Source: Pachyseris speciosa (lineage: Eukaryota; Cnidaria; Anthozoa; Scleractinia; Pachyseridae). Taken from it: DNA of 64,000 nt. The translations under genes were made by a program, and so were the position numbers. The notes under the pieces were generated by a model. That model saw nothing but the letters and a program-made list of their open reading frames with translations, ran no database searches and was not told where the DNA came from. Below are positions 1 through 64,000 of this stretch, in pieces (position 1 is the stretch's first letter; every line of letters starts with the position of its first letter). Location: contig JAEMWC010000107.1 in NCBI GenBank assembly GCA_016490735.1, positions 907,001 to 971,000 on the forward strand, read 5' to 3'.

Positions 1-12300: not shown

Positions 12301-14049
12301 TTGACGTAGCTATTTTTTATCCGTGAAGCAACAACAATGGACCAAGTTCGGTTTGCTTGCGATTTTTGCTAAGTTTACAGCCATTTTTCATCTTTAGCGG
12401 CTGCCTGATGAGCATCATTAAGCGTAACGGTAGCTAAGAGTCCACTTTCTCAAAGAATCGAGCAAGGTGATGTACTTTGTTGTCGAATTTGGCTTGTTAC
12501 TCGACGAACTGGGAATTTGGCCGGTCGGACACTTAGTACCTTTGGGACTCGACTACTGATGAATTTCTCGACCTACCGCCGCATATTTTGGAATTTGTGA
12601 GCATTGAAGATGACCACACGCAGGAAATTTTGGCGGTAGGTCGGAGTGGCTATGTGAAAGAATTGGGGGAACGAACGGGCGCTGTCAAAAATTCTCGTTA
12701 GTTCCCTGCATGCAACGCGCTCGAGATGTTGAAAATGTCGGGAAGGCCCGAATGTACTGGAACAAAAGGCTATCTACGCTCGGGAGAAGAATATGAACAA
12801 AAAAAGTCATTCTAAGCTAGAAAAAGGACTGAATTTCGTTATGATGGTTGAAGTTTGGTTTTTCGACGATGATTTCCTTAAAAAACATGAAGGCAAAAAG
12901 GGGCATTTTTGTCGTTTCTCTTTGAGGTTAAAAACGGTCAGTTTCGTTCTTGTCCAAACTCAAAAGGCCATATTTGGTAAAAATCGCTGTTTCTTGCGTT
13001 TATTGGATATCCAAATTTAAAGGACATTCCATTTCGTGCTCACAACTAACAGTTAAGGCAATATTCGTGCGATTGAGAAAGTTGCAATGTTTTGAAGCAT
13101 GGGAGTTTTACGGCCGGTTTCGGCCGGCACGGGTGCCAATGGGTTAATTTATCACGAGAAAAACTCAATTTAAAAAGATCAAGTAGACTACGAGCAGTCC
13201 GTTTTTATTCTTAGTGATAGTAACTGTAAGGCGAAGGGAACACGCAGGAAATAGCCCACTGAATTCTAGCCTCCTTCGCAGCCGTTGTTTTTGTCGGTCC
13301 TATTCTCCCTCCCCACCAACGTCTGCTGAACCGAGCCGGACATTCCATTCCGGGAACTGACCAATCACATAGCGACTTTTAAATTTCGTTAGCTAAGTTC
13401 CCGTAGCCTCTTCGCGGCCGTTATTTGTGTCGGCTCTATTCTCCCTCCTGATTGGATACTCAGACACAATGGGAATGGAATGTCTGGCTCAGTTCAGCAG
13501 ACGTTGGTGGGGAGGGAGAATAGGACCGACACAAACAACGGCTGCGAAGGAGGTTACCTGAATTCGTAAGTCAGTTGGTTTAGGTTTTGCGCAGACATGA
13601 GTGTGATTGAGTTCAAAGTTCTTCCAAATGGTTGGCGTATAGACTGCTGGTAGTCCTTTTCGTGATAGTCGAAGCGCAATCCATGAACAGCGCGTTGAGG
13701 AATAATGCGGTGAGCTAGTCTTGCCGCGAGAGCTCCCCACCATCCAGGGACTAGTTGGTCTTTGGCAGATTCTTTAATTAACGCGGATCTTTTTTTTTTT
13801 AATTCAAACTTAGTTCTATTTTGAATTAATTCTATTTTGAATTAATTCTTATTGCTCGGGCGTCTTTCTCAACAGGGTCTGACAGCACCCATGCAAGGAT
13901 TTTTCAACTGTATTGTGTATGGTTGGCGAAGAAAGAGCTTCCGTGAAGCCTCAGAAAGAACACCACTGTTACTGGAATCGGACGAGTTTCCTTCCACTTC
14001 TTCTGTGAATAGTTACCCTTATTACGGACCTTCCTTGCGGCCTTTATAA
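2134..14049 (+). CDS. Seven-helix receptor, C-terminal part (GPR143/TMEM116-like)
   Basis: Seven exons join with matching phases and GT-AG borders: 2134-2214, 4436-4469, 5130-5213, 9725-9776, 10114-10206, 11592-11674 and 13876-14049 (TAA stop), giving 199 residues; the start lies further left. The product shows four hydrophobic helices. They are one around LLPVVIMSPLIIYSV, one across exons 3-4 (SIVLTACLSISIAGLV, then LLYFLML), one with VFLVCWSP, and a last one reading PMQGFFNCIVYGW. CWxP is the classic helix-6 motif of G-protein-coupled receptors, and a P-x-Q-G-F-x-N-x-x-V-Y-G ending marks helix 7 of the cAMP-receptor/GCR1-like group that includes GPR143 and TMEM116. A short cytoplasmic tail with ERTPLLLESD follows, resembling an acidic dileucine sorting signal. 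The receptor assignment is sound, but the exact family and ligand are not known. Introns hold many repeats, and MITEs follow closely after two exons (10206 and 11674). Confidence 0.7.
2657..3075. mobile_element. MITE with about 80-bp inverted ends
   Basis: The left end starts gaacctctactcttacaac and the right end is its imperfect reverse complement (gttgtaagagtagaggttc at 3057-3075). The match runs inward for about 80 bases. No ORF lies inside. A half copy of the same family sits at 50790-50960. It lies in a receptor intron. Confidence 0.7.
3249..3566. mobile_element. MITE with imperfect inverted ends
   Basis: The left end cctccttaagggcgatttag matches the reverse complement of the right end (cagtctaaattgccctttgg at 3544-3563). 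The inside carries tcgtgcg/tacgac-type words in both orientations. It is non-coding and intronic. Confidence 0.55.
3634..3826 (+). repeat. Dispersed repeat, copy 1
   Basis: Contains repeated ggacag...gcgtcat words (about three times). It is the reverse complement, with moderate divergence, of 17281-17483; shared landmarks are ttggttatcagcaaccc and gtgcattttgttgagtaa. Confidence 0.6.
4546..4818 (-). mobile_element. tRNA-derived SINE, MetaSINE-like
   Basis: Read on the minus strand it begins with a tRNA-like head (ggatggcgcagtggtgagag as A box; ccgggttcgattcccgga as T-arm/B box). It continues with a conserved body (ctgctccgagaggtttttct) and ends in an ataata tail. A second copy lies at 23177-23500. 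The body resembles, from memory, the central domain of the MetaSINE superfamily; this was not checked by search. Confidence 0.75.
5353..5711. mobile_element. MITE-like inverted repeat with ataagaac boxes
   Basis: Left end atactctttttataagga and right end ccttcataaaaaaagagtgt are near reverse complements. Internal boxes of the form taagaac(g/a)t recur about five times. It is in the receptor intron between 5213 and 9725. Confidence 0.45.
6326..6432. repeat. (TTTA)n microsatellite
   Basis: An almost uninterrupted run of ttta units at the left, decaying towards the right. Confidence 0.9.
6542..6826. mobile_element. MITE with tgaagggctggg ends, copy 1
   Basis: The ends are inverted repeats: tgaagggctggggacataaa on the left and tttatgcccccagcccttca on the right. 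Inside, a 66-bp segment (starting at gaactgcattttgattc) is present twice in tandem at 6626 and 6692. The related copy at 9203-9420 has this segment once, so the duplication arose within this copy or its lineage. Confidence 0.85.
7108..7228 (+). repeat. Interstitial telomere-like repeat (TTAGGG)n, decayed
   Basis: The stretch includes ttagggttagagc, gatagggttagggac and ggttagggttagtg, then drifts into gttaac/gctaac units. TTAGGG is the telomere repeat of most animals, including cnidarians. It lies far from any chromosome end as seen here. Confidence 0.6.
7998..8222 (+). mobile_element. tRNA-derived SINE, family S, copy 1
   Basis: It shares three blocks with the copy at 32279-32505. These are an upstream extension (cacggatatgttacgaacca), a tRNA-like head ending in B box gggttcaaatcccgtacaag, and a 3' body with tcataactgcg-type words (cataactgcggcgatcgttc). 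A long T-rich run (8109-8162) replaces the middle. The tRNA part cannot fold properly, so this is not a tRNA gene. Confidence 0.65.
9203..9420. mobile_element. MITE with tgaagggctggg ends, copy 2
   Basis: 218 bp, flush ends tgaagggctgggggcataaa / tttatgcccccagcccttca, and near identical to the copy at 6542-6826 apart from the single internal 66-bp unit. The high identity of the two copies suggests recent movement. Confidence 0.85.
10230..10525. mobile_element. MITE with about 95-bp inverted ends
   Basis: Left arm from gaatattcttagactgttca and right arm ending gaacagtctagaatattc are near-perfect reverse complements through ggcggccatcttgattttc. A G/C-rich spacer (gggggcgggggacgttctcg) separates them. 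It begins only 24 bp after a receptor exon ends. Confidence 0.85.
10803..11144. mobile_element. Head-to-head inverted dimer of SINE family S
   Basis: Two SINE copies meet head to head around a 7-base spacer (10946-10952). Each arm has a tRNA-like head (ggcttcatagccc, then B box gggttcaaacccc) and the family body (ttcataactgcgaggatcat). The arms are nearly identical; the left arm stops at 10803 and lacks the last ~47 bases present on the right. The whole is flanked by a single pair of 12-bp direct repeats, agacattaaaca at 10791-10802 and 11145-11156, so it inserted as one unit. Confidence 0.85.
11698..12073. mobile_element. MITE family 'agagcrgttttcaat', copy 1
   Basis: It starts tagagcagttttcaatagag and holds the family landmarks gcacgtaaccggcgcaaagc and caatgaaccaatcagaattc. 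It begins about two dozen bases after the donor of the receptor exon that ends at 11674. Relatives: 27037-27291, 57379-57667, 63535-63720. Confidence 0.65.
12080..13257. other. Intron sequence, nothing recognised
   Basis: Part of the last receptor intron. Short open stretches occur on both strands but none has a recognisable motif or good splice borders. Palindromic words such as acggccggtttcggccggca (13110-13129) suggest decayed repeat material. Confidence 0.5.
13267..13556. mobile_element. Mutator-like MITE, 290 bp
   Basis: Inverted ends of about 80 bp: tagcctccttcgcagccgtt on the left and aacggctgcgaaggaggtta on the right. Flanking 9-bp sequences actgaattc (13258-13266) and cctgaattc (13557-13565) match at 8 of 9 bases, as expected for an aged 9-bp target duplication, the size typical of Mutator-like elements. 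An additional copy of the end (gtagcctcttcgcggccgtt) lies inside. Confidence 0.75.
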
Positions 14050-14114
14050 CAATAGCTCTTGGAAAAAAAATTCCAAACTAGCTCACTCTTTTTCATTCCC
14101 ATGTTTAACTGAAA

Positions 14115-16206
14115 ACACCGAATGCAAATATGGCGGACAACTGGGTCGGCGCCTGGGACGAGTCGCATGAAAGCGAGGCTAGTCAGGCTTCGTTTTGACA
14201 TCCCCAGAAAGTCTTGCTTCGTAGTCGATTTGGTTCGTTTTGTTTCGCCATCCCTACCCGTGTTTGTGTTCCCGAATGCCACCAGAAGGGAGTGAGATCT
14301 TCCACAGAAGAGAAATTTTTTTTTTCAGTTTCCACGTTCGCCTCTGAGGGGAAAACAGACGAAGGAAAGGAGTTCACGATCGCCGAAGGAACTGTTTAAG
14401 TTCAGCCTGGTAGATCTTAGTCTCCTACGCAGCCGTTCTTTGTCTCGTCACGCAACGCTCCTCGCCACTAACGGCTGCTGAAAACCGAACCACATTCCTT
14501 TCCCGACTATTAGCCAATCAGGATCAGCCTTCCATTTTCTGGAAAGTGTACGCGCCAATTCCTCAGTTCGGCGTACATCCAATCACAGCCTAGTTTATAT
14601 CGGTGTCCAGCGTGCGCTAACAATGGACTACAGTGGAGTGATAGGAAACGGTTAGCGTTTTGTTTACGTTTTCACTAGGATACTAGATGTTTACCAGTAA
14701 CTGCACTTGACTTTGTTTCCGAGTAGACAAGTTTGGTGTTGAGGTTAATCGTGGACCAAATGAATATGACAATTTTTTTTCGGGACTTGTCATATTTTGA
14801 TTTGATTTGGTAATACACTCAACACGAGATTGTAGGCCGCGTGTCTTTGAATCGGAGATAGGAAGCCAGGAACGTAAGTCATAGGCGCCCTAGTCCCGCT
14901 TTTAGGAGTCAATAGGAGAAGAAATACGAGCGCTAGCTTTGCCTTTGCCAAATTGCCGGGATTTAGATGCTTTCGCTCGGTCAGTCACGGAAACGTTTTC
15001 GTGGACAGTCTCTCCATCGGGAATATTTCGTATCTCTTCTGTAGCTCGTAGGAATCGCTTTTGCTCTTGGAGGTTCCCTTTTACTGAAGACTTCCTCTCT
15101 TTCTCGTTGAATTTCTTTTTACGAAGCCCGTTGGAACTTTGTCAACCGCTTGTAGCAAACATTTCTGGGCCAGATTACAGAATACCCGGCCACATCATTT
15201 ACAGATAGCGTCCACTGCAAATGAACAATTCGCTGCTGTTTGAAAAACACCTCACATCCACAACGATTGAATGATTTGTTGACAATTGAGTGAACGTTTG
15301 CCTGTATCAGTATTTATCGTGATTTGCATTGCCGACGGCGATGATCACGTAAAACACTATGGACAATCTTCTCAGGAATTGTTCCATCCGTGACCAGAGT
15401 CCGTGACATCGCTGACAGAATGAAAAGCATGCTGTTTCCTCTGACGTCATTGTCATTTTTGTGATACCTGATTGGTTAATCCGTTAGACCGCAAACACAA
15501 AGGGAAAGGAATGTGGTTCGGTTTTCAGCAGCCGTTAGTGGCGAGGAGCGTTGCGTGACGAGACAAAGAACGGCTGCGTAGGAGACTAGGTAGATCTTAG
15601 AAAATGTGTAAACGATCGCATTTACCTACGAGTCGTTGTTATTTGGCTCAATGCTTTTACTGGTTTCAAAGACGGGGCAGTTGAAGCTCATTCGCTTGGT
15701 TATTACACCGTAGTATTTCGTACGATTCCGTGCGAGTGGACGCGGACGAGTTTAACAAACACTTCTTCTATTGGGACAGAGGATGTCTTTCGAGAGGAGC
15801 TTTTCCTTACCTTGGGGAAGGTACTGGCCATGCAAATCGTGTTGGAACACCACCAGACACCACATAAGCTCGTCATTTAACTGATTTTTCTAAGATCTTG
15901 TATCCTGAAATGATGATGTAGCGAACAAACTTTAGTTCCCGCGGCGATCGTGAACTCCTTTTCTTCGTCTCAACGAATTGCATTAATCCACTATTTTCCC
16001 TTAGAGGTGAACGGTGGAAGATTTTAATCCTTTCTCGAAGCATTCAGAAACACAGCGATTCGTAGGCACAGCGAAATAAAACAAACCAGATCTGCTGCGA
16101 ACCGAGACTTTCCTGCAAAACAAAACATCAAGGCCTGACTACCCTCGATTTCATGTAGCTCGTCCCGGGCACCGACCGAGTGGTCCGCCATATTTGCATT
16201 CGGTGT
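14115..16206. mobile_element. Long-ended MITE interrupted by another element
   Basis: The ends acaccgaatgcaaatatggc and gccatatttgcattcggtgt are inverted repeats. Similarity continues inward for roughly 280 bases to aaggagttcacgatcgcc (14365-14382) and its inverse (15943-15960). The centre is split by the separate 1.17-kb element at 14418-15588. It lies right after the receptor stop codon. Confidence 0.7.
14418..15588. mobile_element. Mutator-like non-autonomous element, 1171 bp
   Basis: The inverted ends begin tagtctcctacgcagccgtt and end aacggctgcgtaggagacta, and match for about 85 bases. A perfect 9-bp duplication ggtagatct flanks it (14409-14417 and 15589-15597). The terminal word is shared with the MITE at 13267-13556 (cgcagccgtt), so the two are related. 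No transposase ORF is visible inside. It sits inside the older element 14115-16206. Confidence 0.85.
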
Positions 16207-16298
16207 ATAATAGGGTTGCCATTCCACTCAATTGACACAAAGGGCGCGATCCATTCAGCCAGAATATTCAGGATTTGTGGTACAGAATCGAATGGAAC

Positions 16299-16538
16299 AA
16301 TAATAGCCCATTTTACAGTTGCATGCTTAGTGACCTGGCATATTAATGGAAACGAGGCTGGCGGTGACCTTGTTTTGATACAGACCTCACTGCTTTTCCA
16401 TGTAAATCACGTTCTTATGCTAACTAGTTCACATTTGCATGAGAAAGACAGGTTTGTATCAAAACAAGATCACCTTTAGTCTCACTTCCACTCAAAGGCC
16501 AGGTCACTGAACACACAACTGTAAAATGGGCTATTGCC
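16299..16538. mobile_element. MITE with about 95-bp inverted arms
   Basis: Left arm aatagcccattttacagttg, then cttgttttgatacagacc; the right arm is its imperfect reverse complement, ending gtaaaatgggctattgcc. Non-coding. Confidence 0.75.
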
Positions 16539-16772
16539 AAAGTGTTTTTGTTTTTTTTCGGAAATTTCGGTCAGCGTCTTGCGCTTTTCCTTTTTTTTTT
16601 TTTTTTTTGTTTGTTTGTTTGTTTTTTTGTTTTTTCGAAAATTTCTTGTTCCATTGGGCATGGTATCTGACCGAAATGAAATACCCAGTAGAAAGGGAAA
16701 TTTCCGGAATATCCAAATTAGAGAGGAAAATACCGTTGAATTCAACAGAGAAATATTTCAACCTCAACTTAA

Positions 16773-17276
16773 TAGGGACCTTAAGCCACGAGGACGGCAA
16801 CGGCAACGAGAACGTCACAAAACAAGCTTAATGAGCAAAAACAATGGCTCTGCACGTGCGTTTCACATTTTGGTACATTTCTTTGCCGTCCTCAGCAAAA
16901 CAACGTGAAATGACCAAATTTTATGTTTTCTTGAGAACGTGAGCGCTTGATGACAATTTTTTCTTTCTTTTTCCTTACTTTGACGTCGTTCTTTGCAATT
17001 TAGTTCTTGGACAGTTCGCAAGTATTTTCCAAGTGAAACAAATTGGAATAATCGCGAAAGAGTTACAGAAACGAGAACTTATATTTTGAAGTGACGTTTT
17101 CGTTGCCGTTGCCGTCGTCGTTGCATAAGGTCACTAATCCCTGGACAGTTGGCCAGCATTTTTTAAGTTAAACAATTTTGAGTAATCGTAAAAGAGTTAC
17201 AAAAACGAGAAGTTATATTTCAAAATAACGTTTCCGTTGCCCTCGTCCTCGTCCTCGTCTTTGCTTACGCTCCCTA
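16773..17276. mobile_element. MITE with duplicated right end
   Basis: The left end is tagggaccttaagccacgag followed by gacggcaacggcaacgagaa. A matching inverted right end (gttgccgttgccgtcgtcgt) closes at 17136. A second, diverged copy of the last ~130 bases follows directly (17141-17276, ending tcgtctttgcttacgctccc). Both copies contain cgaaagagttacagaaacga-type sequence. Confidence 0.7.
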
Positions 17277-17280
17277 TTAG

Positions 17281-17483
17281 TTTACTCAACAAAGTGCGCT
17301 ACAAAAACGTGCGCAAAATGACGCATACTGTCCAGTTACACAGGCATGACGCGTAAACTGTTCTATTACACTGTCCAATTACAAGCATGACGCGTGCACT
17401 GTCCTTCTAGTGCTCAAATCGGGCTGCTGATAACCAATCACGTTCGAGAATTTTGTTATAGTTTTCATTAACTTCGGGACTGT
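17281..17483 (-). repeat. Dispersed repeat, copy 2
   Basis: Reverse complement of 3634-3826. Landmarks are ttactcaacaaagtgcgcta and the repeated gcatgacgcgt words. Confidence 0.6.
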
Positions 17484-19042
17484 AATCCTGAAATAGACTG
17501 TTGGTCGCAACCCACTATAAAATTACATTGAAAAATGAGTGCAGAGGCTAAAAATGATCACTCACAATCGACTGACGTTAAAGCAACTTAAAGCAAATAA
17601 AAATTTTGTTTTCATTCGATTTTTATTTTTTTTGGCTCAAATAACTAAGTTTCGTTTTCACTGAAAGTGTGGGAAAACTACCACGTATACACGACAGTTT
17701 CCCCTGCGGTACTCTGAATTGATTCTATCAGAAGCGCCCCGTTAAACGTTTTTCCGTTTACCTACAGAGCCATGTGAAGATCACCCTTCTCCTCAGATTC
17801 CTGAAATTACCCATTAAAAAAGACCATTTCATCTCACGATTTAAGAGTTTATTTATCATGTAAAATCAAATATTTTATCATTAAATTGAAAAGGTTGTTA
17901 TGGTTCCAGGTACCAAAACAGTACTGTGTAAATATCACTGAAATAAAATAACTTCCAGCTTGTACTTGTGCCTTATGGTCACTAAATCTCATCTTGCCGC
18001 ACTGTTGAAAAGTACTCTATGTCTAAACTACACCAAATCCACATTCATCTGATTTAAAAATGAACTCAAAGGTGACTTTGATGCGCTGACATATTGTCAC
18101 AAGGGCGGAGACGGTGAAGTCTTTACGATAGCGTCTTGCTCTTGGTATTAACTTCACGGCATTAGATGTAGTGAGCTAAACGAAGGCTAGGACTATCTTC
18201 TGTTAAACTGTCGTTCGTTAATCCTTTCATCTACATCTCAGCTGCAAGGTTGTAATAAATTGGGTAACAACTTGTTTGGACAGGCTTTTGGCTCAGTTGC
18301 CTATCTGCTAATTGGGGGACCATACACCATTCGGCACTTAATTGTACGGAGGCGAGTCCCCGCCTTCTATTAAAGGCGTCTGTGCTACTTCACCTCATGT
18401 AAGTAGCCATTCGTGTATGCCCTGACTCAAGCCTCTCTGACTCCTCGAACTCTGCAAGGCAAGATACCTCGAAACATCCTCAGCCAACCGGGATTGGGGA
18501 TCATTAAAGGGCTACTATCTTGTTTTGAGGTCATACTGATGATGATGTATACGCGCACATGAGTGTTTTTAGAAATCACCAAAGGGATGAAATCAAGAAA
18601 ATCCCCTAATACAAAAATATTAAACAACGAAAACAAAAAGACCTAGCCGCAAAAAGTTATCACTACCTCGCTTCATCGACACCACTTTTCTAAGATGGTA
18701 TTCCTTACGTGTTGTCCATCCTTGGCACCGAAATAAATTACTTATATATGTTAGCTGGAACCTCCAGAACCTCCATTTCATATCGCCCCAAACGGTTCGG
18801 TGAGTACCCTAACGACGGTTTCTATTTGTTAGGAATGTGCAGTACTGGTTTTCCACAAGTAAAATGGCAAAGGACAAGTATGAATAATATTGGGGGAGTT
18901 TATCCGGGATAATTGTCTCTTCCCTATCTCCATGATTTTGCGCCGCGTGTTTAAAGTGATACTGGTCAGCAGTGATACAAAATGGCGGCCGTTTCTGTCT
19001 TTCCATGTAGCTCGTTCTTCTTCGCCTAAAATTGCTGAGAAG
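17484..19042. other. Upstream region of mevalonate kinase
   Basis: No gene or clear repeat was recognised here. The last few hundred bases should contain the promoter and 5' UTR of mevalonate kinase, but no core promoter element stands out. Confidence 0.4.
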
Positions 19043-22000
19043 ATGGTCTTTCGTTGTATTACAGTCACTGCACCAGGAAAGATCATCCTTCACGGAGAAC
19101 ATGCAGTTGTCTACGGGAAGGTGTGAGATTATAAAGACCGTAGAAGTGGTGTTTTCTCACTCGTGAAGTGTCCTCCCACCATAAAACAGGACCGGGGACA
19201 GGGAATTTTCCCGCGTATTTAATTGTTCCCTGACTACTTTGATACATATTGTATAAACCTCAGCAGCTGGAATCCCTGGCTATTTTTTTAGCACAAACCC
19301 ACCTTCTCACAAAATTAAATATGTGACAGTTCTTTTAATAAAATTACTTGAATAGAAAGCTGTTGCAACCGCCATTGGTTTAAGGACTGTATTGAAACTG
19401 GAATCACAAAAAGATGACCTTGTCACACTCAATCTGGTAAACTGCAACGCTTCTTGCAAATGGAAACGAGATGAGCTGCACAGTGATGTCACAAGGCTTC
19501 TTGGTTAGTTTTCAATTTGTTCATCATTCATATCTGCCAACTCAGTCCATGAGGCAAGATTTCCGCACAGCCACATACATGAATTATGTATACATTTTGT
19601 GACTCAAATTCAGTTCATGCTCATCGTTTTTGGAACAGGGTTAATATGACAGTGACACATGTATAATAAATGTATTGGGCTGTGTGGAAATCTTTCTTTT
19701 GCCCTTACTGACAACCCATGGTTCTCCAACAATCTTTTGGTATGAAAATTAAGGATGGCTTAAGTAGGTACCTTTTTGTCTGAGGAATTGAAAAGACATT
19801 TGCTTCTGTGGGAATTCGTTGTGAAGTGGGATGTGAAGTAGGCACAAATAATCAAATAATTTGGTCCATAACAGGAAAAAGTTTTCAAGTTTTGGCCTTT
19901 CGATGTCCAGCTACATAATTCAGACAGCTCTTACTTATGCCATGTCATCAGCTTCCCCGTGGGGTCGACCCCCGGGCTAACCAGGGGGATTGTAAAATCA
20001 GTCAAGCAAACTTGATGAATTTCCCTGGGGGGTCGGGAATCTCTCAAGACAAAGTCCCCTGAGTGAGATGTCTCTCAGCTGAACATCCCTGTGACATCCT
20101 TTTCAAACTTGTGAATTCCCCCACCCCTAGTCTTTGATCGTAAAACAATGTCAAGATATTCCCCTACCTTCAGGCAAAGAATCTCATCTATCTCCTTGTA
20201 TTCCCCCACATATCTCCTTGGTAGGCCCGGGGTCAACCCCACGGGGAAGCCGATGACATGTGCATTAGACATGCAGTATACAAAACTTAAAGAAGAAGCA
20301 CTTATGGCAGATGATACAGTTTACTTTAATGATTACTGTTAAATAGTTTGATTCAATCATCATCAGGGGTAGATTTGTCCTGTTGTACCCAAGAAGGGAG
20401 TGAGTTATTTGGCAAGTTTGTGGATCATTGTGACATTACAGACATTGAAAAGAAGCTCATCAAGGATGCAATAACTGTCTTTGTGTTTCTGTTGGGAAGA
20501 ATTGTGGAAGATTTAAATAGGTGAGCTCTGCTACTTAAACAGTAAGATTGCAGCTGTAAAGAAATGCTTTATTTAATGTTTAATAAATGAGCAGGAGTGT
20601 TTTAGGACTTGATAAAACATGATTTGTGAATTTATTGAACGGCTCAAAAAGCTTTACTGTATATCTATCCTTTCTTATTTACTAAAATTTAGATTTTGGG
20701 TAGATATATGTGGCCTAGAGAATCAGACATAAAATTTAGCCGTGTCTTTTCATCAGATATAAAGACACTCATTAAAAAAATTAATTTCTTTTGTATTTCC
20801 TTCATGAATAATGAATTAAACATGAGGAAGATGTGTTTCTTCAGAGATTCAAATGCTGAGAAGTGGGTTGAAGAACGGAGGTGCAGCCAAGTATTTTTTT
20901 TTATTACCATCTTTGGAAGTCTAACAAAACCTAATGAAATACTCTTTTGAGTGTTTAATATAGCTTCTTAAGCCACTAATCATTCTTGAAGAAATTCAAA
21001 GCAAAAGTTCCCCAAATTTTATGATTATGAGGATCACTTAATATCTAAACCCTTCTTCACACCAGTGATTTCCTTTGTTTTATCTCTTCATGAATTATAA
21101 ATTAATTTTAAATTTAGAATTGTATTTTTGTACCTCATTTTTGCACTTGAAAGAAAAATTCAAATCAAAATACTTTCAACACACTTTTCACTTCACAAAA
21201 CTAGTTTCGCTGTAACAACAGCCTCATCAGTTGATTTTTGTAAATAACATTATTTTTCTTTTATTCTGTATGTATCTTAACAAAAGCACAACTTGAGATG
21301 TTCCTTTTGTTTGCTTCCTTCATCTATATTCTCTACTGCACTAGTTGAGAGAATTAGGTGAGAGGTGAGTTGCATAAGAATTACCAGTGGTTTATTTTGC
21401 GTACTCATTTTGTTTATTCCAATTAATGAAGTAGTGACATTGCAAGAAGGAAATAGGTAGTCTGCTCCCTTTAAAGAGGTTTAAATAAATTAATTCCTAA
21501 ATTTTAATAATAACTGAGTATACAGTATGTTGTAAGTCAAAATGAAATTTTTTTGCAAGACTGAGCTCTAAGAAAAAAGGTTTGAGAACCCAAAACTCTG
21601 AACCTTTGAAATTCAGGGTACCCAGCATTTAAGTTCTGTGCAAAAAACTAAAACTTCCTGTCACCCAAAGGCAAAAGTTAGTCACCAGGGGCCACTACAT
21701 GTTGCTAGAGCCCAGCCCTGCTTTGTCTCCTAACCCTAGTCAGGGCTTCTGATAGGTCACGGAAAAAAGGGGATTTTCAGGGGCAAATTCGTGGAAAAAT
21801 CAGCTGATATTGCGGAATTTTTGCGGAAAAATTGAAAATTTGTGGGAAAATCGGCTGATTTTGCGGGATTTTAGCAGGAAAAAAATCAAAATTCGCTGAA
21901 AAATTGGCCGATTTCACAGGATTTTAGCGGAAACATGGCAAATTTTGAGGGATTTTCAGGGGCAAATTCAAGGGAAAATCGTCTGATTTCACAGGAAATT

Positions 22001-23174
22001 TCGGGGGCAAACTTCGCCATGAAACAGTCAGTAAAAAACATCCGATTTTGTTTGAATGTTTTTGGCAAAGTTCGCTAAAATTGATCAATTTTGCATCTAT
22101 ATGACCAGCATTGTTTAACATTTTTTAACAGAGATAATCATTTGCTCTTTCAACAAATTGTCTGTATTCTGTTTGCTGTTTTGCACTTAGTTTTTGAGAA
22201 AAACATGGGCCAACTAAGATGAAAAGTCACTTTATAGTTACTGTAGGGTTTTCCACTTGCCTCTTCAATTATTCATGAATCATGAATAATTAGTGTTAGG
22301 AAACAAAGGAATTTCATTTTGATCTTGGTTAAAGGAGCAGTGTCATGGCCAAGCATGCACAATGATGCTCTTGAGTGAGTTACATATTTTTTTATCTGTC
22401 CGCCATCTTCAATTTGGTCTATACGATTGTTTTCGGCCAGTATTTATTATAATACACATTAATTGAAGTCTCAGCTATATGTCTCTTTTGGAGATTTTTG
22501 TTTGTTTCTTCCTTGCCGTATGGATGGCATTAGTAATCGGAGATATATATCAGTGACAAAACTTGAAAAAAATTGTCAGCTTTTTCAAGTTAATGTATTG
22601 CTACTGCGCATGCGCAAGCTCTGTGGCTCTCAGTTCCTTTAAAATCATTGAGTCATGAATAATTAGGGTTAAAAGACAAAGGAATTTCATTTTGACCTAG
22701 GTTAAAATCATTTTGACCTGAATTTCATTTTGACCTACCACATATATTTCATTGACACAGGCTACCCACCTTCTCCATTGAAATTAACACAGCAATCCCA
22801 GTTGGAGCAGGTCTCGGATCATCAGCTTCATACTCTGTCTGCCTTTCCACAGTGCTTCTAGCAGCCGCAGGGAAGATTCCCCTGCCACAAGCATCAAGCG
22901 ATGCCCTAACTAACTGCTCTGGAGTCACTGTTACTTCCCTGAGTGATGCTATTCAAGGGGACATTACTCTGTCTTCTCAAGACCTGGCATTAATTTGCAA
23001 ATGGAGCTTAGAAGCTGAAAAGCTTGTTCATGGAAAGCCATCTGGTATAGACAACTCTGTCTGCACGTATGGTAGGTAGACATTGAAGTGATCTGTTTTC
23101 TGATTGTCCCTCTCTGAATGTAAATATAACTATATTTAGCCACTTTAGCATGAAATAAAAGCCAAAGGGACAGG

Positions 23175-23215
<41 letters not shown>

Positions 23216-26200
23216 CACTTTATTTAAGTCTCAAATGTATTTAGCCAAGCACAGATACTCTACTAATTGGGGAAACTAAATCAAAGTTAATCAACTCTAA
23301 ATAAATCAAATGAAATCAAATGTTGGGGGTTTTTGGGGAGAGGGGAAAACCGGAGTACCCGGAGAAAAACCTCTCGGAGCAGAGTAGAGAACCAACAAAC
23401 TCAGCCCACTTACATGTATGACGCCGAGTCCAGGAATCGAACCCGGGACACATTGGTGGAAGGCGAGCGCTCTCACCACTGCACCAACTCTGCTCCCCTA
23501 ACAGGACCATCCTGATATCAAAAGAGATACTGTTAAAGAATAGGAGCTTGTCATATTACCAGCCATGGAAGGGTAATAGGAAGGGTGTAATCCAATAGAT
23601 GAAACCATCCTGTTCACTCTAACTGGTAACTCTAGTGATTCAATATGAAACATATAACCAGGTATACCCAGTTTTTTGTGGATAGAGAGACAGAAAAGCT
23701 GGAAGAGTGGGTAGGAGCAAAAAGAGGGCCCTAAGCCCCCCCTGCTACATCTCTACATCTGCTTTCTACTATACTATACAGGTACTCCCAAGTTTTTGGT
23801 CCCCATTGTTGAAATTTCACTATGTTAGTGCACTGTTGGTATGACATGAGACAGGAAAGTAATTTTGGCCATTTAAGAAACTGCAAGTTTGAGGTAGACT
23901 GTATCAACATAGCCCCAAAACTCCCCAGTTACTTAGCCTCCATGCTCTATATATGTACTTATTTAATTTTTATATGTTTATTTCTGTGTATGTGTTAAAT
24001 TTGTAAAGTACAAGAGCGAAATAAAGTGTTGTTGTAGTGTTGTTGTGACGTTTGCCAAGTATAATTCAATTCACATTTCTGTGGGAGGTAGCAGTGCATC
24101 GTAGGCACAAGGTATCCCATAGGTGGTATTCAAGAGAAGATGAGTCAATTAGGTTCTTGCTAACATTTTGTTTTTTATGTAGGAGGGGTTCTTACTTTCC
24201 AAGATGGTATCATCAGCCATTTGACAAGGTAAAAGTGGCATATTACCTGGCAAGGTAAAATTGGCATATTATGCTTGACAAGCTGTTGATCTTTGCCTGA
24301 ACTGTGAGTCTATGAACCAACAACAGACTTGCCCACTCTTCATCCATTTTACAACAAGATTACGCATCTCTCTGACCTAGATGCAAATGCTCCCAACTTT
24401 GTTGGGCAACAGGATTCAATATTTTTGGTTCAACATCTTGTGTGTGTTTGAGTACTGTGTTGCGTGTTGTTGGGAGTTGTTGGATGTTACTCTTTCACCA
24501 GCCAACAACTCACAAAGACACCAAACACAGTGCTCAAATGCAGCCAACACATTGGGCCCAACAATGTTGGATGTTGCTAGGCAGCAATGCTGGGAGCATT
24601 TGCAAGGGCCTTCATAAGATCGGACATCGTCCCTTTAACATTAAGGAAGTTGTATGATGCAAGGCTATAAAATGCATTGAGGAGAGTGCCAATGATTAGA
24701 CCCTCCAAACCAAGAGACCCTCCAAACCAAGAGACCCTCCAAACCAAGACAAGGACTTCATTACAGCCAGTATGATCTGTCCAGTTATTCTGGGACCCTG
24801 GTTGCTGGTTTTGCTAAGATACTGTCTGAGTTAACTGGAAAACAGCCAGGACGATCAATTACTTTTGGAGCTTAAGGCAGGAATACACCATGTAGATGGC
24901 AAGTTAAACTGTAAACACAAAAGTATTTATCCCTTCCACAAAACCTCTGCCATACAAATGCCTAAACCAGACTGGGTTTCCATGCACTAACACTGATGCT
25001 GGTGTATTGTACTTCAACTCAAAACAAAAATACTATTAATTGTCCAGAGCAAATTCAACTAGTCTGTAATTCTTATACTGTTAATTTGCCACAGGATTCC
25101 TCAACTGAAGATCATCATGACCCATACCAAAGTTCCTCGTAGCACAAAGGACTTGGTGACTGGTCTCAGGGATAGATATCAACAGGTAAAGTGTGCATTA
25201 TTGGTTTATAGATCATAGCCTGTAGTCTTAGAATAATATTAATATCTTTTGTGGGTGCTCAAATTACCTGCCAAATGATTGAGAGGTATACAAGATTAAA
25301 AGATTAAAACCTTGTACAGTTGAGGTAATTGACCTTTAAGATTTGCTGAAAATGTTCTCAGGTAATGAGGAGCTTTGGAAGACTCTCCCTCCACATAATT
25401 GTCCCTTTATGAGGTGGGAAAAACGTTCAATCAAGGAATCAAGCAAGAACCATCTCTTCATCACATCTATGTCTGACCACATGGAGTACTTAGTACCTCA
25501 AGCTCACTCCTGTTGCTTCTACTGTCATTCATTGATGATCCTATAAGAGCTTCATGACGTTTTTACTGCCCATTCAGTATCATTTAAGTTGTATATGATG
25601 TAATGAGTTTCGTACGTCTATCACGTGATAGTAAATCACGTGGCAGGTTGAATCAGTTACTTAACATAGAAACTGAACGTAAATAAATTTAGTCACCTCT
25701 CCCTTGTTTTAGCTGTTCGTCTTTTTTTTATGATTCACCATTTTCTTTCAGCTTCCTTCCATTTATAATCCTTTGTTTGATGCCATTGGAGCTATTGCAG
25801 AGGAGAGCTGTGTTTGTCTGGAGAAACTTTACCAGGCTCAAGGTAATAATAATGATTAGGATTGTAATGATCATGATTGTTATGATTATGATTATGATCA
25901 GCCTTGTCCCCAGACGTTCTTGGCTCGGTCAAACCCAAGTGTCAGCGGTGACGTTACCGAGAGAGACTCGCCGAGAACGCCTAGCAAACACTGCCAGATC
26001 CACCATAAACAACACTGAAATATGCACGAGATCGTACATTACAATAATGGCATGAGGTTGCTACACAAAAGATGGGTGGCAAACTCCACATCGCACTAGG
26101 TCTCCCACTCTGAATCTACAAAAAATGTGCGACGAAGTACGTGTAACTTTAATATGAATGACAGATTATGATTATGATTATGACCATGACCACTTGTGTA

Positions 26201-28819
26201 GCACACATATCCAGACTTCAATGCACTCAAGTGGTGAACAGCTCAGTCAGCTGAAAAACGTTACTTTTAAGTTCAGTTAACTTCATTAGAAATAGTAAGG
26301 CAAGATCGATATTTTTTCCAGATAGCAAATTATTGCTAATTGTATAGTCGCTAAATCTTCCTCGTCAAAACGCGCTAAATTTAGTAGTCGCTAAAACTAG
26401 TAACCTTGAGGTAATGGATAGAAATTGGATCCTGGACACATTAATTAATGTGCGGAAAAGTTGGTACTTAGTGGCACAGAAAGTGAAAGAAGGCGACAGA
26501 CATGCAATAGCGGTTATCCAGTGCTGTTCTCTTTTATAATGAGCAGCATTATTTCATTTTCATAATCAGCTGAAGCAAAAGACCTTGCCACAGACTCTCA
26601 GAAGATCTACTGCGTGTTGGAGGTAATTGCCTTCATGTTTATTTTTCCACTTCAGGGCATATGCTCGTGCAACAATTAATTTGTTCCAAGGCGGAAGAAA
26701 AGTCACGCAAATTTGCATCAGAAATTGGTTACAAACCATATCATTGGGTGAATAGACGGGGTTCGTACAGGTCCTGGAAAACCTGGAAAGTCATGGAATT
26801 TTATAATTTCATTTTCCAGGCCTGGAAAGTCCTGGAATTTAGGTTTGGGTCCTGGAAATTCATGGAAAGTCATAGAAAATCAGTCCAAATATATGATTTA
26901 TTTCAGTTGAAATAAACATAGCACGTAGCACACAACTGTCTCAGAAAAGTTGCTTAACTTAGGTCATGGAATTTTTCAAAAAGTAGTCATGGAAAAAGTC
27001 ATGGAAATTTCACAGCTCAAAAGTGTACGAACCCTGATAGAGCAGTTTCAATTGAGTGTCTTAAAACCTGACCAAACTCTGACAAATTACAACAGACCCA
27101 GACAGCGCAATGAGCCAATCAGAATACGAAGTAATTGCACGTAGCCGGCGCAAAGCGCAAAAAATGCACGCGTGCAAGCCACGATTGGTTTTCGTTTTGC
27201 TTCGAATTTTGCCAACCAATCACCGAGGGAAGCGATGTAAAACCAAAGGGAACTAGAATTACTTTCGACACTCAATTGAAAACCACTCTAACAGAATTTT
27301 ACAGCCTGGCATGTGAAATAGGTTTTCTAGTTATTGCAGAGACATTTTTAAAGAAACTTACTGAGACGTGGAGACAATGGCTGGTTGTTGACTATTGCTC
27401 AGAAGGTTTGCATGAAATATTTTCCGACTACTTCTACTGCCCAGAAAAGTCCTAAGAGCATTTTGTCATCAGATATACAATTCCTATTTAACTTTCGTTT
27501 TTGTCTTTGTTTTCAAAATAATAAGTATTTTGAAATTTTGCGTTCTACCACAGAAACTTATTGACTTGAACCAACAACTCCTTGTAACGTTAGGCGTCAG
27601 TCACAGCTCATTGGACCAGATATGTCACGTGACAGCCAAATATGGGATGCACTCCAAGCTGACAGGAGCAGGTGGAGGAGGATGTGCTTTTACACTGGTC
27701 ACACCAGGTATGCATCAGCGTGACATGAGGTGTAGTACTCAGTAGTGTTCTGTGCAAATTGTCACGCAACGGCTTTACGAGAACATTTATATAAAGGCGA
27801 GGTACCAGGGGCACCCAACGAGCCAATCAACAAAAGCTGTAGCAAGGCATTTTTAAGTACCTGATGGTGTTTGAAGTCTGTTTAAAGTGATGTTTTCATA
27901 ACCTAGAAGAAGTTCATCGGTTCGGATTTCCTAGCTGAAAGTTTAATTGCCCGAAAATGTTAGGGAACAAAATCTTGCCTTGAGTAAATACAAGCTGAAA
28001 TGAACTTTCCACGAGCTTTCTAGGGAACTATTTTCTTTCCGAAAATGCTAGCTGACCATCCCCTCTATATATTCTTGATTTTTCACGTTACCATTGACTG
28101 CCAAAAACAGTAATTACGATCTTTCCGAAAACCTCAGGGGCTATGATTTCCCAATTGCCAATCGAAAATCCGAGTGCACTCTTTAATCGACGCCGAAAGC
28201 CCAAGGCGAACTACCCTCCACCGACCAGATATCTACCGAAACTTGTCGTTGGGTGCCCCTGAGGTACACGCTGTCACATTGCATTCAGCTTATGACGTGG
28301 CAGGGATAATGCTTTCTGCAAATTCGATGTTTTCCTAAAGTAATGGTACAGAAACCCCCAAAACCTGAGTAGCAAAAACTCTTCTTTCGAATTGGCCACT
28401 ACTAATCAACACGGAATCAACGAACGCTTTTCGTTCGACTTATATATTCTTGATTTTTCACGTTACCATGTTTTCATCAATGGTGAAGCTTCACTGCTCA
28501 CTATATACACGCGAGCAACAACTCTTTGATTCGTTCGATCGAAGGGCTAGCGCTCGGAAAGTCAGCTTCAGTTGATAATGCTTCAAATATAAAGTATGCA
28601 TAAAGTATACTTTCCGTTTTATGAAATCGGCGTTAACCACAGAAATGAATCTTCCAATCAGGTCAAACAGTGTTAAGCAAAAAGTCTTTTTTCAAATCAT
28701 TTTTACCAGGTACTGGTGAAAAATTAGTGATTGACGTCATTCATGAACTAACCAATCAGGGCTTTGAAGTGTGGGACACGTGTCTTGGTGATCAAGGAGT
28801 GACACTGCAGATTATCTGA
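19043..28819 (+). CDS. MVK: Mevalonate kinase
   Basis: This enzyme uses ATP to phosphorylate mevalonate, an early step of isoprenoid and sterol synthesis. Ten exons join in phase: 19043-19120, 19356-19503, 20367-20520, 22761-23071, 24183-24228, 25095-25185, 25752-25842, 26570-26622, 27554-27707 and 28710-28819 (TGA), giving 411 residues against 396 in human. All three GHMP-kinase motifs are present: TAPGKIILHGEHAVVYGK at 9-26 (Lys13, Glu19), PVGAGLGSSAS near 140-150 with the Mg-binding serine, and KLTGAGGGG at 359-367. KPSGIDNSV carries the catalytic aspartate (about 224). The ATG at 19043 is preferred over an in-frame ATG at 18890 because the first exon then matches the 26-residue vertebrate N-terminus. 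Exons 2, 5 and 7 have weaker but valid donors. A polyadenylation signal candidate lies at 29108. It appears intact. Confidence 0.96.
19941..20260. mobile_element. MITE in mevalonate kinase intron 2
   Basis: 320 bp with inverted ends catgtcatcagcttccccgt / acggggaagccgatgacatg; the arms continue through ggggtcgacccccgggc. Inner parts hold several gtgattcccc/ggggaat-type words. It lies about 100 bp before exon 3. Confidence 0.8.
20563..20826 (+). repeat. Dispersed repeat R1, copy 1
   Basis: About 250 bp in direct orientation with 59969-60212. Shared landmarks are aggagtgttttaggacttg, tttattgaacggctcaaaaa and tataaagacactcattaaaa. Here it lies in mevalonate kinase intron 3. Confidence 0.75.
21750..22015 (+). 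repeat. Degenerate minisatellite of gggattttcagg / ggaaaaat units
   Basis: Imperfect tandem units built from ggggcaaattcgtggaaaaa and tcagctgattttgcgggatt-like sequence, each about 50-60 bases. Non-coding, in mevalonate kinase intron 3. Confidence 0.55.
23177..23500 (-). mobile_element. tRNA-derived SINE, MetaSINE-like, copy 2
   Basis: Minus-strand reading gives a tRNA-like head (tggtgcagtggtgagagcgc, B box gggttcgattcctgga), the conserved body ctgctccgagaggtttttct / ccgggtactccggttttccc, a variable 3' part and an (att)n tail at 23177-23214. Same family as 4546-4818. Located in mevalonate kinase intron 4. Confidence 0.8.
24698..24749 (+). repeat. Three tandem 17-18-bp units
   Basis: The unit agaccctccaaaccaag occurs three times in a row with almost no variation. 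Confidence 0.8.
26757..27035. mobile_element. MITE with ggttcgtac ends
   Basis: Left end ggggttcgtacaggtcctgg and right end gtgtacgaaccct form short inverted repeats. The interior is built from cctggaaagtcatggaattt-like units in both orientations. It directly abuts the next MITE (27037). Confidence 0.65.
27037..27291. mobile_element. MITE family 'agagcrgttttcaat', copy 2
   Basis: Ends tagagcagtttcaattgagtg and cactcaattgaaaaccactcta are inverted repeats. Inside are gcacgtagccggcgcaaagc and gccaatcagaatacgaagta, shared with 11698-12073, 57379-57667 and 63535-63720. Confidence 0.75.
27806..28260. mobile_element. hAT-like MITE in mevalonate kinase last intron
   Basis: 455 bp with 15-base inverted ends, caggggcacccaacga / tcgttgggtgcccct. 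The flanks gaggtac at 27799-27805 and 28261-28267 are an exact 7-base direct repeat; with the terminal G shared the true duplication could be 8 bp, as for hAT elements. No ORF. Confidence 0.75.
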
Positions 28820-29950
28820 CCATCCCCTCTCTAGTCACGTCACAAGTAAGTTCACTGCGTTTGTAGCGATAATTTTATCAGCAGCTCTCTTATTTACTCT
28901 CACGGGATTTTCATTTCGCGTTTGTCAAGGGATTGGCTCACCAACTGAAACGACAAGTAACGTCTTTTCGCTGTTTGATAAAATCTCAACAAAAATATTA
29001 AATAGAAAACTTTTACTCTCAAAACATTTTATATATATATATATAAAACACTTAGCTGGTCCACTTCAGTTATAAGAACTGATTAATCGCATTGTTGCTT
29101 TCTAAAGAATAAAATCAGCATTAGTTCTTGTCATCGTACCTTAAAAGTCTGCTATATCAGGATACTCGAGCTAAACCAATGTGTTACTAAAAGTATTCTT
29201 AAAATCAGTTTAACTTGCACACATTTCCAGTCAGTTCCCTTTTAAGGATATGGTGCATTTATACATGTGTCAAGATTTGTTTGTCGTAGACCTAATACAA
29301 TGTTCGTATAATGTATGTCTTTCTTACTTTCTTATTCTCTCCGTTTTGTTTTTAAACGCAACTGAGTGTCGTCTATTACTTTACACAAACAACGTACGAT
29401 GTGGATTAATTATTTTACAGCAGCAAATGCAAGCGTTCTGCACGATATTTATATTCCTCGACACATGAGAAAGTGTTCAAGGCATCAGCCGTTCAATGCT
29501 TTCTAATTATCTTATGCAGCTGACGAAATATCACATAAAATACGTTCTCTACTTTTGACTATCCAATCATGCGTTTAAATGTCATATAAATAATACCATT
29601 TCGTTTGCAACTGACTGTGTTACCGTTCAAAAATAATAACTTAAATTTGGTAACATCCTTAAGATAGCTACAGAAACCATTTTCCCTTCTGTTGCAAAGT
29701 GTCATTTGCTAAAAATTTTAGTATCCAAATGGTAGCCTCCCAACAATCCGAGTTTTGTTTACTGTCTTTCGTAGCACCCAGTACGACCCGCCTTCTATTC
29801 GTATCTTCTATTGTTGATTGATGCCTGGGCCATCCTCTCTGCAACATGCCTTTCAACCCATAGTTGACTGAGTAACGAGTCCTCGGTTATGGCCGGAGCA
29901 AGTGTCTTCACCCTTTCACAGTGTTATATCCCGCGGGCATCACACGTGCT
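28820..29950. other. Convergent intergenic region
   Basis: This is the 1.1 kb between the 3' ends of mevalonate kinase (plus) and FMO-A (minus). It holds a short (ta)n run at 29031-29044 and A/T-rich sequence, and should contain both 3' UTRs. No other gene was recognised. Confidence 0.6.
29108..29113 (+). promoter_or_regulatory. Candidate polyadenylation signal, mevalonate kinase
   Basis: AATAAA, 288 bases after the stop codon. Confidence 0.4.
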
Positions 29951-32900
29951 TCATCGTCCCGCCCGAAGCCAGCCCCAGACCGCGTCCCATTCAACATTAA
30001 GATCCTGACACAATTCTTTGAGGGTGGCCACTGTAGCAAACAAACACACCAACTTCAACAGATTCACGATGGCATGATTTTTTGTTGCAGTATTCTGATT
30101 TCTCTTCTCCACATTTGGGAACATATTATTCCTGTACGTTTCTTCTACGACTTGTTTGGCTCCTGGCCATGCCCCGGGTCCCATCAGGCGGTACTGGGCC
30201 GCGCAACAGGGTCCAAAATAGCACTTGAGGGCTAAGAGAGGGTCCCTGAAAAAGAGCCTTCTGATGTTTGGTTTGCAACCAATCAGATCTGCAATCTGAT
30301 CTTTGTACGGAATACTTGATACCTATGGAGAAAACAGGAATAAATATATCATTGTTGGGTCGTCTGTACGGAAAGAAAGGGTATTCTAATAATTTCCAAT
30401 TTAGGCTAGGAAAAAATTTGAGTATGTTGTAACAAGTGTGACTTTTCATTCAAGTCTAGACCATAGTGGGAAGGTAATGAAAGAGTTTAGACTGCAGTGA
30501 TTTGTATGTTGTCGGTCATTTGGATAACAGAGCTGTTCAGAGAGAAATCTATGGAATATCCGTGAGATACTGAATATGTCTGTTAGTGGATCTAGTCGAG
30601 TTTTGTGAAAACAAAATCTTATCGTTAGTTAAGTGTAGTTGATACAATTTGCTCAGACTGGGAAACGAAAGAAAGAACAGCTAAAAAACTGATTTCTTTT
30701 ATTAGTAGATCACATTAGGAATAATTAGTGTTTGCGTTAGTTTCCGAACAGGCAGGCAGATGTTTTAATGCAGAAATAATTGACACTGATTGTTGATAGG
30801 CTGGCACTATGGTACAAGGGCAAATTTAGTAGGGTAACAAAGCACCGCTGAAGTAGCGCTGGAAACTGACTATTTAAGCTTGAATGGAGACCGTTATCAA
30901 TTTTCCCTCAACAACATTACTATTTGTAAAAACGTAAGGGTCGTGAGAATAAAGAAAATTATCACAAAGGAGAAAATGACTTGATGTGTTTACAGATTCT
31001 CTCCACTAGTACTATAGGAAATGTATGACGCACAGTTTAGAGATTATAGAGGTGATATTGCCTCAAAGGGTTAAAACAGCCCAGAAACCTGTCTTTTAGT
31101 TTTATCGCCAGCCTTGCTGGTAGTTTGGATTCCAAAAAATTTATCTTTATACCTGGATCGTGAGTCTTCTTGAGGCAAAGAACACTTCTCTTAGCAACCT
31201 TTTCTCCAGTCCGATATCATGCAGCATCGTTTCTCTGCTGGGTAGCCTGGCCAACCCCTTAAACACGCGAGTCACCCACCGCGCCTGCAGCTCGGCCGCG
31301 GGAAAAAACGCACCGGAGGACTGGATCAGACCAACGATAGCAAGGGTTGACTTAGGGTGGTGGGGTGGGAACACTTGTTTGTAAAGCGATACTGCGTTGT
31401 CTTCAACCGGAAGGATGTATTTATCTTTGAGGAAGTCGAAACCGATATCATAACCCGTGCATGATATCACTACATCCAAGTTATCCACCTTTGTTCCATC
31501 GGAGAACACAACCCCTTTCTTGGTGAAATACGAAACCTTAGGTTTCAGTTTTATTGTTCCGGTAGCGATGCGAAGTGGGAGATCGTCACTGATAACCGTA
31601 GGGGCATTCAGAATTCCGTGCCGGGGGCGAAGCCCGTATGTTTCGTGGTCGAATCTTTTCTGCGCGCTTCGCAGTGATAACCATTCTTTTATCTTCGTTG
31701 GGAGATTTTGGAAGAACCTCGTTTCCACGTGCTGGTCCCATGGCAACCCGCGCTTTTCCAGGCGGGATATGACCCAGGCCCCTCTATGGGTGCTTAGGTA
31801 GACCTGAGAGGCGTGGCGGCTAAGCTCAACGGCGATATCTGCGGCGGAGTTACCAAGACCTATAAAGAAAACAGGTTTGTCTTAGAACACGTTTGCCAGG
31901 GTACAATTAAGGCGACAGAAATAATACCTTATAACTTCTGGTTAAGATGGTTTATTGGAGTGTATAGTAGAGGCATGAGTGCTTGCATTAGTGAATGAGC
32001 TTACTTTTCTGGTAGTTTTTCTCCGTGACTGTGTGTATGCAATACTGAATTAACAGTTGTTCGCGAGTGCTTGAGTTTGTTTTACTGTTCTTTGATGTTT
32101 TTGTGATTTGTGTTAAAAAATTATTTTCCTTGTGCTCGTTCCTTTCAAAAACCAATAAACTTGGAAACTGTTTCACCGAAGTTTAGCCTAGTCTCAAATT
32201 TTGATTGAACAACATCGAAATTGGAACATTGGCATAATCATTATTTAATCCGAACGGTTCAAATATATGATTTTCGTATATTTCATTCTCACATATTCAT
32301 CACTCACGGGTATATTACGAACCAACTAAACGACCAGCTCCCAGTTGGCTTGTTAGCTCAGTTGGTAGAGCGCTGCACCGGTATCCCAGAGGTCGTGGGT
32401 TCGACTCCCGTACAAGCCTGAATTTCAGTTTTTGAAGCTTTATTTTCACTACTGCTTAAGTAGTGTTCATAACTGCGATGATCATTCACAACTTCATACA
32501 ATTCACTTAGTTAGTTCAACTTGATTTAACGCAGTACAGTCTGTTTTACAGAAATTTCTTCATCTCAAATGCCCTTTGTAGTCACATGGTACAAAAACGC
32601 TATGCTTGGCCGCAAACAACTCACTGGGACATCATTTTAAAATAGTAATTTTCTTTGTCTTGTCCCAGTGCGTTGTTTGTGTCCCAGCATGGCGTTTATT
32701 GTACCACGTGACTTACATCCTGCAAAGGGCCCATGAGCGACATTCACTTTGTAATTTCCCGTGGCTGGGTATATTTCTGCTTGACCTATTTTCCCGATCA
32801 TACAAAAGTCTGGAAATGGTTCTTATGCTTTGGTCATACGACAGCCTTAAGAGACCAATAAATCACAAGCTGCACTCTTCTTCTGGTGAATTCGAAAAAC

Positions 32901-35878
32901 TTGGGGCTCAAATGTTTCATGATCCACAGCCCATAACGAACTTGAATTGATTTGTGTCGGTAGTCATTTCCTTCTAAAACAGCAGCACACTGCTGCGTTG
33001 GTATAAACGAGGCCTTCCAAAGGGTAGAAGCGACAAGCGACATCGGGCCCTGAAAACAGGCGACAATCTTCTCCCAAAACACCGACAACCGACAGAAATT
33101 GGCAGAAAATGTGCGACAGTTTGCGACAGCGACAATTAACTTTCCATTTGTCTTTGTTTCTTTGCGACAGCGACATTTGTTCCTAACGAAACCAGCGACA
33201 GACATAGTCGTAAACGAGCGGCAAAGCGACAACAGACCACCTCTTTGAAGGTCTCATAAACCCGCATAATGTTCAACCTCAGATAAATGTTATGGTAAGC
33301 TTCCTTTTCTCCTAGTTTGACCATCTGATTACGTTAGGTTGACACGTGGGCGTTCGCAGGCGTACCCTGGCTCCAGAGGCCCGTTGAAAAAAAATATATC
33401 CCTGAAAAGCCAAAATAGAACGCGAGAGACGCTTCGCGCCAAGTTGCTGCGGCTTTGCCGCGTAAATTCCCTCCTTCAAACGAGAAAAATAACCGCTCTG
33501 GCACCCAGGATATCTCAGGCGATGTTGCCGACGGAAATCCCAGAAATGGTTTGAAACGAAATATCTGTTATGACGGTAATATTTCACCTTGAACTTGAAG
33601 GCTATGTTTAGCCATCTTTAAGAAAAAGTTGCCAATTACTGGGCTTAAAATGAAATTTATTACAGTTTAAATTAAAGACTTAGAAAAATTGCCTGTTTAT
33701 AAGTGATCATTTAATCACTTCAATTTAAAAGTCATTCGAAAGCATACTCAGCGAAATGTGGCCTATTTGCAAAAGCACTCAACTGCTTGTTTTATATTGA
33801 TCGGTATTTTTGTTCTTAATGTGCATGTAAACTACACTATTATAACAAAAATATATATGATCATTTAATTTGTTTCTAGACAGATTTCAACGAGAAAAGG
33901 CTGTGATATTTTGGAGGAAAATTCTTGGCCGAAACAATGATGCACATACTCTTCGCAATAGAAACCGAAAAAAATTACTAGATGGGTATGTCAGTAGTCC
34001 AGTATCTTAGATTACTGTTTTCTATTCAAAAGACGTGCTCAATCCTGACCTCTTAATGCAGTCATTGTCCTCTGCGATGTTAATGTCCTGTTTCCAGGAT
34101 ACAGGCAAGAAACTATGTCATCAGCAATCAATATTTTTAACTGGAGATTATCGATTCTTAATCAATTCAAATAAACGATGTGTTTTAATTTCGTAAAAGG
34201 GCTCTGCAGTACAGTCACATTTCGTGCACTTTGAACATCGACCTGGACTTGGTACTTGTGATAGCTGTGAGCTGATAACGTCTTAACGTTTAATTGAACC
34301 AAGTCATAAACAACTCTAAAGCTTGCAAATTCCCGTAATCAAGAGTTGATATGACGCCGTTGACAACTTTTATGATCTGAATTACTCACAGGATGTGAGG
34401 ATGTGTGCTATTTTTGTCCCAAGTGCCACACTTTAGGATTTCCTTTACAGTCTCAAACTTCACAGCGCCAAACTTCTAGCTGAATAAAAAGGTTCAATAC
34501 AGCGTAATGGCAAAACAATGAATTAAGGTTTGAGCGAGTGATGTAAGGCGAATTATACAAAAATCGTTGATATGCGGAAAACAACACTGGGCTGAATGAC
34601 TAAGAGACTTAACATTTTCCACTACAGAAGTAACCTTTGGAGATAAACTCGAAATAAACTAGCGCATAAGATTTGGCTTAATGTGTTAAGTGATCTTTTT
34701 TACTTAACGCATAATTAGCTTGTTTGAGAGCTACAAAGCTAATTTCGAAGAATATTGGATTTGTAAATGGTGATATTAGATCTGAGGTTTTGCAAAATGA
34801 CTGGAATATATTTGAAATGCACTGTGTGATTGCATAACAAAATAGGCTTCGAAATGATGGACTCGATTGTAAGACTATAAAAAGAAGCCATTGGTAACTA
34901 CAAAACGCAGGCGCAAAGCACATCGGCGGTCAGAAAGTCAAAAAATGCTTGCTGTCGTGGATAAAACGTGATAAGAGGGAAGGTGAAAACATGCAGCTTC
35001 TTATGCTAGAAGTCTAGTATGTATTTATTTCTTCAAGAGCGCGACAAAGCAAAGAAGGATCTAGTGTTTTCCCACAATTAAGGATTGAATCCCATACAGT
35101 CATCTTTCGCACATTGGCATGCTGTTACCAATAGGCAACTCGTGTCGACGAAAATCATTATAGTCTGCCTCGTGGTTCATTTTGGCTTACGTCAAGCACA
35201 TTGCTACGATCTGCAATCGTTGTGTGTAGTGTTATAATAAAAGAAAATAATGAAAACTACTCCATAGCTTATTTTGTTGTAAGAGTTTGTGATGCCAACT
35301 ATCAACATACCTATCACGAGAACCACTTTCCCTTCGTAACCGCGATAGCTTTTGTACGCATGACTGTGCAGCTTTCTTCCCTGGAAGCCATCAAGCCCAT
35401 TAAAAACCGGAAAGAATGGTTTGGACAGGTGGCCGTTACAAATCATTACCGCGTCGAAAATGTTTTCCATCACGTTTCTGTTCTCGTCCATGTGGCAGAC
35501 TTTCCACTGGCCCGTTTCCCTGTGATCTGATGTCCGACTTATTTGAAGAACTGTGCTCTTGAACCGAATGTATTGAAGCAGGTTAAACTTCTCGGCGTAC
35601 ATTTGAAGGTATTCCACGACGTGGCCGCGCGGCATGAACGGCGGGAAGTGCTTTGGCGCGGGAAAATCCGAGAAGCAGGTCATCTCTTTACTGGTGTTGA
35701 TAACAGTTGATTCATAAACTGAGCCGTTGTTAGCGTCAGCGCCCTCACTCTCGTAAAATTTCCACAGACCGCCGATACCAGCGCTTTTCTCAAAACAAAC
35801 TGGTTCGAGTCCCTCTTCCAAGCAGCATTTTATGGAGGCTAAACCGCTCACTCCAGCACCTATGATTGCTATTTTCAT
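29951..35878 (-). CDS. Flavin-containing monooxygenase, FMO-A
   Basis: An FAD- and NADPH-dependent enzyme that oxygenates nitrogen and sulphur atoms of small molecules; family members usually sit on the ER membrane. Three exons read on the minus strand join in phase: 35311-35878, 31153-31859, and 29951-30322 with a TGA stop, giving 548 residues, normal for animal FMOs. Visible motifs are the FAD-binding GAGVSG (7-12), FxGxxxHxxxY at about 165-175 (FQGRKLHSHAYK), which defines the family, and the NADPH-binding GLGNSAAD at about 190. CTGYD and the C-terminal domain motif FGPCCAAQYRLMGPGAW are also present. A hydrophobic segment (LLKLVCLFATVATL) near the C-terminus is a likely membrane anchor, followed by a short polar tail ending WGWLRAGR. 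The ATG at 35878 gives the usual MKIAIIGAG start. Intron 1 (3.45 kb) contains a SINE at 32279. Confidence 0.94.
32279..32505 (+). mobile_element. tRNA-derived SINE, family S, copy 2
   Basis: Best preserved single copy. It has a 5' extension (cacgggtatattacgaacca), a tRNA-like head (ggcttgttagctcagttggt; B box gggttcgactcccgtacaag) and a 3' body (gtgttcataactgcgatgat). The tRNA-like part has a seven-base acceptor stem but a broken anticodon stem and C instead of T at position 33, so it is not a tRNA gene. It is antisense to FMO-A, in its intron 1. Confidence 0.75.
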
Positions 35879-37751
35879 GGTCAACCGTCGTTCGCACTTC
35901 GGTGTATCCTCGGCGGATTAAGAAGGTTCAACTTCGTACGCGCACAGTCGTCTTCCTTGTCGGACCTTAATGTTGAGTGTGTTGCTCTTCTCGGTTAAAA
36001 TGAAACTAACAGCGCTCTTGAAAAGCATTTTGTTATAATTAACCCTTTCTCTCGACATATTGCCCTCCAAGCGTTAAAAACCTTTGTTTTTTGATATTGC
36101 CTATCGCGCTCCTTTTGTGATAAAATCAGGGGGTATTTCAAAATATTGTCTTTCCCCATTTCACGTATTACAATACCGCTGGAAAGAGATTACGCGCGAT
36201 ATAAACGTGCTCCAAATAATAGAAATTCTACAAAGCTTCCGAAACAGACTGGCTAGCTGTATATCAATCCTTTTTTGGTTCGAAACTGTGAACATATTCC
36301 GAAGTATAAAAAAGTGAAAATTATGCATATTACGTGACTTGCGTCGGTAAAACCGAAGGCTTTTTACACCTTTTGGGTGGAACAATAGCGCCTTAGGTAA
36401 CAAACGTTGAATGATTAGAAATTTCCTGCGAAATTAGGGTCATTGATGCCCGCATTGAAGTCATTAGACCATTAGCTTTTGCTCTGAAAATTTCCCGCTA
36501 AGACAAGTGAAAACCTTATGAAGGCGTCTCATTTCGGTTGAAATTACCATTTTGCCGAGATAGATCTACATTTTCTGGTGTTTTTTGGTCTTTCGTCTTA
36601 AAGTGTGAGTTTGTAAGGAATCAATATTTCGATTATCGCTTGAACTGAAGTTCGTAGTGGTTTGTAATGTATATATTCAGACACAAATTACGTTTACACA
36701 GTGTTAAATGAATAACAAAATAAACTGACATGAAATCGTCCGCACAAAATCCAATAATGCAATTCAGTAAGGCTTATTATTTAAGGCAAACATTTCAACA
36801 GTGTATTATTAGAGACCACAGCAAATTTCAACTATACAGCCAGAATTCACTAGATTAAGCTACACACTGTACTGATGTTGTCATATAACGTCCAGACGAC
36901 AGATATAACGTGTTTCCTTAAACAAAACTGACCAAAACCTTGCTTTACTATCTTTAAACAAGAAGTAAAATACTTCATAATGGTCGAAAGGCTCCAAGTT
37001 TTATTCAGCTACACTTCCAATTTAGATCTCCATTTAAATGACTTGTCCCGATAATCCTTAAATTCACCCATTCCTTAATTGTAATCGTCACGTAACTGCT
37101 ACAATACTTGTTCTTATCCAACAATATTGTCGTAATATATTCACTTGACACGGTAAATGATTACGCAACATTTCGATATTTTTTGGAAACACTGTTTCCT
37201 CGTTTTTATTTTATTTTGTTTTTGTTTCTTTTCTAATACTAGAAAGAAAAAACTATGTTTGCTGTGATGCCAAAAGTTGCCGGTTTTGCCCAGTTTTGAA
37301 ATGCTGTTTGTCTCAAAATACTCAGGATCACCAAATTTTCCCATCGTTAAAACATTTCTTAAATTTTTTGTCCGTAAAACGTTCGCGGGGGTACAAACAC
37401 TATTTGCGTCAATCGTCGTTCGATAATCAACTGAGAAATATTCAAATTATGCGCTAATATATTTGTGAAACTCTTGAAAAATTCAGACAGGAAATCGTCT
37501 GAAAATCAATCAAATGAACAAGTAAACTTGTGATTATTTTATTTAAAATCATCGGAAGATGATAAACATAAATGATAACATAACTTTACAGACTACTACT
37601 ACAGCTACTACTGTTACTACTGCTACTGCTAATAATGGTGATGATGATGATGGTGGTGATGATGATGATGATGATGACGATGGTGATGATGATGATGATG
37701 ATGGTTGTGGTGGTGGTGATGATGGTGACGGTGATGACTGTGGGGGTGATG

Positions 37752-37815
<64 letters not shown>

Positions 37816-40800
37816 ACCACGCTACAACTTTTATTTGGCGCGACCATGAATGTTTAATTGCCTTTCCTATTGGTTTCGAAAAGAATAGTAAAAGAGCTAC
37901 AACTGTCCAGTGTATATTGTTTCGCATACTTTTTTTGTTTTAGTTTTCCTGTTGTTTAATTTCTAAACTGCGTCAAGCGCACACGTGGTTGATGAATACT
38001 AAATATGTTAAAATAATTAACAACTTCCTTTAGGGCGTTATTCCGCCTGGCCTCAGACGTCATTACTTTACTCTTTTTGTCGTTGTGAAAGTTGTGACGT
38101 TACTGCCTTGTTCTGTCTTCCTGGCGGCAGCCATTTACGTTGCCATGGAAACCGGCTATTTAGTCAGCACACGGGAAGTGATGTAATTGGAATAGCTTGG
38201 TACCCTAGGGGAAATTTTTGCTTTGCTCGCCCTACAGTAGAATGCCTCTAGTCCGTTTATTCACGAATTGACGCACACCCCAGTATAACAAGCTATATTA
38301 TCCAGCTCAGTCATAGCTGGGCTGAGTGATATATAGGTCCAAGCCTCTGGACACTTTCTCGTGTCGGGGTCACACTGTAAGAAAACAATTTGTACATTCC
38401 TGAAACCTAACATCACTTTGCTCTAAATTGCCCATCGGCTTTCTGATGATGTTATCACTCTGTTGGACTTGGAGATTTATTACGCTAAACACTTTCCGCT
38501 GGGCGGTTTTCGTGTGTTGTGGTATTATAGCTTACTTTCATTTTTACCACCTTTCTTCGTTTTTTCGCAAACTGAAACGATCTCGAAGTCCGCACCTCGA
38601 CAAGAAGAAAACGAGAACAATATGAAGTGGATCAAACGAGCTTGGGGTCGGAATCATGGTATAGCTCTCCCAAGTTAAGAGGAACCCAAGTATCGTTTGT
38701 AAACAATAGGTTTTTCTGTTCAGACAATACTTAGGAGACTACAGAAATCCAGTACCCGGAATGTAGTTCGAACGTCACAACAACCATTTGAAAAGAGTAG
38801 TCTAAGGCTGGACTACACACATTGCACCATTCCTGAAATTATCGCCGGACTCTTATTTGGAGGTCGATAACGTTTGAGTGCATCTTATATGAAATGCGAT
38901 TAATGTGGAGATCAGGAGATGTTTGTTTTTTCTGATCGATCGACCTTGATAGACATTTCGCGTTTAATTGCGTTTTAACCAAGTTAGTTATCGTATTTTT
39001 ACCAGCCCTTTCTCCCAGGAATTGTACACTGAGACCATTAAATGGCCTGACTTGAAACCGTCCTTGGTGACCTGAAAAATAATGACTATGGGTGTTGAGC
39101 GCTGGTGGGAGAGGTCAGCCATGATGGACGTTATATTGAGGGAAGCGGGGATTACACTTGTCACTATCTAAGCTATAAACAGAGGTTAAAAAGCAAAATG
39201 ATATCAACAGTCTGGAGATGGATTAACGAGCGACTAATCAGACGAGAAAAGTCTGTCACTACGGCTTAAAGCATACAGTTTGCGGTAACCCATAACTACA
39301 TATTATATTGACCTACCTTCATTAAGAGCATACAGCCGAAATTAGACCGGCTTTATATTAACAGGATATTTAAAGCCACTGTGAAAGTACAAAAGGAAAT
39401 GAGAGATATTGTGTGAGCGGAGTAAGTGGTGAAAGTAGATTTTCAGAGCCGATATAGTAACACCACAAATGAGCTTTATTATGAATGATAAAACAAATAG
39501 GTTTTTAAAACATTCATTGAATCTCTCAGGTAGTTAAACTATGGCAAACTTCGGAGTGAACCTCCTTAGAAATATTGATCTTTTGATGAGCCGCTAGACA
39601 ACGCAGCTGAGGTTTATGCATTCCAAAGATGATCTTGCTCCGAAGGTGATTGCTTAAAAATTTACGACTAGAAACTGGAATTCCTTCCTTTGCAACATAG
39701 GACCTTAATAGTGTGCGCTGGAAGTAATCTTTTACCGATTGGATCAGCGAGAAAGATTGCATTTTGGTCGCAAACTCAAGATTTAATCGTATTCAGAAAT
39801 ATCTCGCCAAATATTGTCAGATGTATCTTTTCAATTTTACGAGAAGGAAACGGGATACTGCACCAAAATACTGGTTGGCTTGTTTAATCAGGCTCGATGA
39901 AGAATGTATTAAGTTTATGCTCTTTGTTGTAATGGGTCAGAAGCTGTGAACGTAACAAGTAGAAACCATAAACAAGCTCTAAAACTGAAAGGAAATCAGG
40001 ACGTATCACTGAAGCTCTCTGAAAATACCGTAACGATATAATATAGGAAATACTTGAAACACTTAGGCTGGGCCTGTTATTGGAAGAAACGTGATTGAGA
40101 TATTGTTTTTTGACTTAGCCTGATAGATAGTTTGGGCTCCACGGCTCCTCCGTCTTAAGGGTCTCTAGGAATCGGAATAAGCAGTTTTGTTTACCCCCCT
40201 CTAAGTAAGGAAAACACCTTGAATTGGTTATAAGTTACAAAAAAAGAAAACGCCTTCTTATTGCATTCTAGGAATGGATCTTGTGAAGAGAACGAGTATT
40301 GTAGGACATTTAACGTTTTGTCTCACCTTGACTTAAAAAGTTATCATGTAATATCTTATCTTAACTCTTTTCCATCCAACGTCACACATATGTGATGATA
40401 AATACTGCTTCCTTTTTATGGTTTATTTCTTGTTTAAAGTTTGTCAGAACGTTATAATAATTGTGTGAATAGGACCAACTGTGTTTTAGCAATCATTAAA
40501 GCTAAAAATAACGACTACAATACCAGAATTCCGCTGCATATCACCGATCGTTTAACAGCAAAGCCCAAAATGCTTGTTTTTTGGCCAGAGAATAACACCA
40601 AAATTTACACATTTTTGTGGCCAACTTTTTAATAAGAAAAACTGCCCAAATATCAAGATTCTACATTTACAGCAAACCTCAAGCTCTCTCCTTATTATCA
40701 GCTATGAAACGTTTCTCTCACATTTGGTGCCTGCCACGTTTCAGCCCGTTTCTGAGATCCAATCTTGTGTGTCTTAACTGGACTCGTTCACGGCCGAAAA

Positions 40801-41500
40801 GAATTCTGGGAACTGTAACCACGCCGCGAGCATAGAACTCTCCTTCAGTTCATTACATAGTTTTTCGCCACCTGGTGCTGAGCCACCCGGTGCTACCAGC
40901 AAAATGTTGCATCGATGAGTATTTTTAGCGGTCAGAACTAGCCCACATTGCCTCGTTAGCTCCCCGAATCCACTTGCAGAAAGACAAGAGAGACAGGTTC
41001 CATATCGAGCCACCATCATCACAACAGAGCGTGTTTGGCATCTCCATCAACATAAAACCGCCTCTCACCTCTGGTTTCTTTCAAAGGCTTGCCTTTACCC
41101 ACATTCTAGCTTAATGATGCCAGCATGGGGGCTTCTGCAGAGGAAAATGGCTCAGAAAAGCACTCTAAAACTGACAATTGCACCACAGTCAAGCGATTCC
41201 ACTGACTCGACAAACAACAGCCACTCGGGTGCATCACGTGACTCTAAAGCCTGGGTCCCCAGTATTTCAAGACAGCAGATATTTTCATAATAACTCCATA
41301 TATGAAGAAGTTAAGAGCCCCAGACCATTTATTGCCCAAAATCTGGTGAAATAAATAGCACCCACTTGGATCGAAAAGGGTTAAAGTGCTACTACGATCA
41401 GAAAATCACTTGTGTTTTTTCTTCAAATTTCGAAAGTGTGTTTGCTTAACAACCGACTCACGAAATTTCAAGCTTTAATTTGGAGAAATCAGTTTTTTAT
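35879..41500. other. Gene-poor intergenic region
   Basis: Upstream of FMO-A. Apart from the microsatellite at 37635-37815, only short A/T-rich open stretches were found, none with family motifs. An open stretch at 38428-38625 has a hydrophobic segment but no supporting context. Confidence 0.5.
37635..37815. repeat. Compound microsatellite (GAT)n-(AAT)n
   Basis: Runs of gatgat/gtggtgat units pass into a long aataat run, giving apparent low-complexity proteins in several frames that are not genes. Confidence 0.95.
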
Positions 41501-41639
41501 TTGACTGAAATATTTCTATTTAGTGATCCGCCATTACTAACTTCAAAATCTTGAGAGAACTGGATCGAGGACAAAATGACGTAAAAAGCTCACAAGAGTA
41601 AGAATGCAGTTTGTGTAAACCCAGCTGATTTAGTATGCA

Positions 41640-42910
41640 GCACGGGAATTTTGAGCTTTCAGACTCTCAAACTCGTCTCAACCAATCGATAAATTAGCAC
41701 CATCACATGAAAGAGACCTTTTAGATTGACCGTTTGACCAAGTTTGATGATTTTACATTCAAAATATACCAAGTTATGGACTTGAAAATATAGTTCTTGA
41801 AAATCCATGCAAACGTCTCTAATTATTTTGAATATCAAATTTTCAAGCAAGCGATCGTGGACAATAATCCTGCTGGTATACACTGGATCAAACTGGTGAT
41901 CTGATCGGCGTAATAAAATCAACAAAGAGTATAAAAGCAAGGGCCGATACAACGTACAATGGTTTTAAGTTTTGTGTATTATATTTCGGCTGGCCAAACC
42001 AGCTTTCTTCAGGTACAATGAGAATTTACATTGGAAGGGGTGTTTATGTAGTAATATACCGACCGGAAACACGTAAAACTAAAATGATTGACAATGCAAA
42101 ATAAAATACTAGAATAAAAAGTCTAAAAAATGATAAACTTAGTAACAAACTTTAACTAGTATGTTTCTTCGCGGATGTTAAGACCTTCTGGATCAATTGT
42201 TCTGCCTTTTGAAATTAAAAAAGCTTCCCTGGCCTTACGGATTGAGTCTCCGTTAGAAAATATTTTCTAATTGGGGGTTAATTGCATGCAGTCTTGTTGC
42301 ATGTCGTAAGCAGTGTGGTTAGGGGAGGAGAGGAAATGTTCCGTGACTATAGTAGGTTTAGATTTGGTGTTAGGGTTATCTATGGTACGGCGGTGTTGAT
42401 AAATTGGTCTTTTTAAAACGTCGTTTAGTCTCTCCTGTGTATTATAAATTACAGTGGTTGCATTGAATCATTTATACGAGGTTTTTAGTGTCATAGGTCA
42501 GGTTAGATTTCATATGGCGCGTTTCACCTGTAGAAGAGAAAGTACAGCTAGTGAGTCCATCTGAAATGTAGGGACAAGTGGTGCAATTTTTACCGCAACG
42601 GAAAGAACCGGAAGGGAGTTTAGGCGAACGTCTGATGGCTACAATTGGAAGTAACTGAGGTGAAAATTACTTCTTTTACCCATTTTTTCCAATATCAGCC
42701 AAATCGTAAAAACGTTTAAGAGTTTATATGGTTTTGGGGGACACAGCCCCCAAATAATTAGAAACGTTTGTATAGATTTTGAACTATGTTTTAAAGTCCA
42801 TAACGTGGTCTCTTTTGAATGTAAAATCTTCAAACTAGGTCAAATGACCAATCTCAATGGCATCATTCATGTGATGTTGTTAATTTATGAATTGGTTGAA
42901 ATTTAAAACT
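41640..42910. repeat. Inverted repeat split by a Penelope-like insert
   Basis: The segment 41690-41850 is the reverse complement of 42740-42895; a shared run includes aagtccataac and gaatgtaaaatc. A further inner hairpin matches 42640-42700 with 42945-43010 (ttggaagtaactgaggtgaa and its inverse). The Penelope-like fragment lies between the arms. Confidence 0.6.
41940..42640 (-). pseudogene. Penelope-like element, GIY-YIG endonuclease remnant
   Basis: Minus-strand translation in shifting frames gives the cysteine-rich linker and nuclease typical of Penelope-like retroelements: SGSFRCGKNCTTCPYISDG, then FSSTGETR, NLV*MIQCNHC, YTGETKRR, and a C-terminal REAFLISKGRTIDPEGLN. At least two in-frame stops and frame changes show it is dead. 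Only the nuclease end survives; the reverse transcriptase is absent. Just downstream (about 41970-42012, minus) lies a hammerhead-like core with a mutated CUGAUGA box (ctgaaga), as often found at the ends of these elements. Confidence 0.75.
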
Positions 42911-43746
42911 CGCCCCATTCCCCTGCGAAACTCCATTATTTTACGATTTGTCTGATATTCGTAAAACTGGGCAAACAAAGTAATTTTCACCTCAGTTACT
43001 TCCAAATAGTAGGTGCAAGACATAAGACCAGTTTTTCTGCCACGTGTATCAGAACAATTCCAAGAAGCCATTTCTTGAAGCATAACCTGGACAATTCTCT
43101 TGCTAATCCCTCATATATCTTGTTTCCGACCATGCTTGGTGAGACATTGTTCCAGTCCAGCAAGATAAACTGAAATTGTGTCTTCATTTTGACGAAATTC
43201 GCACATGGTGCCGTTGATGCACTTCAACTTCGCTTCCTTCGGCTAGTACATCTGCGTGAAAGCGTTACCAACTGATTTGAGCAATAATTGAAGATTTTTT
43301 ACGATGCCACTGCCATTTACAACCATTCAGAGCAAATAAACTCAGCACGTTTTTCAAAAGGATCCTAAAGCGAAGCTTCGTAATTCCACGTTCTTCTCGT
43401 ACAGTTACATTGAATTCATTCAACTTTGCCCAGAAACGTTGCAACACACCGAAAGGTTTTCGCGCTCTTTTTGATTAGCCATGTGATGGACAAATGTTTC
43501 CTTTTTTCAGTTTTTCTCTTTCTCTGGATTCCTTTCTTTCTTTTTTTGTTCAGATTCTAAATTGTGCGTTCTGGAGTTTTTAATAAAACAATTATTCTAC
43601 TCGGGCTTGCTGAATATGAAATGATCATCTCGGTTATCACTTCATATCCAGCGCGCCTTCATACAGTAATTGTTAATTTTGAAGATTTGGGAACACTCTT
43701 CCGCTTTTGTAGAGGGAGTCGAGAGCCACTTTAAATTATCGAAAAA

Positions 43747-44081
43747 TTAAGGTGGCTCTGAAACCTATGTACCGATTTTTTAAAAGTTTGCAGAAAAATA
43801 AATCCTCGTATGCTGATTGCAATTCATATCAATAAAAAAAATGGGGGTCATAAGAATCGTTTTCGAGTTCCAGGAACATAAAGCCCAAATTAAGTGTGTT
43901 TCTAAGAGGCTGTACTGTTGCTATAGTAACCTTATATGTCAAAATAATGACCACAACTTGTTGAGAAATAATTGGGAAATTTTTTGATACATGTTCAAGG
44001 AAACAAACGAAAAATTGTGGGAGTATCGACCCATCAAAGAGTTGGTGTTTAAAAATAACGAACCATTTTGAGCCACCTTAA
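43747..44081. mobile_element. MITE with TTAA ends, piggyBac-like
   Basis: 335 bp with inverted ends ttaaggtggctc / gagccaccttaa. TTAA at both borders is consistent with the TTAA target duplication of piggyBac elements. A related terminal word (gagagccactttaaatt) lies just outside at 43719-43735. Non-coding. Confidence 0.65.
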
Positions 44082-44905
44082 ATGAAAACAGCTTGAAAAA
44101 CCAAGTTTTAAACAGTCAACCCAACAGTCAGTGGCTGGACTTACAAGCTGGGAGCGTTACTATTAGAAAACTTGGACCTGAGCTGATTTGAAGAGTTTGT
44201 CATTTCAGACACAACTCCAAGTACTGTTTTCAGAGGGGAATATGTTTGAAATTAACAAAAGTTAATTGCTCAGTACCGACAGCAATAGCAATAACAATGA
44301 TGATGATGATAATGGCCTTTATTAAGAGCACTTTAATATGTTTAAAGCATAAAGCAAAGTGGTGATATTTAACATGAAAGTAAACCTCCCCCCCAAAAAA
44401 ACATTATTTAACAATGCGATTTAATGTAGAAACTGTTTAAAGTGCACACGAATCGAAATTTCAAAGCCAGGTTTTTTTCTACAATTTGAAAATTGGTGTT
44501 TTACGAAACATTTTGAGGGGAAAATAATTTACTAAAAGTACCAGGAACTTGTTTTAAAATGCGGCAAAAGCTGGGACTTTCTCACTAAAATTCTAGACAA
44601 AGACCTGGAGTCTGGTGAATAGTCATGACGTCACTTGTGTGTACTTAGTCGAGTGTTTTTTTTAGTTCCGTGGAATAAAAATGTCGGAGAACTACCAAGA
44701 TTCACTACCAAGGCCGCCAGCGGCAAAAAACGACTGAAAATGAAATATGGGGATTATAAGCTATCAAAAAACGTAAAAAAAAATGGTAGTTAATTTTCTA
44801 TTCATGTGCACTTAAGTGGAATCGAATGAAGTTTAAGCTTTTTTACCCTATATATTATTGCTATTGAATTGATATTAAAGTATATCAAGCTAGTATACCA
44901 TCATT

Positions 44906-45110
44906 TCCGAGGCAAATGTCCACTGGCAAATGTCATCGTGTGTTTTTGAGGTCTAAAAGCCAGCATGATAAAAGAAACGTCTGTGTGAATGTTTGCAAGT
45001 TCAACAGAGAGAAGAAAGCCTTTGAGATAGCCAAAGTAAATTCCAGATGTTTTCACTCGTTTCCGGCCGCCATGTTGGTGCCCCTCAGAGGGACACCATC
45101 ATGGTGTGTC
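44906..45110 (+). repeat. Dispersed repeat R2, copy 1
   Basis: Shares gaatgtttgcaagttcaac, gagaagaaagc and neighbouring sequence with 63800-63960, and ends in a gccgccatgttggtgcccc motif. Unit of unknown type. Confidence 0.6.
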
Positions 45111-46032
45111 CATACTTAACTGTATAATTTTGAGTGGTACATTTTGCCGAATAACTCAAGAACGCGGGATATCACACAGCCCTGAGACTTTGGCATGTTA
45201 TTTATTCATTACTCTTCTACAGTATCTCAATTTCTTGACTTTATCTATTGAATGGTTGATGATTTCATTTTTTTATTATTATTTGCGTGACGTGCACGTG
45301 GCTGAAAACCAATACTCCACAGTGTTACAATCTGTTTTCAAAGGTTTCCACTTCTGGATCTGTTTCCGGAAACCTCCGTTCTTTGTTATCGGCGTGGACT
45401 ATAGGAAAAGAATGATTGAGAAACTGAGATGTCCCCCCCTACCCCAAACCCCTTTAGGAGTCAGATTTTGTGATAGCTCACCGCTACCTCCATGGAATTA
45501 AGACGAACGCGAATGTGGACGAACAGGTCAAAACAGTAAGCAAGTGGAGAAAACAGGAACTGACATTGCTACGTTTTAAGCAACTCTTTACAGAGAAGAT
45601 TTCGTATGTATTTTGTACAATATTCAGAATTGTTTTTTGAAATTTATTTGTGTATGGTTTATATGTCATGCTTGTTGCAAAATCTGGTGAACTGAATGTT
45701 TAAACTAATGGTTAATAAAAAATTTAGCGACTAGTAGGAGTACCTAAATTACTCGCAAACAGTTATTGTTAAGTTCTCTTATAAACGATGATTATTACAA
45801 TAATACTGGTTTTATCTATTATTTTTAGTAGTTCAAACTTCAAACTTCCCTTAGAAAAATTATTTGTTTCAGTTGCGTTTTGTACGATTTCTTCTTGAGT
45901 AAAAATTAGAGTAATTATTCTTAGTATAAAATATTTTTTTTGCTAAATATTGAATCTCTCCATCTCGTGCGCAGACACTCTCTAGTTTGTCAAGAGCTTA
46001 AAATTGTCAGCCCGGGCGGCTGTGATAATGGC

Positions 46033-49000
46033 TTACTTTTCGCTTAAAAACCTTACGCAAATAGCAACCACCATAACAAACAAAACCAGAATCTTCAGGT
46101 AAACAGCACTGGTATTGCTTCCCTGGTCTGCTTTCCGCGGCAAGCTCCGGGTCTTCGTGGCGTAAATCACATTACCAGGCGCATCCTCAATGGCCTTCTT
46201 CGCTCCTGCCCAAACACCAGGTCCCATGAGGCGATACTGGGCCGGCGTACAAGGGCCAAAAAAGCACCTTAGGGCCAAGGCAGGGTCGCTGAATAATAGC
46301 CGCCACAAGTCTGGCTTGCAACCAGCCTCAATGGCTATTTCATCGCAATAGGGAACGTAGTCAACCTGTCAGGAAAAAAAGAGAAAGAGAAAGAAATATG
46401 TTTGCTTGAGGCGGATCCACGATATGCAAAGACGTCCGTACTATATAGTTCTTATTTCACGACTAAGCTCTCAGTTGAACACCTTGTGATCAAAAAAGTA
46501 AGTTTGCTACTAATCCCTATCCAGATTCTAATATTTCGTTTATGCACACAAATATCCGCAGCCTAAAACGTAATTGAAAAAATTTTCAAACTCCTTTATT
46601 AGATGAACTAGATTTTCATTTTAATGTAATAGGCGTAACAGAAACAAGAATAAACAGCTCGACTGAGAACTTAGATTTTAATCCTTCGATCTTGCATTAT
46701 AATTTTGAATACCTGCCAACGCCTCTTTCAGCTGGAGGTGTAGGCATGTATATTGATGAGCGATTTCAATATCAAACAACAGAGAGGTGTTCTAATGAAG
46801 CCTTCCAGGCACTTTTTATCGAATTACATCTTCCCAAAAGTACAAACATAATATGTGGAGTATTGTATAGGCGGCATAATTCCCCTGAGCGTTTTCAGGA
46901 ATATTTTGATTCGACAATGGAAAAGCTTAGCGCCACTGGAAAACAGATTATTCTTATGGGTGACTTTAATATAAATCTTCTCCATGTTCATACTAGTACT
47001 CACGCCCAAAATTTTATGCTATCTTTGCAAAGCCTGAACCTGACTCCGACAATTGACAAACCAACAAGAGTTCACAACAACTCTTACTCATTAATTGATA
47101 ACATCTTTATCAACAGTCTAGAATATAGTATCTGTAGTGGAAACATAGTCTCGGATCTAACAGACCACTTTTCTCAATTTTGTATACTAAACTTTTCTAC
47201 TAATCGAGATCTCTGTGATCAATCGAAATCTAAGCGGCTAACTCGTGACTTCTCAAACTACTCGGAAACAAAGTTCCTAAGTGAGCTATCTGAAATTGAC
47301 TTAATGGGTACAATTTGTAATAAGACAGACATAAACAAATCATTCTCTACATTTCACAATAAACTGAACAAGCTCCTCTATAAGCACGCCCCATTAAAGC
47401 CAATTTCAAAACGCAGTCTAAGAAAACAACAAAAACCCTGGATAACAAAAGGCATCAGAAGATCAATTAAGATCAAGAATTCACTCTATTATTCTGGTGA
47501 CAGTAAAACCTACAAAATTTATCGTAACAAAATACTGATGCTCACACGAATAAGTAAAAGGAATTTTTTCCACAACTATTTCGAAGATAACCTAAGTAAC
47601 ATTAAAAAGACTTGGGAAGGTATAAACAATCTTTTAGGTCGCAAACGTAAAGCTATCAAACATATCACCTCGCTTAAACGCCTGGGATCTGATCAAATCT
47701 CATACAACTCCTCAGACCTTCCTGACATTATGAATGAGTATTTTTCCTCAATTGGTCATAACCTAGCTTCCAAAATGCCAAACCCGCAGAAGGAATTTTT
47801 TGATTATCTTCCAAAATCACGTAATGCTGATTCTTTCTTTTTCAATCCAGTAACACAAACTGAAATTGAGTCCGAAATTATGAACACGCCATTAAACAAG
47901 GCTCATGGATTGTATTCTTTCCCCACTCGCGTCTTGCGATCAGCAAGACATATTCTTAGCCACCCGCTATCTGTTCTTATCAACAAGTCGGTTGAACATG
48001 GAATATATCCCACTAAATTAAAGCTTGCTAAAGTAATCCCAATCCATAAAGCCAATGACGAATCTGAGCCATCCAACTACAGACCCATATCACTACTTTC
48101 AGTCTTCAACCGAATCTTTGAAAAAATGATGTACATTCGCTTGAAATCATTTCTTGAAAAGTTCAGTATTCTCTGATTCACAGTATGGATTTCGTGAAAA
48201 GCGGTCCACTGAACATGCTATTTTGGAAATCACCAATCATATTCAAACTAATATGGATAGAAAGCTGTACACCTGAGGTATATTTATTGATTTACAAAAA
48301 GCTTTTGACACAGTCGACCACTCAATACTTTTAAAGAAACTTGAACATTATGGTATACGCGGGATTGTGAATGATTGGTTTACTTCCTACCTTACTAGTC
48401 GCAAGCAAATAACTGAATTTGGCCCCTCAAATATATCTAAAAAAGCGACAGTATTATCTGGAGTTCCCCAAGGATCAGTCCTAGGGCCTCTGCTCTTTCT
48501 TGTTTATATAAATGATATTTGTAACAGTTGTAACCGAATGAAGTTTTACCTATTCGCAGACGATACGAATCTTTTATATGCAGATAAAAAACTAAAATCC
48601 CTGGAATCTACGGTAAACAATGAGCTCTGTAAGCTTTACGACTGGCTAATAGCGAACAAATTATCTCTAAACATTAAAAAATCTAATAACGTTATTTTTC
48701 GACCAAGACAAAAAAATGTCAAATACGAAGTTAATTTAAAAATATTCAACCATCATACCAACTCTTACACATCTTTGGAACGTAAAAGTTATGTTAAATA
48801 TTTAGGCGTGCTTATTGATGAGAACCTCTCTTGGAAACATCATATTCTACTTATAGCCTCTAAAATAAGCACATCGATTGGCATTATTGCTAGGCTAAGA
48901 CATTTCGTACCACTTAATACTTTACAACATATATACAGATCGCTGATTCAACCCTATTTGTTATATGGTATAACAGCGTGGGGCCGAGCAGACAAAATCC

Positions 49001-52000
49001 ACAGAAACAAAATCCTATGTCTTCAGAAAAGTGCCCTTCGCCTCATGTTTTTTGGTGATTATAGAGCTCACGCAGTACCCTTCATCATTTCATCCAGTCT
49101 ACTACCTCTAGATCTTCTTTACTTCAAGTCAGTTGCCGTCTTAATGTATGACGTCTCAAATAATACATCGCCACCTCAAATAAGTAATTTATTTAATTAC
49201 CAACATAATATTCATTCACATAACACAAGATCATCAACAAGAGGCAACTTCTTTCTCGAATACTCTAGATTAGACAAGCAAAACATGTCCTTTTCAAGAT
49301 ACGGTGTTAGAGTCTGGAATAACCTACCTAATGAAATTCGTCAAATGCCTAAAGTGAAATTTAAACGCAACATTCACAATATGCTCCTTCAGGAAACTCT
49401 CGGAGGCGAATGAGTATATTGATCTATTGGATTTGAATATGTCTTGAAAACTAAACTCAGTTCATTCTATTAGCTTTCTATCTACATTATCCTTCCAGCT
49501 TCTCATGTAATCTGCCTTTTTTTCTCCTGAGAATCTTTGTTTTTCCCAAATGTTATTAATACTAGTCAGTATTCAGTATTCACCTTATCTTAATGTATTG
49601 TATGATAATAATTAATTTTACTTAGTATTGTAATTGTATTGTAATTGTAATTATTCACTTTGTATTTAGTATTCAGCTTATTTTAATGTATTGTGCGATA
49701 ATAATTAATTCTATTTAGTATTGTAATTGTATTGTAATTGTATTGTAATTGTAATTATTCATTTTGTATCTAGTATTCAGCTTATTTTAATGTATTGTAC
49801 GTTAATAATTAACTCTACTCAGTATTTTAATTGTATTGTTATAATTGTAATTATTCTACTTAGTGTCAAGCCACTGCTCGCCTCGAATAGCTATAGCTAA
49901 CTGCGAGCAGTGGTACATCCTATTTTGTATTTTCTCAATTTTTCTTAATAAACTTGAACTTAATAAACTTGAAACTTGAAACTTGAACCTTTGCTTCCTA
50001 ATCACAACAAAGGAAGCTTTCGGACTAAAGTCGACTCTCTACTAGCCTTTCACGCAGTCCTTTTTAGGGGACCTGTTTGTGGGGAGGAGGTGAAATATGA
50101 GTCCTCCAAAAACAACTGCGTAGGAGGCTAATCCTCCGCTTGCGGACCCTCCTGTAAACAGACACCAAACCACGGACCTGGCGATTTCCCCAGTCAAACT
50201 CTATATTTATAACCTTCTGTAAACGGACACCATTCGTAAGCAGAAACGGAAACTTCTTTGAAGCACCAAGGGCTAGAACTCAGGAAAGACGAGCTAAAAC
50301 GGCAGTTTATAGAGTCTGCAGTGCAGGCGTTTGTTTTCTTTTCTTTTCTTTTTGCGAGTGCCATTTAAAATAGTCGTTCGTGTATTAGGCAGCCATCTTG
50401 GATTTTCAAACCGAGAAGAGTTGGAGGAATCAAAGGGGGCTCAAAGTTCCTTCGTCTTTCTGTCTGTCGCTCAATCCCTTGGTCACATTTGCTTCTCTCC
50501 CCAATTTCCTTGTTCATGTGGGGTGACTTTAACAGCACGCAGGAAGCTCAATCGGCATAATGTTATTTTTTCATTATCCTTGCTCTTGTCATGCTAAACC
50601 ATGCATCTTTCTTCTTTCATACTCGAGCTTAAAATTTTACCGTCTTTGCTGCTTCTCACCCCAACAGAAACTTTTTACCTTTTAGTTGCTAATTATAGCA
50701 CTATGTAGGACGCACGTCATGCATCAACACAGTAAATGACCTTCAATTGCAGCAGCTATTTTCAGGAAGCAAATGAGGCAGAAAAACAACTGGGCAACCA
50801 AATGACGTCGTGAAATTAAAAGTGGAAAAAGGTGATAACAACATCTATTTTTGTGTAAACTTCAATGTTATTTCCATGTTTTAAAACAAAACTTGGAATC
50901 TATAGATTATTTCCAACAATTTAGCATCACTTTGTTGTAAGAGCAGAAGTTCCCAACAGGCTTGAGCAATCGCATCTGCAAATTCCACCAAGGACCCCAG
51001 GCTCAGCAGTATCACACATATTTTTTCAGACAACTAAGGAGAACTATACTGTTGCTTTGTGAAAGTGCAGTGCTTATAATGACTGTTTTGTTTTGCTTTA
51101 TTAATGAATTGAATGAATTTATCATTTACTCAGCACAGCTTTACAGAGGATACAGATCGGAAATAAATATATTATAGATAAAGAATAAAGATAATAACAT
51201 CTAAATAAGGAGTGGATTGCAATCATCCAAATAGCAGAGACTTGGAATCTAGTAGATGATCGCAAGGGAATACACACCTCTTACTAGCCGAGTTCAAGGT
51301 CTGTAACTGTAAGTTACAGACCAAGATTTTTCCCGTTGATTTATGGCCCAAGAGCAAAGCGCACGTGCCATAAATTAATAGGAAAAAACAAGGATCCATA
51401 ACTTACAGTACGGACCCAGAAAACAATGTCAGTAAGATATTTACTATACCACTGAGGTTAATCTGGCACGGGGGAAAGAAAACTAGTTGAATTTAAGCGG
51501 GCCGTACTGTAGAATATGGTCCCCAAAATTGACCAATCACAGTGCGCATACTAAGTGAGACATATAATAAGAACTTCATTGATAAGAACAGCATTAATAA
51601 GAACTTCTTCTGTAAAAAATATTTCTTTTTATGCACTAGGCTAGATAATTACAGTAATACGTATGACAATCAAGCATAGAGTTCTTAAGGACTTAACGAA
51701 AAAGTGAAAGAGAATTTGATTTAGTGATACTTGGAGGCAAAGAAATCCAAAGGTAAGAACCAGTAAATTTTAGGGAGTGTAAACCATACTGGGTGGTATT
51801 GACTACGAAAAGATTTCCATCACATGATTGGCATGTTGGTTAGGGGTGGACAGAAAGGGTAAATTCAAAATACTCACTGAAACAAGGAGGTAAAAGACTG
51901 ACCACTGATAAAAAAGTGAGAGTTTTATTATTAGATTGCTTATAACTTCTTACCTGTATAGTGTGTCGTTTTGAAGCATAGTACCTCGCTGCCATTTCTT

Positions 52001-54159
52001 GTCTTTTCTTTTCAATGTTATCCATCATAACACTCTTCGAGGGAAGTGATTTCATTCCACGAAAGACCTGCGTTGCCCACCGAGCTTGAAGCTCCGATAT
52101 TGGGAAAATAGCACCAAGGGGTTGGATACACCCTATAATGGCAAGGGTTGGCTTGGCAAGGCTTGGAGGAAATACATATTTGTACAATTCAACTTTGTTG
52201 TCGCTTACAGGTACAACAGACTGATCTAAAATTTTAAAGCCTATCTTGTAACCCGTGCAGAAAATCACCACATCCAGATCAGTCACTTCAGAACCGTCAT
52301 CAAAGACAACTCCTTTTTTGGTAAAATGGCTGACATTTGGCTTAACAACAATGCTGCCAATAATAATTCGATGAGGAAGGTCATCATTAACCATAGGATG
52401 CTGACCAAAGATAGAATGCTGTGGACGCAGTGCAAATGTTTCATGATCAAACCTTTGGTTTATCACTTTGTGGAAAAAGGAAGTAAGAAGTTTTCGTGGT
52501 AACAAAGAAATGTACCGCCGATTTGACTGCTGGTCATTAGGCTCTCCACCTTTACCCATTCGTGAAAGCACCCATGCACCTCTGCGAGTACTGAGGTAAA
52601 CCTGAGGTGTATGGCGGCTGAGCTCAACAGCAATATCACCACCAGAGTTTCCAATTCCTGTTATAGAAAACACAAAACTGATTAGCAACTTGGAAAAGTT
52701 ATCAGCCATATAATAGCTTTTATTTTTAAATAGGAAACTTTTCTTTTTTTTCACAGATTCGTGTAGTTTGGTTGCTGCTATGGTCAAATATTATTGCAAC
52801 ATGGCACTGGTGCTTATATTTCTTTAAGTGCACCTAACCCCAAAATATAAATATATATATATTTTTTGCTCAAATAAATCTTTGAGCTTTTTGCACTTTT
52901 TTAAACCAAATATTGACTTTTTATAGGCTGTTAAAGTTACGAAATCTAGCCATCATCTGTCACACGGCCAAGCTACAATCTTGGACAAAACTGTTGAGAA
53001 AATTGAGCTTAGAAGCCTTTGTATGTGCAAGCAGTGATCAACTGAGTTTGAAAGTCCCCCTCCCCCCCAATTGGAATGGAAGTTACTTTAGGGATATTGT
53101 TAACTCACACAGATCGGAGAAGGATTTTTGGGCCCTAGGAGCCTATTTTCTCAAGTAGTTTCGTCCAAGATTGTAGTAATAGGCATGGGTCTATTCCTTA
53201 TATGACACAAACTGATTTGCATCTCAGTAAGTCTTTGCAAACATCCATCCATCCAAGGGGAAACAGTTTCACATTCCCAAGATGCTTTTCATGTAACATT
53301 GTCGTAGGGGTGGGGCCTAACAAAAGGTTAGCACAATATACCTTTTTAGCTTGTATATTTTGTTTTCCCAATGTAGACCACGTGATCTTCCCAAGGGGAT
53401 TTGCCTTTTGTCTTTTCATAAATTATGCGTACATATGCACGTGAATAAGGCGAAGTTCTCTAGGGTAACATCACGTGGTCTACATTGGGAAAACAAAATC
53501 TACAAGCTAAAAAGGTCTATTTTGCTGTAGTCATTAGTCTACTTAATTGAAAACTGTATAATATAGAACATTTATGTAGACTTACCCACTACAAGGACAT
53601 TTTTGTTCTCAAATGGTTTGAAGTCCTTGTAAGAATGACTGTGCATCTTGATTCCCTCAAACTGGTCCTGGCCGGGGAAACTTGGAATGGGCCATGAAGG
53701 CTCGGAATGATGACCAACACATAAAAACACAGCATCATACACTTCTACCTTCACGTCTTCAGGATTCGTGCTGTTCTGTTCTTGAAACAGAATTTCCCAT
53801 TTTCCGGTCTCGTCAAAATCCGAGGTTTTCCTGAGGTCAACAACTTTAGTACGGAATCGTATGTACTTGTACAAATCAAACGCTTCAGCGTACAGATGGA
53901 AATATTGCATGATTTTTTTATGATGCATGTACGGTGGGTACTCCTTAGGAATCGGGAAATCCGAAAAGCACATCATTTCTTTGCTTGTGTTGATCACTGT
54001 TGACTTGTAAACGGAACTGTGCCGTTCTTCCTCAGTAAAATGCCACAAGCCTCCGATCGAGTCTTCTTGCTCAAAGCACACCGGCTCCAAACCATCATCT
54101 TTGCAACATTTTATGCAGGTTAGGCCACTCGCTCCAGCTCCTATTATTGCTACCCTCAT
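46033..54159 (-). CDS. Flavin-containing monooxygenase, FMO-B
   Basis: A second FMO, paralogous to FMO-A. Minus-strand exons join in phase: 53586-54159, 51954-52657, and 46033-46365 with a TAA stop, giving 536 residues. The motifs are GAGASG (7-12, FAD), FEGIKMHSHSYKDF (family motif), VVGIGNSGGDIAVE (NADPH), FCTGYKIGF and FGPCTPAQYRLMGPGVW. The hydrophobic tail YLKILVLFVMVVAICVRF ends six residues from the C-terminus, a likely ER anchor. Both introns fall at exactly the same codons and phases as in FMO-A (after the first G of GxGNS, phase 1, and after the TIQ codons, phase 0). The last intron is 5.6 kb because a LINE is inserted in it in opposite orientation. The start codon lies 158 bp from the sedoheptulokinase start on the other strand. 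It appears intact. Confidence 0.95.
46470..49990 (+). pseudogene. Non-LTR retrotransposon (CR1/L2-like LINE), decayed
   Basis: The coding part encodes an APE-type endonuclease (NIRSL; VIGVTETR; ILMGDFNINLL; LIDNIFIN; DLTDHFSQ) followed by a reverse transcriptase ([58 protein letters not shown]). The first ORF block runs 46692-48173 and the second 48367-49413. At least three lesions separate them: a TGA near 46581, a frame change near 48170 and a TGA near 48277. The copy lacks ORF1 and so is 5' truncated. The 3' end has an internal tandem repeat and finishes in cttgaa(a)-type units (49947-49988), the short simple tail usual for this group. It lies antisense in FMO-B intron 2. The clade assignment is by motif style only. 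Confidence 0.9.
49560..49866 (+). repeat. Tandem repeat in the LINE 3' UTR
   Basis: About three units of 100-115 bases, each with attcagcttattttaatgta, ataattaattctacttagta and attgtaattgtaattattca. Confidence 0.85.
50051..50131. mobile_element. Tiny remnant with Mutator-like MITE ends
   Basis: Left tagcctttcacgcagtcctt and right aacaactgcgtaggaggcta resemble the ends of the element at 13267-13556. No matching target duplication was found, so the boundaries are tentative. Confidence 0.4.
50790..50960. repeat. Half copy of the 2657-3075 MITE family
   Basis: Ends in aatttagcatcactttgttg followed by taagagcagaagttcc and contains ccatgttttaaaacaaaact, matching one arm of the element at 2657-3075. 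Confidence 0.6.
51300..51415. repeat. Hairpin-forming inverted repeat
   Basis: gtaagttacagaccaagatt at 51316 pairs imperfectly with aaggatccataacttacagt at 51390-51409; the central segments atttatggcccaag and cgtgccataaat also pair. A perfect short palindrome, ggtctgtaactgtaagttac with agacc, starts it. Likely a MITE fragment in FMO-B intron 2. Confidence 0.5.
53338..53520. mobile_element. MITE with about 52-bp inverted arms in FMO-B intron 1
   Basis: Left arm tacctttttagcttgtatat, then ttttcccaatgtagaccacg. The right arm is its reverse complement, ending tctacaagctaaaaaggtct. The spacer is about 85 bases. Confidence 0.8.
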
Positions 54160-54317
54160 TTTGAAGAAAGAAATAAAGAAGAGTGCCGGTAGATCGAAGA
54201 AACGAGCAATTCACGATCACGCAACGGGGCAGAGATCAAACTTCACAAGGTATGTCATGTTAATGTAACTGAAAAGTCTCATCACGCAACACTTAATAAA
54301 AGATTGCGTTACACAAG
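54160..54317. promoter_or_regulatory. Shared divergent promoter, FMO-B / sedoheptulokinase
   Basis: Only 158 bases separate two start codons on opposite strands, so the core promoters and 5' UTRs of both genes must overlap or start further out. It holds two direct copies of atcacgcaac-like sequence (54216-54225, 54281-54290) and attgcgttac (54302-54311) as an approximate inverse. Their role is unknown. Confidence 0.5.
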
Positions 54318-57300
54318 ATGGAGGACGATTTGCATGAAACGATCGATTCCGAAACGTTTGTCTTGGGAATCGACATCGGTACAACTTCGATCAAAGTTTC
54401 CTTGTTGAAAAGAAGCAGTAGAAATGTTGTTGAGAGTGTTCGCTTCGAGACAAGGGCAAGTGTTTCCGATGGGGAAATTGCAGAGCAAGATGTAGGGAAA
54501 ATCTTAGCTGTTTTACAACATGCTCTCGGCCAACTGTCACCGCAGTTCTTAGCCAAAGTGAGCAGAATTGGGATTTGCGGACAGATGCATGGATGTGTGA
54601 TGTGGAAAGGGCGATCTTGTTTGGCTTGGAACTCATTTGGCAATTATATGGTGACTGGAAACAATGTCTCTAGTTTAGTCACCTGGGAAGATAGAAGATG
54701 TACGAGAGAATTTCTACTCTCACTTCCCCCCACTCAGCAGAAAGTTCCTCTTTCTACCGGTTTCGGGTGTGCTACACTGTTTTGGCTACAAAGAAATCAG
54801 CCTAGTGTTTTAGAACGTTACGACTGTGCTGGAACCATCATGGATTTTGTCGTGTGTATGTTGTGTGGAATGGACAAGCCTTGCATGTCTTCGCAGAATG
54901 GTGTTAGTTGGGGATATTTTGATGTCGAGAAAATGACGTGGGAGGTGGATCTGTAAGTTCTAATCTGTACATCTTGAAGGAGTTAGCATCTAGTTACAAA
55001 GTGATTGTTTTAGAAGTTTCCAGTTTGAAATGATTTATGATGCAAACACAAGAATAAGCACTGGCATCAAGTAACAGGGTGATGATGATTTGAATTTGTA
55101 AACAACCTGTTTTCAATTGAGTCTGTTAATTACCACTACACCATCATAATAATAATAAGACTTTATTTAACCAGGGTAGCACGTAATAGCCACAGGCTAA
55201 TAAACTTGTGGCCCTGATTTAATCAACTAATTACAAGTTAAAAATAGAACATCACTTAAAATTATGAATAAAAACATGCAATTTAAATAATCAAAAAATG
55301 ATCATATAAAACTCGATTACTAAATATGAAAATGATGTAAAAATTGCTGGTCCCTAAAAATCTTAAAACACGAAAATTTGGTTTATCAATGGAGTTGATA
55401 ATGTAAATTGACCACCATACAGGGATTCTTACTCCACATGTTGTGCTTAAAACAGGCTACAGAATCCACTTTCCTAGTAGATAAGGGTACATTATTCCAG
55501 AGTCTTGAAGCGGTAGGACAGTGATCAAAGATGTGATTTACCAGTCTGAAGATGTACCGTAGCATACCGAAGAATTTTGTTTCAAGGTCACAAGCTTTTA
55601 AGGTAATGGAAGTCTACAACTCCATAGGCAATGAAGCTAAGGATCAAGTCAAGATGTTAACACAAAGTCAAATTAGTCAGCAGAAAATTCCCTGGGATAC
55701 TACATCTTAAGCCACGTAAATCACGTATTGGATTGCCACACTGCTTGCGTGGTTGTCCTGATGGTGCAATAGTAACACACCCAACTAGCAACAGAGGGAT
55801 GTGGGTTCAAATCCCACCCATGGAAAATTTTCTTACGAACATTAATTTTATGCAATTTATACTATATATACTACAGTGCCATCACTAATTTTTAATTAGG
55901 CAGGGATCGATGAGCAAACAGTATCCAGAGAATTCAGCTATTGTGGCATAGTCAATATGCTGTTTTCTATCAAAGTAGCCAGCAATCTAACTCAAAAATC
56001 TGGGGAAAATCCCCAGCCTCCGGCCTTTACTGATGGCCCTGGCTTAAGTATGCATAACATGTAGTATGATAAGTGTCTTATAATATGTTTTGATAAAACC
56101 TTTTTGTTTTATCACTGCAAGTTTATCTCTTTGCTCCAACAGCCTAAGAAGTGCAAATTTCCCCACCCATCTCCTGCCAGTAGTGATAGCACCTGGCACT
56201 GTTGCTGGCAAGCTGCAGAAGTCTTTCATTGGCATTCCAGTTGGAACTCCTGTGGGGGTGGCATTAGGAGATTTTCAATGCTCTGTGCTTTCCAGTACAT
56301 CCCAGTTGGGTGATGCAGGTGATAAGCAGACAGATGTTTAGTTAATAATAGTATTGTTCATATATGAGTGTACTTAGAGTGCAAATTTAATGAACTGTTG
56401 ACAGAAACATACATTTCACTATCAAAGCTGTGGTAATAAAAGAATTTTCACCCCTGTTGATCTTTTTTGCCTTCAGCTTCAGTTGCACAGTGAAAATTCA
56501 CTATATCAGGGTAAATCTTAAGTATGGCCTTTTATCTGCAGGATTGTGTTCATTAATATATAATGGGGTTAGTTACAGTATAATTGGGGTTCGATCCACA
56601 ACCTTCCTCTTCTTTTCCTCATAATTTAATACTCATTTGTTTAGTGTTTATTTATTTACTTGTTGTTTTTACATCAGTCCTCAAATTCATTAGTAACACC
56701 ATTCTTCCCTTTTTGCATGTGTCTCTGGGTCCTTGGTTCTGTCACTTGAGAAACAACAAAGATGGTATGGATTTTCAGTGAGAGTGACTCGTGTACATTT
56801 GGAGGTTAATATGCGCACTCCTTCTTTGGGTCTTGGATCTGCCTACATAATGCTACTGCTCAACTACTCATATCCACAAATTGTACATATACTGTACAAC
56901 TAAGTGTAAAATATTAGGTAATTACTTTTAATTAGCTTAATATCATGTAGCAAAGAGCAAGAGACTGTTTTTGGTTTATAAAAAATGAAGGGTTAGTGCA
57001 CTCATTCTGTTGTCCTATTGTCTGTCTCTGTTTCAGTTTTTAATATTGGCACTGCCTGTCAGCTAGCTGTGGTTATTCCTGATGATGTCCACAATAAAAA
57101 CATTGCTCAGCCTCGCCATAGTGTTACCACAGACATCCAAAGCAATGCACTACAAGTTCTTCCATTCTTTCAAGGAACAAGGGTTATTACAGCTGCATCA
57201 CTCTCAGGTAATGTTACCGTAAGGTGGCAGAGTTACTCTGATTGAAAATCTGTTTTTGTGCAATGTAACATTGGCTCATTAAGGAATGATGATGGTAGTG

Positions 57301-60300
57301 ATGGTGGTGGCCATGGTGGCATTAGCCAATATACTCATCACTGGGATGGACAGGTAGGATGGAATCGCACTGTGCAATTAGAGCGGTTTTCAATTGAGTG
57401 TCGAAAGTAATTCTGGTTTTACTTTGGCTTTGCATTGCTTCGCTCTGTGATTGGCCGAGAAAACTTGCACCACTTTCTCAACCAATGAGAAGCAAAACCA
57501 AAACCAATCAGGATTTGCACGCGCGTATTTTCCCCCGCTTTGCGTTGGCTACTTGTAATTGCTTCGTATTCTGATTGGCTCATTGCTGGGACTGCTTACT
57601 TTTGTTGTGATTGGTCAGAGTAATTGCTTTGGTTTTGGCTTTACACTCAATTGAAAAGCGCTCTAATCTCCAGAGGAAAACCTCTCTTTACTAGAATAGA
57701 GATACCTTGTTATAGGAAATTAAGCTTGTGTTAATTTAAGTATTCGAAATTAACGCGACTTAAATTAATGCAAATTGAAGGAAAGATTACTTTCCAATAA
57801 AGGAAATGGATCATGTGTATTTTGTGCACCCCTCGACCGATATATCGGCTGATATATTGACCGATACATCGGCCGAGTGTCGGTCGACATATCGACTGAT
57901 ACTCGGCCAATGTATCGGTCAATATATCGGCCGACACTCGAGCGATGTATTGACCAAGATATGTCAGTCAATATGTCGATCGATATGTCGGTCAAGATAT
58001 CGGTCGAGGGGTGCACAAAATACACATGATCCATTTCCTTTAATGGAAAGTAATCTTTCCTTCAATTCGCATTAATTTAAGTCACGTTAATTTCGAATAC
58101 TTAAATTAACACGAGCTTAATTTCCTATAACAAGGTATCTCTATTCTATCGAGTATCGGTCAATATATCGGCCCACACTCAACCAATACGTTAACCATTG
58201 ACTGTCGGTGGAATATCGGTCGACTGTCAGTGGTATATCGGTCAACTGTCGTGTACTGTATTATAATCAGGCATCAAATATTTTAAGCAATGAAAACGTA
58301 AAGCTTGTGGGATGTGGCTGGAGTGACAAGGATACTTCACAAATTAATGTGATCAAGTAAGTGATCAAGTATGTGATCATGTGGCCTTAGTGCCTTTTGA
58401 GTGGCTTCAGCTTACTTGATCACATTAATTTGTGAAGTATCCTTGTCACTCCAGCCACATCCCACAAGCTTTACATTTTCATTGCTTGTTTTATTGATAT
58501 GTGGGTACTTGAGCCTGAGCATTAGCTATGCCATGCTGATGAGGCCTAACAAGGCCGAAACAGCTGTCCATGGCTGCTAATGCTTGGGCTCAATCTTTGC
58601 TTTGGTAGATTTAAGGGGTAATGCCCGCTACCATGTGGCCTTAGTGCCTTTTGAGTGGCTTCAGCTTACTTGATCACATTAATTTGTGAAGTATCCTTAT
58701 CAAATATTTTAGACTGTGTTGAGACACTTGGCAATGAAATCGATTTCTGAGTGTTTTGGATACATCTCCCCCTTCCCCCACAAACAATGTTGATGTTTCC
58801 ATTTCTTCTTTTACTGCACAGACCACAGCGGCTACATAATATTGAATTGGGGGCTTGGGGGTATCACAGAATAAACGCTAGATGTAAATAAATTAGAACA
58901 AGTGCTTAAATATCGGAACGCGTGTCTAAACGGCTATTAATTGTCGCCTTTAATTGTCGCTCACTGTAGGTTAAATTACGTCTGCTACGCAGGCTGCAAT
59001 CAACCGTACACAAGTATGACTGAAGTATATGCACAATGTCGGTAGCCTATCGATCGACATGTTGGCCGACAGTCGGACAAACAATCGCGGTCGATATGTC
59101 AACCGACATATCGACCGATATCTCGACCGACCTATCGATCGACATATCGACCGACATACTTCGGTCGATATGGCGGTCGAGTGTCGGCCGAGTATCGGTC
59201 GATATGTCAACCGACACTCGGCCGATGTATCGGTCGATATATCGGCCGATATATCGGTCGAGGGGTGCACAAAATACACATGATCCAAGGAAATTAACGC
59301 GAAATAGGTGCTAAAATTAGTGCGACTTACAAAAAGAAACAGAGTTTGTTGACACAACAGGGGCAAATTTATTTTAACGACAAATGCAAAACTCCGCAAA
59401 GCAACCAATGTTCGTGGAATTGTTTCTAAACGTAGGGGTTAAGGGAAGGAATCTGGCCACTTAGAGCGTTCTTTACAGTGACCATGATACCGGCGGATCT
59501 CCACCCTAATAAAATATTGATTTTTCCTTTTAAAGGTTATTGTATTAAAAACAATTTAACTTAGTGAAAGATTGATTTGAAATGCAGTGCCCAGAAAAAA
59601 GCTATTGTTTCCGAGTCGTCAAGAATGTCTGAAGTATATCGAGAATTTGGGGCCACTTATGCGTGTTTTCTCTAGCGACACAAGCACAAGCGCAAGCATA
59701 AGCGCAAGCACCGTGAAAACGGGCTTAACGCAAGCATAAGCACAAGCGCAAGGATCAAAATTTTTCCTTTTCCTTGTGCTTACGCTTATGCTTGCGTTCG
59801 CTTGCGTAGTGTTCGTTTTCACTTGGCACAAGTTACTTATGCTTGCGCTTGCCTGTGCTTCGCTAGTAAAAACCAGGCTTAAATTGATGACCCGGAAATT
59901 CAAGCCAGCAAAAATTAACGCGAATTAAATTAACGCAAATTTTTAAACTTCGCGTTAATTTACTTTTATGTAATGTTTAATAAATGAGTAGGAGTGTTTT
60001 AGGACTTGGTAAAACACGAATTGCGAATTTATTGAACGGCTCAAAAAAGTTTACTCTTCATCTATCCATTCTTGCGCTAAAATTTGGATTTTGGGTTATT
60101 TTGGCCTAGAAAAACGGATGTAAGATTTAGCCGTGTCTTTATCAGCTATAAAGACACTCATTAAAAATTAATTTCTTTTGTATTTCCTTCATGAATTATT
60201 AATGAGTTTTTAATAGGTAGGAAAGCTTAACCCCAATAGTACTCCTGTCCACCTGCACCTACTCCAAGACTACCAAAATAATATGGACAACATGGTTTCT

Positions 60301-60768
60301 GTTGTAACAGGTGGGAACACTTTGGCTTCTTTTGTCAACACACTGATGTCATGGATGAAGGATCTTGGAATTGACGGCAGCCTTCCATCTACTGATGAAA
60401 TTTATCAGAGAATTCTTGATTGTGCAGACAAGAAGGGTTCAACGTCACTGAAAGTAATTCCAACATGGTGGGGTGAGCGGCACACTCCTGATAAAAGGGG
60501 ACAAGTATGCAATGTAACATCAGACAATGTTTCGCTTGGTGATGTGACACTTGCACTTTGTCAGGGACTTGTGGAGAATTTAGAGGAGATGATGTCAAGG
60601 GAATTTCTACGGTTATGTGGTATACAAAGAATTGTGGGTTCTGGAAGTGCACTGATGAGAAATCAGGTTCTTCAAAAACAAGTTGAACAGGTTTTTGGTT
60701 TACCGCTCATGTTGAATGACAGCTCAGATGCATCAGTCGGAGCAGCGCTGGCTATTATTTCAGATTGA
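54318..60768 (+). CDS. SHPK: Sedoheptulokinase (SHPK/CARKL)
   Basis: This FGGY-family kinase converts sedoheptulose to sedoheptulose 7-phosphate, feeding the non-oxidative pentose phosphate pathway in the cytosol. Four exons join in phase: 54318-54952, 56143-56318, 57037-57207 and 60221-60768 (TGA), giving 509 residues against 478 in human. The motifs are the N-terminal phosphate loop GIDIGTTSIKVSLL (17-30), GICGQMHG, TWEDRR, and GTVAGKL with ALGDFQCS, whose aspartate (about 255) is the expected catalytic base. Exon 4 adds TGGNTLASFV and the ATP-site segment GSGSALMRNQVL...NDSSDASVGAAL. The exon 4 acceptor used is gtag|GAAAGC, because the acceptor four bases earlier would bring in a stop. Intron 3 (3.0 kb) is crowded with palindromic elements and a hammerhead ribozyme. 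The gene appears intact. Confidence 0.95.
55746..55831 (+). mobile_element. tRNA-like SINE head in SHPK intron 1
   Basis: It has an A-box-like tcctgatggtgcaatagtaa and a good B box in gtgggttcaaatcccaccca. The T-arm hairpin is sound but the rest does not fold as a tRNA, so a SINE head is likelier. A possible tail-type sequence (aataataataagactttatt) lies at 55147. Confidence 0.5.
57379..57667. mobile_element. MITE family 'agagcrgttttcaat', copy 3
   Basis: The best preserved copy. Left end tagagcggttttcaattgag and right end ctcaattgaaaagcgctcta are inverted repeats; inside, tgattggctcattgctggg and attgcttcgtattctgattg match the other copies. Located in SHPK intron 3. Confidence 0.8.
57692..58148. 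repeat. 457-bp palindrome with a 12-bp-unit core
   Basis: Two arms of about 140 bases (57692-57833 and 58009-58148) are near-perfect reverse complements; they run from tagaatagagataccttgtt to gtgcacccctcgac. Between them is an array of about fifteen 12-base units around cgatatatcggc, each itself nearly self-complementary. Similar units continue past the right arm to about 58255. Open stretches on both strands are a by-product of the 12-base period. Confidence 0.85.
58278..58699. mobile_element. Hammerhead-bearing element (retrozyme or Penelope pseudo-LTR like)
   Basis: A 68-base segment starting catgtggccttagtgccttt is repeated directly at 58378 and 58632 (period 254). The hammerhead lies between the two copies. 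To the left, 58278-58360 is an inverted copy of the region following the first repeat (shared ggatgtggctggagtgacaa). The arrangement of one hammerhead per unit between direct repeats is that of Penelope pseudo-LTRs and of metazoan retrozymes. No protein is encoded. Confidence 0.65.
58511..58591 (+). ncRNA. Hammerhead ribozyme, type I
   Basis: All core parts are intact. CTGATGA is at 58536-58542. Stem II is ggcct/aggcc (58543-58547 with 58552-58556) closed by aaca, then GAAA at 58557-58560. Stem III is ac/gt (58560-58561 with 58566-58567) with loop agct, and the cleavage site falls after gtC at 58568. Stem I is long: gccatg/catggc (58530-58535 with 58569-58574), gcattag/ctaatgc (58519-58525 with 58577-58583) and gagcc/ggctc (58511-58515 with 58587-58591), separated by internal loops. 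A very short stem III with a long stem I is characteristic of hammerheads in Penelope-like elements and retrozymes. It lies on the SHPK sense strand inside intron 3. Confidence 0.92.
59034..59286. repeat. Half copy of the 12-bp-unit palindrome
   Basis: About nineteen units related to cgatatatcggc, such as gtcgatatgtcaaccgacat, run into the same arm start as in 57692-58148 (gaggggtgcacaaaatacac, then atgatcca). The arm is then truncated and followed by aggaaattaacgcg. Confidence 0.8.
59655..59880. mobile_element. Hairpin MITE of gcaagcataagcac units
   Basis: Left ttttctctagcgacacaagc and right gcttcgctagtaaaaaccag are inverted. The arms consist of aagcgcaagcataagc words on one side and gcttatgcttgcg words on the other. 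Non-coding, in SHPK intron 3. Confidence 0.7.
59969..60212 (+). repeat. Dispersed repeat R1, copy 2
   Basis: Matches 20563-20826 in the same orientation. It ends only eight bases before the SHPK exon 4 acceptor, so the branch-point region of this intron lies within the repeat. Confidence 0.75.
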
Positions 60769-61580
60769 AATGAGATTGGCAAGTGAGAAGTGAATGACAC
60801 ACAACAACATTTGGCAAGACTGATCTTAGCATTATTGAAAGTGAACGTGTTGCAATTTTTTCCTACCCCTGCAAATGGTTTAAACTGGTATTGAAAAAAT
60901 AATGAAATGAGAACCGCTTTCGTCATTTCCGGCTTTCGTCCCACCATAAATTGACCACCTCAAGAACGTACGCGAAAGCAGATTTAGTTCAGAAATGTTT
61001 GCTAAAATTGCTGCCACTACCCCACCTCCTTCAAAGCAAGCAATAACTGATCTTTGTCGCCGAGCAACACTTGTAAAGAGGCAAAAGTAGATCAAAGATT
61101 TATTGTTGTTTTTAACCTGTGAGAAGTTAGGAGAAAACGCATGATGGTTGTCCAATACATACTAACGGAGTCTATTGGTCTAACTAGGTTGTCCATTGGT
61201 AGTCCATTAGGTAGGTAGGTAACTTTATTTTAACTCGGGTTTATGAGGCTGATTAGGCCCCTAGCAGTACACTTCCTCCACCTCCCATCCCGGCCTCTAT
61301 TAATTGTTGAATTTGTTGATTATTTTTTGCATTCGCGCAGTTGGCTTCAAAGCTCAATTTTCTCCCCTAATTTGTCCATGATTGTAATGTGTATCACTCA
61401 CGCGTTGCAACTGTTGTTCACAGGGCCTGCGCAGCAAGTTTGCAATTGGGGAGGGAGGGGGGCTTGGAACGCTTTAGCGTGAGTCACCTAGGGGGGTTCG
61501 GGGGCATGCTCCCCCGGAACATTTTTAAATTAAAGTCCTCTGAAATGGCTGGAAATGCATTTAAAACTAACAACAACAAC

Positions 61581-61618
<38 letters not shown>

Positions 61619-61699
61619 GGAAAAGAAGTGGCTTTGAAAAACATTTTACTATAAAAAAATTGCGATAAAATATCTCTAAAAAACATGATAAAAAGATAA
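60769..61699. other. Downstream of SHPK
   Basis: Holds the SHPK 3' region, a ggtaggtaggtaactttatt stretch (61209) of SINE-tail type, a gggggcatgctccccc hairpin (61500-61516) and an (aat)n run at 61579-61616. No gene was recognised. Confidence 0.5.
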
Positions 61700-61985
61700 A
61701 AAGGTAAAAAGCTAATTCGACGACGTTTCGACGTTAACGTAACGCCATTATCAAGTCAAAAATGATAAAATTTTTGGGCGTTTAAATACTAAAAGAACAA
61801 TAGTTGATTAAGAAGTGTAACAGAAATAAATAACTTTAACTAGACAAAAAGTCTAGCACGTATGGAGTCCGTTTGCACTTTGAGATTAGGTTTGAGTTTC
61901 TTGATAAAAAGCATCTCAAACACTAAACAATCAAACTTGCTTTGCACTGAGTCAAATCCACAAGTTTTGTAAGGGAAATAGCGAC
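61700..61985 (-). pseudogene. Penelope-like element, 3' end remnant
   Basis: Minus-strand translation from about 61985 gives SKFDCLVFEMLFIKK followed by LKPNLKVQTDSIRARLFV and a stop at 61840-61842. This is the usual C-terminus of Penelope-like GIY-YIG nucleases in cnidarians (recognised from memory). About 70 bases further on, 61720-61762 (minus) carries a degenerate hammerhead-like motif with stem cgtta/taacg and gtcgaaacgtc. Only the 3' end of the element remains. Confidence 0.65.
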
Positions 61986-62203
61986 TACTGAACATGGGTC
62001 AGGTGAAACTGAGTGGGATTTTCATCGTTTCAAATTTTCTCATTTCGTGAATGAGACCGAGAAGAATTTACCAGTTTCCGGTCATTTCTGGTACCTTCGC
62101 TTCGTTTGTAATAGCATTTTAGTCCTCATTGTTAATTAATAGAAGGCATTCAAAGCGGGAGGTCACATGACCATTGCTTAAGACTCGACGACGACAAGAA
62201 TAC

Positions 62204-62251
62204 CATGGCCGCTTCCAGCCTTGCTTCATATTCAAGCCAAGGGAGACTTGG
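62204..62251 (+). CDS. Possible first coding exon of an unknown gene
   Basis: An ATG in a strong Kozak setting (accATGG) opens MAASSLASYSSQGRL, followed by an excellent donor (cttG|gtgaga). A following open stretch at 62336-62647 could hold later exons but no family was recognised. Without a downstream exon this is only a candidate. Confidence 0.25.
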
Positions 62252-62645
62252 TGAGACTTAATAACAGCCCCATATCTATATGTTCTCAGGAAAATCAAAC
62301 AAATTTTAAACGGTTAAATCGAGAGTGGCGTCATTATGGCAATTTCGTCCCTCCAAAATCCAAAAATGTGCCCCGGACTTGTGTTGGCGGGGAACCCGGA
62401 AGAGATTTCTTACGGCTCTCGTCAAAAGTCAGTAGAAGTTCTTGGTACCTTGAGTAGCCGCAACAAAAAGGAGCGATTGCTTTCTCGCTATAAGGCTTGT
62501 ACAAATTTTCACAATTTTCGTATTATATTCTGCTCGCAAGCTGTTATGACTGTCGTAATTCTGCTCGAAAATTCATCGTTAGTTTGGATGATATATATTA
62601 TACTCTTTCTGCCTTTCACATTTATCTATCACTTCAGTTTGAATT

Positions 62646-62945
62646 GAACGAGTTATAAGTCATCTTATAAGTTGACATGGACGACTGGAAGGGTTATGAG
62701 TCGACTTATAAGTCGACTTATAAGTCGACTGGAGGAGTTATAAGTCGACATCTTACTCGTCGTGTCGAGTTATAAGTCGACTTATAACTCGCCCCGTCGA
62801 GTTATAAGTCGACTGGAGGAGTTATAAGTCGACTTATAACTCGTCGTGTCGAGATGTAAGTCGACATATGACTCGTCGTGTCGAGTTATAAGTCGACTGG
62901 ACGAGAAAAAAAGTATAAGATAAGTTATAGGTCGACTTATAACTT
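62646..62945. repeat. Cluster of short perfect palindromes around ttataagtcgacttataa
   Basis: About ten occurrences of gagttataagtcgac or its inverse gtcgacttataactc. Some join into perfect 24-base palindromes (for example 62766-62789), linked by gtcgtgtcgag and tggaggag spacers. Non-coding. Confidence 0.85.
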
Positions 62946-63534
62946 TTCCTTTTCCATCTCAAAATTTTATGGTTGATGTCCTGTTGGGGCCGGGCTTCGT
63001 AAGAATGCGACATTTAAATCAATTAAATTCGGTAGATCATGTTGAAATGCGAGTTCAGTGTCAGGCATATTAAGGTGAGGACAAACGTGAATTTGTGTGA
63101 AATTTTACGGAGTTTGAAGAAGGGATTGTAAATGGAACAAAAATGTTTTGAAACACTTCCAGTTAGTTGACACCCCACAAGGGCACTGCAGGTTGCTGGG
63201 GAACTATTTGGTGTCCGTCTACTAATTTCCAACTTCAAATCCCAATTTTAAACCCTCATTAAATCTTCAATATTTCCTATTTTCCTCAATTTAACTAATC
63301 CTTTGAGAAAAATTATCTCTTCCCAAATATACCCAAAAAATTCACAAAATATCCCACAATATAGCTTTGTGAAATGAGCAGAGGGATTTTCGATTGCTTG
63401 AAACGCGAGCGAGTTATTAGCATTAAATTCATGTTAAGCGACCTGAAAACGGTATTCAGTATACCCCCGCCTTTATAAGGCATAACTGGAAGCCTTATTT
63501 GTATAAAATCAATTTCTTTTGCTTTAGGTTATAG

Positions 63535-63720
63535 AGCAGTTTTCAAGCCAATAACAACAGACCTAAATAACGCAATGAACCATTACAAGCAAATACGTGT
63601 AGCCGGCTTAAAGCGCAGGAAAATGGAGTACAAGCAAGCCTTTTTTGTTTGTTTTGGTTCTACTTCTCCACATTTTGTGGAAACAACCCGCAGCCTTAGG
63701 TCACGGAACCAATAAAAAGT
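63535..63720. mobile_element. MITE family 'agagcrgttttcaat', copy 4 (diverged)
   Basis: Starts tagagcagttttcaagccaa and contains cgcaatgaaccattacaagc and gtgtagccggcttaaagcgc, diverged forms of the landmarks in the other three copies. Confidence 0.6.
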
Positions 63721-63799
63721 TCACTTCAGGCGTTTCTGCGCAAGCGCTAACTATTTTTAAAAGAGTTATGCCTGTTGTCACGTATCGGAAAATGTCGAT

Positions 63800-63960
63800 T
63801 CACCTTGTGTCTTTTGAAGTCTGAACAAACAACATGTTAAGAGAAGTGTCTATGCGAATGTTTGCAAGTTCAACGGCGAGAAGAAAGCTTTTAACATGAG
63901 TAAACTTAGCTCCAGATGGACTGCCGTGTTTCCTCGTGTCTGCTTCAGTAGACTGCGAGT
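63800..63960 (+). repeat. Dispersed repeat R2, copy 2
   Basis: Matches 44906-45110 (gaatgtttgcaagttcaac, gagaagaaagc). It may continue beyond the window. Confidence 0.55.
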
Positions 63961-64000
63961 AGTCTCTAATTTTGGCGATGGATTGTGGGGCGGGCGAAAG

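Follow-up and report, generated by a model that had tools for sequence, protein, structure and literature searches.

A hammerhead ribozyme in intron 3 of a coral SHPK gene belongs to a retrozyme insertion with Penelope-like ends

Known hammerhead elements and the SHPK locus

Stony corals are known to carry retrozymes, and those of Acropora millepora, as described in PMC7229834, have units of 220-245 bp, occur as linear and circular RNA, and cleave at about 0.8 per minute; the same source reports retrozymes from other stony corals too, and proposes Penelope-like elements (PLEs) as their helpers from co-occurrence, tandem copies and shared hammerheads. Among PLEs, the protein of Anolis (Poseidon) cuts and extends both target strands and starts reverse transcription (RT) at two adjacent internal sites (PMC11167929). 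Rotifer Penelope copies are described as inverted repeats, most commonly head-to-head, with a 31-bp tail that is optional on one of them and, where lengths are given, duplications of 8-10 bp (PMC3846280).

In a 64-kb window of Pachyseris speciosa DNA (the whole stretch analysed here), a first-pass annotation had placed a type I hammerhead in intron 3 of SHPK, likening it both to amniote intronic hammerheads and to the mobile hammerheads of retrozymes and PLEs. We find that the motif belongs to a retrozyme insertion and is not a stand-alone SHPK element; the likeness to mobile hammerheads therefore stands, whereas the notion of an element of SHPK biology, akin to conserved amniote intronic hammerheads, gives way to a recent insertion that is one of at least 37 loci. 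An intronic ribozyme resembling a gene regulator is, in this case, a newly arrived mobile insertion. It is a retrozyme, of a known kind, and both coral retrozymes and the PLE helper idea are already published. New to us is what the insertion ends record: they suggest PLE-type machinery and a rule by which one arm ends at a site A and the other at a site B. We did not find such A/B insertion-end evidence for retrozymes in the open-access articles searched.

The element resembles stony-coral retrozymes as described in PMC7229834 in its type I hammerhead, its non-coding unit of a few hundred bp, its tandem arrays, its GC content below 50%, its longer target-site duplications, and its compact, self-pairing unit RNA; its unit is 254 nt long, outside the 220-245 bp given there, and the head-to-head arms with their fixed A/B ends form no part of that description. 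With PLEs (PMC11167929, PMC3846280), it shares a pair of neighbouring internal RT starts, head-to-head arms of which one bears a tail, a target-site duplication and a type I-like hammerhead. Unlike PLEs, it has no listed open reading frame, its hammerhead is canonical, with a stem III and a long stem I, and no similarity in sequence could be detected between it and the PLE family of the coral genome. As with the amniote intronic hammerheads described in PMC6155905, the ribozyme is of type I and lies in an intron in the sense orientation; unlike them, it sits in a recent mobile insertion and scores 32.5 bits against an HH9 cut-off of 52. Plant LTR retrozymes, as described in PMC4918200 and PMC7761336, are likewise non-autonomous and hammerhead-processed, with a circular RNA stage that we suppose for the coral element too; their hammerheads are of type III, and they have LTRs with a PBS and PPT as well as duplications of 4 bp, whereas the coral element has a type I hammerhead, no evident LTR design and duplications of 13-16 nt.

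Placement in the sense strand of SHPK intron 3 was borne out by tblastn with SHPK relatives and by the splice sites:

57208-60310 (+): SHPK intron 3, host of the insertion, with GT...AG ends
about 54318-54953, 56144-56317, 57039-57207 and 60311-60768 (+): SHPK coding exons, from SHPK relatives

The gene name is a fair one, with sedoheptulokinases making up the majority of the named matches listed. Exon 1 matches Pfam FGGY_N, and a Pfam search with the exon 4 piece matched no family; in an unrooted SHPK tree, the window gene groups with Actinia and Nematostella (support 94/91). The window also contains an FMO gene, with identities of 80% (Acropora digitifera), 82% (Porites evermanni), 79% (Montipora foliosa) and 62% (Nematostella). 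On the strength of these identities and the SHPK tree, a sponge host, considered at one point, was rejected in favour of a stony coral.

The hammerhead and the insertion that carries it

The complete type I hammerhead of the first-pass annotation is present on the plus strand, with the CUGAUGA/GAAA core, the 4-base stem II loop, the 2-bp stem III and the GUC site all as described; stem I, previously counted as 18 pairs, has 24 (6 inner plus 18 outer). Hammerheads cut after the GUC triplet. The parts are as follows:

58509-58593 (+): type I hammerhead with an extended stem I (18 outer and 6 inner pairs, UAU/U internal loop)
58536-58542 (+): catalytic core CUGAUGA, read in the sequence and aligned by the Rfam model
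58543-58556 (+): stem II, 5 bp with an AACA loop, from folding
58560-58567 (+): stem III, ACAGCUGU, 2 bp in the monomer; an 8-nt palindrome that could pair between two copies
58566-58568 (+): GUC cleavage triplet, with the predicted cut after 58568 (unit position 254)

The motif thus has a complete core, three stems, a cleavable triplet and an open stem I, whose UAU/U internal loop sits six pairs from the core. A structural descriptor comprising the core, stem II, stem III, at least five of the six inner stem I pairs and a cleavable base found this site alone in both strands of the 64 kb, and no site in 150 dinucleotide shuffles. In the covariance-model check proposed earlier, Rfam Hammerhead_1 (RF00163) matches 58530-58574 (+) with an E-value of 9.3e-7 (501 bases searched), and its score of 33.9 bits falls 0.1 under the cut-off of 34, an outcome that the first-pass annotation had named as refuting; given the remaining evidence, we do not regard it as a refutation. 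At curated cut-offs, an Rfam scan of the whole window returned three tRNA matches only, with the hammerhead absent. In a permissive whole-window scan, the clan match kept was Hammerhead_HH9, which we take to be the family linked to amniote intronic hammerheads, at 58515-58593 (32.5 bits, E 2.9e-4), far short of that family's cut-off of 52 bits.

The 88 nt from 58508 to 58595 fold much more stably than 200 shuffles (z -7.9), into an optimum that is non-catalytic; nearest-neighbour calculations put the catalytic fold 6.0-6.1 kcal/mol higher in energy than an alternative in which the core is paired (GCUG with CAGC). As a control, the Rfam consensus likewise has its catalytic fold 5.0 kcal/mol above its own optimum, and the folding calculation therefore cannot settle activity. 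Two cores cofold as a dimeric hammerhead at -41.5 kcal/mol, compared with -37.6 for two single optima, and the cofold optimum is the same structure as the dimer drawing. Many motifs of type I whose helix III is weak are described as cutting as dimers and not as monomers (PMC7761336), and a cloned monomeric coral retrozyme is reported to have cut well (PMC7229834). A dimeric hammerhead cannot form within one transcript of the SHPK locus, which has one hammerhead copy only. SHPK pre-mRNA may be cleaved at the predicted site; nothing suggests a host role for the hammerhead in SHPK.

The hammerhead lies within a 413-bp insertion, in which unit position 1 is the base that follows the cleavage site:

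58273-58285 (unstranded): left copy of the target-site duplication, 13 nt, ATCAAATATTTTA, exactly matching 58699-58711
58286-58698 (+): retrozyme insertion, 413 bp, head-to-head, from repeats, target-site duplication and genome matches
58286-58361 (-): inverted arm, reverse-complementary to 58411-58486 at all but 1 of 76 positions; outer end at RT start site B (unit 172)
58362-58377 (unstranded): junction between the arms, 16 nt of locally repetitive filler, read in the sequence
58378-58698 (+): direct arm, 1.26 units of 254 nt; outer end at RT start site A (unit 130)
58445-58486 (+): A-B interval (unit 131-172), a 'tail'-like stretch between the RT start sites, from end clustering
58699-58711 (unstranded): right copy of the target-site duplication, 13 nt, ATCAAATATTTTA, exactly matching the left copy

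The insertion therefore comprises 1.26 copies of the unit in the sense orientation plus a 76-nt inverted piece (0.30 unit), and its direct part matches arrays elsewhere in the genome at 100%. Segments 58378-58444 and 58632-58698, spaced 254 nt apart, are identical at 67/67 positions; because these copies are identical and the inverted arm differs at only 1 of 76 positions, the insertion is judged recent. A repeat search of the insertion reported a direct repeat of 71 nt and an inverted arm of 77 nt. The 13-nt duplication was matched in 1 of 4,000 random pairs of equal spacing, that one perhaps being the site itself, and 13-nt matches within the repeat-rich intron occurred in 4 of 3,888 random pairs. 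The window insertion has neither poly(A) nor a simple-repeat tail at its ends. No open reading frame of at least 110 aa is listed in its 413 bp, and it lacks the RT with GIY-YIG that would make it a PLE. Folded as a circle, the unit (GC 0.449) is 65% paired and reaches -88.8 kcal/mol, compared with a shuffle mean of -65.7 (z -4.6; none of 100 shuffles as good).

Family copies and insertion ends

We searched the 984-Mb assembly (2,368 contigs) using the direct arm as query, and found at least 109 matches at at least 37 loci including the window, mostly 97-100% identical, among the best 40 of 914 candidates; because only these 40 were scored, the genome probably has more copies, and the sample is biased toward query-like ones. 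A 91-base query (best 40 of 979 candidates) added at least six further contigs. Reading 36 other loci beside the window gave 39 insertions in total, in tandem arrays, with arms of both orientations in 26 of the 37 loci. The largest locus, L054, consists of 17.65 units in one orientation and then 16.35 in the opposite one (99.9% identity), with only five mixed positions among its 34 units. A 33-nt core recurs unchanged 110 times across the 36 loci (33 times in L054), at least once in 30 of them, and its exact form is absent from the other six. The loci L073, L074 and L079 represent a single insertion that was duplicated together with its flanking DNA, the flanks being 95-98% identical. Tandem non-coding units within the retrozyme range (about 150-450 bp) that carry a type I hammerhead, a GC content below 50%, a duplication longer than 4 bp, and a highly self-paired unit RNA together identify the 254-nt family as a retrozyme.

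Both outer ends of a head-to-head insertion correspond to RNA-3' ends and hence to reverse-transcription starts; insertion ends directly record the points at which copying was initiated. We defined two end windows after seeing the ends, A (unit 120-134, ~128) and B (unit 159-176, ~170), which together span 33 of the 254 positions. Most ends lie at one of these fixed internal sites, with a different site for each arm, a pattern shared with PLEs, including a PLE family of the same genome: 55 of the 62 RNA-3' outer ends uncut by the stretch read fall in A or B (23 in A, 32 in B, seven elsewhere), whereas only two of the 12 outer 5' ends are in A and none is in B. With the duplicated L073/L074/L079 insertion counted once, the figures are 53/60 for 3' ends and 2/10 for 5' ends. 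There are 26 head-to-head insertions, three of which run off the stretch read, and the 23 that could be scored comprise 17 A/B, four B/other, one A/other and one other/other, with no A/A or B/B insertion among them. The two ends are thus discordant in 17/17 cases in which both lie at A or B, for which the chance under independence is about 5e-6.

Target-site duplications of 13-16 nt flank 16 of the 23 head-to-head insertions, with 16 distinct sequences, one of which has a mismatch; 14 are A/B insertions and two are B/other, with the other ends at 107 and 115. Among the 14 A/B insertions with a duplication, A is on the left in seven and on the right in seven; the window insertion, with B at 172 and A at 130, is one of them. 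The balanced counts agree with in vitro PLE work, in which the start site is equal between strands; the parts of PMC11167929 drawn on here do not report a one-A-one-B rule. Of 13 single-orientation insertions, only one, at L080, has a duplication (11 nt) close to its ends. In a wider search around 15 uncut insertions lacking a near-end duplication, 11 gave none, and four gave a match inside the repeat only.

GIY-YIG domains are abundant in the coral genome, with at least 150 (the best 150 of 5,249 candidates), many in opposed pairs, and 93 of the 150 scored matches share one identical score. One locus, L100, encodes RT and GIY-YIG domains in one frame and represents an abundant PLE family, to which all 12 of the loci L089-L100 belong. 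In five PLE opposed pairs, picked for being short and opposed and not by their ends, one arm is always the longer (by 88, 92, 86, 96 and 88 nt), duplications of 11-12 nt are present in all five, and each arm has a minimal core resembling that of a hammerhead, CTGAAGA...GAAA. Insertions of the retrozyme and of the PLE in this genome therefore share one architecture, with fixed unequal ends. As expected of PLE-type integration, the retrozymes have two adjacent internal RT start sites and head-to-head arms with a tail on one arm only (the 17 of 23 that are A/B), and a PLE with the same end pattern occurs in the same genome. A shared sequence at the RT start region was not found between the retrozyme and the two GIY-YIG families: the unit has no blastn match to the abundant PLE family at E<=1, with two 17-20-nt matches at chance level otherwise, and nothing beyond chance level in the second GIY-YIG family (L106/L107).

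Origin of the insertions

We consider it likely that the ribozyme serves to process the RNA of an animal retrozyme, which is copied and inserted by a PLE-type enzyme. From the observed ends, arms and duplications, we infer the enzyme, the priming and the circular template, and the following course is proposed. The hammerhead would cut multimeric RNA of the 254-nt unit, and the unit RNA would probably be closed into circles, as the published coral work suggests. A Penelope-type reverse transcriptase-endonuclease would then cut the two target strands about 13-16 nt apart, and each strand would prime copying of the retrozyme RNA, one from A (~128) and the other from B (~170). Passing the cleavage site, each copy would extend over anything from a fraction of a turn to about 17 turns. 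Head-to-head joining of the two copies would produce the inverted arms, one of which bears the A-B tail, with a target-site duplication flanking the pair. In the window, such an event would have occurred recently inside SHPK intron 3, in the sense orientation.

On balance, we also lean toward a more specific reading, in which animal retrozymes hitch-hike on PLE machinery, with two PLE-type reverse transcriptases, one for each target strand, starting at fixed, different sites on one RNA circle made by the hammerhead and never at the same site; either strand would take either site, for up to about 17 rounds each, and a complete head-to-head insertion would have one end of each kind. Several observations count against the PLE-type model: the unit has no similarity beyond chance level to either GIY-YIG family, duplication lengths differ (13-16 nt in the retrozyme vs 11-12 nt in the PLE), the A-B distance is ~42 nt compared with 86-96 in the PLE, seven 3' ends fall at neither A nor B, 15 uncut insertions lack a near-end duplication, and hammerhead mutants left insertion unaffected in the in vitro PLE study. 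Given the difference in duplication length, the helper may be a PLE other than the abundant family. A PLE fingerprint on the insertions is a clue to how such tiny elements spread, and the question of the helper enzyme becomes testable with one purified protein and one RNA. The one-A-one-B rule adds how the two starts are used; if true, it would amount to a division of labour within an insertion that is unreported in the in vitro PLE work, as far as the parts of PMC11167929 drawn on here describe it.

Arms that run 17 units past the cleavage site imply that the template was either a circle or a long uncut multimer, and it is tentatively possible that PLE-type integration, which this alternative has in common with the preferred explanation, used a long linear multimeric transcript of an array. 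Sufficiently long arrays are present in the genome, and in the in vitro PLE study, the mRNA is proposed to be multi-copy, unprocessed RNA is the dominant substrate, and hammerhead mutants have no effect on insertion (PMC11167929). Against a linear template, coral retrozymes are described as accumulating as ~220-240-nt linear and circular RNA (PMC7229834), and the 34 units of L054 have only five mixed positions; neither point is decisive. Variants within loci comprise 39 fixed and 299 mixed unit positions, and they are shared in 22 of 96 cases between the first two arms of a locus and in 653 of 10,917 between arms from different loci (with L059 and L080, which have two insertions each, left unsplit), a pattern compatible with both a circle and a linear multimer. 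Mobilisation by a LINE, with L1-style twin priming and an inverted arm that is an ordinary 5' inversion, is unlikely: an APE-type LINE with endonuclease and RT domains does lie in the window (46578-49413), duplications of 13-16 nt suit LINEs, and Nematostella repeats with 15-bp duplications are termed LINE-like in PMC4918200, but twin priming predicts a variable second start, whereas the ends cluster at A and B and differ in 17/17 cases, the window ends lack a LINE's poly(A) or simple-repeat tail, and the L054 arms, at 16-17 turns each, are not 5' truncations.

That the host uses the ribozyme to cut SHPK pre-mRNA and tune splicing, in the manner of amniote intronic hammerheads, agrees with an intact, intronic, sense-strand motif, yet it is very improbable for a recent insertion with near-identical internal copies that is one of at least 37 loci, carries a single hammerhead for which a non-catalytic fold is favoured, and scores far under the HH9 cut-off. 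Chance sequence or an assembly artefact is hardly credible; the score that falls 0.1 bit under the cut-off and the difficulty of assembling long perfect inverted arrays are outweighed by the failure of the descriptor to match any of 150 shuffles, by 110 exact 33-nt cores in 36 loci, and by 16 distinct duplications of 13-16 nt.

Several other candidate matches were set aside. Exact pieces of the element were absent from the viral contigs and phages searched, which are not animal genomes, and the core pattern had no match in a collection of non-animal genome contigs. Fourteen IMG/VR stretches that match a generic type I pattern are not relatives; none exceeds four of the six inner stem I pairs, and 13 have no nearby repeated 20-mer. 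Matches to miRNA families, at 58300-58475 and in other palindromes, were far under cut-offs and reflect foldback DNA and not microRNAs. On the minus strand, a match of the form CTGATGAG...CGAAA at 21205-21230 has no GUC, no stem I and no Rfam match up to E 1, and we attribute it to chance. A one-mismatch match to the same hammerhead pattern lies at 60652 (+).

Hammerheads elsewhere in the coral genome

A search of the P. speciosa assembly, in which 74 of 127,828 candidates were scored, gave at least 66 type I hammerhead matches, loci L015-L022 among them, with a top score of 51.1 bits; several of those scored differ in sequence. Two of these loci also carry stretches resembling positions 71-177 of the 254-nt retrozyme unit:

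L018, 2305-2413: 93% identity to unit 71-177
L019, 634-742: 93% identity to unit 71-177

Both stretches end slightly beyond site B (an inferred reverse-transcription start near unit position 170), and the hammerhead close to them is just 83% like that of the window. They and the retrozyme unit perhaps have a start-site module in common. Within the window's own retrozyme family, L073, L074, and L079 are a single insertion in three copies, flanks included (95-98% identity), which are either segmental copies or assembly haplotypes.

Palindromes and other repeats in the window

10798-11100: palindrome, 303 bp, 97% arm identity
10873-10946, minus strand: tRNA-like stretch in one arm
10952-11025, plus strand: tRNA-like stretch in the other arm
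46578-49413, plus strand: LINE with endonuclease and RT domains, in two frames
57692-58148: foldback repeat with many CGATAT-like steps
59048-59287: foldback repeat with many CGATAT-like steps

Both tRNA-like stretches resemble the tRNA-Thr region at 32347-32419. The palindrome may be a tRNA-derived SINE in head-to-head arrangement, built much like the retrozyme insertions. The retrozyme insertion is bracketed by the two foldbacks, all within SHPK intron 3. The LINE RT has unnamed relatives with up to 96% identity across part of its length.

Penelope-like elements and viral contigs

Across the coral genome, 93 of the 150 scored GIY-YIG endonuclease matches have one identical score and several of the 93 sit inside long open frames, which suggests that Penelope-like elements were recently active in this coral.

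Five IMG/VR viral contigs (L003, L007, L008, L009, and L014) have in common GCTGATGAGGATTTAATATCCGAAACTAGAGTC. This hammerhead-like core has a stem II of 4 bp and only three of the six stem I pairs; it perhaps represents a different hammerhead type.
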